Shown here one piece after another: positions 1 to 64,000 of a DNA stretch of 64,000 nucleotides. The stretch's first letter is position 1; each line of letters starts with the position of its first letter. This DNA is from an uncultured Bacteroidales bacterium (GTDB lineage: Bacteria > Bacteroidota > Bacteroidia > Bacteroidales > Muribaculaceae): contig CACWNQ010000006.1 in assembly GCA_902762385.1 (NCBI GenBank), positions 35,542 through 99,541 on the forward strand, given 5' to 3'. The notes under the pieces are model-generated. The model had not been told where the DNA came from. It saw only the letters and a list, made by a program, of their open reading frames with translations, and did not search any database. The translations under genes and the position numbers were made by a program.

Positions 1-511
1 ATTCGAGCGTGAGCCCTAGGTCAAGTATCGACTTTGCTCCAGCGCAAATCACCATCACGGAAGTTTGAGCAAGTTCTTCAAGGTCGGCACTTATATCCAT
101 AGTGGTCTCAGCACCACGGTGCACTCCACCAATGCCACCAGTTGCAAACACCTTGATTCCCGCCATAGCAGCTATTATCATAGTGGTTGTAACCGTGGTG
201 GCGCCATCTTCGCCACGTGCGATAAGTACTGGCAGATCACGACGCGAAGCCTTGGTCACAGCCTGGCCTTTCTTACCCAGATATTCGATTTCCTCAGGTG
301 TACAGCCAGCTTTCAGTTTGCCGCCAATGATAGCAATGGTTGCAGGCACAGCACCATTGTCTCTTATGGTCTGCTCCACCTTCAATGCCGTTTCCACATT
401 CTGTGGGTAAGGCATGCCATGTGATATAATTGTCGACTCAAGCGCCACAACAGGCTTACCTGCCTCGAGGGCATCTTTCACTTCTTGCGATATAGATAAG
501 TATTTATTCAT
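1..511 (-). CDS. psuG: Pseudouridine-5'-phosphate glycosidase, C-terminus cut by window edge
   Basis: Splits pseudouridine 5'-phosphate into uracil and ribose 5-phosphate, the second step of pseudouridine salvage in the cytoplasm. About 170 N-terminal residues of a roughly 300-residue family are visible. The start [11 protein letters not shown] is followed by the family signature [16 protein letters not shown] with the conserved Glu at residue 25. GGIGGVHRG and CAGAKSILD come later, with the conserved active-site Lys near residue 160. The start is the first ATG, 18 bp after the psuK stop, so the two are almost certainly co-transcribed. The rest of the gene lies left of the window. The call is firm because both signature blocks and the kinase partner are present. 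Confidence 0.95.
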
Positions 512-529
512 TTTAAAAGGAAAAAGGAG

Positions 530-1420
530 TTAAAGATAAAGTTTTTTGATATTGTCATTTACAGCATTCTTTGATTGCAGGGCGAGAGCAGCGGCTTTAA
601 CGCCCATAGAGCACACTTCCCGCATAGTAGCGCCGCTAAGTTCAGCATGGACCACTGCCGCCATAAATGCATCGCCAGCGCCAGTGGCATTTACCACCGT
701 CACAGCTTGTGATGGTTCTACATGGCTCTGGCTACCATCGTGACAATACACACCTCGCGCGCCCATTGTGATGTAGATACGTGTCACACCTTTCTCGACA
801 AACCATCGCGCCATTGCCTCGACATCGCCCTTAATACCGCTCAAAGCCACCGCCTCGAGTTGATTCACTTTCACAATAATAGGCATAGAACGTGATACAT
901 CGAGCATTGCCTTAATTTTCATTGCCTTAGCTGCCGATGTAGCATCTACATAGAGTGGCACGGCGCATCGCTCAGCAAGATATCTTAGTACATCCTCGCT
1001 AAGGTTACAGTCAGTCACTACAGCATCACTAGCATTGATGCTATCGATATAGGTCTCCACCATTTCGGTTGTGAGATGCGACATGAGTTCCATGTCGGCA
1101 GCACCTGCCTGCATCTCACCATTATGGTCGTTTACGCATATGAAATAGTTGCTCCTAGCCCCTGCCACCTCGAGTATTGGGTCGACGGTCATGCCCACTC
1201 TACGGCAGTCGTCACGCAGACTAAGGGCTATACTATCGTCGCCAAACACAGTGAACAGCCTTACCTGCTCGCCCATCAGGCACAAGTTATGCGCAATATT
1301 GCGACCAACACCGCCAAAAGCAATTTCCACACGGCTTGGGTTGGAATCACACGGCACATACCGTCCTATCGGGCTGGCAGTTATGTCAACATTTGCAGCA
1401 CCTATTACTGTAATTCTCAT
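530..1420 (-). CDS. psuK: PfkB-family sugar kinase, probable pseudouridine kinase
   Basis: A 296-residue ribokinase-fold (PfkB) protein. The N-terminal signature is VIGAANVDI, a GGVGRNIA block follows near residue 37, and the C-terminal PfkB motif NATGAGDAF holds the catalytic Asp. The family phosphorylates nucleosides and sugars. The pseudouridine assignment rests on the immediately downstream psuG, because kinase and glycosidase together convert pseudouridine to uracil and ribose 5-phosphate. The start lies 2 bp after the stop of the upstream FAD-dehydrogenase gene, indicating an operon. Without psuG one could only say PfkB kinase. Confidence 0.9.
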   Translation of the reverse strand: MRITVIGAANVDITASPIGRYVPCDSNPSRVEIAFGGVGRNIAHNLCLMGEQVRLFTVFGDDSIALSLRDDCRRVGMTVDPILEVAGARSNYFICVNDHNGEMQAGAADMELMSHLTTEMVETYIDSINASDAVVTDCNLSEDVLRYLAERCAVPLYVDATSAAKAMKIKAMLDVSRSMPIIVKVNQLEAVALSGIKGDVEAMARWFVEKGVTRIYITMGARGVYCHDGSQSHVEPSQAVTVVNATGAGDAFMAAVVHAELSGATMREVCSMGVKAAALALQSKNAVNDNIKKLYL

Positions 1421-1422
1421 TA

Positions 1423-2997
1423 TTATTTAATTATGAATTGTGCATTGAATAGAGCATCGGCGCAGCGCTCACCGTCGATGGCGCTCGACACGATGCCACC
1501 AGCATAACCGGCTCCCTCGCCACAGGGATATAGGCCCTTCACATCGATGTGGTGCAGCAGTTCGCTGTCGCGAGTGATACGCAGGGGCGACGAAGTGCGG
1601 GTCTCCACACCTATCACTATCGCCTCATTGGTCAAGAAACCACGCGCCTGGCGGTCAAATATTTTGAAGCCTTTAGTCAAGCGATGACTGATAAATTGTG
1701 GCAACCACTGGTCAAGGCGCGATGGTTGGAGTCCAGCAGCATACGACGAAGGGGGAATGAGTTTCGAAGCTTTTCCTTGCACAAAGTCGAGCATGCGTTG
1801 CGCTCCAGCACACTGGCTATTGCCTGCCATCTGGTAACAACGCTCCTCGAGAGCTTCTTGAAAGCGCATTACACGCAAAACGCCATATTGGTGGAATCGC
1901 TTAGGCACATCGTCGGGTCGCACCTCAACCACCATGCCGCTATTGGCCCAATAGGTGCCTCGAGTGCTTGGCGACATACCGTTCACTACCAGTTGTCCTG
2001 GCTGGCTTGCTGCTGGCACCACAACGCCACCGGGGCACATGCAAAACGAATAAACGCCACGGTCGTTGACCTGCGTAACAAAGCTGTACTCGGCTGCGGG
2101 CAGATAGTCGCCACGTCCACCACTCTTGTGATATTGTATCTGGTCAATGAGATGCTGTGGATGCTCAAGACGCACGCCCACGGCAATGCCCTTTTCCTCC
2201 ATCGAGATATTGGCATCATAAAGCATCTCATACACGTCGCGTGCTGAGTGACCTGTTGCAAGAATTACTGGACCATGAAATTCCTCTCCTGTAGAACTTT
2301 TAACACCTGTAACCTCGCGTTCATCGCTTATAATCAACTCGGTCACTCTTGTGCCGAAGTGCACTTCGCCCCCACTGTCAAGGATAGTGTTGCGCATGTT
2401 CTCAATTATACCGGGCAACTTGTCGCTGCCAATGTGAGGATGAGCATCAATCAGGATGTCCTCACTTGCTCCATGCTGGTGGAAGATTCCCAAGATGCGT
2501 TCCACCGAACCACGCTTCTTGCTGCGCGTGTAGAGTTTGCCGTCGCTATAAGCTCCTGCTCCACCCTCGCCAAAGCAGTAATTGCTGTCGGGGTCAACAA
2601 TTCCCAATCGGGAGATTGCCGCAACGTCAATACGGCGCTCCTTCACGTTCTTGCCACGCTCGAGCACAATGGGCTTCACACCAAGTTCTATTAAACGTAA
2701 CGCTGCAAAGAGTCCACCAGGACCTGCACCCACCACAATCGCTTGGCGGTCGCCTTTCACACGGTGATACACTATGGGGGGCACCAGATAGTCGGCCTTC
2801 ATGGGCTCATCTATGTAGGCCCGGACTTTGAGGTTGACCATCACGCGCTCTTTGCGTGCATCGATTGAGCGCTTGATTATGCGCACACCACTCAAGCGTC
2901 GCCGCATTATGCCCTCTTGCTTAGCCACCACTTCCTCAACGGCATCAATGAAATGTGCTGTGCGAGGATCTAACCGCAGTTGTATTTCTTTTATCAT
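1423..2997 (-). CDS. FAD-dependent dehydrogenase (NAD(P)/FAD oxidoreductase family)
   Basis: A protein of about 524 residues. The N-terminal 90 residues form a small alpha/beta domain with many basic residues. Next comes a dinucleotide-binding motif VVGAGPGGLFAALRL, a Glu/Arg segment LERG, and a GEGGAGAYSDGKL block typical of the large uncharacterised FAD-dehydrogenase family COG2509. The C-terminus carries YPCGEGAGYAGGIVSSAIDG, the second FAD-contact motif. The ATG at 2997 is preferred over the one at 3033, which would overlap the upstream gene. The substrate is unknown. It lies 2 bp upstream of psuK and 10 bp downstream of the MarC gene, so all are likely one transcript. Confidence 0.85.
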   Translation of the reverse strand: MIKEIQLRLDPRTAHFIDAVEEVVAKQEGIMRRRLSGVRIIKRSIDARKERVMVNLKVRAYIDEPMKADYLVPPIVYHRVKGDRQAIVVGAGPGGLFAALRLIELGVKPIVLERGKNVKERRIDVAAISRLGIVDPDSNYCFGEGGAGAYSDGKLYTRSKKRGSVERILGIFHQHGASEDILIDAHPHIGSDKLPGIIENMRNTILDSGGEVHFGTRVTELIISDEREVTGVKSSTGEEFHGPVILATGHSARDVYEMLYDANISMEEKGIAVGVRLEHPQHLIDQIQYHKSGGRGDYLPAAEYSFVTQVNDRGVYSFCMCPGGVVVPAASQPGQLVVNGMSPSTRGTYWANSGMVVEVRPDDVPKRFHQYGVLRVMRFQEALEERCYQMAGNSQCAGAQRMLDFVQGKASKLIPPSSYAAGLQPSRLDQWLPQFISHRLTKGFKIFDRQARGFLTNEAIVIGVETRTSSPLRITRDSELLHHIDVKGLYPCGEGAGYAGGIVSSAIDGERCADALFNAQFIIK

Positions 2998-3007
2998 AAT
3001 TTTTCTA

Positions 3008-3586
3008 TCAGAAAAGTTTTGCAAGGTTCTCACTCATCATCTTCACCGACATGGCGAGCAAGATGATACCAAAGAACTTGCGCAAGAAGAATATGCCACC
3101 TTCACCCAGGAATTTCTGTATCTTATCAGTCGCTTTGATGACGACAAACACCCATACCATATTGAGAGCCAACCCAATGAGAATATTGATGTCTTCATAC
3201 ATAGCTTTGAGTGAAATCAAAGTGGTTAGCACACCGGCGCCTGCAATCAACGGAAAAACCATAGGCACAATGGTTGCACCACCACTTGGGGCATTGTTCT
3301 TGAAAATCTCCACATCGAGTATCATCTCAAGCGCCATCAGGAACATCAAGAAGCCACCGGCTGCAGCAAACGACTGGATATTGCAGTTAAATATCTCAAG
3401 AATCCAATAGCCACCATAGTAGAATCCCACCATCACGATGGCCGAATACAATGTTGCCTTCCAAGCGCTTATCTCACGTCCTTTGGCACGAAGGTCCATG
3501 ATAATAGGCACAGAGCCCACTATATCAATGATACTGAGCAATACTAATGCTGAACTCAGAATTTGTGTAAAATTTATGTTTCCCAT
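3008..3586 (-). CDS. MarC / UPF0056 family integral membrane protein
   Basis: About 192 residues with roughly six hydrophobic segments. The N-terminal helix carries the family sequence LLSIIDIVGSVPIIMDL, in which the polar and proline residues are conserved. A later AGAGVLTTLISL segment and the C-terminal GIILLAMSVKMMSENL also fit the MarC family. The name comes from a chromosomal neighbourhood of antibiotic-resistance genes, but a direct resistance role has not held up and the transported substrate is unknown. I chose the ATG at 3586, which starts MGNINFTQIL, over 3613 because the shorter form matches the family N-terminus. It sits in the transporter-MarC-dehydrogenase-psuKG run. Confidence 0.85.
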   Translation of the reverse strand: MGNINFTQILSSALVLLSIIDIVGSVPIIMDLRAKGREISAWKATLYSAIVMVGFYYGGYWILEIFNCNIQSFAAAGGFLMFLMALEMILDVEIFKNNAPSGGATIVPMVFPLIAGAGVLTTLISLKAMYEDINILIGLALNMVWVFVVIKATDKIQKFLGEGGIFFLRKFFGIILLAMSVKMMSENLAKLF

Positions 3587-3624
3587 GACTTCTAACGCAT
3601 AATTAATTCTCAACAGTTACTGTC

Positions 3625-5316
3625 TCATGCAAGCGCCAGGATTATGAGCTGTGCCGTTATCACGCGCAAGAACATCGTGAGCGGATAAACGGTACTATAG
3701 GCCACCGAGGGAGCATCGTTGCCTGCAGTCTTGTTGGCGTAGGCAAGTGCAGGAGGATCGGTCGTTGCGCCAGCCACCATACCCATAATCGTGCAGTAGT
3801 TCAACTTAAACTTTCCTCGTGCCACCAGTGTGACTATAAACAATGGAATAAAGGTTATCAGGAAACCATACAGTACCCAACGAGCGCCCTGTGCGTTAAA
3901 TACCGTTTCGGCAAAATTACCACCGGCTGCAATGCCCACACTGGCAAGGAAGAGGCAAATTCCCAGTTCTCGCAAAAGCAAGTTAGAGCTACTGCTTGTA
4001 TAGGTGATGAGCTTGAGTTTATAACCATATCTACCGAGCAAAATCGCCACAATTAATGGTCCACCAGCAAGACCAAGCTTCATGGGCACGCTCATTCCTG
4101 GCAACATCAGCGGGATGCTACCCAAGATAATACCCATTACTATGCCAATAAACATTGTGAAAATATTGGGATGGTCAAGGGCCTTTTCCGAGTTGCCCAG
4201 ATAATTGGCAAGGCGGTCAATGTCTTTAATGTTGCCTACCACGGTGAGACGGTCACCTACCTGCAACGCAAGGTTAGGGCTAGCGAGCAGGTCAAGGCCA
4301 GCACGGTGTACGCGTGTGACATTAAGTTTGAAGCCCATACGAAGTCGCAACGAACCGAGTTTGCGACCTGAGAATTCGCTTTTGGTCACCACTATGCGAC
4401 GTGCTGTCACTGGGTCGGGGTCGGCCTTCCAGTCCATCTTCTCATGAGGACCAAGCACAGCGTCAAACATCTCCTCATCTTGCTGGCTCATAACAACGAG
4501 TAAAAGGTCGCCTTCCTCAATAATTGTCTCACTAACAGGAATGTGGACGTGACCGTCGCCCTTGCGAATGCGCGAAATGATGAAATTATGGTCAATAATC
4601 TGGTGCAAATGATGAATGGTAGAACCAATTATAAGCTTATTTGTAACCTTATAAGTTACAAGATGAGGCTGAAGCTGGGAATTGGTCTTATCGTCTTCTA
4701 TCTCTTTTGACTCCTTGTCAACACCAATCTTGAAAATTACCTTCAGCACAATAAACGATAAAATAATTCCTACCACACCAAGAGGATAGGCTGCGGCATA
4801 TCCCATCGACATTGACTCGTTCAATGCACTGGCAGCATCGCCTTGGGTCTCAATAAGCGTCTGCTGAGCTGCACCAAGGCCAGGGGTATTGGTAATAGCA
4901 CCCGAAAGAATTCCCACCATGTCGGTAATACTCGTATCGCCAACGCCAAAATAAATGCCAAGTGCAACAGCGATATTAAGCACAATGATGGAAATGGCCA
5001 AGCAGTTAAGTAGCAAGCCACCATGCTTAAATGAAGAGAAGAACGATGGACCCACTTGTAGACCTATCGAGAAAATGAACAGAATCAGTCCAAACTCCTG
5101 AATGAACTTCAATGTATTCATATCAATTTGCAGCCCAAAGTGACCAGCAAGGATACCCACAAAGAGCACAAAAGTGGCACCAAGCGAGATTCCTTTGATT
5201 CTCACCTTACCTAAAATTACTCCCAAGGCAATAACAATGGCGTAGATGAATATAGAATGTGCCACGCCAGTACCAGTCAATATTTCTGTAAACCAGTTCA
5301 TTGTATCAAGCTTCAT
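3625..5316 (-). CDS. AspT/YidE/YbjL-type transporter with two TrkA-C domains
   Basis: A 563-residue inner-membrane protein with about five hydrophobic segments in each half and a soluble central region of about 200 residues. That region holds two TrkA-C (RCK-C) domains: one around SETIIEEGDLLLVV, the second around LQVGDRLTVVGNIKDIDRL. This duplicated layout is that of the aspartate:alanine exchanger family and its relatives YidE and YbjL. The substrate cannot be read from the sequence. The C-terminal half contains TTDPPALAYANKTAGNDAP, a conserved family block. An ATG at 5301 is an alternative start. A TACCTTTG -7 box lies about 60 bp upstream, so this gene probably heads the leftward operon. 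Confidence 0.85.
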   Translation of the reverse strand: MKLDTMNWFTEILTGTGVAHSIFIYAIVIALGVILGKVRIKGISLGATFVLFVGILAGHFGLQIDMNTLKFIQEFGLILFIFSIGLQVGPSFFSSFKHGGLLLNCLAISIIVLNIAVALGIYFGVGDTSITDMVGILSGAITNTPGLGAAQQTLIETQGDAASALNESMSMGYAAAYPLGVVGIILSFIVLKVIFKIGVDKESKEIEDDKTNSQLQPHLVTYKVTNKLIIGSTIHHLHQIIDHNFIISRIRKGDGHVHIPVSETIIEEGDLLLVVMSQQDEEMFDAVLGPHEKMDWKADPDPVTARRIVVTKSEFSGRKLGSLRLRMGFKLNVTRVHRAGLDLLASPNLALQVGDRLTVVGNIKDIDRLANYLGNSEKALDHPNIFTMFIGIVMGIILGSIPLMLPGMSVPMKLGLAGGPLIVAILLGRYGYKLKLITYTSSSSNLLLRELGICLFLASVGIAAGGNFAETVFNAQGARWVLYGFLITFIPLFIVTLVARGKFKLNYCTIMGMVAGATTDPPALAYANKTAGNDAPSVAYSTVYPLTMFLRVITAQLIILALA

Positions 5317-5373
5317 TTATTCTTTTATGCTACCGTTTTTAATAGCTAACGATTAATCAATCTTTTCAATTTG

Positions 5374-5381
5374 CAAAGGTA
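5374..5381 (-). promoter_or_regulatory. -7 promoter box of the AspT-like transporter operon
   Basis: Read on the minus strand this is TACCTTTG, an exact match to the Bacteroidota consensus TAnnTTTG, 58 bp upstream of the transporter ATG. It would drive the leftward run ending in psuG. Confidence 0.7.
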
Positions 5382-5435
5382 GTAAAAAGTTTTCAGTTCT
5401 AAGTTTTCAGTCTTCAGTTTTTGTTTCAAAACAAC

Positions 5436-5470
5436 GAAAAAGAGCACCTCGATCGACGTGTCGCTCTATT
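5436..5470 (-). terminator. Hairpin plus U-run with no assigned upstream gene
   Basis: On the minus strand AGAGCGACAC pairs imperfectly with GAGGTGCTCT and is followed by TTTTT, the form of a rho-independent terminator. It lies upstream of the transporter promoter at 5374, so it cannot be that operon's attenuator. No credible leftward gene precedes it. It may end a short unrecognised RNA or block antisense transcription away from argS. Confidence 0.45.
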
Positions 5471-5604
5471 CCTTTAAAAGGCATTATTATTTCAGCTTAT
5501 AAAACAAAACACCACTTGCTCTGAAAAGATATTTCAAAAATTAGCATATTTGTAAATTTTGCTTGATTGTGCATTATGAATTGTGCATTATAAATTATTT
5601 TAAC

Positions 5605-5612
5605 TACCTTTG
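5605..5612 (+). promoter_or_regulatory. -7 promoter box of argS
   Basis: TACCTTTG matches TAnnTTTG, with a TTG at 5581-5583 about 21 bp upstream as a -33 candidate. The argS ATG lies 33 bp downstream. Confidence 0.75.
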
Positions 5613-5644
5613 CAGTTTGGAAATCAATAAATACATATATAATT

Positions 5645-7426
5645 ATGTCGATTGAAAATATACTTTCACAAGCTACCGCACAGGCGGTGAATGAATTATA
5701 TGGCTTAGACGTAGAGCCGCAAACCATTGTGCCTCAAGCCACCCGCAAGGAGTTTGAGGGCAACCTCACCATCGTGGTGTTCCCCTTCTTGAGGGCATCA
5801 CACAAGGCTCCCGACGCCACAGCACAAGAGATTGGAGAATATCTCGCTGCTCACTGTGAGGCTGTCGAGAAGTTCAACGTCATTAAGGGCTTTCTTAACA
5901 TCAGTATCAAGCCTTCGTTCTGGGCTCAGCTGCTCGACAACATCAGCCGCGATGAGAACTACGGCTTCAAGCAGGAAACTCCCGATAGCAAACTCGTGAT
6001 GATTGAGTACAGTTCGCCCAACACCAACAAGCCACTTCATCTGGGCCACGTGCGCAACAACCTACTGGGCTTCAGCCTCTCGCAGATTATGAAAGCCAAC
6101 GGCAACAAGGTGGTAAAGACCAACATCGTGAACGACCGTGGCATCCACATCTGCAAGTCGATGCTCGCTTGGCTCAAGTGGGGCAACGGCGCCACTCCCG
6201 AGAGCACTGGCAAGAAGGGCGACCACCTGATTGGCGACTTCTATGTGCTCTTCGACAAGCATTACAAGGCCGAAATCAAGGAGATTGCCGAAGCTCAAGG
6301 CATCAGCGAAGAGGAAGCCGAAAAGAAGTCAACCCTCATGCAGGAAGCTCGTGAAATGCTCAAGAAGTGGGAGGACAATGATCCTGAGGTGCGCGCCCTG
6401 TGGGAAAAGATGAATTCATGGGTTTATGCTGGCTTCGACGAGACCTACCGTCGCATGGGCGTAGACTTCGACAAGATTTATTATGAAAGCCAGACTTACC
6501 TTGAGGGCAAGGAAAAGGTTGAGGAAGGACTCGAAAAAGGCGTGTTCTACCGCAAGGAAGACAACAGCGTGTGGGCCGACCTCACACCCGATGGACTCGA
6601 CCACAAGCTCCTACTGCGCAGCGATGGCACTAGCGTCTATATGACTCAAGATATTGGCACCGCTAAGCTCCGCTATCAGGACTACCCTATCGACAAGATG
6701 ATTTATGTAGTGGGAAACGAGCAGAACTACCATTTCCAGGTATTGTCGCTTTTGCTCGATAAACTGGGCTTTAAGTGGGGCAAAGACCTCATCCATTTCT
6801 CTTATGGTATGGTTGAGCTACCTCACGGCAAGATGAAATCACGCGAGGGAACAGTGGTCGATGCCGATGACCTCATGGACAAGATGGTTGAAGACGCTCT
6901 GGCTATGACCAGCGACCGCCTCGAGGGCATGACACCCGACGAGAAACTCGAGGTTGCACGCATCATTGGCATGGGTGCGCTCAAGTATTTCATTCTCAAG
7001 GTTGACCCACGCAAGAACATGCTGTTCAACCCTGCCGAAAGTATCGACTTCAACGGCAACACCGGACCATTCATCCAGTACACCTATGCTCGCATCCAGT
7101 CGCTGCAGCGCAAGGCCGGCGACAACCTGCCTGCACTCAACGTCGATGCCGTTACTCCCAACGAGAAAGAGATTGCTATAATTCAACGCGTCGCCGACTT
7201 CCCAGCTGTAGTAGAAGAGGCTGGCAAGACCTACAGTCCTGCGCTCATTGCCAACTACACCTATGAACTTGCTAAAGAGTTCAACCAGTTCTACCACGAC
7301 TACAGCATCCTCAAGGAGGAAGACGAGAACGTGAAAGTGTTCCGACTCGAGCTCTCACGCACCGTGGCTGGCGTCATCAAGCGCGCATTCTCACTCCTAG
7401 GCATAGAAGTCCCCGAAAGAATGTAA
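5645..7426 (+). CDS. argS: Arginyl-tRNA synthetase
   Basis: A class I aminoacyl-tRNA synthetase charging tRNA-Arg, 593 residues, the usual length. It starts with the ArgS N-terminal additional domain (about residues 1-100). The HIGH-type motif HLGH is at 132-135 within NTNKPLHLGHVRNN, and the KMSKS-like loop appears as GKMKSREGTV, the weakly conserved version expected in ArgS. The C-terminal alpha-helical anticodon-binding domain ends VFRLELSRTVAGVIKRAFSL. A promoter lies directly upstream. Nothing unusual. Confidence 0.97.
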   Translation: MSIENILSQATAQAVNELYGLDVEPQTIVPQATRKEFEGNLTIVVFPFLRASHKAPDATAQEIGEYLAAHCEAVEKFNVIKGFLNISIKPSFWAQLLDNISRDENYGFKQETPDSKLVMIEYSSPNTNKPLHLGHVRNNLLGFSLSQIMKANGNKVVKTNIVNDRGIHICKSMLAWLKWGNGATPESTGKKGDHLIGDFYVLFDKHYKAEIKEIAEAQGISEEEAEKKSTLMQEAREMLKKWEDNDPEVRALWEKMNSWVYAGFDETYRRMGVDFDKIYYESQTYLEGKEKVEEGLEKGVFYRKEDNSVWADLTPDGLDHKLLLRSDGTSVYMTQDIGTAKLRYQDYPIDKMIYVVGNEQNYHFQVLSLLLDKLGFKWGKDLIHFSYGMVELPHGKMKSREGTVVDADDLMDKMVEDALAMTSDRLEGMTPDEKLEVARIIGMGALKYFILKVDPRKNMLFNPAESIDFNGNTGPFIQYTYARIQSLQRKAGDNLPALNVDAVTPNEKEIAIIQRVADFPAVVEEAGKTYSPALIANYTYELAKEFNQFYHDYSILKEEDENVKVFRLELSRTVAGVIKRAFSLLGIEVPERM

Positions 7427-7488
7427 TTTTTGGCACACTTTTTGCCATACATTATTTTTTGAATGAAACAAACTAACAACTATAAATT

Positions 7489-8223
7489 ATGAACTACAAC
7501 AATCTTCCACCGTTGCCACAGGCTAATGCCTCGCAGGCAACACCTTATCAGAGCGAATGGTCACTCACGACCTACATGACAAAGGTGATGCGCAAGGTGT
7601 ACACGAAAATGTTCCTCGGACTTCTCGTGACAGCGCTCACTTCATGGTTTGTGCTTAACAACGAGACTGTTCTCATGACGCTGGTTCAGAGCCGTGGACT
7701 CCTAATAGGATTGTGCGTTGCTGAGCTTGCCTTGGTTTTCATCCTCTCGATGGCAATCAACAAACTCAGCTCCCCAGTAGCAACTTTGCTCTTCTATGTA
7801 TATGCTGTGATTAACGGTGTCACACTCACTCCCATTTTCTTGATGTACACCATGTCGTCAATCGCTCTCACATTCTTTGTGACAGCAGGTGTGTTCTTGG
7901 CAATGTCAATCTACGGCTACACCACCAAGAGCGATCTCACCAAGTTTGGCACTTTCATGGTAATGGCGCTCATTGGACTCATTGTATGCACCATTATCAA
8001 CATCTTCTGGGCCAATAGCGTTATGGACTGGATTATCAGCTTTGCAGGCGTGATAATCTTCATTGGCCTCACTGCATGGGACACTCAGAAGATCAAGCAG
8101 ATGGCACAGGAAACCGACGAGATGAACGCTGGCAAGCTTGCAACACTTGGCGCTTTGTCACTCTACCTCGACTTCATCAATCTATTCCTCTATCTGCTTC
8201 GTTTCTTGGGCAATCGCAACTAA
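7489..8223 (+). CDS. Bax inhibitor-1 / YccA family membrane protein
   Basis: A 244-residue protein with a proline- and glutamine-rich hydrophilic N-terminus of about 30 residues, then seven hydrophobic segments. The family hallmarks are visible: KVYTKMFLGLLVTALTSW at the first helix and the C-terminal FIGLTAWDTQKIKQMAQ, where the Asp is part of the proposed pH-sensing di-aspartyl pair of bacterial BI-1 homologues. A role in calcium leak or membrane-protein quality control is known for relatives only. It is 62 bp downstream of argS and followed by a clear terminator. Confidence 0.92.
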   Translation: MNYNNLPPLPQANASQATPYQSEWSLTTYMTKVMRKVYTKMFLGLLVTALTSWFVLNNETVLMTLVQSRGLLIGLCVAELALVFILSMAINKLSSPVATLLFYVYAVINGVTLTPIFLMYTMSSIALTFFVTAGVFLAMSIYGYTTKSDLTKFGTFMVMALIGLIVCTIINIFWANSVMDWIISFAGVIIFIGLTAWDTQKIKQMAQETDEMNAGKLATLGALSLYLDFINLFLYLLRFLGNRN

Positions 8224-8250
8224 GAAAATATCTCACACATTACACATCGA

Positions 8251-8285
8251 GCGTCACATCCATTTAAGATGTGGCGCTTTATTTA
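8251..8285 (+). terminator. Rho-independent terminator after the BI-1 gene
   Basis: GCGTCACATC (8251-8260) pairs with GATGTGGCGC (8268-8277) through a 7-base loop, with one G-U pair, followed by TTTATTTACTTT. Confidence 0.8.
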
Positions 8286-8403
8286 CTTTATAACCTAACC
8301 CACTAGCTCCCTATTACCTAAAATTTAAACACACATTAATACAATAAAAATGCACAATTCGAGTTTTATATTTTAGATAATACTAATTTCGTTGTTTTAG
8401 ATT

Positions 8404-9594
8404 ATGAAGAAATCAACTAGAATACTCGTCGCTATGGCTTTACTCATGACTAGCATGGCAGCCTTTGCCGACGATGACATCAAGAATGAAGAGTTCAACC
8501 CCATCACCACTGGTGTAACTTCACTCAGCATCACCCCCGATGCTCGTGGTGCATCAATGGGTGACCAGGGTGCCGCCACCGACCCTGACGTGAACTCGCA
8601 ATTTTGGAACCCGTCAAAGTATGCTTTCGCCTACAGCAAAGCTGGAGTGTCAATTTCTTACACTCCTTGGCTTCGCAAGCTCGTCAACGACATCTTCCTT
8701 GCTAACCTCTCAGGTTATTGGAAGATAGGTAGTGGAGACAATCAGGCAGTGAGTGCCTCGTTACGCTACTTCTCACTTGGTGAAATCAATAGTTCCGACG
8801 ATTTAGGAAATGCCATGTCAAGCATCAATCCCTTTGAGATGGCTTTCGACGTTGGTTACTCACGCAAACTGAGCGAGAAATTCTCGATGGGTGTTGTGCT
8901 TCGTTACATCTATAGCGACCTTGGATACTCCAACTATAGTGGTACCGACCAAACTACTGGAGCCTCGGCATTCTCGGCCGACATTTCGGGTTATTTCAAC
9001 ACCTACCCCATGATTGGACGCAACGAGTGTCAGTGGAACCTTGGTTTCAACATCTCTAACATAGGTTCGAAGGTAAGCTACAACGGTGGCGACGATCCCG
9101 CGTTCATCCCCACTAACCTGAAAATTGGTACTGCTTTCACCTTCCCTCTTGCCGACTACCACAACCTCACTCTCTCGGCCGAGGCCAACAAGCTTCTCGT
9201 ACCAGCACGTCCTCGACTCGCCAACTACAATAATCAGGAGGAATATGAGCAGGCGCTTCAAAACTGGAAGGATATGTCGTCAATCACTGGAATCTTCAAG
9301 TCGTTTACCGATGCTCCAGGTGGATTCAAAGAAGAGTTGCGAGAGATTACATTCTCAATTGGTGCTGAGTACAGCTATAACCAGCAGTTCTTCCTGCGTG
9401 GTGGTTTCTTCAACGAGAACAAGTACAAAGGTAACCGTAAGTACTTCGGTCTAGGTGCTGGCTTCGCGCTCAACGTAATCAAGCTCGATGCTGCCTATAT
9501 GATTGCAACAGCGCAGAACAGTCCTCTGGACCAAACACTCCGATTCACTCTATCGTTCGATATGGACGGCATCCGCAACCTTTTCAACAAGTAA
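8404..9594 (+). CDS. porV: Type IX secretion outer-membrane protein PorV (LptO)
   Basis: A 396-residue outer-membrane beta-barrel of the FadL-like PorV family. It has a signal peptide (MKKSTRILVAMALLMTSMAAFA) and mature N-terminal features SLSITPDARGASMGD and PDVNSQFWNPSKYAF, the classic PorV signature. PorV acts as an attachment shuttle in the type IX secretion system, accepting cargo from the translocon and passing it to the sortase PorU. No other T9SS gene lies in the window, but the surface protein at 37092-39494 has a tail that could be T9SS cargo. The gene is monocistronic between two terminators. Confidence 0.92.
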   Translation: MKKSTRILVAMALLMTSMAAFADDDIKNEEFNPITTGVTSLSITPDARGASMGDQGAATDPDVNSQFWNPSKYAFAYSKAGVSISYTPWLRKLVNDIFLANLSGYWKIGSGDNQAVSASLRYFSLGEINSSDDLGNAMSSINPFEMAFDVGYSRKLSEKFSMGVVLRYIYSDLGYSNYSGTDQTTGASAFSADISGYFNTYPMIGRNECQWNLGFNISNIGSKVSYNGGDDPAFIPTNLKIGTAFTFPLADYHNLTLSAEANKLLVPARPRLANYNNQEEYEQALQNWKDMSSITGIFKSFTDAPGGFKEELREITFSIGAEYSYNQQFFLRGGFFNENKYKGNRKYFGLGAGFALNVIKLDAAYMIATAQNSPLDQTLRFTLSFDMDGIRNLFNK

Positions 9595-9615
9595 TAAAAC
9601 AACCATAATATTATA

Positions 9616-9645
9616 AATAGGGACGAGGAGCACCTTGTCCCTATT
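9616..9645 (+). terminator. Hairpin between porV and ispF
   Basis: AATAGGGAC (9616-9624) and GTCCCTATT (9637-9645) form a perfect 9-bp stem followed by GTTTA. The U-run is weak, so it may attenuate rather than fully stop transcription into ispF. Confidence 0.6.
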
Positions 9646-9665
9646 GTTTAAAAAACACAAAGATT

Positions 9666-10145
9666 ATGATGCGCATAGGATACGGATTTGACGTGCATCG
9701 CCTAGTCGAAGGGCGAGAATTATGGATTGGTGGCGTGAAAATCGATCATGACAAGGGGCTGCTGGGCCACAGCGATGCCGATGTGGCAATTCATGCCCTA
9801 TGCGACGCATTGCTCGGTGCCGCCGCATTGCGCGACATTGGCTTCCACTTTCCCGATAGTAATCCTATTTATAAAGGCATCGATAGTCGCAAGCTCCTGC
9901 GTGAAGTAATCCAGTTGCTGGACGAGAAAGGCTACCGTCTGGGAAATTGTGACATCACAATCTGCGCCGAGGCCCCCAAGATGAATCCTCACATTCCTGC
10001 CATGCAGGAACAGCTCGCCGAGTGCATGCAGTGTTCCCCCTCTCAGGTGTCAATCAAAGCCACCACCACCGAGCGACTTGGCTACACGGGCCGTGGCGAA
10101 GGCATCGCCGCCCACGCCGTAGCATTAATATTAAAGAATGACTAA
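9666..10145 (+). CDS. ispF: 2-C-methyl-D-erythritol 2,4-cyclodiphosphate synthase
   Basis: The cyclase of the non-mevalonate isoprenoid pathway, releasing CMP from its substrate to form MEcPP. The length of 159 residues is typical. The zinc-binding signature GYGFDVHRL (Asp and His ligands) and [22 protein letters not shown] are complete, and [22 protein letters not shown] carries the C-terminal nucleotide-binding region. Two consecutive ATG codons (9666, 9669) are both possible starts. No ispD is adjacent. It is convergent with glpB. Confidence 0.97.
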
Positions 10146-10174
10146 TTCTTAGTATTTCCTATTTTCCAAACCCA

Positions 10175-11416
10175 TTATATCTGCCTTGCCACTTGCAGGG
10201 CAGTCATCACTGCCACACCAGTGTCGTCGGCTAGTTTAAGGCTATTGTGCCCACTCAATATAGAGCCAATGGCAAACAGGTTTTCAATAGGACGACCATC
10301 TTTGAATGCATGATATTCGTTGTCGGTCTTTACCCCAAATTCCATGTAGGGCTGGGCGTCAAACAGGTTCTCTCGACTCCATTCACCACACTTGCCCGAA
10401 TAGTCCACATCAAGGCCAAAAATGGGCTCACTCACTCCTGCAGCACTAGATGCCAGGCCACCATTCATAAATGAGCCTGATGCTAGCACAAAGTGGTCGG
10501 CCACGATGTCTTGGTCGGGGAAGTTCTTGGCCTCAATGCTCAGCACTCTGTCGCCAGCCATCTTGGCGCTTTTCACCATACTTCCCAAGAAGAAGGTTCC
10601 ACCGTTCTGAACAAACAACTTGCGCAATCGCGACATAAGGCGAGTGCCAGCTATGCTAGGCGGCAAGGTCGACACAAATTTCACAGGAGCCTTAACTTGA
10701 TGCGCAATTTTAACTGCTGTCTCGTCGCCATCAAGGCCAAACACTGCCGGCAGCACTGCCACCTCAGCATCACCCATCGATGAGCGCACCTTACGTGCTA
10801 AGTCATTGAGCACACCATCGTTCTGCATCAGCTTGGCAACTGCAGTCGAACGCATCACCGAAGGACCACTCGAGAGTTTGTCGACAGTGCCCAGTTTCAC
10901 GTCACACATCTCGCAGTCTACCCCCAATCGCCTGAATGATTCAGCTATGAAGTCGTACGGAAAGTCAAGAAAACCCTGAATATTCACCAATGCCACCTTG
11001 TTCCAAGGCAACTTGTCTCGGCTATCGCTTGTAACATAGTCATCGAGTGTGAGCCAAGTGGGACGCAACAAGCCCAATGGTGTCATGCGATAATGGTTCA
11101 TGTTGCTTGTCTCACCGTAGAAACTCAAACCTGCACCTCCAAGAATCACAGGTGCCATAGCAACATTGTGAATCACATTGGCAATTCCCATTTTTGAGTA
11201 AGGATGGTTTGGGCTCAGGTTAGGAATAACATCTAGTGGATTCTCCACCTCATTGCCCTCTTCGTCAAAACCCAACAGGTCAATCGAACCTGAGTTGAAG
11301 TTAAGTTTACTCTGGCCCTTAGCCATTAGAGCAACATGCTTGCCATTAGTGGCAAGAGCTATTCCACACATGATGGCACTAAGTCCACCACCTATCACTA
11401 TCACGTCAAACTTCAT
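10175..11416 (-). CDS. glpB: Anaerobic glycerol-3-phosphate dehydrogenase subunit B
   Basis: A 413-residue flavoprotein. The N-terminal dinucleotide fold reads VIVIGGGLSAIMCGIALA, and a second FAD-contact region near the C-terminus reads NLFAIGSILSGHNSLKLADDTGVAV. GlpB is the FMN/FAD subunit of the anaerobic membrane-bound glycerol-3-phosphate dehydrogenase and works with GlpA. It begins 21 bp after the glpA stop, so the pair is an operon. The third subunit, the iron-sulphur membrane anchor GlpC, does not follow: the next gene is the convergent ispF. Electron transfer to the quinone pool must use a GlpC encoded elsewhere or another partner. Confidence 0.9.
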   Translation of the reverse strand: MKFDVIVIGGGLSAIMCGIALATNGKHVALMAKGQSKLNFNSGSIDLLGFDEEGNEVENPLDVIPNLSPNHPYSKMGIANVIHNVAMAPVILGGAGLSFYGETSNMNHYRMTPLGLLRPTWLTLDDYVTSDSRDKLPWNKVALVNIQGFLDFPYDFIAESFRRLGVDCEMCDVKLGTVDKLSSGPSVMRSTAVAKLMQNDGVLNDLARKVRSSMGDAEVAVLPAVFGLDGDETAVKIAHQVKAPVKFVSTLPPSIAGTRLMSRLRKLFVQNGGTFFLGSMVKSAKMAGDRVLSIEAKNFPDQDIVADHFVLASGSFMNGGLASSAAGVSEPIFGLDVDYSGKCGEWSRENLFDAQPYMEFGVKTDNEYHAFKDGRPIENLFAIGSILSGHNSLKLADDTGVAVMTALQVARQI

Positions 11417-11437
11417 ATCGCATCAATAATAATCGTT

Positions 11438-13045
11438 CTACATTGTCAAGCCGCACAAGCCCTCATATATTGTAATCGTGAGCTGAGCCTCGCTAAGCGA
11501 TGAGCCCCATGCAATCGGGCGCAATCCCTTCCATCGCTCGTTCATGAACGATGCAAGGTCGGCAAGGACAGTTTCAGCATCGCCGCCAGCCTTGCACAAC
11601 TGCAGCGCAGCACGGCAGGCACACAACTTACCTTGACACGACCCCATGCCCATGCGTGTGCGACGACGCATATTGGCGAGATTGTTCACATGCAACTTTT
11701 CAATAGCATATTTCATCTCGCTCACACTCACATGCTCACACTCACACACCATTGCTTTGTCTTCGTTGCTATGGTCCTTTATTTCCTTTGTGAGCGAGCC
11801 ATGGCGCTCTTGAGCAGCCTTCATTGCCACAGCGTGGTAGTTACCTCGCTTCTTCGGTACTTTCTCGTCGCTGCCCGGCAACGGCAAGATGGCCGTGGTG
11901 CATGCGCCCACCATGTCGAGCTTCTTGCACACCAGGTCGGTTGCAATCTCAGCCATGAGCCTATAGGTCATCATCTTGCCACCTGTAATAGTGATAAAAC
12001 CATCCAGTCCATCTCGTTCCTTATGGTCAAGGCACACGATGCCGCGGCTTATGCTGCGTCCCGATGGGTCATCATCGCTGGCCACCAACGGTCTCACACC
12101 AGCATAGGCCCTCAGGATGCGCGTGCGTGCTAATGATGGCACAAGATGAACGCCCTCATTGAGCAATGTCTCCACCTCGGCACGTGTCACACGCATGTCA
12201 TCAATCTCGGTAATCGGCACTCTATCGCTCGTTGTTCCCAGCATACTCACAATCTTGTCGGGGACAAGGATATCACCGTTTGCAGGCTTGCGGCAGCGGT
12301 TTATCACCATGTTGTTCACCCTATGGCTAAAAATGAGCAACGAGCCCTTAGCAGGAAACATATTGATTGTCACACCAGCCTTCTTGGCTATTAATGTTCC
12401 CCAAATACCGGCAGCATTAACCGTTACAGGAGCATAAGCTTCAGTCATTTCACCTGTTAGGTTGTTGCGAAGCTTAACGCCTATAACGCGTGCGTTCTCA
12501 ACTATCATGTCGGTCACTTCATGATAAGTGAGTGCCACTGCTCCATGACGGCGAGCATCAATCAGGTTGGCAGTCGTCAATGTGAATGGATCGATTGAGG
12601 CATCAGGGACTCGCACAGCACCTATCAGTGCTGGATTCAATGATGGCTCGAGCATGCGAGCCTCGGCAGGGTCGATAATCTCGGCACTAATGCCTGCTCG
12701 CAGGCATGCATCAACAAATGTCGCTTGATATTCAAGGTCATCCTCAGGCAATGTGACAAAAAGGCCATCAGTCTCCTCAATGCAGTGGCGTGCTATCTGG
12801 CGCAGAATCATGTTCTCGCCTATGCACTCCGATGCACTGTCCTGGTCGGTAACTGCATAGCGTGCTCCACTATGCATCAGGCCATGGTTGCGTCCTGTGG
12901 CGCCATTGGTGAAGTCGTAGCGCTCAACCAGCAGCACCTTAAGCCCTCGCAATGCACAATCGCGAGCTGTGCCGGCACCTGTGATACCACCACCTATTAT
13001 AATAACATCATATTCAGGACTTGCAGGTTTGTTATTTTCTAACAT
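11438..13045 (-). CDS. glpA: Anaerobic glycerol-3-phosphate dehydrogenase subunit A
   Basis: About 535 residues. A DAO-type FAD fold begins VIIIGGGITGAGTARDCALRG, with the G3P-dehydrogenase signature GATGRNHGLMHSGARYAV. The C-terminus carries a BFD-like [2Fe-2S] domain whose cysteines read CECEHVS and then CQGKLCAC. This combination is characteristic of GlpA, which oxidises glycerol 3-phosphate to dihydroxyacetone phosphate. The ATG at 13045 is chosen over 13102 because it starts just before the FAD fold and leaves room for a TAACTTTG promoter box. The gene is divergent from ugd. Confidence 0.92.
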   Translation of the reverse strand: MLENNKPASPEYDVIIIGGGITGAGTARDCALRGLKVLLVERYDFTNGATGRNHGLMHSGARYAVTDQDSASECIGENMILRQIARHCIEETDGLFVTLPEDDLEYQATFVDACLRAGISAEIIDPAEARMLEPSLNPALIGAVRVPDASIDPFTLTTANLIDARRHGAVALTYHEVTDMIVENARVIGVKLRNNLTGEMTEAYAPVTVNAAGIWGTLIAKKAGVTINMFPAKGSLLIFSHRVNNMVINRCRKPANGDILVPDKIVSMLGTTSDRVPITEIDDMRVTRAEVETLLNEGVHLVPSLARTRILRAYAGVRPLVASDDDPSGRSISRGIVCLDHKERDGLDGFITITGGKMMTYRLMAEIATDLVCKKLDMVGACTTAILPLPGSDEKVPKKRGNYHAVAMKAAQERHGSLTKEIKDHSNEDKAMVCECEHVSVSEMKYAIEKLHVNNLANMRRRTRMGMGSCQGKLCACRAALQLCKAGGDAETVLADLASFMNERWKGLRPIAWGSSLSEAQLTITIYEGLCGLTM

Positions 13046-13099
13046 TATATCATTAGAGAGAGTTAGGTTAATCAATCTTGGTCTTTGCAACTCAATCCA

Positions 13100-13107
13100 C
13101 AAAGTTA
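13100..13107 (-). promoter_or_regulatory. -7 promoter box of glpAB
   Basis: On the minus strand TAACTTTG, an exact TAnnTTTG match, 54 bp upstream of the glpA ATG. Confidence 0.65.
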
Positions 13108-13176
13108 CAACAAAAAACTGGTCTAAACATGTTTTTCACCCTTTTTATGCACGCACAATTAAAAAAATGTAATTTA

Positions 13177-13208
13177 TTTGCTACTTTGAAAGAAAAAAGG
13201 TATTTTTG
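13177..13208 (+). promoter_or_regulatory. Promoter of ugd with both boxes
   Basis: A textbook Bacteroidota promoter: TTTG at 13177-13180, a spacer of exactly 20 bp, and TATTTTTG at 13201-13208. The ATG at 13243 follows after 34 bp, which supports that start over the one at 13078. Confidence 0.8.
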
Positions 13209-13242
13209 TGACCAAACTATTACAAAAACACATCTATTAATC

Positions 13243-14568
13243 ATGAACATACTTATCGTTGGAACCGGATATGCAGGCCTAGTAACTGGTGCCTGTTTTG
13301 CCGACCTTGGAGTCAACGTGACTTGTGTCGACTCCGACGCACGAAAAATCAACCTCTTGCTTTATGGAGGGCTCCCTATCTACGAGCAAGGTCTCGAAGA
13401 CATGGTAAAACGCTCGGTTGCAGCACGCAGACTAAACTTTACGAGTAATTTCTCTAACGTGTTCGACAACGTCGACTATGTGTTCTGTGCTGTCGACACG
13501 CCACCTGCTCAAGACGGAGGTACCGACCTTACTCAAGTAATCGACACAGCAACCCAGTTTGCTCAAAATATCAACAACTATGCCGTATTTATCATCAAGT
13601 CTACGGTGCCACTGGGAACCTCAAAGAAAATCAAGGAACTTATAAAGAGCATCCTTGATGAGCGACAGGTTGACTTTGAATTTGACGTAGTTTCCAATCC
13701 CGACTTCCTTACCGAAGGAAACGCTATTAAGAACTTCATGAAACCCGACCGTATCATCCTCGGTGTCGACAATGAGCGTTCGCGCAAGGCAATGGACACA
13801 CTCTATCATCCACTAAAGTTCAAGTATTTCCCTGTTATCTACACCGATTCCACTACTGCCGAGATGATAAAATATGCCGCCACTTCGATGCTTGCCACAC
13901 GCGTGAGCTTCATGAACGAAATCGCCAACTTGTGCGAAATAGTAGGGGCCGATATCAACACTGTGCGTCATGGTGTGGGAACCGACAGCCGAATAGGACC
14001 TAAATACATTTACCCTGGTTGCGGATATGGAGGAACACTTTTCCCAAAAGACATTAACGACCTTATCAACATTGCCGAGAAGAACGGCTACTCGATGGAG
14101 GTGCTGAAAGCTGTCGACAAAGTGAACAGCCGCCAGAAACAACGTCTTTTCGAGAAATTCCGTGATTACTATGGTGGCGACATCAAGGGCAAGACTGTGG
14201 CTTTGTGGGGACTCTCTTTCAAACCCAACACCGACGATATTCGTGAGTCACCAGCAATTACTACTATTGACATGCTACTGCAGGCAGGATGCCATGTGCG
14301 AGTCTACGACCCGGTGGCCATGAATGCCATCAAGTTCCGCTGGAACGACATCTACTGCGCCCTCGACATCTACGATGCTGTCAATAAGGCCGATGCCGTG
14401 ATGCTCGTCACCGAGTGGCGACAGTTCCGCGTGCCATCGTGGGAGAAGGTCAAAGAGGCCATGAAAACACCTCTCATCATCGATGGACGAAACATCTACG
14501 ACGGCAACGAACTCGAAGACATGGGCTTCACTTATTACTGCATAGGAAAAGAACCAAACAAGCTATAA
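13243..14568 (+). CDS. ugd: UDP-glucose 6-dehydrogenase family protein
   Basis: Oxidises UDP-glucose to UDP-glucuronate with two NAD+ for capsule or surface polysaccharides. 441 residues. The N-terminal NAD fold reads ILIVGTGYAGLVTGACFADLG. The catalytic block is GCGYGGTLFPKDINDL; the canonical form is GxCFGGxxFPKD, so CF is replaced by CG-Y but the Cys remains. The C-terminal domain contains LWGLSFKPNTDDIRESPA. A related UDP-sugar dehydrogenase specificity cannot be excluded. The upstream in-frame ATG at 13078 would place 55 low-complexity residues ahead of the Rossmann fold and cover the promoter, so 13243 is preferred. Confidence 0.92.
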   Translation: MNILIVGTGYAGLVTGACFADLGVNVTCVDSDARKINLLLYGGLPIYEQGLEDMVKRSVAARRLNFTSNFSNVFDNVDYVFCAVDTPPAQDGGTDLTQVIDTATQFAQNINNYAVFIIKSTVPLGTSKKIKELIKSILDERQVDFEFDVVSNPDFLTEGNAIKNFMKPDRIILGVDNERSRKAMDTLYHPLKFKYFPVIYTDSTTAEMIKYAATSMLATRVSFMNEIANLCEIVGADINTVRHGVGTDSRIGPKYIYPGCGYGGTLFPKDINDLINIAEKNGYSMEVLKAVDKVNSRQKQRLFEKFRDYYGGDIKGKTVALWGLSFKPNTDDIRESPAITTIDMLLQAGCHVRVYDPVAMNAIKFRWNDIYCALDIYDAVNKADAVMLVTEWRQFRVPSWEKVKEAMKTPLIIDGRNIYDGNELEDMGFTYYCIGKEPNKL

Positions 14569-14599
14569 AAGACAAGACATTATTTATAACAAAAAGATT

Positions 14600-14634
14600 A
14601 GGAGTAACAGCACCCTGCTACTCCTAGTTTTTTC
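14600..14634 (+). terminator. Rho-independent terminator of ugd
   Basis: AGGAGTA and TACTCCT enclose an inner CAG/CTG pairing around a CACC loop, followed by AGTTTTTTC. Confidence 0.8.
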
Positions 14635-14654
14635 TTAGCTATTCCTAGTCATTC

Positions 14655-15743
14655 CTAGTTACTCCTACCCTCAACAAATTCTTCCCAACGCTTAATTAGA
14701 GCTGCCATATCTTCGGGCAGTTCGCTATTGAAGTCCATCTGCTCTCCTGTGCGAGGGTGCACGAAGCCCAGCGTCTTGGCATGCAGTGCTTGGCGTGGAC
14801 ACAACTTGAAGCAGTTGTGAATAAACTGCGCGTAACTCGACGAAGTATTACCACGCAAAATCTTGTCGCCACCATAGCGTTCGTCGTTAAATAGTGGATG
14901 CCCTATGTGGCGCATATGCACACGAATCTGGTGCGTTCTCCCCGTCTCAAGCTGGCACTGAACCACTGCCACATGGTTAAGGTTCTCTATCGTGTGATAG
15001 TGGGTCACAGCATGCTTGCCTTGGTCCCCCTCGGGAAACACTGCCATCTGCAGTCGGTCACGTAGGCTTCGCCCTATATTGCCCTCGATTGTACCGTCAA
15101 GTTCCTTCATTGCGCCCCACACCACTGCAATGTACTGGCGCTTGGTGGTCTTGTTAAAGAACTGAAGTCCAAGCGATGTTTTGGCATCGGGTGTTTTAGC
15201 AACAACAAGCAACCCACTGGTGTCTTTATCGATACGATGCACAAGGCCCATGCGAGGGTCAGTAACATCATAGTTTGGGTTGTCCTTAAAGTGCCATGCC
15301 AGAGCATTAACCAGTGTGCCGTCGTAATTGCCATGTCCGGGATGCACGCACATTCCTGCAGGTTTGTTCACCACCAGCAAATCCTCATCTTCGTAAACAA
15401 TATTAAGTGGAATATCCTGGGCTATAATCTCATTCTCATAGCGAGGACGGTCCATCACTACTGAGATCTCATCGCCGGGATGCACCCGGTAATTGCTCTT
15501 CACGGCACGACCGTTAACGCGTATGCACTGCGCCTCGGCAGCATTCTGAATACGGTTGCGAGATGTTCCTTTAATGCGTTCAACAAGGTACTTGTCGATG
15601 CGCAGCAACACATGTCCAGGCTCCACCACATAGTGGTAGTGCTCCCAGTAGTCGCGCCCGTTCTCGGTAAAGTCGGGATCGCTAAAGTCGCTCTGTATTT
15701 CAAGTTGCTCTTCGTCGAGCAAGCCATCATCAAGTGTTGCCAT
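14655..15743 (-). CDS. rluD: RluD-type 23S rRNA pseudouridine synthase
   Basis: A 362-residue member of the RluA/RluD family. After an acidic N-terminal extension of about 40 residues comes an S4 RNA-binding domain (RIDKYLVERIKGTSRNRIQ, through VHPGDEISV). The catalytic domain contains VHRIDKDTSGLLVVAKT, with the invariant Asp of the RxD motif, and later LETGRTHQIRVHM. RluD modifies helix 69 of 23S rRNA (U1911/1915/1917 in E. coli); whether this protein covers the same sites is inferred. It follows the PASTA gene by 112 bp, a linkage common in Bacteroidales. Confidence 0.92.
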   Translation of the reverse strand: MATLDDGLLDEEQLEIQSDFSDPDFTENGRDYWEHYHYVVEPGHVLLRIDKYLVERIKGTSRNRIQNAAEAQCIRVNGRAVKSNYRVHPGDEISVVMDRPRYENEIIAQDIPLNIVYEDEDLLVVNKPAGMCVHPGHGNYDGTLVNALAWHFKDNPNYDVTDPRMGLVHRIDKDTSGLLVVAKTPDAKTSLGLQFFNKTTKRQYIAVVWGAMKELDGTIEGNIGRSLRDRLQMAVFPEGDQGKHAVTHYHTIENLNHVAVVQCQLETGRTHQIRVHMRHIGHPLFNDERYGGDKILRGNTSSSYAQFIHNCFKLCPRQALHAKTLGFVHPRTGEQMDFNSELPEDMAALIKRWEEFVEGRSN

Positions 15744-15855
15744 GCGTTTTGTTGAAAAAAGATGGAGGCCCAGTTCCTTACCTTGCCCCCACCTGTAGCA
15801 GTTAAGTTGTCAATCTAATGATTGCTAAATTCAGGACTCTTATATCTGTTAATGA

Positions 15856-16506
15856 TTAATCTTCATTGGGATGCTGACGAGCCTCGGCTGCTGCTTTTTC
15901 ACGCTGCTGTTGCTGCAATGAGTCTTGCAGATTGTCGGGGAGCACGTCGAATGGCATCTCTGGAACAAGGCCATCACCCACCTCAATGCTGATTTGATCC
16001 TTAATCGAAACCTTGCTGCCCGGAGTGACTGGATGACCATTAACTTTCACAGCAAGAACCAAACCTTCATCGGCACTAGGCACAGTGTCAACCGTCACAT
16101 GTTTAAATCCCATTGATGTCAAACGATTGACTGCATCTCGGCACGATATCTCGCTTAAAATGGGCAGATTCACCATCTTAGGATTGAAAGCGTTGATAGT
16201 CAAGTAAATCACACGAGTTTTCTTGGCCATAGCATTTGCCTTAGGCTCCTGCTCAAGCACCATGCCGGGCTTAATGGCTTCGTTAAACAGCGAATCACTA
16301 ATCTCCCATTCAAAGCCAGCAGCCTCAATCTTGCGGATAGCATTATCAAGGCTCATGTTGCGCACACTAGGCACCTTAGCCTCCTGGCCATGCAAAGTAA
16401 AAATGTCAATCAGCAGATATAGTGCATACCATACTGCGACAAAGACTATAATAACTCCCAGTGCATTTGCCAGAATGGGATGTTTCTTTCCAAATTCTCC
16501 AAGCAT
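15856..16506 (-). CDS. Membrane-anchored PASTA-domain protein
   Basis: 216 residues. A short cytoplasmic N-terminus is followed by one membrane segment (about residues 12-34, IIVFVAVWYALYLLIDIF) and then PASTA repeats. These can be seen from recurrent VPSVRNMSLDNAIRKIEAAGF-like units at about 42-105, 110-175 and a shorter third unit. PASTA domains bind peptidoglycan or muropeptides when attached to kinases or PBPs. Here there is no kinase or transpeptidase domain, so the protein is probably a periplasmic peptidoglycan-binding factor. The C-terminus is a Gln/Ala/Glu-rich tail. A TATCTTTG promoter box lies upstream. Confidence 0.88.
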   Translation of the reverse strand: MLGEFGKKHPILANALGVIIVFVAVWYALYLLIDIFTLHGQEAKVPSVRNMSLDNAIRKIEAAGFEWEISDSLFNEAIKPGMVLEQEPKANAMAKKTRVIYLTINAFNPKMVNLPILSEISCRDAVNRLTSMGFKHVTVDTVPSADEGLVLAVKVNGHPVTPGSKVSIKDQISIEVGDGLVPEMPFDVLPDNLQDSLQQQQREKAAAEARQHPNED

Positions 16507-16546
16507 ATCTTGTCAAAAATAAATGTCAGTTTTCGTTTTAAACGCA

Positions 16547-16578
16547 CAAAGATAGCAATTTGGACGTTATTGGGCAAA
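16547..16578 (-). promoter_or_regulatory. Promoter of the PASTA-rluD unit
   Basis: On the minus strand TTTG (16575-16578), a 20-bp spacer, then TATCTTTG (16547-16554). Both Bacteroidota boxes are present at the expected spacing, 40 bp upstream of the ATG. Confidence 0.75.
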
Positions 16579-16660
16579 TAAAATAAATATTTTTAATCGC
16601 ATCATGATTTCACAACATGAGTTGAAACACTTTCAAAAACCATCCAACACTCTATAACTC

Positions 16661-16702
16661 AATAAAATAACCAATGAGACACCACTAATGGCATCTCATT
16701 GG
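16661..16702 (-). terminator. Terminator after the M6 protease gene
   Basis: CCAATGAGA and TCTCATTGG (16671-16679 and 16694-16702) form a 9-bp stem. In the leftward direction it is followed by TTATTTTATT. Confidence 0.65.
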
Positions 16703-16731
16703 CATTTATCAGTGATTTAGGGTGTCCTCTC

Positions 16732-18963
16732 TTAGCTTCCTAATAGAATGGAATAAACGGTAGTTACATCACCTGAGGTAATATCGCCGTCACCATCCTG
16801 GTCGCCGTTCACGATACCACTAGCATCATTGCTAAGCAAGCAGCTATAGAGAGCAGTGATATCAGCCGATGTAACCTCGCCATCACCGTTAACGTCGCCT
16901 GCCACAACACCACCTGGTATAATATCGGTGTAATAGATTGTGAAGTCATCAACATAGGCCTTATAGCTAGTTGCACCTGCGCTCATGCTGATGCGATAAC
17001 GTGCTGGCACATCCATGTTGAAGGAGTACTTCAATGTAGTGCTGCTATTGGCCGAAACTGTAGAGGTTGTCTCACCGTCGCTGTTGGCAACTGCGTTCCA
17101 TGTCTCGCCATCGTCGGTTGAACAATACAAGATGTACTTGGCGGCTGTGGTCGATGCATTATAGGCATCGAAGCTCACCATGTAGCTCACATAGCGCACG
17201 TTCTGTGTCATGGTGAGCGACGATGGTCTCTTCATAATTACCGAGTGCTCGCCATTGCAATAGTCGCTAGCAGGATTGTTCACATAGCAGTTCACAAATT
17301 TCCACTTCGAGTAAACGCCCTGAACATCATCAGTTGGCGGAGTGGTAGCAACTGGCATTTCCTCAAAGTCTTCAACCACGCTGTGCAGTGACGAGTCATC
17401 ACCAACGGTGAAGTATATGACGCCATTCTGCTCTCGTATATTGGTGATGTTGTACTGGCAGGCAAGGCCGCTCCAAGTCCTAAGGTTAGGAGTAGTTGTG
17501 TTGGTGATCAACGTGGCGCCTGCTGGGAAAGCATCATCGGCTTGCTCATTGCCGGTGCCATTACCTGCACGCAACAGCACATAGTAGTTGTGAGCTGGGT
17601 TGCAATTAACATCATTACTATCCCACACTGAGGTGTTGGTTGAGTCTACACGACATATGAGCATGCCATGACCAGGTGCATAAGCATCCCACTTGGTGTT
17701 CTGTCGGTTCTCAAGATAGAACTTCACTTGGCTCTCTGGACTATTGATAATATATCCCTCGCCTGTTGAACCAATTTGATTGAGAGAGTATTCACCTATA
17801 GCGTTGATAATCTGCGCATTGTCAAAGCCTATTGAATAGCGGTCATAGAGGCTATAGGCAACAGGGGTGCGTGAGTAGTTTTGGTAGCTTCCACCAGACA
17901 TAATTTCCCAATCGCCAGGAATCTGGCTCTGGCCACCTCCGTCTTCATAGTCGGTGTCGTAAAGGTCAGGCAGACCAAGCACATGGCTGAACTCGTGGCA
18001 GATGGTACCTATGCCGTCAAAAATGCCATAGTACGAATTGTAGAGATATTCGGTAGAGCAAGCATAGGTGCGTGCGCGCTTGCCGTCAACAACGACATTC
18101 TCCCAATAGAGGTCGCTCTTGTGAGGCCACAAGTGGGTGCTAGAGCCGTCGCTATTTGAACCACTACCGGCACCAATGAAGTATATCATGTCGATATTGC
18201 CGTCGTTGTTACCGTCATACTGGGTGAAATCGACTTGCGAGTTAATCTGTTGCATTGCTGCAGCCCAAATCTCGCCAGTGTGTTCCCACTTCTGGTGGTA
18301 ATCAACCGAATAGTTAGTCAAGTGAACTGGACCATACACGTCAAAAGTTGGACTAAAACGGCCTTGACTATTGTCGGTGTAGTAGTCACGAACACTACCG
18401 GTGCAAGCACCATAGTAGTTAGATGAGCCATCCTCATTGGTATAACCAGTGTATCCCACCTCGTTGGCCATGCGATTGTAGAAATCATGCGCATCGCTGC
18501 GAGTGAACTGGCAATCATTATAATCCACAAGGATAATAATACCACGGAAATTGTTGTAGTCATACTGAGCTGCCTTCGCTCCTGCAGCCTTGGTAGCAGC
18601 ATCGATAGGAGCGCGTTTTAGCTTGCCATTTCGAGCGTCAACCTTACTGATTATGCCCTTCTTAAGAGTACTTACAAACTGAGCCTCGCTAGCCGAGCGA
18701 TTATTCAAGTCATGGGCAACAACCTTGCTAGGAACCAGGTCATCATTCTTGCTTAAAGCATAGACAAAATAACCAGCATCATTGCGCACGATAGTGTAAC
18801 CATCAACTGTTGTATGATAGTTAAAGAACTCGTCGCCAACAATTTTTATAGTCAACGGCGTACCATCAGGCTGAGTAACCTGGATGGGAGTAGTGACAGC
18901 CGGCACTGCAAGCGCAGCTAGCACAACAAGTGCGCTGGCCACCAAAGTAAAAATTTTCTTCAT
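16732..18963 (-). CDS. Secreted M6-family metalloprotease with C-terminal dockerin-like repeats
   Basis: About 743 residues. A Sec signal peptide (MKKIFTLVASALVVLAALAVPA) precedes a propeptide-like region and the M6 (immune-inhibitor-A-like) catalytic domain. The zinc motif HEFSHVLGLPDLYD has ligands His323 and His327 and catalytic Glu324. A beta-sandwich region (about 560-690) of the choice-of-anchor type follows. The last 55 residues contain two calcium-loop repeats, GDVNGDGEVTSADITALY and GDQDGDGDITSGDVTTVY, diagnostic of a type I dockerin fold. The ATG at 18963 is chosen because it starts the signal peptide; 19077 adds an unlikely extension. The protein is presumably exported and degrades host or dietary protein; the substrate is unknown. 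Confidence 0.9.
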   Translation of the reverse strand: MKKIFTLVASALVVLAALAVPAVTTPIQVTQPDGTPLTIKIVGDEFFNYHTTVDGYTIVRNDAGYFVYALSKNDDLVPSKVVAHDLNNRSASEAQFVSTLKKGIISKVDARNGKLKRAPIDAATKAAGAKAAQYDYNNFRGIIILVDYNDCQFTRSDAHDFYNRMANEVGYTGYTNEDGSSNYYGACTGSVRDYYTDNSQGRFSPTFDVYGPVHLTNYSVDYHQKWEHTGEIWAAAMQQINSQVDFTQYDGNNDGNIDMIYFIGAGSGSNSDGSSTHLWPHKSDLYWENVVVDGKRARTYACSTEYLYNSYYGIFDGIGTICHEFSHVLGLPDLYDTDYEDGGGQSQIPGDWEIMSGGSYQNYSRTPVAYSLYDRYSIGFDNAQIINAIGEYSLNQIGSTGEGYIINSPESQVKFYLENRQNTKWDAYAPGHGMLICRVDSTNTSVWDSNDVNCNPAHNYYVLLRAGNGTGNEQADDAFPAGATLITNTTTPNLRTWSGLACQYNITNIREQNGVIYFTVGDDSSLHSVVEDFEEMPVATTPPTDDVQGVYSKWKFVNCYVNNPASDYCNGEHSVIMKRPSSLTMTQNVRYVSYMVSFDAYNASTTAAKYILYCSTDDGETWNAVANSDGETTSTVSANSSTTLKYSFNMDVPARYRISMSAGATSYKAYVDDFTIYYTDIIPGGVVAGDVNGDGEVTSADITALYSCLLSNDASGIVNGDQDGDGDITSGDVTTVYSILLGS

Positions 18964-19007
18964 TATTAAGTTTTTTATAGAATAAATGTGTATGTGTAGT
19001 AGCATGT

Positions 19008-19041
19008 AATGAGGAGGACAATACCATTTGTCCCCCTCATT
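19008..19041 (-). other. Strong hairpin between the PepSY-like and M6 protease genes
   Basis: AATGAGGAGGACA and TGTCCCCCTCATT form a 13-bp stem with one mismatch around an 8-base loop. No U-run follows on the leftward strand. It may stabilise the upstream mRNA or act as a partial terminator that tunes protease expression. Confidence 0.5.
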
Positions 19042-19060
19042 ATAGATAGATTCAAGATTG

Positions 19061-19492
19061 TTAATCGTCGATGTCAATTACTTGGAAAGCGCTGTTATAC
19101 TCTATTTCCAAACCATTGTTAAGTTTCACCTCATAGCCACGACGACCACGGTCAATGTTAATAATCGTAGTGCCAGGGAATGTTGTTTTAATATGAGTTT
19201 TGATTTGCTCGGGAATGAGTCCAGTGGGCACTGCCGAAACGCGGCAATTAACTTCTTTCCACTCTCCCTGCTTATTGAACTCAACCTTCTCACCACTCTG
19301 ATAGTGGATTGTGTAGTCATCCCAGTCCATAGTAACTATCAGAGGCACTTTGTCGGCAAAGTACTGCTTGAGTAATCCCTGGGCTGTTGCTGGAAGTTGA
19401 TCAAAAGTTATAACTTGGTCGTTATCGGCCTTTAAATTAAAACTCAGTGTCAGCATTACGGCTAACAACATGACAAATTTTAAATTCTTCAT
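19061..19492 (-). CDS. Secreted PepSY-like domain protein
   Basis: 143 residues. The signal peptide is MKNLKFVMLLAVMLTLSFNLKA. The rest is two PepSY-like units: roughly VITFDQLPATAQGLLKQYFAD followed by WDDYTIHYQSGEKVEFNKQGEWKEV, then GLIPEQIKTHIKTTFPG followed by YEVKLNNGLEIEYNSAFQVIDID. This is the small Bacteroidota family often annotated as beta-lactamase-inhibitor-like PepSY-like. It is a paralogue of the next gene (same DQLPA/VPAACQ, WKE/WRK and final IDD/MDD pattern). PepSY-type domains are often found as protease propeptides or inhibitors, so a link to the downstream M6 protease is plausible but unproven. Confidence 0.82.
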   Translation of the reverse strand: MKNLKFVMLLAVMLTLSFNLKADNDQVITFDQLPATAQGLLKQYFADKVPLIVTMDWDDYTIHYQSGEKVEFNKQGEWKEVNCRVSAVPTGLIPEQIKTHIKTTFPGTTIINIDRGRRGYEVKLNNGLEIEYNSAFQVIDIDD

Positions 19493-19539
19493 TTTATTAA
19501 TCTTTATAATTATTATATTAACTAACTAAAAATACAGAA

Positions 19540-19977
19540 TTAATCATCCATTTCCATTAACGCTCCTTGCTCATTGAGCTTGAGTTCGAGTTCATTAATC
19601 AACTCAACATCATAACCATAGCTCTCTTTTTCTATCTTCTTCACCAGAATACCAGGGTGACTAGTATTAAGATAAGTGGCCACTGGGGCAGGTATTGCAG
19701 CAACGGGAACTCCAGTCATGGGACTCTCAATCTTGCGCCAAACGTTGTCAGTATCAAACTCCACACGTGTGCCATCGGCAAGAACAACTTCATATTTATA
19801 ACTGAACCATGATAGGTCTTTCTCGGCATAGGAAAGAGCCTGATTGGGAAAATACTGCTTTACAAAGGTTTGACAAGCAGCTGGCACCTCATTGACAGGC
19901 ACCTGTTTGTCGCTACACGATGTAGTCATTACTGCCACGAGAGCGATGATAAGAATTGCTATAATTTTATTTTTCAT
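19540..19977 (-). CDS. PepSY-like lipoprotein
   Basis: 145 residues with a lipoprotein signal peptide ending LVAVMTTSC (lipid-modified Cys at residue 21), followed by two PepSY-like units. The second ends YDVELINELELKLNEQGALMEMDD. It is closely similar in layout to the neighbouring 143-residue protein, suggesting tandem duplication. This copy is membrane-anchored while the other appears soluble. The gap to the next gene is 47 bp, so they are probably co-transcribed from a TATATTTG promoter upstream of this gene. Confidence 0.82.
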   Translation of the reverse strand: MKNKIIAILIIALVAVMTTSCSDKQVPVNEVPAACQTFVKQYFPNQALSYAEKDLSWFSYKYEVVLADGTRVEFDTDNVWRKIESPMTGVPVAAIPAPVATYLNTSHPGILVKKIEKESYGYDVELINELELKLNEQGALMEMDD

Positions 19978-20006
19978 GACAAAATATTATTTGAAAAATT
20001 CGATTG

Positions 20007-20039
20007 CAAATATACTATTAATATTCTATTTTACAACAA
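20007..20039 (-). promoter_or_regulatory. Promoter of the PepSY-like gene pair
   Basis: On the minus strand TTG, a 19-bp spacer, and TATATTTG at 20007-20014, matching the Bacteroidota consensus. The ATG at 19977 follows after 29 bp. Confidence 0.7.
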
Positions 20040-20117
20040 TTATAAATTAAATTTATATTCTTTTTATCTTAATCTTAAAAAATCATTTATTAATAACTGA
20101 AAATGAAAACTATTTCG

Positions 20118-20125
20118 TACCTTTG
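20118..20125 (+). promoter_or_regulatory. -7 promoter box of glnS
   Basis: TACCTTTG, an exact TAnnTTTG match, 75 bp upstream of the glnS ATG. No clear -33 box was seen. Confidence 0.65.
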
Positions 20126-20199
20126 CAGTCGTAAAAAGAGGCGCTATTGAGCGTATATAAATCTAAATTATTGAATAATAATCAAAATCTCAATCTATT

Positions 20200-21915
20200 A
20201 TGGCCGAGAATAACGAAATAAAACCAGCTGAGGAGAAAAAAGTGCTGAACTTTGTGCAGCAAATCGTTGCCGATGACTTGGCAGCAGGAAAGAATGGAGG
20301 ACGACTTAACACCCGATTCCCACCTGAACCCAACGGATACCTCCACATTGGCCATGCAAAGGCAATTTGCATGGACTTTGGAGTTGCCGAAATGTTTGGT
20401 GGCACCTGCAATCTGCGATTTGACGACACCAACCCTCAAAAGGAAGATACCGAGTATGTTGAATCAATCATGCGCGACATACACTGGTTAGGCTATGACT
20501 GGGGCGATCGTCTGTACTATGCCAGCGACTATTTCGAGAAACTTTACGACTTTGCCATCGACCTCATTAAGCGAGGGCTTGCCTACGTTGATGACCAAAC
20601 CAGTGAGCAGATTGCCCAGCAAAAGGGTACTCCCACACAGGCAGGTACTGAGAGCCCCTATCGCAACCGCTCGGTTGAGGAAAACCTTGACCTCTTTGAG
20701 CGCATGAACGCTGGCGAGTTTGACGAGGGTGCTCGCGTACTTCGCGCCAAGATTGACATGGCGTCGAGCAACATGCACTTCCGTGACCCAATCATGTATC
20801 GCATTATCAAAACTCCTCACTGGCGCACCGGCACCAAGTGGAAAGTATATCCAATGTATGACTTCGCCCACGGCCAGAGCGACTACTTCGAAGGTGTGAC
20901 TCACTCAATATGTACACTGGAGTTTGTGCCTCACCGTCCATTATACGATTATTTCGCCCACTTGCTAGCTGGCGACACCGTTGACCAATACTGCCCACGT
21001 CAGATTGAGTTTAACCGCCTGAACCTCACCTACACTGTGATGAGCAAGCGCAAACTCTTGCAACTGGTGAAAGAAGGCCTAGTAGCAGGTTGGGACGACC
21101 CACGCATGCCAACTATTTGCGGTCTGCGTCGCCGTGGCTACACCCCACAGTCAATCAAGAACTTCCTTGATGATATTGGTTATACAAAATATGAGGCATT
21201 AAACGATATCGACCTGCTCGAGCACAACATTCGCGAAGACCTGAACAAGAACGCCAATCGTGTGTGTGCAGTCATCAATCCCGTTAAGGTGGTTATCACC
21301 AATTACCCCGAGGATAAGGTTGAGATGCTTGCCATGGACAACAATCCAGAGCAGGAGAACGCCGGCACTCACGAGATGCCATTCTGCCGCGAAATCTATA
21401 TCGAGCGTGACGACTTCATGGAAGAGCCTCCCAAGAAATTCTTCCGTCTCACTCCAGGCAAGGAAGTTCGCCTGAAAGGAGGATACATCATCATGTGCAA
21501 CGACGTAGTGAAGGATGCCGATGGTAACATAACCGAGATTCACTGTACCTACGACCCCGACACACTGAGTGGCACACCTGGCAGCATGCGCAAGGTGAAA
21601 GGCACTCTGCACTGGGTTTCGGCACGCCATGCCGTAGATGCCGAAGTGCGTCTTTACGACCGTCTCTTTGCAGTAGAGAACCCATCGGCCGAGGCCGATA
21701 AAGACTTCCGCGAACTGCTTAACCCCAACTCACTGAAGGTGGTTACCAACGCTAAGGTTGAACCTTACCTCGCTGAGATTGCAAAACCAGAGGACAAGTT
21801 CCAGTTCCAGCGCATAGGTTACTTCTGTGTCGACCTCGACAGCAAGCCCGATCACCTGGTGTTCAACCGCACCATCACTCTCAAGGACAGCTGGGCAAAG
21901 GCACAAAAGAAATAA
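20200..21915 (+). CDS. glnS: Glutaminyl-tRNA synthetase
   Basis: A class I synthetase of 571 residues. HIGH is at 49-52 in [15 protein letters not shown], the GlnRS/GluRS block [15 protein letters not shown] follows, and the KMSKS loop reads VMSKRKL. The Gln-specific C-terminal beta-barrel anticodon-binding domain is complete ([15 protein letters not shown], then [12 protein letters not shown]). Its presence implies direct charging of tRNA-Gln. The HU gene follows after 73 bp of spacer containing four CTAG motifs. Confidence 0.97.
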
Positions 21916-21951
21916 GGGTTAAGTGTAGTAAGTTTTTAAGTGTTAAGTTAC

Positions 21952-21985
21952 TCTAGAAGATCTAGAAATACTAGAAAATCTAGAA
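21952..21985. repeat. CTAGA repeat cluster upstream of the HU gene
   Basis: Four CTAG motifs start at 21952, 21962, 21971 and 21980, a spacing of 9-10 bp, each within a CTAGAA context. The cluster ends a few bases before the HU start codon, so it lies in the 5' leader or the glnS-HU spacer. The same motif family recurs around the hsd operon and before the ABC exporter. Confidence 0.7.
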
Positions 21986-21988
21986 CCA

Positions 21989-22267
21989 ATGCAGCACAAG
22001 GAAATAGTCGACAGTTTGTCGCAATCACTCGGCAGGAGTAAAGGCGACATCAACAAACTGATAGAAGCTCTGAGCAACGTTATTGTAGAACGCTGCTCAG
22101 AGCTTGACAGCATCAGTGTTCCACGTTTCGGGACCATCGAGGCTGTGAAGCATAAAGAGTTTATCGAGGTCGATAAGGAGACTGGAAATAAATCTCTGAT
22201 ACCACCATGTGTGGAAATGCAATTTACCCCTAGCACAGTGCTGAAAAAACAACTCAACCAATCATGA
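21989..22267 (+). CDS. HU/IHF-family DNA-binding protein
   Basis: A 92-residue protein with the HU fold: an N-terminal helical pair (MQHKEIVDSLSQSLGRSKGDINKLIEAL as the helical region) and a beta-arm region starting SVPRFGTIEAVKHKEF. It ends MQFTPSTVLKKQL, where HU proteins typically have the FxPSxxLK motif. The arm lacks the usual basic RNPxTG tip; a short VDKETGNKSLIPP segment replaces it. DNA bending by this protein may therefore differ from that of housekeeping HU. The gene overlaps the next one by 4 bp (ATGA), indicating translational coupling with the membrane-anchored HU homologue. Confidence 0.85.
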   Translation: MQHKEIVDSLSQSLGRSKGDINKLIEALSNVIVERCSELDSISVPRFGTIEAVKHKEFIEVDKETGNKSLIPPCVEMQFTPSTVLKKQLNQS

Positions 22268-23319
22268 ACGAGAAGATAGCATTTCCACAATTGGTTGAAC
22301 TTGTAGCCGAGAAAGCAAGCACTACCGAGCGCATGAGTGAACTGTTCTTACAAGAGCTGTTCACTGTCATCTCGAAAGAACTCATCAATGGCAAATCGGT
22401 AAAAATCAACGGCTTGGGCACCTTTAAAACAACAAAAGGTGACCATGGTAAAGAGGTTGTTTTCGTCCCCGACAAAGATCTCGCCGAAGATATCAATGCA
22501 CCCTTCTCACAATTCAAACCAGTAGTGCTCTGCGATGCTATTACCATTGAGCAACTCAATGAGATTGATGACAGTATTATGCAGCCTGAGCCCGCTGCCA
22601 CCACTATTGTGGAGCCTGTTGAACCTGCCGAGGAGATTGATGAGGGGGCTGCCGATAACAAGATTGAACAAGAGGAGAACCTAGAAGTCGCACAAGAGCC
22701 ACAACAAGAAGAACCAGCATTACCATTAGAAGAGTCTCCAACTGAGACTATCAATAAACACAATGGTAAAAGAAAATGGCTAACCATAGCCGCTGCTATA
22801 GCAGCCACAGCACTCATTGCCGGTTTTGCCACTCATTATTTGAAGAAAGGCACTACCGAAACTGTTGCCCAAACCGACTCTGTTGCGACACCTCGCCCTG
22901 TTCCTGAGCCTGTTGTCACCGACACACTACGCAACAACAATCTGATCTTCGACATGGCACGCAAGCACTATGGCGACCAAGCATTCTGGGTATATATTGC
23001 ACTTGAGAACAAAAAGCAATATCCCGACTATAACAAGATACCCATGGGAGCAGCGCTCGTGATTCCTCCAGCCGAAAAATATGGCATTAACAGTGACAGC
23101 AAAAAGAGCTTGAAAGACGCAGGTATCGAGGCCATGAAACTTTACAAGCAAGTGAAAGCCAGCAAAACAAGCGCAGAACCTGCAGTTGAAATCAAGCAAG
23201 AAGATGATACAACTACCACCAAGTCTTTGACCAAAATCACAAAAGCAAAGAGGCTAAAACCAGTGCGTAAGCAATATCGCCATTATAACCTCTACCGTAA
23301 CAGTCATCGCCGCCGATAG
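22264..23319 (+). CDS. HU-domain protein with transmembrane segment and LysM-like domain
   Basis: 351 residues with an unusual order. Residues 1-90 are an HU-type domain (SVKINGLGTFKTTKG, then FSQFKPVVL). Residues about 105-165 are an acidic Pro/Glu-rich linker. Residues about 172-193 form one hydrophobic segment (WLTIAAAIAATALIAGFA), preceded by a KRK positive patch. After a linker, residues 219-272 resemble LysM (NLIFDMARKHYGDQAFWVYI, then IPMGAALVIPP). The tail is strongly basic (RRKs, ending SHRRR). The positive-inside rule puts the HU domain in the cytoplasm and the LysM-like part in the periplasm. Similar HU-plus-LysM architectures occur in Bacteroidota, but the function is undescribed as far as I know. 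Confidence 0.82.
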   Translation: MNEKIAFPQLVELVAEKASTTERMSELFLQELFTVISKELINGKSVKINGLGTFKTTKGDHGKEVVFVPDKDLAEDINAPFSQFKPVVLCDAITIEQLNEIDDSIMQPEPAATTIVEPVEPAEEIDEGAADNKIEQEENLEVAQEPQQEEPALPLEESPTETINKHNGKRKWLTIAAAIAATALIAGFATHYLKKGTTETVAQTDSVATPRPVPEPVVTDTLRNNNLIFDMARKHYGDQAFWVYIALENKKQYPDYNKIPMGAALVIPPAEKYGINSDSKKSLKDAGIEAMKLYKQVKASKTSAEPAVEIKQEDDTTTTKSLTKITKAKRLKPVRKQYRHYNLYRNSHRRR

Positions 23320-23322
23320 CCC

Positions 23323-23694
23323 ATGATTAGCAAGTGTTTCCAAGTTGTTGCCAGTGGTTTGAACCTTATAGCCAAAACATTTGGCATGACTTACAATGAG
23401 ATAAACATCATTGTTTACTACCTTATTGTCCCTCTCAGCTGGACTATAATGATTGATATTCTTATCAAGAAGCCAATCACCACAATACTACTTATCACAG
23501 CCTGGATTACAATTTTCATCTTTCACCACAGCGATTTCAGGCAGTGGTGCGACTGGGCTTTCCAGAAGTCGGTTGATTTCCTACTATGGTTCAAACGCAT
23601 TGGCTGGAACTACATCCTGAGCTCAGTGATAATATGCGTAGTGGTCCCAATCATTATCTATGCAGCACTCATCATCGCCCTTATAAAACATTAA
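23323..23694 (+). CDS. Small hydrophobic membrane protein, unknown function
   Basis: 123 residues, no recognised family. Hydrophobic stretches lie at about 28-45, 52-68 and 97-120, with a Trp/Phe-rich amphipathic segment between (HHSDFRQWCDWAFQKSVDF). It starts 3 bp after the stop of the HU-TM-LysM gene and is followed by a 9-bp hairpin, so it forms the third gene of that operon. The context suggests it is a membrane partner of the anchored HU protein; this is inference only. Confidence 0.75.
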   Translation: MISKCFQVVASGLNLIAKTFGMTYNEINIIVYYLIVPLSWTIMIDILIKKPITTILLITAWITIFIFHHSDFRQWCDWAFQKSVDFLLWFKRIGWNYILSSVIICVVVPIIIYAALIIALIKH

Positions 23695-23721
23695 TCCACA
23701 AGGCAAAACGCATTGTGGATT
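23693..23721 (+). terminator. Hairpin after the HU operon
   Basis: AATCCACAA and TTGTGGATT form a perfect 9-bp stem. There is no U-run, so it may work only as a weak or factor-assisted terminator. It begins at the stop codon of the preceding gene and is convergent with thiL. Confidence 0.5.
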
Positions 23722-23755
23722 CTGAAGTTATGCATTATTCTTTATGAATAGTGCA

Positions 23756-24787
23756 TTATTCATTGTTGAAGGCGTTCCAGCCTTGTGCGCGGATTTCCAC
23801 CTCAGCATCGTCGCGAGTGACCATATAGGCACCCAATTCGGGTTTAGTAATGCGACCAATGAGTCGTGCGGTCTTCATCTGCTCCACCTTCTCGTGATCG
23901 GTTAGTGGCACGGTGAAGAGCAGTTCGTAATCCTCACCGCCGTTCATTGCAGCGGTAACCAAATTCATGTTCAACTCCTCGGCCATCACGGCAGTCTGGT
24001 AGTCGATGGGGATGCGATTCTCGTACACGCGGCAGCCTACCCCACTCTCCTTGCAGATGTGTAGTAACTCGCTTGAAAGGCCGTCGCTCACATCCATCAT
24101 CGCAGTGGGCTTGATTTCTAGCTTTCTCAACTCGGCAATTACATCGGCACGAGGTTCAGGTTTGAGCTGACGCTCAAGAAGATATTCCCTTCCAGCAAAA
24201 TCAGGCTGGAAGTCTTTCTCACCTGCACTAGCCACACGTTCACGCTCCAGCAACTGAAGGCCCATATAGGCAGCTCCCAAGTCGCCACTTACACATATCA
24301 AATCAGTGTCTTTAGCACCACTGCGATACACTATCTCTTCCTCGTTAGCTTCACCAATGCAAGTAATGCTGATGAGCAATCCAGTGACCGATGCCGATGT
24401 GTCGCCACCCACCAGGTCAACACCATAGCGCTCGCAAGCAGCATAGATTCCTGCATAGAGCTCGTTGATGTGCTCCACGGTGAAACGCTTGGAGATGCCT
24501 AACGACACGGTAATCTGCCGCGGAGTGCCATTCATTGCATAAACATCACTCAAGTTTACTGCTACTGCCTTGTAGCCCAAGTGCTTGAGCGGCATGTAGG
24601 TGAGGTCAAAGTGAATGCCCTCGAGCAGCAAGTCGGTGGTTACCAATGTCTTCTTGCCAGCGTTGTCAATCACAGCACAATCGTCGCCCACACCTTTCAC
24701 CGTCGACGAATTCTTAACTTTAAAATCATGCGTCAGGCTCTCAATCAGCCCAAATTCTCCCAAACTGGATATCTCTGTTTCACTCAT
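23756..24787 (-). CDS. thiL: Thiamine-monophosphate kinase
   Basis: Phosphorylates thiamine monophosphate to thiamine diphosphate. 343 residues with the AIR-synthase-like fold. The N-terminal GEFGLIESLTHDF is followed by GVGDDCAVID, the Mg-binding DLLLEGIHFDLTY, and YKAVAVNLSDVYAMNGTP. The mid region has GVDLVGGDTSAS and the C-terminal half has MMDVSDGLSSEL and GGEDYELLFTV. All signature Asp residues are present. An ATG at 24787 is used; the codon before it is GTG. No other thi gene and no TPP riboswitch is seen nearby. Confidence 0.95.
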   Translation of the reverse strand: MSETEISSLGEFGLIESLTHDFKVKNSSTVKGVGDDCAVIDNAGKKTLVTTDLLLEGIHFDLTYMPLKHLGYKAVAVNLSDVYAMNGTPRQITVSLGISKRFTVEHINELYAGIYAACERYGVDLVGGDTSASVTGLLISITCIGEANEEEIVYRSGAKDTDLICVSGDLGAAYMGLQLLERERVASAGEKDFQPDFAGREYLLERQLKPEPRADVIAELRKLEIKPTAMMDVSDGLSSELLHICKESGVGCRVYENRIPIDYQTAVMAEELNMNLVTAAMNGGEDYELLFTVPLTDHEKVEQMKTARLIGRITKPELGAYMVTRDDAEVEIRAQGWNAFNNE

Positions 24788-24808
24788 CACTTTATAATTT
24801 TTACACTA

Positions 24809-24816
24809 CAAAGGTA
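24809..24816 (-). promoter_or_regulatory. -7 promoter box of thiL
   Basis: On the minus strand TACCTTTG, an exact consensus match 21 bp upstream of the thiL ATG, giving a very short leader and no room for a riboswitch. Confidence 0.65.
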
Positions 24817-24842
24817 GATAAAATAATTCATCCCCACAAGTC

Positions 24843-26408
24843 TCATTTCTTCGTGAACTGTATTCTCTGCTTGATAGCATTATCAAAATCCTTGGCGCCA
24901 CCAGTCTCACCAAAGAGTTTCTTAAGCAAACGCACACGAGTGTTGGTTATGGCCTGAGGTGTCGAGATGGTAAGAGTTGCAATCTCGGTGGGCAAGAAAT
25001 TGTGAATTGTGAGCAGGCACACCATCTGCTCTTTTGAGTTAAGAGTCGACAACAGTGTTTGCAACTGGGGGTTCAATGCATAAGATAGTTGAGCCAGCGC
25101 GTTAGCATCCTCATCGCCAGCGGGCTTACCCTTGCTAGCCGATGCATGCAATTGCGATACAGTTTCCTTCATTTGAAGGGAATTCTCCCGCTGTTCACGC
25201 TCCTTCTGCCGCCGCATGTGGGTGAGTTCGGAGCGAGTCAAGTTAAATTGTTGCTGGGTCTCGGCAAAGCGAGAATTGAGTTTGTCAATGCGATGGCGAC
25301 TATACCATATTATTACCACCGACGCAATCATTAGGAAAATGATGGAGGCAAGCAATGCAATCAAAGTCCTGTAATGCTTACGTTCCTTGATTTGCTCATC
25401 ATATTGCGTCTGCAGGTCAATGACACCAGCTGCATCATCGTGCTCATAGAGGTTACGATACAACTCGTTGAGTCGTAAGCTTAGGTCGGTCACATCCTTC
25501 ATTTCGCCTCGCCTGTAAAGATAGACAATCAACTGCTGAAAGGAATGGATGGCGACATCGGGAGAGAGAGAAGTTGTAAGACTATACCAATGCTGTGCAG
25601 CCGATGCTGTGTCGCCCTCTTGCACATAGATGTCGGCAAGCAGTTTAGCACCACGGTCGGTTGGTGAAATCTGCATCGATTCGGTCAAGTAGCGTTTGGC
25701 TTCGGCATTATTGCCGGCTCCCATCATGAGACTTGCAAGATTGACGAGATAGGTGGCTCTCACGTCGCCATCGGTGCTGTCAGCTAGTGATTTAGCTTGC
25801 TCCACATAATACTTGAGGCTGTCACGCTCGCCCAGCATATCGTGGGTCATGGCAATGTTGTTGAGGGTCTGTACTATCCACTGCTTGTTGTCGACTTGTT
25901 GCGCCGCCTTAAGAGCTTGATTATAGTATAGCAAGGTCATTGTGTAGTCGCCCACATTGTCATTCACATCGCCAAGCACCGAGTAGAGATACCACTCAAA
26001 AGCGGGCACATGCAAGTCGACAGCCATGTGTTCAGCCCTTTTCATCATGAGAATGGCTTCACGGGTCTGCTGTTGCTTGTACAGGATAATGCCATTGTGA
26101 AGCAGAGCTCTTGCCAGGCGCTCATTGTCGCCATGGATCTCGTAATACACCCTGCTAGCCCTTATCAGCGAGTCTGATTCCATGTGGAGTCCGCTGCGAT
26201 GAATAGCCTCGGTGTAAACAAGGCCGTAAAGAGCTCGGTCGGCCTCGGTCATTGTAGTATCATTCCAGTGTGGAGCCAGCATTCCCACAACCGAATCGGG
26301 CTGAGTGAACACAATATTTTCGGCCCTTTTTAATAGTTCATTGTGGGACTGCTCATGAGAGCAACCCACAATTATAAGAATAAGTATGAAATACGGAATG
26401 TGCTTCAT
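24843..26408 (-). CDS. TPR-containing membrane lipoprotein with C-terminal HTH-like domain
   Basis: 521 residues. The N-terminal signal ends LIIVGC (lipobox-like, Cys at about 16). Residues about 20-330 are TPR-like helical pairs (for example YYNQALKAAQQVDNKQWIVQ). A hydrophobic segment at about 345-370 (IALLASIIFLMIASVVIIWY) is followed by a coiled coil (ETQQQFNLTRSELTHMRRQ) and a C-terminal region with HNFLPTEIATLTISTPQAITNTR, which looks like a LuxR-type helix-turn-helix. This matches Bacteroidota membrane-bound TPR regulators that sense outside and bind DNA inside. It overlaps the TonB-domain gene by 4 bp (ATGA), so the two are translationally coupled. Confidence 0.75.
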   Translation of the reverse strand: MKHIPYFILILIIVGCSHEQSHNELLKRAENIVFTQPDSVVGMLAPHWNDTTMTEADRALYGLVYTEAIHRSGLHMESDSLIRASRVYYEIHGDNERLARALLHNGIILYKQQQTREAILMMKRAEHMAVDLHVPAFEWYLYSVLGDVNDNVGDYTMTLLYYNQALKAAQQVDNKQWIVQTLNNIAMTHDMLGERDSLKYYVEQAKSLADSTDGDVRATYLVNLASLMMGAGNNAEAKRYLTESMQISPTDRGAKLLADIYVQEGDTASAAQHWYSLTTSLSPDVAIHSFQQLIVYLYRRGEMKDVTDLSLRLNELYRNLYEHDDAAGVIDLQTQYDEQIKERKHYRTLIALLASIIFLMIASVVIIWYSRHRIDKLNSRFAETQQQFNLTRSELTHMRRQKEREQRENSLQMKETVSQLHASASKGKPAGDEDANALAQLSYALNPQLQTLLSTLNSKEQMVCLLTIHNFLPTEIATLTISTPQAITNTRVRLLKKLFGETGGAKDFDNAIKQRIQFTKK

Positions 26409-26812
26409 TTCTTAATTGAGAACACTATAGGCACTGTATAGTTTACTCTAACAATCTTGCCTTTATGTCTTCCAGGAATCCACTTGGGCATGGCTTTTAC
26501 AACCCTAACTGCCTCGGCATCGAGTGAAGGGAACACGTTCTTAGCCACTTTAACGTTTGAAACGCTGCCATCGGTCTCAACCACAAACATAACCAAGACT
26601 CTTCCTGACAGATTCTGCTTTATGGCATCTTGAGGGTATTTAATGTTTGTGCTGAGGTAATCAATCAATGCCGACATGCCACCAGCAAACTCGGGCATTT
26701 GATCTACTGTGTCATATACTTTCTGGCTCTTTTGTGATACAACAGTCTTCTGTGCGCTCATTGTCATGATGCATAATACTGCCATCATCGACATTAAAAT
26801 TAATTTCTTCAT
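26405..26812 (-). CDS. Secreted TonB C-terminal-domain protein
   Basis: 135 residues. A cleavable-type signal peptide (MKKLILMSMMAVLCIMTMSA) is followed at once by a TonB C-terminal domain (residues about 40-133). This contains MPEFAGGMSALIDYLSTNI, YPQDAIKQNLSGRVLVMF and WIPGRHKGKIVRVNYTVPI. There is no proline-rich periplasmic spacer and no ExbD-interacting helix, so it is unlikely to be an energising TonB. It is rather a periplasmic stand-alone domain, perhaps an input or decoy for the coupled TPR regulator. A TACTTTTG promoter with a TTG -33 box lies upstream. Confidence 0.8.
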   Translation of the reverse strand: MKKLILMSMMAVLCIMTMSAQKTVVSQKSQKVYDTVDQMPEFAGGMSALIDYLSTNIKYPQDAIKQNLSGRVLVMFVVETDGSVSNVKVAKNVFPSLDAEAVRVVKAMPKWIPGRHKGKIVRVNYTVPIVFSIKK

Positions 26813-26865
26813 ATTTTTTACTTTTTTTTAATGGTTCAACAATCGGTTTGTCTGTCCGGACGTTG

Positions 26866-26896
26866 CAAAAGTAGATATTGCGTTTAATGACTGCAA
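26866..26896 (-). promoter_or_regulatory. Promoter of the TonB-domain / TPR-regulator pair
   Basis: On the minus strand TTG, about 20 bp of spacer, then TACTTTTG at 26866-26873. It lies 53 bp upstream of the ATG. Confidence 0.7.
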
Positions 26897-26952
26897 GAAA
26901 TCAATTACACTTTATTACACACAGGGCAAAATTTCTGATATTTACAAAAAAA

Positions 26953-26994
26953 GCCTTGAAAAAATGTCCCCAAAACATTTCTTTGAGGACATTT
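26953..26994 (-). terminator. Rho-independent terminator of the nucleoside phosphorylase gene
   Basis: AAATGTCCCC (26962-26971) and GAGGACATTT (26985-26994) form a 10-bp stem with one G-U pair. T-runs lie on both sides, and leftward it ends in TTTTTTC. Confidence 0.75.
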
Positions 26995-27018
26995 TTATAA
27001 GATAATTCTAATCAATGA

Positions 27019-27861
27019 TTACACCTCATCGAGGCGGTTGATGACCTCTTGCACCATCAGTGTCATGATGGGCTCGGCCTTAGTGGCAGCCTGCTGCACC
27101 TCTTCGTGAGAAACATCAACAAAGATACCCTCACCACCCAGGTCGGTGATAACGCTCAGGCCAAAGACCTCCATGTCGGCATGACGGGCCACAATCACCT
27201 CGGGCACAGTGCTCATGCCCACAGCATCGCCACCAATGCGATAGAAGTAGCGATACTCCGATGGAGTCTCAAATGTAGGGCCTTGTGTACCCACATACAC
27301 GCCTTCCATCAATCGGATCTTGTTCTCCTTGGCAATATTGCGTGCCAAGTCGATGATGCGATGGCTGTAAGCCTCATTCATTGCTGGGAAGCGTGGACCA
27401 AGCTCATTGTAGTTCTTGCCGCGCAAAGGATGGTCGGGGAAAAGGTTAATGTGATCGGTGATAAGCATCACGTCGCCTACGCGGAAATCGGGATTCATTC
27501 CGCCAGCAGCATTGCTCACACACAGCACCTTAACGCCGATAGCCTTCATCACACGGATTGGGAAAGTGGCCTCCTTCATCGAGTAGCCCTCGTAGTAATG
27601 GAAACGTCCTTGCATTGCCATCACATACTTCTTGCCAAGCTTACCAAAGATGAGTTGACCCTTATGACCCTCAACTGTGCTAACGGGGAAATTGGGGATT
27701 TCGCCATAAGGAATGGCAATCTTCACGTCAATTTTATCGGCCAGATTACCTAGACCAGAACCGAGAACGATAGCCACTTTAGGCATCTCGCCACCAACTT
27801 TCTCTTTAAGGAAAGCTGCGGTTTCTTGAATCTTTTCCAGCCAGTTAATTTCTTTTGTCAT
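27019..27861 (-). CDS. punA: Purine-nucleoside phosphorylase
   Basis: Phosphorolysis of (deoxy)inosine and (deoxy)guanosine in purine salvage. 280 residues, the length of the trimeric PNP I family. VAIVLGSGLGNLADKI holds the phosphate-binding loop, and MQGRFHYYEGYSMKEATFPIRVMK, VLCVSNAAGGMNP and GVYVGTQGPTFETPSEYR are the family blocks. The purine-binding Asn usually seen in LxxVTD appears here as LSVITDLGGEG, where many PNPs have ITNLA. The Asp suggests altered base preference. The gene is followed by its own terminator and preceded by lpxK at 56 bp. Confidence 0.93.
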   Translation of the reverse strand: MTKEINWLEKIQETAAFLKEKVGGEMPKVAIVLGSGLGNLADKIDVKIAIPYGEIPNFPVSTVEGHKGQLIFGKLGKKYVMAMQGRFHYYEGYSMKEATFPIRVMKAIGVKVLCVSNAAGGMNPDFRVGDVMLITDHINLFPDHPLRGKNYNELGPRFPAMNEAYSHRIIDLARNIAKENKIRLMEGVYVGTQGPTFETPSEYRYFYRIGGDAVGMSTVPEVIVARHADMEVFGLSVITDLGGEGIFVDVSHEEVQQAATKAEPIMTLMVQEVINRLDEV

Positions 27862-27917
27862 AACAGTTTATGTATTAGAGTTAATAATGTGTTTATGTTT
27901 ATAATAGCCCTTTCCCA

Positions 27918-29039
27918 TTAAAGATCGGCTATTCCCTCTATCTTCTTCTGCAACTCATACACGAAGTCACGATCCTCATAGTTGAGGAAATCGGCTTGAA
28001 TAGGAATGAAGTATATGCTATTCTGTCGAGTGGGAGGGAAGTAAGGACTGTTGAGAATGCGCACCGCATCCTTCTCGGTCGTGACTATATACTTGCGCTT
28101 GCCCTCGAGCTCACGGAAGAGCTTGAAAATGTAGCGGAAGTCATCTCGAGTGTAGGTGTGGTGGTCATCGTAGTGAATAACCTTCAAGCGAGTGCCAAAC
28201 TGCTTAAGATACTTAGCAAATGGACGTGGATTTGCAATACCGGCAACACCCAGTATCAAGTCATCCTCATCTAGCCAGTTGAGTGATGTCAAGTCAGGAT
28301 TACCTATCGGGAACACAGGCTCGGGAGCGCCATAACGCACTTTTGAGAAATACAACTGTTGATACTTGAACAAATCCATGTGTTCCTTTATCATGCGCAA
28401 ATCAACAGGTTTAACGTCGTCGGGGCATTTAGTAACGACTACCATATCGCACTTCAGGATTTTATCGGCAGGCTCACGCAATGTGCCCAAGGGCAACAAC
28501 TTGTCCTCATAGGGAGGACGGTTATAATCGACCATAACCACGCTAACCTTAGGTTTCACATACCTGTGTTGCATGGCATCATCCAAAATGATTAAGTTGA
28601 TGTTTGGGTTGATGCGAAGCAGGTTCTTTATGCCCTTACGACGGTCCTCACACACGGCCACTGTCACCATCGACCGGAACTTGCGGTATATCTGGTAAGG
28701 CTCATCGCCCAGGTCAACCGGCGATAAGTTATCGCTTGCCATCACAAAGCCCTTTGTGCGACGTTTGTATCCACGGCTCAATACCGCTATGTCATACTTG
28801 CGGCACAATCTTGATACAATATATTCCACATGAGGCGTCTTGCCTGTGCCTCCCACTGTGACATTGCCGATGGTCACCACAGGCACCTCAAACTCTTCCT
28901 GCTTGAGAATCCCTGTGTTGAAAGCCATCTGCCTTAACCACACACCAGCTCCATAAATCCACGACAGTGGAGTGAGCAAGATGCGCTCAGTAACGGCGAG
29001 GGTCTTGCGGGCTATTCGTCTTATGTTGTCTAAATCCAT
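27918..29039 (-). CDS. lpxK: Tetraacyldisaccharide 4'-kinase
   Basis: Phosphorylates the lipid A disaccharide at the 4' position; peripheral inner-membrane enzyme. 373 residues. An N-terminal amphipathic segment with one hydrophobic stretch is followed by VPVVTIGNVTVGGTGKTPHVEY (Walker A is GGTGKT), then LSRGYKRRTKGF, DLGDEPYQIYRKF and LDDAMQHRYVKP, which carries catalytic-site Asp residues. C-terminal: VTTEKDAVRI. These are all standard LpxK motifs and confirm a Gram-negative host. It sits 47 bp downstream of sppA. Confidence 0.94.
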   Translation of the reverse strand: MDLDNIRRIARKTLAVTERILLTPLSWIYGAGVWLRQMAFNTGILKQEEFEVPVVTIGNVTVGGTGKTPHVEYIVSRLCRKYDIAVLSRGYKRRTKGFVMASDNLSPVDLGDEPYQIYRKFRSMVTVAVCEDRRKGIKNLLRINPNINLIILDDAMQHRYVKPKVSVVMVDYNRPPYEDKLLPLGTLREPADKILKCDMVVVTKCPDDVKPVDLRMIKEHMDLFKYQQLYFSKVRYGAPEPVFPIGNPDLTSLNWLDEDDLILGVAGIANPRPFAKYLKQFGTRLKVIHYDDHHTYTRDDFRYIFKLFRELEGKRKYIVTTEKDAVRILNSPYFPPTRQNSIYFIPIQADFLNYEDRDFVYELQKKIEGIADL

Positions 29040-29086
29040 CAGTGCTAATTGATGTATTTATCGATTCTTGTTGTTTTTAGTGATTA

Positions 29087-30901
29087 TCAGAAGTTTATCT
29101 CAATTGGCTCCATGAGACACAGCACACGGTCACGGCCCATGATAGCCTGCAACTGCTCATAACTGTTATAGAAAATTCCCATGCGCTTCTGCAGGTCATT
29201 CTCAACCTTCACATATCCCATCGAGTTCAGCATATCCAGCAACGACATCTCAACATTAGGATAATCGCACACTGAGTAATCGCCATCTTTAATTTTGGCT
29301 TGCTTGGCTACCCACTTAATTGCTGCCTCTAATCCTCCAAACTCGTCGACAAGGCCAATTTGCTTGGCAGTTACAGCGTCCCAAACGCGTCCCTCACCAA
29401 TCACTTTGATTGAATCCTGAGAAACCTTGCGACCCTGAGCGCAACGACCAGTAAAGGTGTCATAACCGCGATTAACCATTTGCTGCAATGCATTTCTCTG
29501 CTGGTCGGTAAGAGGTTTGAAATAAGCACCTGCAATAGCATTAGGATTGGTATTAACTTCCTCGAATTTCACACCAAGTGTGTTGTTAAATAGGTTGCTG
29601 GCATTAGGAATCATGCCAAAGATGCCAATACTGCCAGTAATAGTAAGAGGCTCGGCAAAGATTCGCTGTGCACCTGAAGAGATATAATAACCACCCGATG
29701 CGGCATAGTCGCTCATCGACACTGCTAAAGGTTTGCCCGAAGCCTTGAAATCTTCAAGAGCCTTCCAAATCTCCTCGCTTCCAAAAGCACTTCCACCAGG
29801 AGAGTTAACGCGCAGCACAAGACCTTTCACGTCATCGTTATATCGCAATCCACGAATCACTTCGGCCATATCCTCACTGTAAATACCCCCTGATGAGTTC
29901 ATGCCAGGCATACCTCCACCGCTATTAGTGCCACTAAAGATTTCACCGTCGGCATAAAGCACGGCAACAATGGCTTTTCCAGTACCCAGAGGATCGTCGT
30001 TAGAAGCAACCAGGTCTTCGGCAGTCACCAATTTGAGGTCGTCCTTCATTTCAACTTCGGTGAGTTTTCGAAGCTTGTCCTCAAACTCAGAGCGATAGCA
30101 TATGTGATCAACGAGTTTATTTGCTTTCAAATCCTTAGTGCTCATTGTCGCCATCACACTGTCGGTGAGAGCAACAAATTTAGTGGAATCAATGCCACGA
30201 GATTTAGCAATATCGTTTGATATCACATCCCACAGACTTCCCAAATAGTGCTCCTGTTGCTCGCGGTTAGCATCGCTCATCTGCTCAAGCATATAAGGTT
30301 CAACCGCACTCTTGAAAGTACCCACTCTAACTACTTGCATCTCTACTCCCACCTTGTCGAGAAGTTTCTTCATGTAGGGTGTTGCTGAAGCAAGACCATG
30401 CACATCAACCATACCTTCGGGATTAACAAAGATAGAGTCGGCGGCCGACGCAAGATAATAGTCACTCTGCATAATACCTTCATCACCAAAGGCATAAACA
30501 AACTTCTTGCTTGTCTTGAAATCCTTGATAGCTTCACGAAGCTCATAAAGTGATGACATACCTCCTGCCATACCACGGCAGTCGAGATATATGCCCTTTA
30601 TCTTATCATCATTCTTTGCAATTTTCAATCCCTTTACTAGGGTTGAAAGACTTTGACCTCCACCTTCATTCTGCATGAGCGACATCAGCGATGTATTGCC
30701 ACCACTTTCACGCTCATTTAGGCTGCCTTCCAATTTGACGTACATAATGGAGTTCTTTTCTATCTTAGCTCCACCCATTGAACTAGCCATTGAGCCAAAT
30801 ATAGCAAAACTTATCAACAACGACGCCAAAGTGAAAAATATAAGCGCCAAAATCACGCCCACAAAAGAGCCACAAACTACAAGGAAAAATTTCTTCAACA
30901 T
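29087..30901 (-). CDS. sppA: Signal peptide peptidase SppA, 67-kDa type
   Basis: About 604 residues, the double-domain form. An N-terminal membrane anchor (MLKKFFLVVCGSFVGVILALIFFTLASLL) is followed by two ClpP-like serine-protease domains. The first contains SDYYLASAADSIFVNPEG. The second contains DYAASGGYYISSGAQ, with the nucleophile Ser in ASGG, then GSIGIFG. The general-base Lys belongs to the YYLASAAD/Lys arrangement of the first domain and is not resolved here. It degrades released signal peptides in the inner membrane. The first ATG of a TTG-extended frame, at 30901, is chosen. Confidence 0.92.
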   Translation of the reverse strand: MLKKFFLVVCGSFVGVILALIFFTLASLLISFAIFGSMASSMGGAKIEKNSIMYVKLEGSLNERESGGNTSLMSLMQNEGGGQSLSTLVKGLKIAKNDDKIKGIYLDCRGMAGGMSSLYELREAIKDFKTSKKFVYAFGDEGIMQSDYYLASAADSIFVNPEGMVDVHGLASATPYMKKLLDKVGVEMQVVRVGTFKSAVEPYMLEQMSDANREQQEHYLGSLWDVISNDIAKSRGIDSTKFVALTDSVMATMSTKDLKANKLVDHICYRSEFEDKLRKLTEVEMKDDLKLVTAEDLVASNDDPLGTGKAIVAVLYADGEIFSGTNSGGGMPGMNSSGGIYSEDMAEVIRGLRYNDDVKGLVLRVNSPGGSAFGSEEIWKALEDFKASGKPLAVSMSDYAASGGYYISSGAQRIFAEPLTITGSIGIFGMIPNASNLFNNTLGVKFEEVNTNPNAIAGAYFKPLTDQQRNALQQMVNRGYDTFTGRCAQGRKVSQDSIKVIGEGRVWDAVTAKQIGLVDEFGGLEAAIKWVAKQAKIKDGDYSVCDYPNVEMSLLDMLNSMGYVKVENDLQKRMGIFYNSYEQLQAIMGRDRVLCLMEPIEINF

Positions 30902-31014
30902 ATCTTTTAATCTTTTTATTTTCAAATTAATAGACCCGATGATTTATACATCGGAACGTAAAAATCAATCACGTTTTGATGCACAATAGGCCCATCGCCT
31001 CACTATGCAATTTA

Positions 31015-31022
31015 CAAAGATA
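31015..31022 (-). promoter_or_regulatory. -7 promoter box of sppA-lpxK-punA
   Basis: On the minus strand TATCTTTG, an exact consensus match about 113 bp upstream of the sppA ATG. It is the best promoter for the sppA, lpxK, punA series. Confidence 0.6.
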
Positions 31023-31156
31023 GCAATAAATTGCCAACTGAAGCGACAAATAACAATTAATTTTTATTTTTTAAATAAAAAAACTACTGAAACCCCCTTT
31101 TAAAATTAGTAACACCTTGGATTTTTATCATCATGTAATTTCCATAACTAGTTTTG

Positions 31157-32119
31157 TTAATGGAAGCGGAATCCATCAAGTGTGAAACCACGCATAAAAT
31201 CGGCAGCCGGCATACGACGCTTACCTGAGAGTTGAAGTGAAAGGATTTCTAGACATCCATCTGCACAATCCACAATCAAGTGCTTGCCATCGGCTGTAAT
31301 TGCCCCTGGTGCTGTTCCACCCTTTGAGATGGGTTCACTAGTAGCAAAAATTTTGACATGGTGAGTGTCTCCCTGCTCATCAACGAGTTCACTCCATGCT
31401 GCTGGATAAGGAGAAAGACCACGTATGTGGTTATAGAGCTCCTCGACAGGACGGTTCCAGTCAATATGACAAGTCTCAGTAAATATTTTGGGGGCTGGAG
31501 TTGGAAGTTCGCCTTGAAGCATCTCCAACTGTGGGATTGGTTTAACTGTGCCTGCAATTATAGCATCAACTGTCTCTAGTACCATATCGGCGCCTAACAG
31601 CATCAGTTTATCGTGAATAACCTCCACATTGTCGGTTCGCCCAATCTCGATCGCCTTTTGCTGAATCACATCGCCAGTATCAATCTCGTGCTTGAGGAAG
31701 AATGTAGTAACGCCAGTAACTGTGTCACCGTTCATCACTGCCCAGTTGATGGGCGCTGCACCACGATACTTGGGCAGTAACGACGCATGCAGGTTGAAGG
31801 TACCCAATGGAGGCATGGCCCACACCACCTCAGGGAGCATGCGGAATGCAATAACGATGTGAAGCTGAGCATTAAGACTGCGCAACTCGTTGACAAATGC
31901 CTCGTCTTTAAGCCTCTCGGGCTGCATAAGGCGTAAGCCCTGCTCAACGGCATATTGCTTGACAGCCGACTGAATAAGGCGGTGTCCACGGCCAGCAATC
32001 TTGTCGGGCATAGTCACCACACCAACTATATTGTAACCACCCTCAACTAGTCGACGCAAACTCTCGACAGCAAAGTCGGGGGTACCGAAAAATACTATTC
32101 TTAAGTCTTCTTTATTCAT
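31157..32119 (-). CDS. fmt: Methionyl-tRNA formyltransferase
   Basis: Formylates initiator Met-tRNA with 10-formyl-THF. 320 residues, standard length. The N-terminus IVFFGTPDFAVESLRRL and the formyl-binding block LLPKYRGAAPINWAVMNGD are intact. TGVTTFFLKHEIDTGDVI follows, and the C-terminal OB-like domain starts near LIVDCADGCLEIL. It lies 14 bp downstream of the ClC gene, forming the end of the Sua5-WcaJ-ClC-fmt transcription unit. Confidence 0.96.
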   Translation of the reverse strand: MNKEDLRIVFFGTPDFAVESLRRLVEGGYNIVGVVTMPDKIAGRGHRLIQSAVKQYAVEQGLRLMQPERLKDEAFVNELRSLNAQLHIVIAFRMLPEVVWAMPPLGTFNLHASLLPKYRGAAPINWAVMNGDTVTGVTTFFLKHEIDTGDVIQQKAIEIGRTDNVEVIHDKLMLLGADMVLETVDAIIAGTVKPIPQLEMLQGELPTPAPKIFTETCHIDWNRPVEELYNHIRGLSPYPAAWSELVDEQGDTHHVKIFATSEPISKGGTAPGAITADGKHLIVDCADGCLEILSLQLSGKRRMPAADFMRGFTLDGFRFH

Positions 32120-32133
32120 TGTGAGTTATCAAG

Positions 32134-33969
32134 TTAGTCGTAACTATAGTGCTTGAGCAGTTCACGGTAGGAATTGAAAATCTTCGATTTCGACACAAAG
32201 CCAACATACTTCCCATTCTCTACAACTGGCAGGTTCCAAGCCTTAGTTTCATCAAAGGTCTTCATTACCTGCTCCATGGGGGTGCCAACCTCGATTTGAG
32301 CCGGCGGCGCCGACATAAAACGTTCTACATATATGCGCCGATACAAGTCGGGCCGGAACATTATGTTGCGTATGTCATCGAGCAGTACCACACCAAGCAG
32401 ATGCCCATCGTGGTCGGTCACAGGAAACAGGTTGCGCGAACTCTGAGCTATCACATCGACCATCTCCTTCAAGCTCATCTCGGGGTGGACAGGAGTGAAG
32501 TCAGTTTCTATCACACTATCCATCTTAAGCAATGTGAGCACCGACTTGTCCTTGTGGTGAGTGAGCAACTCGCCACGCTTGGCAAGACGACGCGAGTAGA
32601 TACCATAAGGAAGAATTATGCGTGAGGTGAGATACGACACCACCGACACAATGAGCAACGGCAAGAACAATTCGTAACCACCAGTCATCTCGGCAGTAAG
32701 GAAGATTGCCATGAGTGGCGCATGCATCACACCGGCCATAACACCGGCCATACCCAGCAGGGCAAAATTCTTGTGCGACAGTGGTAGGCTCTGGTCAACA
32801 ACACCCATCGAGTTGAGCAAAAAAGCAAAGAAGAATCCAGCCATACAGCCCACATAAAGAGAAGGAGCAAATGTACCACCCACACCACCTCCGCCATTGG
32901 TAGCGCTGGTTGCAAACACCTTGGAAAAGCATAAGCAGCCCACAAGAGCAACTGCCCACCACACGCTATTGCGATGGTCATAGAACATACTGTTGTCGAA
33001 CAGTGGTTTCACGTCCCCGTTAAGCAGACTATTGATAGGACCATAACCCTCACCGTAGAGCGCTGGGAACAAGAAAATCAGAAGGCTCAAAATCACAGCA
33101 CCAATTGCAAATCTTACCCAGTGATTTGTGATGCGTGCAAACATGGTCTCCATCATCTCTATAGACTTGTTGAAATAGAGCGAAACGAAGCCACAAAACA
33201 AGCCGAGTAATATCACAAATGGAATGCGAGAGGTAAAGAATGGTTCACTCTGCGAGAAAAAGAACTCCACGTTGTAACCAGTGAAAGCATAAGCTACCGT
33301 GGCACCAGTCACTGATGATATGATTAGTGGCACCACCGAGCGTGAGTTCAAATCGATTAGCAGAACCTCTATAGTGAACAGAACACCAGCAATAGGGGCC
33401 TTGAAGATTCCTGCAATACCAGCAGCGGCACCACAACCCACAAGAAGCATAAGAGTTTGTGGCGTGAGCCTGAAAAACTGCCCTAGATTGGAACCTATGG
33501 CAGCACCAGTAAACACGATTGGACCCTCGGCTCCCACCGAACCACCAAAACCGATGGTCACCGAAGAAGACACCAATGAGGCATACATGTTGTGAGTCTT
33601 AAGGCGGCTCTTTCGCTGTGCAATGGCATAAAGCACACGCGTTACACCATGATAGATATCATCTTTTATAACATAGCGCACATATAGACCTGCAAGCAGT
33701 ATTCCCACAATTGGGAACACTAAGTACTCGTAGTTACCACCAGCAATGTGTACATGCTTGGTCAAGATACCTGCAATAAAACCAATCAAGAATTTCAATA
33801 GCACAGCTGCAAGTCCCGATACAGCACCTACCACCAGCGCCAGCATCACAACAAAGGTCTTCTCCTTGATGTGAATCTCACGCCAGCGACGCAACGAGTC
33901 AAGCCAATGTGACTTGCCAGCATCGGTGGGTTGTTCAGTTGTCTTATTTACCTTGCTGTAACTATTCAT
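32134..33969 (-). CDS. ClC-family chloride channel/transporter with CBS pair
   Basis: About 611 residues. It has the ClC membrane domain with GGSVGAEGPIVFTGAAIGS; the Glu in GAEGP is the external gating Glu, so this resembles an exchanger. GCGAAAGIAGIFKAPIAG and NGGGGVGGTFAPSLYVG follow. The C-terminal 130 residues form two CBS modules (for example SSRNLFPVTDHDGHLLGVV and WNLPVVENGKYVGFVS) that likely regulate gating by nucleotides. The ATG at 33969 shares one base with the upstream stop (TGATG), a tight translational coupling to the WcaJ-like gene. A GTG at 33972 is less likely. Confidence 0.9.
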   Translation of the reverse strand: MNSYSKVNKTTEQPTDAGKSHWLDSLRRWREIHIKEKTFVVMLALVVGAVSGLAAVLLKFLIGFIAGILTKHVHIAGGNYEYLVFPIVGILLAGLYVRYVIKDDIYHGVTRVLYAIAQRKSRLKTHNMYASLVSSSVTIGFGGSVGAEGPIVFTGAAIGSNLGQFFRLTPQTLMLLVGCGAAAGIAGIFKAPIAGVLFTIEVLLIDLNSRSVVPLIISSVTGATVAYAFTGYNVEFFFSQSEPFFTSRIPFVILLGLFCGFVSLYFNKSIEMMETMFARITNHWVRFAIGAVILSLLIFLFPALYGEGYGPINSLLNGDVKPLFDNSMFYDHRNSVWWAVALVGCLCFSKVFATSATNGGGGVGGTFAPSLYVGCMAGFFFAFLLNSMGVVDQSLPLSHKNFALLGMAGVMAGVMHAPLMAIFLTAEMTGGYELFLPLLIVSVVSYLTSRIILPYGIYSRRLAKRGELLTHHKDKSVLTLLKMDSVIETDFTPVHPEMSLKEMVDVIAQSSRNLFPVTDHDGHLLGVVLLDDIRNIMFRPDLYRRIYVERFMSAPPAQIEVGTPMEQVMKTFDETKAWNLPVVENGKYVGFVSKSKIFNSYRELLKHYSYD

Positions 33970-35384
33970 CACACGCCTTTACCTGTAACCACGATTTTTA
34001 ATGTATAAGCTAGTATCTTCACGTCGTTAAGCAGCGACATGTTCTCTATATAGAGCAAGTCGTAGTCTAGGCGTTCAAGCATCTCATCAACATTTTTGGC
34101 ATAACCAAACTTCACCTGCCCCATTGAGGTAATGCCAGGGCGAACCTGATGAACAAGCAAGTAGGCTGGTTTGCGGGCCACTATCTGATCGATATAGTAT
34201 TGCCTCTCGGGACGTGGTCCCACAAGCGACATGTCACCCCTGATCACGTTCCAGAACTGTGGCAGCTCATCAATGCGATACTTGCGCAGGAATCTACCAA
34301 ACTTAGTAATTCTAGGATCATCGTCACTCGACAACTGTGGTCGGTTGTCTTTCTCGGCATCAACTACCATAGAACGGAACTTGTAGATGTTGAACTTCTT
34401 ATTGTGATACCCTATGCGTTCCTGCGAGAAAATAATAGGTCCTTTGGAATCCAATTTTATTAAGATTGACACAATCAAGTAAACAGGCAGCAACAATAGC
34501 ATCATAACAGCCGATACAACAATGTCGAGCACACGCTTGATGTTCTTGCCTCCCTCGCTCATGGTGTTGCCACTAACGTCAACTAGTGGGTCGCCATAAA
34601 GATTGCTAAAGCGAGCACGCGACATGAATGTATTGTTCTTGTCGGGTGTCATCTTGATGGGGACGTTAAGCAAGTAAAGCTTGTCGATGACCGACAGCAT
34701 CTGTTCCATGCTCTGCTTGGTGGGTACAACTATTACCTCCTTGACATCGTTCTCAGCACAAACCCGACCGATTTCATCGAGATTAAATACCGGCAAAACA
34801 ATATCCTTCACGCGGTTCTCGCCTGGCAAGTCAACAAAACCCACCACGTTATAACCTAAGGTATTGATAGTCTTGTGAAGACGCTGATAAAAAGCAAAGC
34901 CTGAAGCACCACTACCCACTATCAACGCATTAAACTGCAACTTGCCACTCCTGATGCGATGTGTACAAGCGTTTGTTATAAGCAGTCGCACAATGTAGAC
35001 AACCGCAAACAGCACACCCATGAGAATAAATATCACCTCATAATTCTCGGTCTGGCTCTCGGCCATATCATTGAGCAGCGCAAACACCACAATCATGAAG
35101 CTGTTGCACACGGCACTTAGCAGCGTGATTATAAATTCCTGAAGGCGTGACTTGCGGTAAGGAACATTATAATATCCCGACAGATAATAAACAAACATCA
35201 TGAACAGCGGAAAGACTATCTGCCCCACAACAACATTATAGGAGGTCAAGAAAGACATGAGCGACAAATGTCCCTTTACAAAACCCAAGTGATAACGCAC
35301 CAGGTTGAAAAGGAACCAAGCGACGTTCGACGACACAAAGTCGCCAAGCACATATCTTAACCGTTGCCGCTGTTCGCCTGTCAT
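33969..35384 (-). CDS. WcaJ-like undecaprenyl-phosphate sugar phosphotransferase
   Basis: 471 residues. There are four N-terminal hydrophobic segments (about 15-130), then a CoA-binding-like Rossmann region with ALIVGSGASGFAFYQRL. The C-terminal bacterial-sugar-transferase domain starts KRVLDIVVSAVMMLLLLP, with FSQERIGYHNKKFNIYKFRSM and the catalytic core DELPQFWNVIRGDMSLVGPRP. This is the polyisoprenyl-phosphate hexose-1-phosphate transferase superfamily, the first step of capsule or exopolysaccharide synthesis. The sugar (probably glucose or galactose) cannot be read. It is not next to other glycosyltransferases, so its pathway lies elsewhere in the genome. Confidence 0.9.
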   Translation of the reverse strand: MTGEQRQRLRYVLGDFVSSNVAWFLFNLVRYHLGFVKGHLSLMSFLTSYNVVVGQIVFPLFMMFVYYLSGYYNVPYRKSRLQEFIITLLSAVCNSFMIVVFALLNDMAESQTENYEVIFILMGVLFAVVYIVRLLITNACTHRIRSGKLQFNALIVGSGASGFAFYQRLHKTINTLGYNVVGFVDLPGENRVKDIVLPVFNLDEIGRVCAENDVKEVIVVPTKQSMEQMLSVIDKLYLLNVPIKMTPDKNNTFMSRARFSNLYGDPLVDVSGNTMSEGGKNIKRVLDIVVSAVMMLLLLPVYLIVSILIKLDSKGPIIFSQERIGYHNKKFNIYKFRSMVVDAEKDNRPQLSSDDDPRITKFGRFLRKYRIDELPQFWNVIRGDMSLVGPRPERQYYIDQIVARKPAYLLVHQVRPGITSMGQVKFGYAKNVDEMLERLDYDLLYIENMSLLNDVKILAYTLKIVVTGKGV

Positions 35385-35440
35385 ATTCAGATTTTGGTTC
35401 TTAGTTTTCCGATGTCAGTTTTTAGTTTGTCGGTCAAGTT

Positions 35441-36007
35441 CTATCTAATTATCTTAATTGTGCCATCGTTGCGCAGCATGATGATATTAGATGCGACATG
35501 AGGCTTGCTATCGTCCTGGCGATAATTAACCACATAGTCCACTCCTTGCTTGATGTCGTCGGTAATGTCGGCAAACGAGTGAGCACTTTCAGCACCACTC
35601 ACGTTGGCCGATGTTGATACAATGGGCTTACCAAACTGAGCACACAGTCGCTGCGAAAAAACCTCGTGAGGCACGCGAATACCAAGCGAGTCATTCTCAC
35701 CTAGCAGGTTGCGAGCAACATTAAAAGCCCCTTCATAGATGATTGTCAATGGTTTTACAGCTACATCAAGTAACTCCCGAGCCATATCAGGAACACTTAC
35801 CACATAGTGGTCGAGATGGTCAACATGATCGAGAAGCACTATCAGCGCCTTATTATCGGCACGGCGTTTGAGGGCATAAACCTTCTCGACAGCTTTGGCA
35901 TTGGTTGCGTCGCAGCCTATGCCCCATATTGTGTCGGTAGGGTAAAGTATGATCCCTCCACGATTCAGCACCTCGATGCAAGATTTTATATCTTCGTCTA
36001 TTGTCAT
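35441..36007 (-). CDS. tsaC: L-threonylcarbamoyladenylate synthase (Sua5/TsaC/YrdC)
   Basis: About 188 residues, the short YrdC-only form. It makes threonylcarbamoyl-AMP for tRNA t6A modification. Motifs: GGIILYPTDTIWGIGCDATN, VYALKRRADNKALIVL, SLGIRVPHEVF and KPIVSTSANVSGAES, the last holding the substrate-binding STSAN. The ATG at 36007 gives the canonical N-terminus; 36052 would add 15 residues and overlap the TACCTTTG promoter box. The next gene starts 56 bp downstream (WcaJ). Confidence 0.94.
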   Translation of the reverse strand: MTIDEDIKSCIEVLNRGGIILYPTDTIWGIGCDATNAKAVEKVYALKRRADNKALIVLLDHVDHLDHYVVSVPDMARELLDVAVKPLTIIYEGAFNVARNLLGENDSLGIRVPHEVFSQRLCAQFGKPIVSTSANVSGAESAHSFADITDDIKQGVDYVVNYRQDDSKPHVASNIIMLRNDGTIKIIR

Positions 36008-36038
36008 TGTATTAACTTCATTACTCCAAAACAAATAA

Positions 36039-36046
36039 CAAAGGTA
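36039..36046 (-). promoter_or_regulatory. -7 promoter box of the tsaC-WcaJ-ClC-fmt unit
   Basis: On the minus strand TACCTTTG, an exact TAnnTTTG match, 31 bp upstream of the tsaC ATG. Confidence 0.7.
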
Positions 36047-36152
36047 AGACAAACTTGCCGATTAAAAAAGCAAAAAACATTTTTTCCACCATATTTTTTG
36101 ATAAAAATGTTAAAAACCACGTTTTCGGTAACAGTAGATTTAAATTTTTCAC

Positions 36153-36160
36153 TAAGTTTG
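36153..36160 (+). promoter_or_regulatory. -7 promoter box of the FMN-binding protein gene
   Basis: TAAGTTTG, an exact TAnnTTTG match, 35 bp upstream of the ATG at 36196. This supports that start over the in-frame ATG at 36055. Confidence 0.65.
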
Positions 36161-36195
36161 CAGTCAAAATAGAAAAACAAAAAAACAAGAAAAAT

Positions 36196-36657
36196 ATGAA
36201 ACAGACTAGTTTTACAGTTATCAGCATTTTAATTGCACTGGCAGCAGCGTTCTTCTCATTCACCATCAATGCCAAGACAACTAAAGGCAACGCGCCACAA
36301 GTTATCATGACAGGCGAAATTGCAAAAAAGGTGGTGGGATACAACGGAACCACTCCTGTTAGCATCAGCATCAGCAATGGTCGCATCACAAGCATTACTG
36401 CCCTCGACAACCAAGAGACTCCTGCCTACTTCAACAAGGCAAAACAAAAGGTCTTCAGTCAGTTTGTAGGCAAAACCGTTGACGAGGCACTCAAGCTTGA
36501 TGCCGATGTGGCAACTGGTGCAACCTATTCGAGCGAAGCCCTAATCAAGAACATCAAGATGGGTCTTCAACAAGCCAAAGGCGCTAAGACCACCAAAGAC
36601 GTTAAAAAAGCCATCAAGAGCAAGAAAAGCAAAGGCAAGAAACGCATGACACGTTAA
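36196..36657 (+). CDS. Secreted FMN-binding-domain protein with flavinylation-type motif
   Basis: 153 residues. A hydrophobic N-terminus (MKQTSFTVISILIALAAAFFSF) is a signal peptide or anchor. Residues 43-120 form an FMN-binding domain of the RnfG/NqrC type: VSISISNGRITSITALDNQETPAYF, then DADVATGATYSSEAL. The D-x-x-T-G-A-T at 104-110 matches the motif at which ApbE links FMN covalently to Thr, so Thr110 is the likely site. The last 30 residues are very basic (KKAIKSKKSKGKKRMTR). No apbE, rnf or nqr gene is near. It is probably an extracytoplasmic redox carrier. Confidence 0.85.
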   Translation: MKQTSFTVISILIALAAAFFSFTINAKTTKGNAPQVIMTGEIAKKVVGYNGTTPVSISISNGRITSITALDNQETPAYFNKAKQKVFSQFVGKTVDEALKLDADVATGATYSSEALIKNIKMGLQQAKGAKTTKDVKKAIKSKKSKGKKRMTR

Positions 36658-36715
36658 GCCCCCGTCAATTTATATCGTCGCAATAATCAGCTTTAAGTCG
36701 CGACACACAACCATA

Positions 36716-36752
36716 AGGAGCAAGAACCTAACTAGTTCTCGCTCCTTTTTTA
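36716..36752 (+). terminator. Rho-independent terminator after the FMN-binding protein gene
   Basis: AGGAGC-A-AGAAC pairs with GTTCT-C-GCTCCT around a CTAACTA loop, followed by TTTTTA. Confidence 0.85.
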
Positions 36753-36774
36753 ATTCCCTTTAGTTGCTGCGTGT

Positions 36775-36921
36775 TTACAAGCAATGTAGTGCTACATACC
36801 CTAGAAATGTCACAAAGAACATTACGCCCAGAACATTAAAAGCTGCATTTAATCGTGGTCCAACGCTGGCAATCTCGTTATCGTCCAGCGCACATGGATT
36901 AATGGTGTCGATATCGTTCAT
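36775..36921 (-). CDS. Possible 48-residue single-pass membrane protein
   Basis: A 49-codon frame starting ATG at 36921 reads MNDIDTINPCALDDNEIASV, then GPRLNAAFNVLGVMFFVTFLGYVALHCL. The acidic N-terminus and the C-terminal hydrophobic stretch of about 20 residues look like a real small membrane protein. Codon usage resembles neighbouring genes, and the frame fits between two convergent terminators. I recognise no family and saw no exact -7 box upstream, so it needs expression evidence. Confidence 0.4.
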   Translation of the reverse strand: MNDIDTINPCALDDNEIASVGPRLNAAFNVLGVMFFVTFLGYVALHCL

Positions 36922-37028
36922 AGCAGTGTTATTTTAAGTTGTTATTAAATTTCACAATGCAAAAATACACATAGTGTGGGCAACAATTGAGCACACCAAC
37001 TCTAAAGTATTATAACACCTATTTGTAA

Positions 37029-37067
37029 CAAAAAAAAGAATGCCCAGTGCGTTTGCACCAGGCACTC
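37029..37067 (-). terminator. Rho-independent terminator of the 37092 surface-protein gene
   Basis: A 13-bp stem (37038-37050 with 37055-37067) with wobble pairs and a GTTT loop (AAAC when read leftward), followed on the minus strand by a run of at least seven T. Confidence 0.85.
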
Positions 37068-37091
37068 TTAATATTATGAAAGATTTATCTC

Positions 37092-39494
37092 TTATTTCAC
37101 AACCTTGATAACGCTCTTAGAGCCATCGGTCATTTCGCGAACTACGATGTTCACGCCATTGAATGGAGTTGCACTCTCAACGCCAGCAGCGTTGTAGAAG
37201 CGTACGCTCTTAACGTTCTCCATGCTAAGGTTCTCGATGCCGGTTGGAGTCTCTTTCTCAAATGTAGCTTCGATAGAAACATCGCCCTCGGGCATGGTGA
37301 ATGTGCGAGTCTCGGCTGCGCGGCCAGGAATTATCTCGGTGTCAAACTCAACTACCTCGTCGCCACATTTAACAACGATGTTAGAGAGCTTATAACCCTC
37401 GGCAGGAGTAGCAGTAATAGTCACCTTCTCGCCAGCGGCAACTTTGGTAACACCGCTCTCTACTTGAGTGCCATCGGCAAGAGCCACAGCAATTGTGCCG
37501 CCTTCCTGCTCTGCCTCATAGGTGATGGTGCTCTCAACAACCTGTGGAACCTCAACAAACTCAATTGGGAAGAATTGTGCACCTTCATACCAGCTTGGAA
37601 CACCATAAATGTCGTAAATCTTGCCCTCAGCATCATCAGGTGTAGCTACACCAAAGCGATCGTAAATAGCTACACTATTATCACCAACTACAATATTGCC
37701 ATCCTCGATAGTAGCACCCTTGATGACGGCATAGAAGAACAAGTTATATGGATCAACGGTAACTTCGGCTGGAGTCATCTCAGCAGCTGTAAGTTCAGCA
37801 GTCTCTGTAGCCTCGGCCATGTCTGTCATGTTTGCGAGCTCAGGAGCACCCTTAAAAGTAGCACGTTTTGCACTCCAACCAGCAGGGATAACATCATACA
37901 TTTCGTAAGAAGGAGCTGAGCCATAGAAGAAGATACCATCGCCAGCCTCATCTTGAGCATAAAGTCTTTGTCCTGCTTGGCCAATTACTACTAATTCACC
38001 AGTGAAGGTAAAGTTGGTATTGTTTTCAAGAGCAATAATCTCGGCAACTGTAGCGCAAGAAATCTTCTTTACAAATTCTTTAGAAGCAACAGTCGAAGCT
38101 GTACCTGTTACGTCATAGGCGATAGCCTTAACAGTAGTGCTCTCAGCGAGCTCGAATGGAGCAGTGTACTCAGTCGACTGGTTAGTTGGTTCAGTTCCAT
38201 CGATAGTGTAATAGATAGTAGCGTCCTCAGTCTCGCATTCTATAGTCACTGTGGTAGAGCCAATGAATGGAGTCTCACCAGTGATAACTGGGGCAGCAAC
38301 AGTTTGCTGAGCAACATTCTCAACTTTAACGTTAGCTACCTCCCAAGTACCAGAACCTGTAGAATGACCTACATATTTGTAAGCAATTTGGATTGTCTTG
38401 CCTGCATAAGCACTCAAATCGATAGTTTGAGCCTCAAATGCGCTATAACCTGATGATGGTTTTGCAGGGTAGGTAATCTCAATTTGAACCCAATCAGTAG
38501 CATCTTTCTCTTTTACCCACAATGTTGCCTCGTCAGCAATTGTCACAAAGAATTTATTTATAGCTTGAGAGAATGAAAGTTGAGGATTGTTCGCTCCCTC
38601 TAAGTTAATGTAAGGAGAAATAAGCCATCCCTCGCCGTCAGTATTTTGACCACTCTTGTAAGATGTAGCTTTTGCATAATATGTACCATTATAGCTTCCA
38701 GTAAACCAGATATCAGAACCTACAACATCATTCGTGTAGAATTTACCGAAACCATTTTCAAATGTTTCCTGATAAGGCAGAGTAACAGTTTCAATTGTAG
38801 CTGGCTCTTCTTTTACGAACTCCATAGTGGCTACCGACGAGGCATTGTTGTTAGCATCATAGGCAATAGCCTTAACAGTAGCACTCTCGGTGAGAGTGAA
38901 AGGAGCTGAGTAAGATGTCGAGTTTGCAGTAGGGGTTGCGCCATCGATAGTGTAGTAAATCGAAGCACCAGTGGTAGCGCAGGTTATAGTAACCTGAGTA
39001 CTCTCGGCGAATGGAGTCTCACCAGCAATCACAGGAGTAGCAACAGTCACTACAGGAGAATCACCGTCCTCATAAGTTACAGTAACCTTAGAAATTCTAA
39101 CATGCTTTGCTGTGCCTGCTGTCATCACTACTTCTGTAGCTGAACCTGTCCAAGTCTTGGTGCTTGCATCATAGGTTGCTGGAGTAACACTAACAGTTGC
39201 TGAACCATTAAGTTCATACACAAACACGATTTTAGTCATAGTTTTGCCTGAAGCAGAAACTTTCATTGTTCCACCATTGTAAAGACGCACTGCATCACCA
39301 TTGCTGTAATAAGCAGGAGCAGTTGCACTGTTAGCCTGGTCAAAGGTCAATGTAACAACATCACCCTCAACACTAGTTACCAATTGTTGGTCATTGTAGC
39401 CCTGAGCTGCAGCAGTCAACTCAATAGTCTCCTCGGCCGCCCATGCTCCAATTGCAAGAACAGCCATCATCACGAGAGATAATACTCTTTTCAT
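37092..39494 (-). CDS. Large multi-domain secreted surface protein
   Basis: 800 residues. Signal peptide 1-19. Then come a beta-rich domain (about 20-130) and a chitobiase-C-type Ig-like repeat (about 150-225: TCATTGASIYYTIDGATPT). A choice-of-anchor-J-like jelly roll follows (about 235-395), then a second chitobiase-C-type repeat (about 400-475: IYYTIDGTEPTNQST). After these are an OB-like domain (about 480-650), an InlB-B-repeat-like domain (about 665-745: ADGTQVESGVTKVAAGE) and a C-terminal 45-residue tail (VRFYNAAGVESATPFNGVNI). The tail resembles the type IX sorting domain, so export by T9SS and anchoring at the surface are likely. No enzyme domain is visible; it probably binds glycan or host protein. 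The gene is monocistronic. Confidence 0.8.
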   Translation of the reverse strand: MKRVLSLVMMAVLAIGAWAAEETIELTAAAQGYNDQQLVTSVEGDVVTLTFDQANSATAPAYYSNGDAVRLYNGGTMKVSASGKTMTKIVFVYELNGSATVSVTPATYDASTKTWTGSATEVVMTAGTAKHVRISKVTVTYEDGDSPVVTVATPVIAGETPFAESTQVTITCATTGASIYYTIDGATPTANSTSYSAPFTLTESATVKAIAYDANNNASSVATMEFVKEEPATIETVTLPYQETFENGFGKFYTNDVVGSDIWFTGSYNGTYYAKATSYKSGQNTDGEGWLISPYINLEGANNPQLSFSQAINKFFVTIADEATLWVKEKDATDWVQIEITYPAKPSSGYSAFEAQTIDLSAYAGKTIQIAYKYVGHSTGSGTWEVANVKVENVAQQTVAAPVITGETPFIGSTTVTIECETEDATIYYTIDGTEPTNQSTEYTAPFELAESTTVKAIAYDVTGTASTVASKEFVKKISCATVAEIIALENNTNFTFTGELVVIGQAGQRLYAQDEAGDGIFFYGSAPSYEMYDVIPAGWSAKRATFKGAPELANMTDMAEATETAELTAAEMTPAEVTVDPYNLFFYAVIKGATIEDGNIVVGDNSVAIYDRFGVATPDDAEGKIYDIYGVPSWYEGAQFFPIEFVEVPQVVESTITYEAEQEGGTIAVALADGTQVESGVTKVAAGEKVTITATPAEGYKLSNIVVKCGDEVVEFDTEIIPGRAAETRTFTMPEGDVSIEATFEKETPTGIENLSMENVKSVRFYNAAGVESATPFNGVNIVVREMTDGSKSVIKVVK

Positions 39495-39589
39495 AAAAAA
39501 TGATTTGGGTTTAAGAAGTTAATTAATTTGTTGTTTGCGTAAAAGACTAGATTTCAACTGTTTAGGCCAAAACTAGCCTTTTCACACTG

Positions 39590-39597
39590 CAAAGGTA
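39590..39597 (-). promoter_or_regulatory. -7 promoter box of the 37092 gene
   Basis: On the minus strand TACCTTTG, an exact consensus match with a 95-bp leader to the ATG at 39494. Confidence 0.65.
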
Positions 39598-39661
39598 GGC
39601 ATTTTTTCAATACGTTGACTGCGGTAAGCGCAATTTTATTGTATGTTTAAAAACATGGTGG

Positions 39662-40507
39662 TCATCTGTTTTTCACCACTGCCACATATATTATAAGAAT
39701 AATGTTCATCATCAATGCGTAGATGATTGCTGGAATTGCAATGGTGTCGTTGTTGAACACCAGCGGACTGCTAGCAATAGCAATGGCCTGAGCGGCGTTC
39801 TGCATACCAATCTCGATAACAATAGTGCGACGCTCACGGGTGTTGACTCGCATAGCCCACGACAGAGCCACACCACTAGCCATAGCAAGCAGGATGAGCA
39901 CTGTTATAGAGAGTCCCAGCTGACCAAACTTGTCAATTATAGCATCACGGTTCTGGATAAAGAACACTGTGGCAAGAAAAATGAGTGCAGGGAAGGCAAT
40001 CTTCGATAGCACTTTGTGAATTTTGTTGGCGACCCAATAAGACCTCTTCCTCACAATAATACCAATGATGATGGGCAGGAACATCAGCACAAGGTTCTGC
40101 ATCACGAGTTTGCCCACCGGCAGATGCACATTAATCTCAGATCCTGCACTTGCAGTCACCCACTCAAGGATTAGAGGCACAGTAAATAGCGTGATAATGC
40201 TACTGCACGCAGTGAGCGACACCGACAGCGCCACATCACCCTTGGCTATCATTGAAAACACGTTCGACGAGCTACCACCAGGGCAGCAGGCTATCAGCAC
40301 AAAACCAATTAGGAAGATGGGCTCCAACTTTAGCGCCCATCCTATTAGCCATGCCAATGCAGGAAGAATGATAATCTGCCCTATTAGACCAGCTATCACT
40401 GGTTTAGGACGATATTTAAACAACTTGAAATCCTCAAATTCTAAGTTCAAGCCTAGCTCAAACATGAGCAAGGTCAAAATGGGCAATACTATCCAAATTG
40501 TGTTCAT
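39662..40507 (-). CDS. Bile acid:sodium symporter (BASS) family transporter
   Basis: 281 residues, about nine hydrophobic segments. Family landmarks are FVLIACCPGGSSSNVFSMIAKGDVALSVSLTACSS, read here as the sodium-binding core, and IEIGMQNAAQAIAIASSP near the C-terminus. BASS members move bile acids, ketopantoate or other organic anions with sodium; the substrate is not readable. It lies 46 bp downstream of the porin gene in the same direction, so an outer-to-inner-membrane import pair is plausible. Confidence 0.88.
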   Translation of the reverse strand: MNTIWIVLPILTLLMFELGLNLEFEDFKLFKYRPKPVIAGLIGQIIILPALAWLIGWALKLEPIFLIGFVLIACCPGGSSSNVFSMIAKGDVALSVSLTACSSIITLFTVPLILEWVTASAGSEINVHLPVGKLVMQNLVLMFLPIIIGIIVRKRSYWVANKIHKVLSKIAFPALIFLATVFFIQNRDAIIDKFGQLGLSITVLILLAMASGVALSWAMRVNTRERRTIVIEIGMQNAAQAIAIASSPLVFNNDTIAIPAIIYALMMNIILIIYVAVVKNR

Positions 40508-40553
40508 CTTTTCTCGTTTATCGTTTATAGAATACTGTGCTCTGTGCTGTGAA

Positions 40554-41744
40554 TTAAAACGCTATCTGGAATTGGGTTATCCATGCCTTGGTGTCGGGAC
40601 CAGTGTTGCGATTGCTGAAAATGTATTGGGTGCTGATTCGGCAAGCCTTATATACCCAATACTGAAGTCCAACCAAGTAATTGCTGGTACGTGTCCAAGC
40701 AGGGAAGACGTCACGGGCATCCTTTGAGAGCGCGGTGTTCTTGTCGAGATAGTCGTAGTCGAGCACAACGTCGAAATTACGGAACAGGCGGCACCACAGT
40801 TCAGCATAAAAGGCGCGGTTATTTATGTCGCCGTTGCGTCCCTGCATATACTCGGTGCGAAGCTTCACTGGTTTGTAGTTTACCTCGGCGCCCACACTCC
40901 AGCGATTGCGTGTGTAATCAGTGCCCTGCGAAATTGTACCAAACATATCATCGGCTTGGGCATTGCCCTTACCTATGATGAATGAGCCAGAGAGGGTAAT
41001 ATCCTTGGTGGGCAATATGTTGAGCATGGCTGCAACATCTTTGTGCTTATTGTTATCACGCAGGTTCATACCAGCACCGTTAAACACACCAAGACTATAG
41101 TTAAGGTAGTAGTGACCATCGCGAGCCTTAATTGCGTCGCCAGTGACCATCGCGCCAAGGTCGCGACCCACATAGTTGCCATAGAGAGGATCACCAGCAA
41201 TGCCTGCCATGTAACGGGTTCCCTCATTTAGATTTACCGTACCCAATAATGTGGGCGAAATGATGTTCTCCATTGTGTAAGGAGTCTTGAATTGTCCCAC
41301 CCTAACTTTCAACTCGGGCATAAATGCATACTGTGCAAAATACTCGTGCAGGTGTTTCGATGCCTGAGTGCTAGCTGCATCAATCATGAGGAAAAAGCTG
41401 AGTTTGCGAGTGAGTTCAGCATTGGCCATTAATATTACACGTGTCATGCTGAACGAGTTCTTAGTCTCTGCACCAGTCTTTGTGATGTCAAATTGCGTCT
41501 GCGCATAACCAAATAAGGTGAGTTTGCTTGGTCCAATGTGGATGTTCAGAGGCATCACTGGTTTTTCTCCATCCTGTGGACGAGTGGCCATTATGGCACT
41601 GTCGCTAGTGTTGAGTGTTGAAACACTCACGCTAAGGCTCTTTCTCGCTGTCTCGGTTGGCTCGGCCGCCTCATCGGCAACAGCAACCATTGGCAGCATA
41701 ACGAGCAATGCCACAGCAAGTTTCTTGATAAAATTCATAATCAT
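40554..41744 (-). CDS. Outer-membrane porin, phosphate-selective O/P-like family
   Basis: 396 residues. A signal peptide ends AVADEA, followed by a 16-strand-type barrel with alternating hydrophobic residues and Tyr/Phe-rich girdles. The landmark VRVGQFKTPYTMENIISPT is characteristic of the OprO/OprP-like porins common in Bacteroidota. Phosphate specificity is known only for Pseudomonas members, so the substrate here is open. It is followed by the BASS transporter. An alternative ATG lies at 41738. A TATCTTTG promoter box lies directly upstream, between the gene and tRNA-Arg. Confidence 0.85.
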   Translation of the reverse strand: MIMNFIKKLAVALLVMLPMVAVADEAAEPTETARKSLSVSVSTLNTSDSAIMATRPQDGEKPVMPLNIHIGPSKLTLFGYAQTQFDITKTGAETKNSFSMTRVILMANAELTRKLSFFLMIDAASTQASKHLHEYFAQYAFMPELKVRVGQFKTPYTMENIISPTLLGTVNLNEGTRYMAGIAGDPLYGNYVGRDLGAMVTGDAIKARDGHYYLNYSLGVFNGAGMNLRDNNKHKDVAAMLNILPTKDITLSGSFIIGKGNAQADDMFGTISQGTDYTRNRWSVGAEVNYKPVKLRTEYMQGRNGDINNRAFYAELWCRLFRNFDVVLDYDYLDKNTALSKDARDVFPAWTRTSNYLVGLQYWVYKACRISTQYIFSNRNTGPDTKAWITQFQIAF

Positions 41745-41760
41745 AAGGTTTATTTTTCGA

Positions 41761-41768
41761 CAAAGATA
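41761..41768 (-). promoter_or_regulatory. -7 promoter box of the porin-BASS unit
   Basis: On the minus strand TATCTTTG, 16 bp upstream of the porin ATG. Confidence 0.6.
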
Positions 41769-41791
41769 ATACTTTCTTTTATTCCCATCAC

Positions 41792-41828
41792 AAAAAACAG
41801 GAGGAAACTCATCACGAGCACCCTCCTG
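41792..41828 (-). terminator. Terminator of tRNA-Arg
   Basis: CAGGAGG (41798-41804) pairs with CCTCCTG (41822-41828), followed leftward by TTTTTT (41792-41797). Confidence 0.85.
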
Positions 41829-41848
41829 AAAAATATATCATGAAAACG

Positions 41849-41922
41849 TGAATCGGCTGGGATTCGAACCCAGGACCCACAGCTTAGAAGGCTGTTGCTC
41901 TATCCAGCTGAGCTACCGATCC
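41849..41922 (-). tRNA. tRNA-Arg(TCT)
   Basis: 74-nt cloverleaf on the minus strand, with acceptor GGATCGG/CCGATTC and discriminator A. The anticodon loop is CTTCTAA, giving anticodon TCT. The T arm contains GGTTCGAATCC. CCA is not encoded. A TAACTTTG promoter box is at 41959-41966. Confidence 0.97.
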
Positions 41923-41958
41923 AGCTTTTTTGATGCATCACTGCCTCAAAAAGCGGTG

Positions 41959-41966
41959 CAAAGTTA
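41959..41966 (-). promoter_or_regulatory. -7 promoter box of tRNA-Arg
   Basis: On the minus strand TAACTTTG, 36 bp upstream of the mature tRNA 5' end. Confidence 0.65.
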
Positions 41967-42008
41967 ATACATTTTCGTGTAACCACAAAATTTGTGAAAT
42001 AATTGTTG

Positions 42009-42016
42009 TAATTTTG
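42009..42016 (+). promoter_or_regulatory. -7 promoter box of queA
   Basis: TAATTTTG, an exact consensus match, 26 bp upstream of the queA ATG; divergent from the tRNA-Arg promoter. Confidence 0.65.
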
Positions 42017-42042
42017 CAACGCAATAATTATGCCAAAGACTT

Positions 42043-43269
42043 ATGACAACACTAGACAATGTGCGCAACTTGCGCATCGCCGACTATAACTACCCGCTCC
42101 CCGATGAGCGAATTGCAAAGCACCCTCTGGCTCAACGTGAGCAGTGCAAAGTGCTTATGTACAAGGACAACAACATCTCACAGCACATCTTTCACGAAGT
42201 GCCATCGCTGCTCCCCGACGATTCTATCCTCATTTACAACAACACCCGAGTAATCAATGCTCGACTCCGTTTCAAGAAAGCAACCGGTAGCAACATTGAA
42301 ATCTTCTGCCTCGAGCCAGTTGTGCCACACGACTACCAGCTCATTTTCCAAACCACAACACAATGCACATGGCTGTGTCTTGTGGGCAACAGCAAGCGCT
42401 GGAAGAGTGGCGACCTGATGCAACAGGTCAGTGTCGGTGGCGACAACATTACTGTCACAGCAACACGCGGCGAACGCCGTGGAAACGCGTTCGAGATAAC
42501 TTTCGCCTGGGATGGCAACGACATCACTTTTGCCTCTTTGCTCGAGGCGATGGGCGAAATACCCATTCCACCATACCTGAATCGTGGCACCGAGAAAAGC
42601 GACCTTACCGACTATCAGACGGTGTATAGCCACATCGATGGCAGCGTGGCAGCACCAACTGCAGGACTCCATTTTACCGACGAAGTGCTTGCCGAGTGTG
42701 ACCGTCGAGGCATTGCTCGACGCGAGCTCACGCTCCACGTGGGAGCAGGCACCTTTCAGCCTGTCAAGAGCGACAACATAGGCGACCACGACATGCACAC
42801 CGAGTTCATAAGCGTGCCGCGCGACTTGTTAGCTGAGCTTGCTACTACCACCCGCCCAGTCATCGCCGTTGGCACTACCAGTGTCCGCACTCTCGAGAGC
42901 CTATACTATGTAGGCCAAATCCTAGAATCCAATCCCGATGCAACCGAGGAGGAATTGCGCGTCACTCAATGGATGCCTTACACCACTGCATGCAGCATCA
43001 CGCCGCAACAGGCTTTACAGAACATCGTCGACTACCTCGACCGCCACAGCGCAACCGACTATCTGGGTAGCACCCAGCTGATGATAGCGCCAGGCTTCAC
43101 CTATCGCATCGTCAAGGGCATGATCACCAACTTCCACCAGCCACAGTCCACTCTACTGTTGCTTGTGGCAGCCTTTGTGGGTAACGAGAACTGGCGCAGC
43201 ATCTACGACTATGCCCTCGAACACGACTTCAGGTTCTTGAGCTACGGCGACGCTTGCCTATTCTTGTAA
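42043..43269 (+). CDS. queA: S-adenosylmethionine:tRNA ribosyltransferase-isomerase
   Basis: Builds epoxyqueuosine on tRNA at the wobble position. 408 residues, longer than the roughly 345 of E. coli because of insertions between the halves. The N-terminus has DYNYPLPDERIAKHP, followed by DDSILIYNNTRVINARL, IPIPPYLNR and YQTVYSHIDGSVAAPTAGLHF. Later, LHVGAGTFQPVKSDNIGDHDMH and the C-terminal GMITNFHQPQSTLLLLVAAF complete the family set. The start shown agrees with the promoter. No other queuosine gene is next to it. Confidence 0.96.
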   Translation: MTTLDNVRNLRIADYNYPLPDERIAKHPLAQREQCKVLMYKDNNISQHIFHEVPSLLPDDSILIYNNTRVINARLRFKKATGSNIEIFCLEPVVPHDYQLIFQTTTQCTWLCLVGNSKRWKSGDLMQQVSVGGDNITVTATRGERRGNAFEITFAWDGNDITFASLLEAMGEIPIPPYLNRGTEKSDLTDYQTVYSHIDGSVAAPTAGLHFTDEVLAECDRRGIARRELTLHVGAGTFQPVKSDNIGDHDMHTEFISVPRDLLAELATTTRPVIAVGTTSVRTLESLYYVGQILESNPDATEEELRVTQWMPYTTACSITPQQALQNIVDYLDRHSATDYLGSTQLMIAPGFTYRIVKGMITNFHQPQSTLLLLVAAFVGNENWRSIYDYALEHDFRFLSYGDACLFL

Positions 43270-43826
43270 TTTGCGCTCCAAGGCAGAATTCTCATCATCT
43301 ATAGCCAACAAAAATGCCGCTAGATTCACATCTAACGACATCCTCACCATAAAATTTAAATACTAAAACTTATTTACCTTACAATAACTTTTGTGTGTAT
43401 GTTAACAATGAAAAAGAATTATTACTTGCAACTATATGATGATTACTCGCTAGCCTTCGACAGCCAACACGCAATTTCTCAATTTAGTCTAACAGATTAA
43501 GTTTTTTCAAAGGATAAGATCTTTAATAAAAGGGTTCACTTATTTTTACGCAAATTTAGTTACATTATATCAAAAATCAAAATTTATCCAAAATAATAGT
43601 GGCAAATTTATGATTGTTTAAGATTTAAATGCCTGATTTTTAACACAATCAATAAATTTGTACATTTACCCAAAACAATAGGAACCTATTCTTTGAAAGC
43701 CAACCACACAATCATTAGCTTTAAATATTTTAACAGAACAATAAAAAAAATGTGAATATTCCACTCACCTATTGCACAGTAAAAAAACTTGAAGTAATTT
43801 TGCAACGCTTTTCGCAATAAAAGCAT
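43270..43826. other. AT-rich intergenic region before tRNA-Val
   Basis: 557 bp, strongly AT-rich, with no convincing gene. It ends with the TAATTTTG promoter box of tRNA-Val (43795-43802). A frame at 43399-43500 (33 codons beginning MLTMKKNYYLQLYDD) is possible but unsupported. There are long A/T runs, but no repeat or hairpin that I could verify. Confidence 0.5.
43795..43802 (+). promoter_or_regulatory. -7 promoter box of tRNA-Val
   Basis: TAATTTTG, 24 bp upstream of the mature tRNA-Val 5' end; an exact consensus match. Confidence 0.7.
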
Positions 43827-43901
43827 GGGTGCTTAGCTCAGCTGGTTCAGAGCATCTGCCTTACAAGCAGAGGGTCGGCGGTTCGAATCCGTCAGCACCC
43901 A
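43827..43901 (+). tRNA. tRNA-Val(TAC)
   Basis: 75-nt cloverleaf with acceptor GGGTGCT/AGCACCC and discriminator A. The anticodon loop is CTTACAA, giving anticodon TAC. The T arm reads GGCGGTTCGAATCCGTC. An imperfect hairpin with a T-run follows at about 43910-43938 as a terminator. Confidence 0.97.
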
Positions 43902-43909
43902 CACAGCAA

Positions 43910-43938
43910 CGAGGACGACGCAAGTCGCCCTTTTTTTA
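43910..43938 (+). terminator. Probable terminator of tRNA-Val
   Basis: GGACGAC pairs with GTCGCCC with one mismatch around a GCAA loop, followed by TTTTTTT. Confidence 0.6.
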
Positions 43939-43969
43939 TAAATACTATAACTTCTAACGACTAAGCAAC

Positions 43970-44515
43970 ATGAGTTCTAAGCGATGGAAAACCCTCAGTA
44001 GCGAGTATCTCTTCAAGAGACCATGGCTCACAGCACGCCGCGATGCTGTGCAATTGCCTAATGGTGTCGTCAACGATGAGTTCTATGTGCTGGAATATCC
44101 CGACTGGGTCAATGTCATCGCCATTACTGGCGAGGGCAAGTTCGTCTTTGTTAGGCAATACCGTTATGCCCTCGACCTCGATTCCATCGAACTCTGCGCT
44201 GGAGTAGCCGAGCCGGGCGAAGAACCTGTCGAGAGTGCTAAGCGAGAGCTGCTCGAGGAAACAGGCTACGGAGGTGGCAAGTGGCAAGAGCTTATGGTCA
44301 TTGGTCAGAATCCAAGCACTTGCAGTAACTGGACACACTGTTTTCTGGCAACTGGAGTTGAGCGCATCAGCGACCAGCATCTCGACCGAACCGAAGACAT
44401 CGACGTCGTGCTGCTTTCTCGCGATGAGGTAATGAGCATGCTTCGCAACGATGAACTCAAGCAGGCGCTCATGCTTGCGCCTCTATGGCGATACTTCGCT
44501 ATGGGTAAATATTAA
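43970..44515 (+). CDS. NUDIX hydrolase
   Basis: 181 residues of the ADP-ribose-pyrophosphatase-like group. The Nudix box reads GEEPVESAKRELLEETGYG, close to the consensus Gx5Ex7REUxEExGU, with all catalytic Glu residues present. N-terminal FKRPWLTARRDAVQLPNG and KFVFVRQYRYALDL match the NUDIX enzymes that hydrolyse ADP-ribose or related nucleoside diphosphates. The substrate is not determined. It is followed closely by the FNT channel gene. Confidence 0.9.
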   Translation: MSSKRWKTLSSEYLFKRPWLTARRDAVQLPNGVVNDEFYVLEYPDWVNVIAITGEGKFVFVRQYRYALDLDSIELCAGVAEPGEEPVESAKRELLEETGYGGGKWQELMVIGQNPSTCSNWTHCFLATGVERISDQHLDRTEDIDVVLLSRDEVMSMLRNDELKQALMLAPLWRYFAMGKY

Positions 44516-44540
44516 TCTCACATTTAACGAACACAGTATT

Positions 44541-45128
44541 ATGCGAAAAACCATCATCGACTCGATTCTTGCCGGCATCTGCATCTCATTAGGAGGTGTG
44601 GCCTTCCTCAAGGTGGGAGGCATTGTGGGCGCCGTATTATTCTCTTTTGGCCTCATAACAGTGGTGTGCTACAAGATGAAGCTCTACACTGGCGTGAGCG
44701 GGTTTGTCGAGACCAAGCGCGACTGGATAGAGCTCCCGGTCATAATCGCTGGCAACATCGTTGGGTGTGCTCTTGTAGCGCTTGCCATCAATTCAGCAAT
44801 CCACGATCTCGCCAGCACTGCTCAAGGCATTGTCGACAGCAGGCTTGAGAAAGGATTCTGGAACGTTACCCTTCTCGCTATATTCTGCGGATTCATTATG
44901 ACCACCGTAGTGAACTTTGCCCGACAAAAGATGTGGCTGCCATTGCTCTTTGGCATACCTCTTTTCATCATGTGCGGCTTCGTTCACAGCATTGCCGATG
45001 CCTTCTACTATTCCCTGGCACTGGGGTTCACACATTGGAGTCTTCAAGCCGTGCTCGTCTACTTGGCATCCATTATTGGCAATTTCATTGGATGCAACCT
45101 TTACCGGTTCATGCAACTGGCTGCATAA
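44541..45128 (+). CDS. Formate/nitrite transporter (FNT) family channel, short form
   Basis: About 195 residues; FocA-type channels are usually 260-290, so this is a short form, probably trimmed at loops and N-terminus. Landmarks: KLYTGVSGF (omega-loop equivalent), NIVGCALVAL, CGFVHSIADAFYYSLALG (with the conserved gating His as GFVHSIA) and ASIIGNFIGCNLYRFMQ. The frame is open from 44451, but only the ATG at 44541 begins at the first helix. It lies 26 bp after the NUDIX gene. A role in formate export is inferred from the anaerobic host. Confidence 0.82.
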   Translation: MRKTIIDSILAGICISLGGVAFLKVGGIVGAVLFSFGLITVVCYKMKLYTGVSGFVETKRDWIELPVIIAGNIVGCALVALAINSAIHDLASTAQGIVDSRLEKGFWNVTLLAIFCGFIMTTVVNFARQKMWLPLLFGIPLFIMCGFVHSIADAFYYSLALGFTHWSLQAVLVYLASIIGNFIGCNLYRFMQLAA

Positions 45129-45152
45129 CTCTTTAAATTAAAAAGTTTTTTG
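45125..45152 (+). terminator. Terminator of the NUDIX-FNT unit
   Basis: AACTCTTTAAATTAAAAAGTT is a near-palindrome with a T-run (TTTTTT) directly after it. Confidence 0.6.
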
Positions 45153-45256
45153 CTTATTAAAACTGGGACTTCAAGGAAGCCTTACACCTTCTCTTGAATC
45201 AGTATTCGCATTCCCAGCCCTCATCGTAATCTTTGCCTCACCACCCATCCCATTCA

Positions 45257-45925
45257 TCACAATGGAATGCCATTCTCAACAATTGGCACAATGTCCTGAG
45301 GCTTATTGATAATCACATTGGCATGGTATTCCTTAAGCTCCTTCACGGGGCGGAACCCCCAAGTCACACCCACCGAGTCGATACAGGCACGACGCGCAGT
45401 CTCCATGTCGATGCCCGAGTCGCCTATGTAAATGGTCTCCTGCTTCGAGATATGAGCCTGAGCAAGAATCATGAAAACGATACTGGGATCGGGCTTAACA
45501 GGAATGCCATCTTGTTGACCCTGAACTGCAACCCATGGAATATCGGGGAAGTAGTGATTGATAATCTTCACTGTAGCCTCCTGATATTTGTTGCTTGCCA
45601 CAGCCAGCTGAACTCCATTGCTACTCAACTGCTCGAGAGTCTCACGAATTCCCTCATAGGGGACCGTTCGGTCAGTGTTATGCTCGTTGTAGTACTGCTT
45701 GAAGTCCTTGAGCATAGCCTCCACCACCGAGGCTTTTTTGCGTGCATCCTCAGGCAGCGAGCGCTCTATAAGGCGTCGCACGCCATTGCCCACGAAGTAA
45801 GGATAGGAAGCAACGCTGTGAGTGTGGAAACCGTTGCGGTCGAGCGCATAGTTCACCGACTCGCCCAAGTCCTTAATCGTGTTGAGCAATGTCCCGTCAA
45901 GGTCAAATATCGCTAATTTCTTCAT
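45257..45925 (-). CDS. HAD-family phosphatase, probable phosphoglycolate phosphatase
   Basis: 222 residues with the complete HAD signature: FDLDGTLLNT (motif I, nucleophile Asp), LAVASNKYQEAT (motif II Ser), KPDPSIVF (motif III Lys) and YIGDSGIDMETARRA (motif IV). A helical cap follows motif I, as in phosphoglycolate phosphatase (Gph) and pyrophosphatase PpaX. The substrate call is a family-level inference. It lies 46 bp downstream of tamL in the same direction. Confidence 0.88.
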   Translation of the reverse strand: MKKLAIFDLDGTLLNTIKDLGESVNYALDRNGFHTHSVASYPYFVGNGVRRLIERSLPEDARKKASVVEAMLKDFKQYYNEHNTDRTVPYEGIRETLEQLSSNGVQLAVASNKYQEATVKIINHYFPDIPWVAVQGQQDGIPVKPDPSIVFMILAQAHISKQETIYIGDSGIDMETARRACIDSVGVTWGFRPVKELKEYHANVIINKPQDIVPIVENGIPL

Positions 45926-45971
45926 GTTTAGTCGATTGTATATCGTTATTTATCGTTAACTCTCCACTGAA

Positions 45972-48308
45972 TCAGAACGGGTAGCCCACCGAGAAGTGTA
46001 TCTCGGCATCGCGCTTGAGCGACGGCGATATCAGTGGCCAGTGCTCCTGCCCCGATGCGGGATTATGAGCCTTCATGCCCACGTCGAAGCGCAGCAAGAA
46101 GTAAGTGAAGTCCATGCGCAGTCCCAAGCCGTAAGAGAGAGCCAGTTGCTCAAAGAACTTGCCTATCTTGAACGCGCCACCGGGCTGGTTCTCATATTCC
46201 TTGATGGTCCACACGTTACCACAGTCGATAAATGCTCCCAGCTCAAGAACCCAGAAGAGTTTGCACCTGTATTCCAGGTTCAGGTCAAGCCTGATGTCGC
46301 CACACTGGTAGATGAAGCTGTTCTGAGCCTTCTTACCGTCGAAGCTACCAGGTCCCAGAGTGCGCACGCCCCATCCTCGCACGCTGTTGGCGCCGCCCGA
46401 ATAGAAGCGTTTCTCAAATGGTAGCACCGTGCTGTTGCCATAAGGCACTGCAATGCCAAATCCGGCATGAAACGCCAGCGAGCTGCGTTGGTTGATGTAG
46501 TGAGTAACGGCAAAATCACCATCGAGCTTCACATATTGCGAGTAGCGCGTACCAAACACCTTGTAGCTGTCGTCATCCTCACGCTTCTGCCCTATCATGT
46601 GCGAAATGCCATAGAGCAGGTTGCCGGCGGTCTCGGCCGATGCCCTTATCGTGTAGATATTATCCTGAAGCACTGTAGTGAACGGTGTTGTGGGCCTTCG
46701 GTTAGTTTTATAAAAGGTGTAGCCCATGCGCATGATAAGGTGGTTCTCGTAGGAGTAACGCAGCAGCGGGTTAGTGATGCTGTCGAGGAAGTTTATCTTG
46801 CTCTTGGGCAAGAACACGTAGCTCACGTCAATCAGGTTGAACGTGTGGCGCATCTGGTTGTTGCGCTCGCTCCATATGTACTTCCACCCGGCACCGGCAA
46901 TGATGCGGGTGTACTCTGGGCGCTCCTGATAGTTGAAGCTGGTCATGAACTCGGTCGACGCCTGGATGCGGCGCTTGAAGCTCTCGCGCAGGAATGGCAT
47001 CTTAAATTTAGGGAATGTGATGCCCACATCGCCCGAGTACTCGCTGTAGTTGTCGTTGATAAGGCCGCTCAGGTCGCCCGACAGACTCTCATAGGAAGCC
47101 TTGAACTTCACATTCAGAATCTCAGAGCCCTTGAAGATGTTGCGGTGCTGATAGTCGGCTCCTATGCCAAATCCCAAGTCACCCTCGCTGTTGGTGCCCT
47201 CGAGCGAGAACGAGATGGTCTGCGACTTGTCACGGTTGAGCAGTATGTAGGCGTCAACCCACAGGTCACCGCCTATCTCTCCCACGGCCTTCATGTCGAT
47301 GTTGATGTACTTGATGATTCCCAACCGGCCCAGAGCCTTATAGGTGCGGTCAACGTCGCTGGCGTTATAAATCGAGCCAGGCCTTATGAAGCAGTTCTCA
47401 TCGAGTATCTCGGCGGCAATGTAACGGTCGTCGCCATAGAGCACCGTGATGCCATTATAGGTCACCGTTTCGCCGTACACTCCGTTCTGCATGCTCACGG
47501 CGTCATAGCTCGTCACGAATATCACGTCGCGCACATAGAACTGGCGGTGCCCTTCGATGTGTGGCAGGTGTGGCAGGTCCTGGGTCTTGTTGCTCAGGCT
47601 CAGCGTCAGGTCCACCTCATGCGAGCCGGCTGCGGTGTCGGCCACGAAGGTGATGTAGTTCTTATTGAACGCGTAATATCCGTTATTGCGCAGGCGCTGC
47701 ACTATCAGGTCGCGCTCGCTGTCGAGCTTCTTGTGGTCAAGTGGCGACGAGCACTTAATCGGGAAATCGGTAGTGTCGGCAAGTATCAGGTCGCGCAGGC
47801 TATCGTTGGGGATGTCGTAGGTTATCGACCTGATGCGGTAAGGCTCGTTGAGGGTTATAAAATAGTCGACCTCGGCCTTTTTCTTCTTGGGGTTAAGCTT
47901 CACCTCGCTGCTCACCTGGTTCTTTAGGTAGCCCTTGTTGGTGAGCGCCCGCTGCAGCTGGTTCTCGCTCGCCGTCGTGAGGGTGGAGTCATAAATCACT
48001 GGTGGAGCGCCCACGCGCCTGATCCACTTGTTGAACCAGTTGCTCGAGTCCTTGCCGCTTATGTTGTAAATCGCCAGTTGCAGCTTCAGTCCTCCCAGCA
48101 CCTTATGGTTCTCGGTTTGGCGCAGGTAATTGGTCAATTCCTGCTTGTTCAGGTCTTTGGCGTTCTCCTTGTCGAGGATGTTGATTTTCACCTTGTCAAG
48201 CAGCAGCTGCCCGTCGGGCACATGCTTGGTCGACGCACACGAAAACAGCATTGGCACAAGTGCCAAGAGCAGCAGAGTTGTCAATATGTTTCGAGCCTTA
48301 ATCGCCAT
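45972..48308 (-). CDS. tamL: TamL-type BamA/TamA-family outer-membrane lipoprotein
   Basis: 778 residues. The signal peptide ends LVPMLFSC, a lipobox with Cys at residue 24, so this is a lipoprotein form of the Omp85 family as found in Bacteroidota. About 350 residues of POTRA-like beta-alpha-alpha-beta repeats follow (for example YDSTLTTASENQLQRALTNKG). Then comes the Omp85 barrel with RFYSGGANSVRGWGVRTLGPG, the family signature. It ends HFSVGYPF, with the aromatic C-terminal residue of a barrel. TamB is not adjacent. The promoter has TAACTTTG. Confidence 0.88.
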   Translation of the reverse strand: MAIKARNILTTLLLLALVPMLFSCASTKHVPDGQLLLDKVKINILDKENAKDLNKQELTNYLRQTENHKVLGGLKLQLAIYNISGKDSSNWFNKWIRRVGAPPVIYDSTLTTASENQLQRALTNKGYLKNQVSSEVKLNPKKKKAEVDYFITLNEPYRIRSITYDIPNDSLRDLILADTTDFPIKCSSPLDHKKLDSERDLIVQRLRNNGYYAFNKNYITFVADTAAGSHEVDLTLSLSNKTQDLPHLPHIEGHRQFYVRDVIFVTSYDAVSMQNGVYGETVTYNGITVLYGDDRYIAAEILDENCFIRPGSIYNASDVDRTYKALGRLGIIKYINIDMKAVGEIGGDLWVDAYILLNRDKSQTISFSLEGTNSEGDLGFGIGADYQHRNIFKGSEILNVKFKASYESLSGDLSGLINDNYSEYSGDVGITFPKFKMPFLRESFKRRIQASTEFMTSFNYQERPEYTRIIAGAGWKYIWSERNNQMRHTFNLIDVSYVFLPKSKINFLDSITNPLLRYSYENHLIMRMGYTFYKTNRRPTTPFTTVLQDNIYTIRASAETAGNLLYGISHMIGQKREDDDSYKVFGTRYSQYVKLDGDFAVTHYINQRSSLAFHAGFGIAVPYGNSTVLPFEKRFYSGGANSVRGWGVRTLGPGSFDGKKAQNSFIYQCGDIRLDLNLEYRCKLFWVLELGAFIDCGNVWTIKEYENQPGGAFKIGKFFEQLALSYGLGLRMDFTYFLLRFDVGMKAHNPASGQEHWPLISPSLKRDAEIHFSVGYPF

Positions 48309-48359
48309 TTGCAGTCACGGCAGCACAGGCTTACTCGCCTAGTACACCAAATTAATGCG

Positions 48360-48367
48360 CAAAGTTA
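48360..48367 (-). promoter_or_regulatory. -7 promoter box of tamL
   Basis: On the minus strand TAACTTTG, 51 bp upstream of the tamL ATG. Confidence 0.65.
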
Positions 48368-48575
48368 ATAAATACTTTTCAGTTATCAGTTATCACTAGT
48401 GAGTTTTTAGTTCACAGTTTTCAGTAATCAGTTGAGTGGCAATCATAGTCACATGCGAGGAATGTGCAGGGCAAAAAACTACCATTTTTAGAGGAAAAAC
48501 GCTTCATTTTTGTTAAATACAGTTAAATTTGAATGATTTCTGCTTCAAAATTATGTTTTATAACACAAAACACTA

Positions 48576-48738
48576 TATCTTTGCATCAGTTTTCATGGTA
48601 TTAGTTTTTTAAGGTTATGAAATCTTAGTCGTCGTGAGACGACACTTTTCATTGTTTTAAGGTTTATGTTAATGGTATTAGAAAGTTAATTAGTTAAGCA
48701 ATCCCCGACGATGAGTCAGGGATTTCTTTTTTTTATGC
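48576..48738 (+). ncRNA. Candidate small RNA unit with promoter, hairpins and terminator
   Basis: TATCTTTG at 48576-48583 is a -7 box; transcription should start near 48590. No gene follows. Instead there are a GTCGTC-GTGA-GACGAC hairpin (about 48629-48644), two similar segments containing GGTATTAG or TTAAGGTT (near 48597-48616 and 48656-48680), and a terminator stem AATCCC..GGGATT (48700-48724) followed by an eight-T run. The size of about 140 nt and its ending at a strong terminator suggest a stand-alone noncoding RNA. Confidence 0.5.
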
Positions 48739-48960
48739 CTGGCGCAGATATTATCAAACAACCAAAACAACACAAAAAACAACAAACCTTTATCCCGCCT
48801 GATGCTTAATCTCAAAAAGCTACACCTGACGGTATCGAAAAGCCCTTAATCAAAGCACAATGCATAATGCATAATGAGACTGGTGCGTGGGACAGTTTTT
48901 AATTTTTTCTCTGGAAAAACGGACCAAGAAATGGCGGTTTTCTGGTCAAAAACGGAAGTT

Positions 48961-48983
48961 TTGGGACAGTTTTGCGTTTTTTT
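48961..48983. repeat. Copy 1 of a 23-bp direct repeat
   Basis: TTGGGACAGTTTTGCG followed by a T-run. The identical 23 bases recur at 49129-49151. A diverged third copy (GTGGGACAGTTTTT) starts at about 48887. Confidence 0.75.
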
Positions 48984-49098
48984 CTTAAACGACAATTAAT
49001 GACAAAAAATAATCTCTCATTTGATATTTGGTTTGTAGCCATACGGCTTTTAGTTATTAAAGACAATTGATCTGCTTGGAATTGTTTTGCCTACGGCG

Positions 49099-49112
49099 CC
49101 TGCTTACGCAGG
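49099..49112. repeat. REP-like palindrome 1
   Basis: CCTGC-TTAC-GCAGG hairpin, preceded by TACGGCG and followed by AATTATTGAG. Confidence 0.5.
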
Positions 49113-49128
49113 AATTATTGAGTTGAGG

Positions 49129-49151
49129 TTGGGACAGTTTTGCGTTTTTTT
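49129..49151. repeat. Copy 2 of the 23-bp direct repeat
   Basis: Identical to 48961-48983, start-to-start distance 168 bp. The palindrome at 49099 lies just before it. Confidence 0.75.
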
Positions 49152-49196
49152 TGTTTTTGTTAGGCGATTGGTCTTGATGGGGCTGGATGTTTTTTG

Positions 49197-49214
49197 CCAC
49201 TCCTGACGGAGTGG
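49197..49214. repeat. REP-like palindrome 2
   Basis: CCACTCC-TGAC-GGAGTGG, a 7-bp perfect stem with a TGAC loop, followed by AAATTAGAGCTTCGC. It resembles palindrome 1 in stem, loop and following AATTA-type sequence. Confidence 0.55.
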
Positions 49215-49248
49215 AAATTAGAGCTTCGCTAAAATTTTTTTTAATGAT

Positions 49249-49278
49249 GGATAGGAGTGGATAGGAATGGATAGGAGG
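49249..49278. repeat. 10-bp tandem repeat, three units
   Basis: GGATAGGAGT, GGATAGGAAT and GGATAGGAGG in tandem. No coding role is visible. Confidence 0.75.
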
Positions 49279-49390
49279 TGGCAATATGTCAATGAACGCG
49301 CATGCGCGCAAAGGTAGTGGTTGGAATCCAGGAAACCAACATTAAAAAAATTCAATAAATGTGATGCACTGCGACGCAGAATTCTCTTAA

Positions 49391-52300
49391 TTATGCCGTC
49401 TGTGGAATGATTACTGTGTGAATTGTGTCGATATACTTGGCAAGGGGCAGCATATAGGATGAGAATACCGCCAGCCTATCGTCAAATGGTGCTTCGTTCA
49501 CTACAATCTCTTTGGTGATGTCGCCGTTCTCGCAGACGTAGGAGATAATTGTCATCAAGAAGTCCTCTTGGTCGGCATTCAACTCGTTTCCTGATATGAA
49601 CTCCGAGAACCGACGTACTGCGTTCTTGCGGTCAACTCCCAATATCGAGCGAATGAAGATTGCCACATTGCTACCACATGGCATACCGTTGGTGAACTTG
49701 TTGTAATCCTCTTTGCTACCAAGTTCTTGCCACAGGATGCGTTCGAGTTCTTTGACATCAGCCACAGTGAGTTGCTCCATGTCGTAAATCTTTTGCAGCA
49801 CTGGCAAGTTACGGTTCTGAGACAAGAAGTCGAGAACGCTCTGCTTGTAGGTCACACGAGATGTGATGCCATCGATTGTTCCCTCGTCGCTGATTGTGTC
49901 CTCAATGTCAACCGAGAACCATTTATTGTCGCCACCCATCAAGAACTTAACCAAGTCACGGAGGTCTTTCCTCACCTTTTCGAGCCAATTGAGCGAGACA
50001 TTCTGCCAAGCCACTTCACTCAACACCTCTTTAATGGTGGGCATCGCAGCTTGCACTTGTGGCAGCGTAGCTTTCTCTTGCAGTTTCTCGGCTATGGTCT
50101 GCACGTTTTGAACTGCCTTGACACAGCTGGTCTCACCGTCAAGCAACGACAACTCGATTAGCATTGTCAACACGTCAAACTTCTTGGCACTCTCATCGAG
50201 GGTGTTCTTGGGCAGTAATGGTGCTATCTCATTGCTGAGGGTGTTAACATCAACCTCTGAGATATATACCCAACTATCGTCATTCTTGAAATGGCTGACA
50301 TCAGCCCACTTCTCTCTAACGGATATATGGCTGTCGCTGAGAGCTGCCACTTGCTCTTTAAGCACTGCCTTAGTCTCGTCGTGCAGTTGCTTGGCAAACT
50401 CATCCTCTTGCCACTTTTGGTGCTGCAATTGGAACGCTATCCTTGAACGCAATGAGAATATCTTTTCGGTGAGCGATGGAACAGTCTTTGCCTTATTACC
50501 ATCAGGGTTCTTATCAAAATACTCAAAGTTGCGACACCAATCGAAGATATAGAAGAACTCCTTGTCGTGTCCTTGTCCGTATATGTCCTTTGACAGTCGT
50601 GTGCCTCGACCTATCATTTGCATAAACTTGATTTTGCTCTTTACTATCTTGAAGAACACAAGGTTCAGCACGTCAGGAACATCGATTCCAGTGTCGAGCA
50701 TATCCACACTGACGGCTATCTGCGGATTGCCATCTCTAATCTCGAACTTGTCAATAAGGTCTTTGCTGTAGGTGACATAGTTGTCGATGAGGGCACAGAA
50801 TTCGCTGCTCTCACTTGCATACTCGGGATATAGGGCATAGAAACGCTCGACTATCATTTCAGCGTGACGATGGTTATAGGCAAAGATGATGGTCTTGCCA
50901 ATGCGCTCTCCACTCTGTACCTTCAAGCCGTTCTCCATCAGGTCTTGCAGCACATGGTCAATGGTGTCGAGGTTGAAGATATACTTGAAAATCTCGTCGC
51001 TGCGAATATCACGCTTGGCACTCTCGCCGTCAATAGCCTTTTTCGCTTGCTCATATTCCCACACCTTTTCAAGTTGCTCCTGTTCCTTTGGGCTGAGGTC
51101 TTTGTACTTGATGCCGTCTTTCAATATCAGTGAGCCACGCTTGAAACCACGATAGTTCACAAGGTAGCCCTCAGCCACAGCATCTTCAAGCTCATAGGCA
51201 TAGTTTGGCACACCTTGTTCCATCTGGAATGTCTCGTAGGTGCTGCGGTCAACCTCATCTCTGGGTGTCGCTGTCAAGCCCACGAGCAGAGCGTCAAAGT
51301 AGTTGATGATAGCCGTGTATTTGCCGAAGATTGAACGGTGAGCCTCGTCAATGATAATCAAGTCAAACCTACCAACCGAGAATGCTTTCTCGTCACGGTC
51401 AATGTAGTTAATCATCGTTTGATAGGTCGAGAATGTGATTCGTGCAGTGGTGTCGGGGTCTTTATCCTCGCTCAGCACCGATGTTGTCATGTGAGGCAGT
51501 AGTTTTACAAAGTTCTTGTGGGCTTGGCTCACTAACGGAATCCTGTCGGCAAGGAACAGCACGTTTTTCACCCATCCGTTACGTGCAAGCACATCGACGA
51601 GAGAGATTGAAACCCTCGTCTTTCCTGTTCCTGTCGCCATTACAAGCAGCCCACGACGGTGCTTCGAGTTGAAATGCTCGCACACGCTCTTAATCGCCAT
51701 CTTCTGATAATGACGGTCGGTGATATTGTCATTAACGCTGAAGTCGGTTATGTCGTGTCGCTCTCGTTTCTGTATCAGCAGTTCCAGGTCGCTCTCGGTG
51801 TGGAACGCATAGAGCCTACGAGGTGGATAACCCAAGCCGTCAATAATATAGGTCTCAAAGCCGTTGGTGTAATAGATTACAGGTTTAACCCCGTACCGCT
51901 TTTCGAGGCACATGGCATAGAGTTCGGCTTGGTGCTTGCCCTTGATGGGAGATGCGCTTGTGCGCTTGGCTTCAACAACAGCGAGAGGCAGACCATTACT
52001 GCCAAAGAGCACATAATCGCAGTAGCCCACTCCCTCGTTATTGGGCATTCCCTCAACCTCGACTTCAATGCAAGCTTTTGATGGCTGTATCGCACCTTCG
52101 GTATCGAGCACTTCCCAGCCTGCTTCCTTGAGCATCAGGTCGATGTAGAGACGGCGAGTTTCGGCCTCGCTGATGTCAAGTGCAATTTCTTGCACAGGAG
52201 TCTTGTCCTCGATAGCCTCTTCGTCGGCATACTTAATGATAGCAGATTGTGATTTTACATCAATAGGCTTAGGGGTGATAATTGGGAATTGAGGATTATT

Positions 52301-52714
52301 GGGGATTAGTGTCCTGTCGAAAGGCACTATTTCATCAATGACCCTAAGTTTTAGTAACATGGCAGCAACCACATTATAGATGTTGAGCAGGCTGTAGTAT
52401 GACTCTCGCCTTGTCACCTTAGTAATATGAGCACCGTTATTGCCCACCTTGCGCACATAGTGAACATTCATCATCACTTTATAATCTCCAATAAAGTCAC
52501 GAAACACTTCGCTATCTACAAGTTCTAAAAGCGTTGCCCTCTCGGGAATCTCTATATTCTTCATCTTGTAGAGTTCCGTTACCATATACTCCAGTGCCTT
52601 TCTTGCACAAATGGCACTAAGGTAGGGCTTGCTTACTTGTAATTCCTCGGCCGACGAACAATAATCATGAAGGTCGGTCAAGCCTAATTCTTGTAGATAG
52701 TCGAAGTTGCGCAT
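49391..52714 (-). CDS. hsdR: Type I restriction enzyme subunit R (EcoEI-like)
   Basis: 1107 residues. Residues 1-125 resemble DUF4145. The endonuclease domain has Asp233 and the Glu248-x-Lys250 motif in LAVVEAKRT. The SF2 translocase has Walker A MATGTGKT at 359-366 and DEAH at 456-459, with LTATPRDE later. The conserved VDMLDTGIDVPDVLNLVFFK and MIGRGTRL are helicase motifs V and VI. The C-terminal 250 residues fit the EcoEI R-subunit C-terminal domain. It cleaves DNA lacking the hsdM/S mark after ATP-dependent translocation. It begins 55 bp after the four-helix-bundle gene, beyond a CTAG repeat cluster. Confidence 0.93.
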   Translation of the reverse strand: MRNFDYLQELGLTDLHDYCSSAEELQVSKPYLSAICARKALEYMVTELYKMKNIEIPERATLLELVDSEVFRDFIGDYKVMMNVHYVRKVGNNGAHITKVTRRESYYSLLNIYNVVAAMLLKLRVIDEIVPFDRTLIPNNPQFPIITPKPIDVKSQSAIIKYADEEAIEDKTPVQEIALDISEAETRRLYIDLMLKEAGWEVLDTEGAIQPSKACIEVEVEGMPNNEGVGYCDYVLFGSNGLPLAVVEAKRTSASPIKGKHQAELYAMCLEKRYGVKPVIYYTNGFETYIIDGLGYPPRRLYAFHTESDLELLIQKRERHDITDFSVNDNITDRHYQKMAIKSVCEHFNSKHRRGLLVMATGTGKTRVSISLVDVLARNGWVKNVLFLADRIPLVSQAHKNFVKLLPHMTTSVLSEDKDPDTTARITFSTYQTMINYIDRDEKAFSVGRFDLIIIDEAHRSIFGKYTAIINYFDALLVGLTATPRDEVDRSTYETFQMEQGVPNYAYELEDAVAEGYLVNYRGFKRGSLILKDGIKYKDLSPKEQEQLEKVWEYEQAKKAIDGESAKRDIRSDEIFKYIFNLDTIDHVLQDLMENGLKVQSGERIGKTIIFAYNHRHAEMIVERFYALYPEYASESSEFCALIDNYVTYSKDLIDKFEIRDGNPQIAVSVDMLDTGIDVPDVLNLVFFKIVKSKIKFMQMIGRGTRLSKDIYGQGHDKEFFYIFDWCRNFEYFDKNPDGNKAKTVPSLTEKIFSLRSRIAFQLQHQKWQEDEFAKQLHDETKAVLKEQVAALSDSHISVREKWADVSHFKNDDSWVYISEVDVNTLSNEIAPLLPKNTLDESAKKFDVLTMLIELSLLDGETSCVKAVQNVQTIAEKLQEKATLPQVQAAMPTIKEVLSEVAWQNVSLNWLEKVRKDLRDLVKFLMGGDNKWFSVDIEDTISDEGTIDGITSRVTYKQSVLDFLSQNRNLPVLQKIYDMEQLTVADVKELERILWQELGSKEDYNKFTNGMPCGSNVAIFIRSILGVDRKNAVRRFSEFISGNELNADQEDFLMTIISYVCENGDITKEIVVNEAPFDDRLAVFSSYMLPLAKYIDTIHTVIIPQTA

Positions 52715-52730
52715 GGTGTTTCTTTTTTTT

Positions 52731-52786
52731 CTAGATTTTACTAGATGTTCTAGATTTTTGCTAGATATTCTAGCTGGATTTACTAG
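52731..52786. repeat. CTAG repeat cluster between hsdR and the four-helix-bundle gene
   Basis: Six CTAG motifs begin at 52731, 52741, 52750, 52761, 52770 and 52783, with spacing near 10 bp. The cluster overlaps the last codons and stop (at 52770-52772) of the four-helix-bundle gene. A stretch of 26 bases (52741-52766) is identical to 53490-53515 on the far side of that gene. Confidence 0.8.
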
Positions 52787-53444
52787 ATATTTCTTGTTTT
52801 AGTTGAGCGATTGTAGTGTTGAGCCTATTGATTTCGGCTTTTAGGGCGGCAATCTCTTGATGAGCGGCGACAAGTTCTTGTTTCTTGTCGGCGCGGTAGC
52901 CCAGCCGTGCTGCAGTCATGCGTTCCTTGATGCCGCCTTCGGTCACGAAATCATTTTCAAGATTAGTGATATAACTCATCATCATCTTGTCGGTCATGCG
53001 GCACAGTGTGTAGCCGATATTAGCCATTTCCTCATCGGTCCATGTATTGAAATAGGGCTCATAATCTTCAACATCGTTGTGCTCACGGCAGAACTCCAAC
53101 ATACCATCAAAACGGTCATGGCTTGAACTCCACATAGTGAGCTGGTGGCTGAGAAGATAGTCACTAAAATCTTCCTGAAGCTCTTTAATGCTGGCACGGG
53201 CAACGTTGAGAAGCTTGATTTCCATTTCGGTAGAGGTTACGCCGTCGGCGGAACCCTCAACGATATTCTGCTTGCCAGAGCGTGCTGCTTGAACCATCTG
53301 GTCGACAGTGCGGTCGCCATGCACAGGCAAAAAACGCTTGGTGAAAACCGTCGTGAGCCGAAACACTGTCAATGCCTTGCGGTAGAACCACAGGTCTTGC
53401 CATTTGGCCTGCTTGCGAAGGATTTTATATTTTCTTTCTTCCAT
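52770..53444 (-). CDS. Four-helix-bundle protein with coiled-coil suffix, inside the hsd operon
   Basis: 224 residues. The N-terminal part resembles the S23/bIVP four-helix-bundle family: WQDLWFYRKALTVFRLTTVF, then DQMVQAARSGKQNIVEGS and LLNVARASIKELQEDFSDYL, matching the QxxRAxxSIxxNIAEG pattern. The family is known from 23S rRNA intervening sequences and as Avd-like accessory proteins. A unique middle region follows, and the C-terminal 40 residues form a coiled coil (EIAALKAEINRLNTTIAQL). The function beside hsd genes is unknown; DNA or RNA binding is likely from the basic N-terminus. It is bracketed by CTAG repeats. Confidence 0.8.
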   Translation of the reverse strand: MEERKYKILRKQAKWQDLWFYRKALTVFRLTTVFTKRFLPVHGDRTVDQMVQAARSGKQNIVEGSADGVTSTEMEIKLLNVARASIKELQEDFSDYLLSHQLTMWSSSHDRFDGMLEFCREHNDVEDYEPYFNTWTDEEMANIGYTLCRMTDKMMMSYITNLENDFVTEGGIKERMTAARLGYRADKKQELVAAHQEIAALKAEINRLNTTIAQLKQEISSKSS

Positions 53445-53459
53445 ATTTCAATAGATTGA

Positions 53460-53562
53460 CTAGATGTTCTAGATTTTGCTAGATTTTTGCTAGATGTTCT
53501 AGATTTTTGCTAGATGTGCTAGATTTTTGCTAGATGTGCTAGATTTTTGCTAGATGTGCTAG
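53460..53562. repeat. CTAG tandem repeat between the four-helix-bundle gene and hsdS
   Basis: Eleven CTAG motifs start at 53460, 53469, 53479, 53490, 53499, 53510, 53519, 53530, 53539, 53550 and 53559. The spacing alternates 9 and 11 bp after the third copy, giving a 20-bp unit CTAGATTTTTGCTAGATGTG repeated about three to four times. It occupies nearly all of the 121 bp between the two genes. Confidence 0.9.
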
Positions 53563-53565
53563 ATA

Positions 53566-54705
53566 TTAATTAAACCAGTGTTCCATGCGGCTGTCGAAAA
53601 GCGTCTGCGTTTCGACAATGGATTGCTGGATGAGCGACTTTTGTCGCTCTATTGCCTCAATCTTTGAGGCAAACTCCTGCTGGAGAGGGAGAGGGGGAAG
53701 AATGATAGGTAATAACCTTACATCTTTCATATTAATTTGTTTTAGGGCAATACCTCTTGTGTTGTCAGAGATAATGGATTGTAAACCTTCTGATTTTATT
53801 AAGTAGAATATAAAATAAGAGTTTGCCTTATTATCAAAACTTAATGGCGTGATACCTCTTGTAACATTGCAACCACAAAGTTCTTCAGAAGCAAAACTAA
53901 CTACTCCTGTTGTTCCTCGTACACAGAAAAGTATTTCATTTCCTTTTAGAATTGTCCGTTTATAAGCATCAGATATGCTTTTGTCAACTTTTTTAAGCCC
54001 CTTTCGTGAGACTCTTGTATTGGTTAAGTCAACAGGTCTCACAATAGGAACTCCATCTGTTATATCTTCGCCAGGTTGAACTATTCCATAAGAGATAGAG
54101 CAATCAGGTGATACGACATCTAATAATTTCTTCATTTCCCAGCCTTTTTCATTGGTGATGGGGTCGCCGAACATGGTGTAGAAGATGGATTGAGCGAGCT
54201 GGTCAAGTTCTTTGAGTTGTGCCTTTTTCTTATCGATAATGCTGCTCAACAAGTCCAATTCAGCAACAATTCTCTCCTGCTCAGCAAGAGGGGGAATGGG
54301 TACAGGGAAACTACCTAATGTTGAGAGTGGCACATTTAATCTTACTGAACCTTTAGCAAAAGTATTAATATAATCAGAGACAAGACGACTCTTAAAATAA
54401 TAAGAGAGATAATCTTGTCTTGTAATATTTGTGTTAACTGTAAAGACGTTATATAACGGGCTTACTATAACAAAATTTTCACAATGTTGCCAATCAATAG
54501 ACCCAACATTGATTCTTGAAGGATTATATGCAAAACATCCGTAAGGAACAATTTTATAAGTAGATTTATCCTTGCTTGCAACCTCTTTGCCAAAATAGTC
54601 TTTGCAAAATCCTTGACTATTAGTTACACTATATACAGGATAATCTTTCTTTTCTTTATTTCTTACAGAATACTCTTGTATTATGTCTTTGACAAGCATT
54701 ATCAT
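53566..54705 (-). CDS. hsdS: Type I restriction-modification specificity subunit
   Basis: 379 residues with two target-recognition domains. TRD1 spans about residues 1-130 (YPVYSVTNSQGF, then GSVRLNVPLSTLGSFPVPIPP). A conserved central helix with AELDLLSSIIDKKKAQLKEL follows. TRD2 spans about 190-340 (GWEMKKLLDVVSPDCSISYG, then TRGIALKQINMKDVRLLPI). A C-terminal helix (FASKIEAIERQKSLIQQSI) repeats the central one. These helices set the distance between the two half-sites; the recognised sequence is not readable. The coding sequence is visibly more AT-rich than its neighbours. It overlaps hsdM by 4 bp (ATGA). Confidence 0.93.
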   Translation of the reverse strand: MIMLVKDIIQEYSVRNKEKKDYPVYSVTNSQGFCKDYFGKEVASKDKSTYKIVPYGCFAYNPSRINVGSIDWQHCENFVIVSPLYNVFTVNTNITRQDYLSYYFKSRLVSDYINTFAKGSVRLNVPLSTLGSFPVPIPPLAEQERIVAELDLLSSIIDKKKAQLKELDQLAQSIFYTMFGDPITNEKGWEMKKLLDVVSPDCSISYGIVQPGEDITDGVPIVRPVDLTNTRVSRKGLKKVDKSISDAYKRTILKGNEILFCVRGTTGVVSFASEELCGCNVTRGITPLSFDNKANSYFIFYLIKSEGLQSIISDNTRGIALKQINMKDVRLLPIILPPLPLQQEFASKIEAIERQKSLIQQSIVETQTLFDSRMEHWFN

Positions 54706-56195
54706 AGGTATTTCTGTTTGAAGTCGGCCATTGCGTTGTTTATTTCTTCTTGCAGTGAGGCGATTTTGCCATAAATGACGTCGGGTGCTTCGTATTCGAC
54801 CTTCACACGCTCGACTTCCTTGTACTTGTTAATGTTGAGGGCGTAGTCGTTATTTTGAATTTCCTTAATGGGAACGAGGAATGATTGGTCTTTGCGTGTC
54901 CTTGATTCCTCGGCCTCCAAGTTCTTGAAACGAGCAATCACGTCGGGGATGTCGTTCTCGGCACACTCGGTGCGCTTTTGGTCGAGGGTATAGCCATCGG
55001 CTTTCATATCGTAGAACCACACCTTGTCGGTTCCGCCAGCGTTGGTCTTGGTGAAAATGATAATAGCAGTAGAAACACCTGCATAGGGCTGGAACACTCC
55101 ATTTGGCATTGAGATGACTGCCTGCAAGCGTTGATTGTCGACCAACTCCATGCGCAACTTTTTGTGGGCAGTACTGTTGCCGAACAGCACACCGTCGGGG
55201 ACAATCGAGGCGCAGCGACCACCCATTTGCAGCATACGGATGAACAGACTCACAAACAGCAACTCGGTTTTCCTGGTCTTGGTGATGGCAAGCAGCGACT
55301 TGCTCACAGCGTCGTAGTCAAGACTTCCTGTGAAAGGAGGATTGGCAAGACACAGGGTGTAGCGATTCTCGTCGGTGTTGTCGGTCGAGAGGCTGTCACG
55401 ATATTGAATGTCGGGGTTGTCAACTCCGTGGAGCATCAAGTTCATAGCACCGATGCGCAGCATGGTGAAATCGGTGTCGAAGCCGTGAAGCATGTGGTTC
55501 TTGTAGTGGTCGGCATTATCACGCTTGAGCAGTTCACTCTTGTAATGCTCTTGAATGTACTTGGCACTCTCGACAATGAATCCTGCGCTGCCCATAGCAG
55601 GGTCGCAAATGGTGTCTTTCAATGTGGGCTGCATGAGCTCTACCATCATGCGGATAATTTGCCTGGGAGTACGGTACTGACCATTGTTGCCCGAGGCAGC
55701 CATCTTGCCAAGCACATACTCATACACGTCGCCCATTGTGTCACGGTTGTTCATATCGAGGTGGTCGATACCCTCGACAATCTTGGTCAACGTGCGAGGG
55801 CTTTGGATAAGGAAAGTGGCATTCTCCATAAAACGGCTGTAGGCACTCTCCTTGCCCTCGTTGAGCGTCTTGATATAGACAAACACGTCCTTGCTCACGA
55901 GACGGAACATCGTCTCGGGGTCCTTGTTCTTGAACACACTCCAGCGCAAGTCGTTGTAGGGCACATCACGATCGGTCTCGGGATTGTGCCACGAGCCATA
56001 CTTGAAAGTGGGTTCACTCACAGCAACGCCAAAGGCATTAGCGTTAGCCTCGCGAGTGCGCTGGGCATCGTCGAGCATTTTCATGAAGAACAGATAGGTC
56101 ATCTGTTCGAGAATGGTTATTGAGTTGGTAATACCACCAGTCCAAAAGGTATCCCAAATGCTATCGATACGGTTTTTGATTTCGCCTGTTATCAT
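54702..56195 (-). CDS. hsdM: Type I restriction-modification N6-adenine methyltransferase
   Basis: 497 residues from the ATG at 56195, which begins MITGEIKNRIDSIWDTFWTGG. The N-terminal HsdM domain is followed by the SAM-binding motif DPAMGSAGF (198-206) and the catalytic NPPF (285-288). Both are intact, so adenine methylation is expected. The C-terminal region contains coiled coil that contacts HsdS. The frame extends upstream to 56321, but that would add 42 hydrophobic residues and cover the promoter; 56195 lies 17 bp from the expected transcription start. Confidence 0.94.
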   Translation of the reverse strand: MITGEIKNRIDSIWDTFWTGGITNSITILEQMTYLFFMKMLDDAQRTREANANAFGVAVSEPTFKYGSWHNPETDRDVPYNDLRWSVFKNKDPETMFRLVSKDVFVYIKTLNEGKESAYSRFMENATFLIQSPRTLTKIVEGIDHLDMNNRDTMGDVYEYVLGKMAASGNNGQYRTPRQIIRMMVELMQPTLKDTICDPAMGSAGFIVESAKYIQEHYKSELLKRDNADHYKNHMLHGFDTDFTMLRIGAMNLMLHGVDNPDIQYRDSLSTDNTDENRYTLCLANPPFTGSLDYDAVSKSLLAITKTRKTELLFVSLFIRMLQMGGRCASIVPDGVLFGNSTAHKKLRMELVDNQRLQAVISMPNGVFQPYAGVSTAIIIFTKTNAGGTDKVWFYDMKADGYTLDQKRTECAENDIPDVIARFKNLEAEESRTRKDQSFLVPIKEIQNNDYALNINKYKEVERVKVEYEAPDVIYGKIASLQEEINNAMADFKQKYL

Positions 56196-56219
56196 TGTGT
56201 AAGGTTTTAATACAATCAG

Positions 56220-56252
56220 CAAAAATAGCAAAAAATTATGATATATTCCAAA
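56220..56252 (-). promoter_or_regulatory. Promoter of the hsd operon
   Basis: On the minus strand TTTG (56249-56252), 21-bp spacer, then TATTTTTG (56220-56227). The hsdM ATG is 24 bp beyond the -7 box. Confidence 0.75.
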
Positions 56253-56283
56253 ATATATCACAGTTATAGCAAAATATATATCA
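56239..56283. promoter_or_regulatory. Candidate operator: TGATATAT palindrome over the hsd -33 box
   Basis: TGATATAT (56239-56246) and ATATATCA (56253-56260) form a perfect 8-6-8 palindrome covering the -33 element. A third half-site, ATATATCA, lies at 56276-56283. The layout fits a dimeric repressor that blocks the hsd promoter; no regulator gene is adjacent. Confidence 0.6.
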
Positions 56284-56388
56284 TAATTTATAACACAGCG
56301 ACAAATGAGAGCGAGAAACAAAAAGCGAGAAACGAAACCTAACGTCTCGCTTCTCGCTTATGAGATATTACTAATTAAGATTGAAATC

Positions 56389-58545
56389 CTACTTCAGGTA
56401 GTCGTCGAAATAGCGCGTGATGCGCTCGTGCAGATGCACGCTCTGGTGGCCTGCCATGTTATGGCCCTGACCAGGATAGACAAAGAAGTCGGGCTGCGTG
56501 TCGGCGCCAATACATGCCTTGAGGAACGAATAGGCGTGCTGTGGCACAACAGTGGGATCGTTGAGACCGATGATGACCTGCAGACGGCCCTTGAGGTCCT
56601 TAGCCTTGTGGATGAGCGACGTGCGGGCATAACCCTCGGGATTGCTCTGTGGGGTGTCCATATAGCGCTCGCCATACATGACCTCATACCACTTCCAGTC
56701 GATTACAGGACCTCCGGCCACGCCCACCTTGAACACATCGGGATAGTTGGTCATAAGGCTGATGGTCATGAATCCACCGAAGCTCCAGCCATGAACTCCC
56801 AAGCGCTCCATGTCGACATAGGGCAGCGAGCGCAGGAATTCGACACCCTGCATCTGGTCTTTCATCTCCTCCTGGCCCAGCTGGCGAAAGGTGGCCTGCT
56901 CGAAGTCGCGGCCACGATTCTCGCTGCCACGGTTGTCGAGGATAAACAGCAGATATCCCTTCTGCGCCATGTAGGTCTCCCAGCTGCGGCTGCAGTAGTG
57001 CCAACGGGCATCGACATTGTGGGCGTGAGGACCACCATAGACATAGACCACAGTGGGATATTTCTGTGCCGGGTCGAAGTCGACAGGCATGACCATGCGA
57101 TAGTAAAGGTCGGTCACGCCGTCGGCAGCCTTGATAGAGCCACATCGGTACTCGGGAACCTTATAGTCGGCCCAAGGGTCGGCGGCAGTGAAGTAGCGCA
57201 CTGGCTTGCTGCCATCGTTGCTAACGATAGCGATGTTGCGAGGTACGTCGGGCTCCTGATAGTAGTCGACAAGCCATGAGCCGTCGCCACTGAGCACGCC
57301 ACTGTGCCAGCCCTTGCCACCCTCGTCGACGCGAGTGCGCTTGCCGGTGGCAACATCAACGCTGAACAGGTTGCGCTGAATGGGGTTAATCTCGTTGCTG
57401 GCAATAATCACAGCCTTGCGAGTCTTGTCAAAGCCCATCAGCTCCATCACCACCCAGTTGCCGCTGGTGAGCTGCTTCAGGAGCGTGCCGTCGGCGTTGA
57501 ACAGATACAGGTGATTGTAGCCGTCCTTCTGGCTCTGCATGATGAACTTGCTGTTATCCCAAGGCAGGAACACGATGGGATTTTGAGGCTCGACATATTT
57601 GTCGCTTGTCTCGCGGTAGAGCTCGGCAACCTTGGCTCCGGTGGTGGCGTCGTAGCTCACGAGGCGACAGTCGTTCTGGTCGCGGTTGAGCTCAAACATG
57701 TAGATGAGCTTGTCGTCGAGACTCCAAGCAATGTTGGTGAAATAGCGGTCGGTGGGATCGCCAGTGTCGAGATATATCACTTTGCCAGTTGCCACATCGA
57801 GCACGCCCACCTGCACCTTGTGCGACGTGCGGCCTGCCATGGGGTACTTCTCGGGGGCTGGAGTGGCCTCGACATGAGTGGAATCGTAGATTTCGGGTAC
57901 GGTGATGAGAGGATAGTCGGCAACCATGCTCTGGTCCATGCGGTAGAAAGCGAGCTTCTCGCCGTTGTTGCTCCAGAAGGTGCCTTTCTCGATGCCAAAC
58001 TCATTGCGATGTACGGCCTGTGCGTAGACGATGTCGCGCGAGCCGTCGGTGGTAATCTGCCTCGACTCGCCGTTGGCTGTTGTCACCCACAGGTTGGCGT
58101 CCTTGACAAACGCCACGTTGCGGCTGCCTTTGTGCCAGTCGGTGCTAGTCTCGCCCTTGTAGCTCTGGCTCCACTCGGGGCAGTGCTTCTTCACGTCGAC
58201 AAGCATGCGCTCCTCGCCAGCATAAATCAGCATCAGCGACTTGTCGGCATAGGGGAACGAAGCATAACTGAGCATTGGTGCTTTCTCGAGCCCTGCCCAC
58301 TCTTTTACCTGCTCGGCTGTGAATGCGAGCGACTGCTTGCCGGTCTTGGTGTCGACCTTCCAGCACGAGTCGTTCTCGATGTGCATGAGTTGATTACCCA
58401 TCCAAGTCAGGGTTTTGTTCTTGGGCAGCATGTTACGGTAGTTCTTGCCACCAAAGTTCAAATCCTCGAGCGTAAACGCCTTTTGTGCGCTGGCCGAAAC
58501 CGACCACAGCAGCACCACTGCAACGCAATAAATAAATCGTTTCAT
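56389..58545 (-). CDS. Dipeptidyl-peptidase IV (S9 family)
   Basis: 718 residues with a signal peptide (MKRFIYCVAVVLLWSVSASA). The N-terminal 480 residues form a beta-propeller-type region. The C-terminal alpha/beta-hydrolase has Ser588 in GWSFGG, Asp in GLNDPTVVP and His in GQGHNMAGHQ, giving a complete triad. Removal of Xaa-Pro dipeptides is expected, typical of Bacteroidales using peptides and proline-rich substrates. The gene is monocistronic. Its 3' side faces the hsd promoter region, and its upstream spacer contains CTAG repeats. Confidence 0.93.
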   Translation of the reverse strand: MKRFIYCVAVVLLWSVSASAQKAFTLEDLNFGGKNYRNMLPKNKTLTWMGNQLMHIENDSCWKVDTKTGKQSLAFTAEQVKEWAGLEKAPMLSYASFPYADKSLMLIYAGEERMLVDVKKHCPEWSQSYKGETSTDWHKGSRNVAFVKDANLWVTTANGESRQITTDGSRDIVYAQAVHRNEFGIEKGTFWSNNGEKLAFYRMDQSMVADYPLITVPEIYDSTHVEATPAPEKYPMAGRTSHKVQVGVLDVATGKVIYLDTGDPTDRYFTNIAWSLDDKLIYMFELNRDQNDCRLVSYDATTGAKVAELYRETSDKYVEPQNPIVFLPWDNSKFIMQSQKDGYNHLYLFNADGTLLKQLTSGNWVVMELMGFDKTRKAVIIASNEINPIQRNLFSVDVATGKRTRVDEGGKGWHSGVLSGDGSWLVDYYQEPDVPRNIAIVSNDGSKPVRYFTAADPWADYKVPEYRCGSIKAADGVTDLYYRMVMPVDFDPAQKYPTVVYVYGGPHAHNVDARWHYCSRSWETYMAQKGYLLFILDNRGSENRGRDFEQATFRQLGQEEMKDQMQGVEFLRSLPYVDMERLGVHGWSFGGFMTISLMTNYPDVFKVGVAGGPVIDWKWYEVMYGERYMDTPQSNPEGYARTSLIHKAKDLKGRLQVIIGLNDPTVVPQHAYSFLKACIGADTQPDFFVYPGQGHNMAGHQSVHLHERITRYFDDYLK

Positions 58546-58586
58546 TATTATTTAGTTTTTAGTTATTAGTTTCTTAGTTTTTAGTT

Positions 58587-58625
58587 CTAGAGGGCTAGAA
58601 GTTCTAGACATTCTAGATGGGCTAG
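58587..58625. repeat. CTAG cluster between DPP IV and ABC exporter genes
   Basis: Five CTAG motifs start at 58587, 58595, 58603, 58612 and 58622, at 8-10 bp spacing. A TTAGTTATTAGTTTCTTAG-type run lies just before it. This 133-bp spacer separates the ABC exporter stop from the DPP IV start. Confidence 0.75.
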
Positions 58626-58678
58626 TATTGAGCACACTCTCCACTCACCACTCACCTCTCTCCTCTCTCCACTCAGCA

Positions 58679-60478
58679 CTACTTTGGTTTATCGAAGTCA
58701 CCAGAGTCCTGAGTCTGGATGGTGTAAATCTCGCGGTAGATGTCGTTGGTCTTGAGCAGGTTGTCGTGGGTGTCGAAGCCAGTGATGCGACCACTCTCCA
58801 TCACGATGATGCGATTGGCATGCATGACGCTGTGAACTCGCTGAGCCACAATCACCTTGGTGACCTCGGGCATGTAATCGCGCAATGCCTTGCTGATGCG
58901 GGCATCGGTAGCCGTGTCGCAAGCGCTGGTAGAGTCATCAAGCACCAGCACCTTAGGGCTCTTGAGCAACGCACGGGCAATGCACAAGCGCTGCTTCTGG
59001 CCACCCGACACATTGGTGCCGCCCTGCTCTATCACCGAGTCGTAGCCGTCGGGCATCTCCTCGATAAACTCGTCGGCGCAAGCAAGACGGCAAGCATGCT
59101 TGCACTCCTCGAGCGTGGCGTCGCTCTTGCCCCAGCGCAGGTTGTCGAGCACCGTGCCGCTGAAGAGCACGTTCTGCTGAAGCACCATCGACACGTTGTT
59201 GCGCAAGGTCTCGAGGTCGTAGTCGCGCACGTCGACTCCACCCACCTTGATAGAGCCACTGCTCACGTCGTACATGCGGCTGATGAGCATAGCAAGGGTC
59301 GACTTGCCGCAGCCAGTGCCGCCTATTATGCCTATGGTCTCGCCACTATCGATGTGCAGATTAACATCGTTGACGGCATAGTCGCAGTCGCTGATGGCCG
59401 CCACATTCTGCCCTGCCAGCAACGTGGCGGGCGTGGGAGGAGCACCAGTCTTATTGTAGGTGAACTTCACGTTCTCGAAGTCGATGCTGCCGTCGGGCAC
59501 AGTCATGACGGGATTCTCAGGATTCACGATGTCGGCCTTCTCGTTGATGACCTCGGCCACACGCTTGCCGCTAGCCGCACTCATCGTGAGCTGCACAAAT
59601 ATCATTGAGAGCATCATCAACGCACTCAAGATGGTCATCACATAGGTGAAGAGCGATGTGAGCTGGCCTGTGGTGAGGTCACCGCCCACTATGTGCTTAG
59701 CACCAAACCACGACAGCGAGATGATGCAGCCGTAAACCACTATCATCATCACGGGGTGGTTAAGCGCCATCAGGCTCTCGGTCTTGACAAAAAGGCCATA
59801 GAGCGCACGAGCAGCCTTGCTGAACTTCTTGTTCTCATAGTCCTCACGCACAAAGGCCTTTACAACCCTGATAGCCGACACGTTTTCCTGAACCACATTG
59901 TTGAGGTCGTCATATTTCTTGAATACCTGGGTGAACAACTTGACTGTGCGGCTGATAATGAGATAAAGCACTGTGCCAAGTATCACCAGCGCCACAACAA
60001 AGATGGTGCTCATGTGAGTGTTGATGAACACGCACATGAGTATGCAGAATATCAGGTTCAACGGAGCGCGAACCGACACTCGCAGTAGCATCTGGAAAGC
60101 GTTCTGCAGATTGTTGACGTCGGTAGTCATGCGGGTCACAAGGCCTGCCGAACTGAACTTGTCGATATTAGAGAATGAGAACGTCTGGATGTTGCGGAAC
60201 ATCGCGGCACGCAAGTTGCGCGCAAAACCCGACGATGCCAGCGCCGAAAAGCGACCGGCGAGAATGCCAAACAGCATACTCATAGCAGCCAGCACAAGCA
60301 TGATTGCGCCATACTTGTAGACATTGCCCAAATGGCTCTTGGCGATTCCCTCATCGATAATCCACGACGTGACATAGGGTATGAGCACACCCATCACAAC
60401 CTCCAGCGAGATAAACACCGGGGTCAGTATCGAGGCTGTCTTAAAACTGCCAATCTGCTTTAATAACGTCTTAAGCAA
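58679..60478 (-). CDS. ABC exporter, fused permease and ATPase, degenerate Walker B Glu
   Basis: 599 residues. Six hydrophobic segments in residues 15-305 form a type IV permease. The ATPase has Walker A GGTGCGKST with Lys392, signature VSGGQKQR, and Walker B VLVLDD. The residue after the first Asp, normally the catalytic Glu, is Asp515, as in the degenerate half of heterodimeric exporters. An insertion of about 20 residues (TYNKTGAPPTPATLLAGQ) precedes the A-loop. No second half-transporter gene is adjacent, so the partner must be elsewhere or the protein acts alone. The transported compound is unknown. Confidence 0.9.
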   Translation of the reverse strand: MLKTLLKQIGSFKTASILTPVFISLEVVMGVLIPYVTSWIIDEGIAKSHLGNVYKYGAIMLVLAAMSMLFGILAGRFSALASSGFARNLRAAMFRNIQTFSFSNIDKFSSAGLVTRMTTDVNNLQNAFQMLLRVSVRAPLNLIFCILMCVFINTHMSTIFVVALVILGTVLYLIISRTVKLFTQVFKKYDDLNNVVQENVSAIRVVKAFVREDYENKKFSKAARALYGLFVKTESLMALNHPVMMIVVYGCIISLSWFGAKHIVGGDLTTGQLTSLFTYVMTILSALMMLSMIFVQLTMSAASGKRVAEVINEKADIVNPENPVMTVPDGSIDFENVKFTYNKTGAPPTPATLLAGQNVAAISDCDYAVNDVNLHIDSGETIGIIGGTGCGKSTLAMLISRMYDVSSGSIKVGGVDVRDYDLETLRNNVSMVLQQNVLFSGTVLDNLRWGKSDATLEECKHACRLACADEFIEEMPDGYDSVIEQGGTNVSGGQKQRLCIARALLKSPKVLVLDDSTSACDTATDARISKALRDYMPEVTKVIVAQRVHSVMHANRIIVMESGRITGFDTHDNLLKTNDIYREIYTIQTQDSGDFDKPK

Positions 60479-60500
60479 TGTACTCTAGTTTTTTACAACG

Positions 60501-60508
60501 CAAAGATA
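60501..60508 (-). promoter_or_regulatory. -7 promoter box of the ABC exporter
   Basis: On the minus strand TATCTTTG, 22 bp upstream of the ATG. Confidence 0.65.
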
Positions 60509-60576
60509 ACACATAAAATCAACACCACAAAGTTTTGAACCAGAGCACATCAAAACTGGTGCTCCAAATCAGCCCT

Positions 60577-61290
60577 TTATGGCTCGTTGAGTGAAGATAC
60601 AATGGCGTCGTAAGTTTTTTGTGTTATTTCCTGGATATTCCCGAACTCCTCGGGTGGTATTGGTTCGTGGATGGTGAGGGTGATGGTTCCCGGGTCGACG
60701 TGGAACATGGTGCGCGACATCACTTGATAGGAACCGTTGATGGTAATAGGAACGATGGGGAGTCCAAACTCCTTAGCGAGCCTGAATGCTCCGTGCTTGA
60801 AGGGGTGGATGTGCCCGTCGTCGGTGCGACGTCCTTCGGGAAACACCACTATCGACATACCCTTCGAGAGTCGCTTCTTGGCATCGTTCATTGTCTTTAC
60901 AATGCCTCGTGCCGAGTGGTTATCGACCATGATGTGCCCTGCCATCTGGCATGCCCATCCCACAAGCGGGAAGTTGTTGAGACCTTTTCGCATCATCCAC
61001 TTGAAGTTGTGGCCCAAGTATCCATAAATGGAGAAAATATCGTAGGCTCCCTGGTGGTTGGCAACGAAGACATAGGCGCTGTTGCGGTCGATGAGGTTAC
61101 GGTTCTCGACTTTTACCTTCACGCAAAAGAAGAAGCACATTGCCCTAGCCCACCACTTGGCAGGATAATATCCCCAGTAGTCGCTGTTGAACACACATCC
61201 CACGATGGTAAAAAGACATGTGATGATTGTGAGTACTAGCAAAATGGGCGCAGCGATACAATAGTGATATATGCGGTAAAGGATGTTCAT
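60577..61290 (-). CDS. plsC: 1-acyl-sn-glycerol-3-phosphate acyltransferase
   Basis: About 237 residues with an N-terminal hydrophobic region (residues about 8-35). The acyltransferase block I is NHQGAYD (HX4D type), block III is VFPEGRRTDDGHIHPFKHGAF and block IV is LPIVPITINGS. These are the catalytic and glycerol-phosphate-binding motifs of PlsC. It makes phosphatidic acid from lysophosphatidic acid; lipid or lysophospholipid variants of the family cannot be excluded. The ATG at 61290 is chosen because it starts the hydrophobic region and lies 27 bp from a TAACTTTG box. Confidence 0.92.
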   Translation of the reverse strand: MNILYRIYHYCIAAPILLVLTIITCLFTIVGCVFNSDYWGYYPAKWWARAMCFFFCVKVKVENRNLIDRNSAYVFVANHQGAYDIFSIYGYLGHNFKWMMRKGLNNFPLVGWACQMAGHIMVDNHSARGIVKTMNDAKKRLSKGMSIVVFPEGRRTDDGHIHPFKHGAFRLAKEFGLPIVPITINGSYQVMSRTMFHVDPGTITLTIHEPIPPEEFGNIQEITQKTYDAIVSSLNEP

Positions 61291-61317
61291 GACTTGTATA
61301 GTTTCTATTTCGAATGG

Positions 61318-61325
61318 CAAAGTTA
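61318..61325 (-). promoter_or_regulatory. -7 promoter box of plsC
   Basis: On the minus strand TAACTTTG, an exact consensus match, 27 bp upstream of the plsC ATG. Confidence 0.65.
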
Positions 61326-61339
61326 TAAATTTTATACGA

Positions 61340-61375
61340 AAAATGCAACACCACGATTACATGATGTTGCATTTT
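61340..61375 (-). terminator. Rho-independent terminator of rprY
   Basis: AAAATGCAACA (61340-61350) and TGTTGCATTTT (61365-61375) form a perfect 11-bp stem, with a T-run when read leftward. Confidence 0.85.
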
Positions 61376-61398
61376 AAAGTTAAGTTCTGATACGAGAT

Positions 61399-62103
61399 TT
61401 ACTTCTCTTCGGGTTCGGGAGCGATAAGCTTGTAACCCTTACCGTGAATGTTGATAATCTCGATTGATGGGTCGGACTTGAGGTGCTTGCGCAGTTTGGT
61501 AATGTAAACGTCCATACTGCGAGCATTGAAGTAGTTATCGTCGATCCAGATGGTCTTGAGGGCGAAGTTACGTTCAAGAATCTCGTTGACGTGAGCGCAC
61601 AGCAGGCTCAAGAGCTCGCTCTCCTTGGTAGTGAGCTTGGTTGACATGTCGTCGACGATGAGCACTTGCTTCTGGGTATCGAATGTGAACTTACCAATCT
61701 TGTACATGGTAATCTCTTTGCCCTTCTTGCCCTTTACACGGCGCATGATAGCATCAATGCGCATCACGAGCTCTTCCATCGAGAATGGCTTGGTGATGTA
61801 ATCGTCGGCACCAATCTTGAAACCCTCGAGAATGTCTTCTTTAAGCGCTTTGGCAGTGAGGAAGATTACGGGGACTTCGCTGTTGATGGTGCGAATCTCC
61901 TGTGCGAGCTGGAAACCATCTTTCTTAGGCATCATGATATCGAGCACGCAAATGTCGTATTTGCCCTTGAGGAAGGCCTTGTAGCCGCTCTCGCCATCGG
62001 CATAGAGGTCGGCATTGTAGCCCTTGGCCTGTAGATACTCTCTTAATAGCATGCCAAGATTCTCATCATCTTCGCATAGCAGGATACGCAATTTTTCGTC
62101 CAT
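61399..62103 (-). CDS. rprY: OmpR-family response regulator RprY
   Basis: 234 residues. Receiver domain (1-120): LLCEDDENLGML with acidic pocket, DICVLDIMMPKKDGF with the phosphorylated Asp, LTAKALKEDILEGF and DYITKPFSMEEL with the conserved Lys. The C-terminal winged helix (about 135-230) includes TTKESELLSLLCAHVNEIL and YFNARSMDVYITKLRKHL. The family match with Bacteroides RprY is strong and its histidine kinase is adjacent. Genes controlled here are not visible. The window shows a hairpin terminator 24 bp downstream. Confidence 0.93.
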   Translation of the reverse strand: MDEKLRILLCEDDENLGMLLREYLQAKGYNADLYADGESGYKAFLKGKYDICVLDIMMPKKDGFQLAQEIRTINSEVPVIFLTAKALKEDILEGFKIGADDYITKPFSMEELVMRIDAIMRRVKGKKGKEITMYKIGKFTFDTQKQVLIVDDMSTKLTTKESELLSLLCAHVNEILERNFALKTIWIDDNYFNARSMDVYITKLRKHLKSDPSIEIINIHGKGYKLIAPEPEEK

Positions 62104-62159
62104 AGTGTTTTTATTTAAAAGTTTTAAAGTAATTATTTATTTCTAATTAATATGAATGT

Positions 62160-63653
62160 CTATTTAAGTAGAGGCAAGGTGATTATGAATTTCGAACCCT
62201 TACCCACATCGCTCTCGGCCTTGATGGTGCCGTTGAAGAGGCTAATCATCTTGTGCACGTAGGCAAGGCCTAGTCCAAAACCTTTCACATCGTGGCGATT
62301 ACCAGTCGAAACGCGATAGAATTTCTCGAATATCTTCTTGAGATCCTCACGCTTGATACCTATGCCGTTGTCCTCAACCGTGATGGTAATATGGTCATCA
62401 TCGGGGTTACGGCTCAAAACTGTAAGCACTGGCGCCACATCTTCTCGACGATACTTTATGGCGTTATCAAGCAGGTTGAAGATAACATTGGTAAAGTGCA
62501 TTTCGTCGACGTTAACGATAGGATCATCGCTTTGCAAATCGGCAGTGATGGTGCCGCCAAATTTCTCGACTTTGAGCTTGAAGGTGTTGACCACGCTATA
62601 GATTACGGCATCAGCATCAACTTCCTGAAGCTTCATTGTGGCACTCGTGCGGTCGAACATCGACATCTGGAGTACCTTTTCGACTTGGAACCGCAGGCGC
62701 TTGGTCTCATCGGTAATAACAGTTGCAGCCTGCTTTAACATGACAGGGCTCTTTGCTACCGCAGGGTCATTGAGCATCTGTGCTGCGAGTGAGATACTAG
62801 AAATTGGCGTCTTGAACTCGTGGGTCATATTGTTGATGAAGTCGTTCTTAATCTCACTGAGCTTCTTCTGGCGGAAAGCCAGGATGATAGTGTAAGTGAA
62901 TACACCCATGAGAATGAATGTGAAGAAGAACGAGGGCAACATGAACTTGATAGAAGAGAATATGTAGTCGCTCTTTGTAGGAAACGACACATTTAGAGTG
63001 CTGTAGTTTCCGTTAGGATCGTTGGGAAAGAGAATTTGGCTGTAAATACCCTTGTCGTCAGCACTCTTCTTGTAATCGGTGGTAAAATAGGCAAATTCAC
63101 GCGAAGGGTACTGAACAGCAAACTCGAACGGCATGTCTATCCCATTGAACTGCAGTTCCTGGTTTATGTACTCTCGAACTGAAGATGAGTCGGCTCGCTC
63201 AGCAATTGGCCGGTCACTGGCATGATTAAGTATGTTGAGCACCACTTCGTTGAGCAAACTTTTCTGATAAAGGTATTGACCTTTAAGAATTTCTTGGCGG
63301 GTCTGGCTATTTAATCCTGATGATAGATTGTTCTCGCCAAAGCTCTTATTATCACGTGATAGAGACAAGATTCGTGTGGAGTCGCTGGCCGAGAAGTCAT
63401 TGTCGCCAAACTTTGAAGTACTCAATGGCACAAATGAGCGTTGAGCCTCATTGAGGTCCTGGTCAAGGAAATGCTCTGTCTCATCGCGCTCAAGACGGCC
63501 AGCAACACTATAGAGGCTACGCATAACAGCCTCGCCGAACTGCTGATTACGCATCTTGACCATGTTCTCGATGTACATGATCTGCATAAAAAGCAATCCT
63601 AGCACTGCAACTGCCATTACTGCCGTAAGCATCCATATGGTGGACTTTTTCAT
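62160..63653 (-). CDS. rprX: Sensor histidine kinase RprX
   Basis: 497 residues. There are two membrane segments (about 8-27 and 236-262) flanking a periplasmic sensor of about 205 residues. The dimerisation box is FINNMTHEFKTPISSISLA with the phospho-accepting His, the N-box is FNLLDNAIKYRRED, the G1 box is VEDNGIGI, and GFGLGLAYVHKM is the G2 block. It is typical of the HisKA/HATPase_c class. The gene lies 56 bp upstream of rprY in the same direction, and a TAATTTTG box lies 122 bp upstream of the ATG. Confidence 0.93.
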   Translation of the reverse strand: MKKSTIWMLTAVMAVAVLGLLFMQIMYIENMVKMRNQQFGEAVMRSLYSVAGRLERDETEHFLDQDLNEAQRSFVPLSTSKFGDNDFSASDSTRILSLSRDNKSFGENNLSSGLNSQTRQEILKGQYLYQKSLLNEVVLNILNHASDRPIAERADSSSVREYINQELQFNGIDMPFEFAVQYPSREFAYFTTDYKKSADDKGIYSQILFPNDPNGNYSTLNVSFPTKSDYIFSSIKFMLPSFFFTFILMGVFTYTIILAFRQKKLSEIKNDFINNMTHEFKTPISSISLAAQMLNDPAVAKSPVMLKQAATVITDETKRLRFQVEKVLQMSMFDRTSATMKLQEVDADAVIYSVVNTFKLKVEKFGGTITADLQSDDPIVNVDEMHFTNVIFNLLDNAIKYRREDVAPVLTVLSRNPDDDHITITVEDNGIGIKREDLKKIFEKFYRVSTGNRHDVKGFGLGLAYVHKMISLFNGTIKAESDVGKGSKFIITLPLLK

Positions 63654-63775
63654 AAGCGTTATTCCTCTACCTCTTTGCTAGTTACATTAATAATCGGACA
63701 TCTACAACAAATCGAAAAATGACTGTATTAGCATGTCCAATTGTTAACAAGCACATTGTTTTTAACTTAACGGTG

Positions 63776-63783
63776 CAAAATTA
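63776..63783 (-). promoter_or_regulatory. -7 promoter box of rprXY
   Basis: On the minus strand TAATTTTG, an exact consensus match, 122 bp upstream of the rprX ATG, giving a long leader. Confidence 0.6.
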
Positions 63784-63899
63784 ACAAAAGTATGTGAAAT
63801 TTAAAAATTTTGAGCAATTTTTTTGTAAAAAAATATTTTTTTACAAATTCGAGGGATGATGTGAAAAGAATTAAAGAAGGAGAAGTGTGCTGATGGAAA

Positions 63900-63943
63900 C
63901 AAAAAAAAAGAGAGGCTCGGGAACTGATTCCTGAACCTCTCTC
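63900..63943 (-). terminator. Terminator of the rRNA operon
   Basis: On the minus strand a long stem GAGAGGTTCAGGAA / TTCCCGAGCCTCTC with a TCAG loop, followed by a run of nine T. It lies just downstream of the 5S gene end. Confidence 0.9.
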
Positions 63944-63945
63944 AT

Positions 63946-64000
63946 AGGGGGCGATTACCTACTCTCCCACTTTCGCAGTACCATCGGCGTGGTGAGGCTT
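63946..64000 (-). rRNA. 5S rRNA, 3' part only
   Basis: On the minus strand the sequence reads GCCGATGGTACTGCG, then GTGGGAGAGTAGGTAATCG, the conserved 3' half of bacterial 5S rRNA. The 5' part is beyond the right edge. The orientation implies a leftward rRNA operon with 16S and 23S genes further right. Confidence 0.92.

Follow-up and report, generated by a model that had tools for sequence, protein, structure and literature searches.

A conserved HU and HU-transmembrane-LysM gene pair in Bacteroidales: a candidate membrane-anchored HU heterodimer with reduced DNA arms in one clade

The stretch of DNA analyzed here, referred to as the window, is 64,000 nucleotides long and comes from an uncultured Bacteroidales bacterium. 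Three closely packed open reading frames (ORFs) in it are flanked by genes for a tRNA synthetase of class I (E/Q) and, on the opposite strand, for an AIR-synthase-type protein. Their coordinates, lengths, 4-bp overlap, and 3-bp spacer were all given correctly in the preliminary description of this DNA. The features of the locus, including those within the fusion protein with its single transmembrane segment (TM), are as follows.

21989..22267, + strand: HU1, a small divergent HU of 92 aa (PF00216, structure model, and conserved adjacency to the fusion)
22264..23319, + strand: HU-TM-LysM fusion protein of 351 aa, overlapping HU1 by 4 bp
22264..22533, + strand: HU domain of the fusion, residues 1 to 90, predicted cytoplasmic, beta-arm mostly deleted (PF00216, Foldseek)
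22534..22776, + strand: acidic, proline-rich linker (residues 106 to 156: D/E 31%, K/R 2%, P 14%)
22777..22833, + strand: single TM, residues 172 to 190 (mean hydropathy 1.84; helix at 170 to 193 in the model)
22912..23070, + strand: predicted periplasmic LysM domain, residues 217 to 269 (profile A4, phrog_380, model)
23161..23316, + strand: Lys/Arg/His-rich C-terminal tail, predicted to lie on the periplasmic side (alignments)
23323..23694, + strand: small hydrophobic protein of 123 aa, 3 bp behind the fusion and judged to lie outside the unit

The three genes had been taken for one operon, with a search for their order in other Bacteroidales suggested as a check. The part of this proposal that concerns HU1 and the fusion stands, as these two genes form a conserved pair; the third gene has no conserved linkage to them. 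It was found in 4 of 41 genomes, the window's own included, and among 31 close-relative loci (20 from the window's genus and 11 others, on 29 distinct contigs, one of which is the window) it adjoins the pair in two only, the window and L004, with L018 ending before that position. On these two counts, we judge it to be a bystander and reject it as an operon member. In two of the four genomes that carry it (G012 and G015), the third gene and the fusion lie on different contigs, and the region behind the fusion in six relatives holds other genes in five and no ORF of at least 70 residues in one. The small hydrophobic protein had no Pfam match. A mobile or defense origin was likewise rejected, as none of the three proteins had a PADLOC match at E ≤ 0.01; at E ≤ 0.01, PHROGs matched them only with one DNA-binding family, of HU type, and one endolysin family.

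The window also contains short repeats that have CTAG cores spaced about 9 to 30 bp apart. One array, at 21952 to 21985, lies directly before HU1, and others are found at 52739 to 52774, 53458 to 53563, and 58602 to 58617. The sequence TCTAGAANATCTAGAA, with up to two mismatches allowed, has 11 matches in the window against 0.1 expected; with up to one mismatch it has 25 in the genome, and its reversed control has none.

Both HU assignments were borne out, with PF00216 above its cut-off for HU1 (E 9.6e-14) and for residues 9 to 59 of the fusion (E 1.1e-8). HU-HIG (PF18291) stayed below its cut-off, at 21.6 of 26.2 bits, and a direct hhalign comparison of HU1 with the fusion was weak (E 0.12). 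The structure model of HU1 is well defined (pLDDT 85.1), and its top Foldseek match is the Anabaena HU-DNA structure 1p71 (E 2.6e-6). Structure prediction of the 351-residue fusion, suggested as a check in the preliminary description, was poor overall (pLDDT 49.7), and on this low-confidence model the HU part still matched HU-alpha (1mul, E 5.1e-4). Both HU1 and residues 1 to 100 of the fusion are under purifying selection, with pN of 0.11 to 0.18 and pS of 0.54 to 0.77 in three pairwise comparisons. Eight basic residues of HU1 (K4, R16, K18, R35, R46, K54, K86, and K87) are invariant in 12/12 rows of the window's clade.

For wider comparisons we used a set of 70 HU1-fusion pairs, from which L002 and L003 (contigs identical to those of L022 and L027) and L018 (cut) were excluded and among which four one-chain forms, described below, are not counted. 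The membrane-spanning arrangement proposed at the outset held up, with an HU domain, one TM, and a LysM domain following in that order in a widely conserved unit. No competing TM is apparent in the window fusion, where the highest hydropathy of any stretch starting outside residues 160 to 200 is 0.96. The 15 residues before the TM contain four K/R versus two in the 15 after it, and this excess on the HU side is found in 58 of the 70 fusions (reversed in seven and equal in five). The linker is acidic, as had been described. The basic C-terminal tail is found, within 28 aligned close-relative rows, in 13/13 of the window's clade and is missing from the other 15.

The LysM-like domain proved real but divergent, and Pfam misses it. 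The Pfam model PF01476 was listed for 0/27 members at E ≤ 0.1 and for one of eight further relatives, where it scored 14.6 bits, under its cut-off of 20.9. PRK11198, a LysM model of NCBIfam, matched 23/27 members (best 4.1e-7); for the window protein its value was 0.058, far under the cut-off. The endolysin family phrog_380 of PHROGs did match the window protein, with an E value of 7e-4. Profile A4, a LysM-domain alignment of 33 relatives searched against PDB sequences, matched solved LysM chains of Kbp (7pvc, 5.6e-12), a phage tail protein (5.5e-8), TsaP (2.9e-6), and SafA (2.1e-4), the last two of which we take to be wall-associated proteins. A model of the same 33-row alignment found LysM in 69/70 fusions (all except L088), most of the alignment rows being themselves among those fusions. 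In the low-confidence model of the window fusion, this region has strand-helix-helix-strand order with block pLDDT of 45 to 68, and no LysM chain was among the best 50 of 508 Foldseek matches. By profile homology, then, the domain is a LysM, and it is reasonably likely to bind peptidoglycan. The same LysM type also ends a protein without HU in another genome (L055:1492-3177), which by eye resembles an OmpA-type outer membrane protein.

The pair of HU1 and fusion is conserved well beyond the window. A survey of the genus found the fusion in 20/25 genomes, the window's own included, the five misses being 62 to 90% complete; elsewhere in the order, 3 of another 16 genomes matched. HU1 directly precedes the fusion in 31/31 close-relative loci, with a spacing, starts aligned, that ranges from a 4-bp overlap to a 24-bp gap; the 4-bp overlap is kept in all 15 loci that resemble the window most closely, which lie on 13 distinct contigs. 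At the level of the order, profile A1 matched 48/198 genomes, of which 13 had HU parts only or LysM parts only and were left out as fusions. A wider profile, A5, matched 197/198 genomes of the order, largely through ordinary HU, and we therefore counted only genomes with both ends. By hand tally, the unit with both its HU end and its LysM end is present in 35/198 genomes, and no unit was shown in the other 163. HU1 is adjacent in 31 of the 35 and fused in front, as one HU1-HU-TM-LysM chain, in four; in these one-chain forms, the first HU prefers the HU1 model and the second the fusion-HU model, in 4/4 cases each. Spacing outside the window's genus ranges from an 11-bp overlap to a 14-bp gap.

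At the phylum level, 50/198 genomes matched in some part. Eighteen genomes, which all belong to a single family outside the class, have the pair itself, with HU1 adjacent in 18/18 loci and LysM recognized in 17/18; the exception, L088, also has an HU1 of just 65 residues. The neighborhood of the unit varies. In other families it lies before moxR, encoding a MoxR-type ATPase, in 17/29 loci, together with a DUF58 gene (cluster of 15), which we take to be an envelope-type neighborhood. It follows a radical-SAM/TRAM gene, presumably of RimO type, in 8/29 loci, and in the window it lies beside the tRNA synthetase gene.

We also compared evolutionary distances among the domains, in 68 of the 70 pairs (L088 and L007, which has a masked stretch, were excluded). 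Over the 51 Bacteroidales rows, the distance correlation was 0.811 for HU1 and fusion HU, 0.637 for HU1 and LysM, and 0.547 for fusion HU and its own LysM. Over all 68 rows the contrast was smaller (0.867, 0.841, and 0.752 in the same order). These correlations agree in direction with a pairing of HU1 and the fusion HU.

An excerpt of PMC3969353 describes the HU core as made of intertwined monomers, with two arms that grip DNA and a tip proline (Pro63) that kinks it. Both marks of DNA binding are reduced in the window. The HU arm of the window fusion has 10 residues versus 26 in the full-length form, and in HU1 a lysine replaces the arm-tip proline. Across the 70 aligned pairs, the fusion arm has 26 residues with a tip proline in 17/18 outside-family rows and 26 residues with Val or Ile in 32/34 full-arm Bacteroidales rows; it has 9 to 16 residues in 18 Bacteroidales rows, including 13/13 of the window's clade. 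The HU1 tip proline is kept in 52/70 and lost in 18/70, again including 13/13 of the window's clade. Put together, 50 pairs have a full fusion arm and the HU1 proline, 17 have a short arm and no proline, 2 have a short arm with the proline (L005 and L088), and 1 has a full arm without it (L012). Arm loss and proline loss correspond to 4 and 5 changes on the tree, with at most four independent pairs (one on starred branches), and a formal test of their association was ruled out because the changes are too few.

Net charge points the same way in the window, at -1 for HU1 and -2 for the fusion HU; the two ordinary HUs encoded in this genome carry +12 and +5. It is important to point out that neither mark settles DNA binding by itself, because an ordinary HU of this genome (L063:1495-1770) has, by eye, a full-length arm without a tip proline, and because, in the outside family, 10/18 HU1 proteins have a net negative charge with the tip proline retained. 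A straightforward DNA-binding HU end, as in the preliminary description, is nonetheless not supported for the window, as the fusion arm is mostly deleted, the HU1 tip proline is gone, and both domains are net negative. Given the reduction of arm and tip proline, kinking of DNA by the window pair is improbable; binding may or may not occur.

To our knowledge, the placement of the nucleoid relative to membrane and wall is poorly understood in Bacteroidota. In our preferred explanation, to which as a whole we give an even chance, HU1 would heterodimerize with the HU domain of the fusion and be held with it at the inner membrane, and the LysM domain would dock on peptidoglycan in the periplasm. 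Ancestrally, this arrangement would have served as a transenvelope tether that kept DNA, or HU bound to the nucleoid, close to the wall. Both partners have reduced DNA-embracing and DNA-kinking arms in the window's clade, so that any remaining grip on DNA would be weak and non-kinking, by way of the helical body of HU1, or would have been lost. Heterodimerization is probable, given that the HU core is formed of intertwined monomers, that the pairing is constant, and that four genomes have both HU domains joined in a single chain. The family quite likely binds DNA; for the window copy, DNA binding falls somewhat short of an even chance. A tether is plausible for the family and doubtful for the window copy.

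Other readings of the same architecture have to be considered. It is possible, if unlikely, that the HU pair is a DNA-free scaffold, a module for protein-protein contacts that would act with the acidic linker to mark a site on the wall and recruit cytoplasmic partners in the manner of HubP. The arm loss and negative charge of the window's clade and the acidic linker of the fusion would suit such a role, for which HubP, with a periplasmic LysM, one TM, and an acidic cytosolic partner region (as given in an excerpt of PMC8789113), offers a precedent by analogy. However, the 50/70 pairs that combine a full fusion arm with the HU1 tip proline are hard to explain if DNA is irrelevant throughout. 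Alternatively, the fusion could act as an envelope sensor that sequesters HU1 by heterodimerizing with it, a change in wall or envelope then freeing HU1 to act on DNA. That HU1 is a separate gene overlapping that of its TM partner, and that moxR and DUF58 are neighbors in other families, would fit this idea, which we consider rather improbable: HU1 and fusion are one chain in four genomes, where release would require cleavage, and in the window HU1 lacks the tip proline and carries a net charge of -1.

There is also a slim chance that the LysM domain recognizes a protein or small ligand and not peptidoglycan, in which case the fusion would serve as a sensor in the membrane instead of an anchor to the wall. 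The nearest solved relatives of the domain are found in Kbp, which binds potassium, and in a phage tail protein, and the Pfam LysM model was unlisted in all 27 members searched; against this, the domain also matches SafA, TsaP, and a phage endolysin family, and it follows the TM in an outward orientation. More broadly, and tentatively enough that we would not call it probable, a dedicated transenvelope tether, built on an HU heterodimer and anchored to the wall by LysM, may exist in Bacteroidales and in one or more further families of the phylum, with a parallel HU-HU-TM-SPOR tether at least in this genome and with the pair re-purposed in some branches, the window's among them, after loss of the DNA-kinking arms. 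The compact, conserved unit of HU1 and HU-TM-LysM offers two deletable genes for studying nucleoid placement, and its natural variants (full arm, short arm, and one chain) could separate DNA binding from wall anchoring.

The second system just mentioned is encoded at L067:1330-2322 of the same genome, as a protein of 331 residues with HU-CCDC81_bac_1 (63.8 bits), HU-CCDC81_bac_2 (53.1 bits), a TM at residues 159 to 177, and a SPOR domain just under its cut-off (18.1 bits; cut-off 21). Two proteins of the HU-TM-wall-domain type are therefore encoded in the genome: the first has both HU domains in one chain, and the other, in the window, has its second HU as a separate gene. Like the window unit, HU-CCDC81_bac proteins (PF18174 plus PF18175, TM, and SPOR) place two HU domains inside, one TM, and a peptidoglycan-type domain outside. 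They differ in being one chain with SPOR, whereas the window unit is two genes with LysM; two HU domains in one chain, their characteristic trait, is not found in the window and occurs in 4/35 order-level relatives of the unit. The window HU stayed below the cut-off of PF18175 (14.2 of 35 bits), and SPOR had no match in the window proteins at E ≤ 1. Burroughs and co-workers (Cell Cycle 2017) reportedly predicted a role in chromosome partition for the bacterial CCDC81 HU clade, an HU-SPOR clade related to the window unit.

Ordinary HU and IHF share with both window proteins the HU fold and PF00216; the window unit differs in its membrane anchor and, within its clade, in the loss of arm and tip proline. 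Kbp (YgaU) and the phage-tail LysM are the closest solved LysM domains by profile A4, and we know of no HU or TM partner for either. On the side of positioning systems, FimV is grouped with HubP as a polar landmark protein. According to an excerpt of PMC8789113, HubP positions the chromosome 1 origin of Vibrio cholerae through ParA1 and has a periplasmic LysM, one TM, an acidic cytosolic partner region, and TPR at its cytosolic C terminus. The fusion resembles it, as described there, in having a periplasmic LysM, a single TM, and an acidic cytosolic region. HubP differs in the same account by being without HU and by having LysM before the TM, an order that follows from its cytosolic C-terminal TPR and is the reverse of the fusion's, where LysM comes after the TM; no TPR match was found in the window proteins. 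No paper on an HU-LysM protein was found in the open-access literature searched, judged by titles and abstract openings, and an extract of PMC10434189 tabulates an HU protein separately from a LysM protein. Related HU-TM-SPOR proteins and LysM-anchored positioning are precedents, and what appears to be new is a two-polypeptide, LysM-anchored HU pair with branch-specific loss of its DNA arms.
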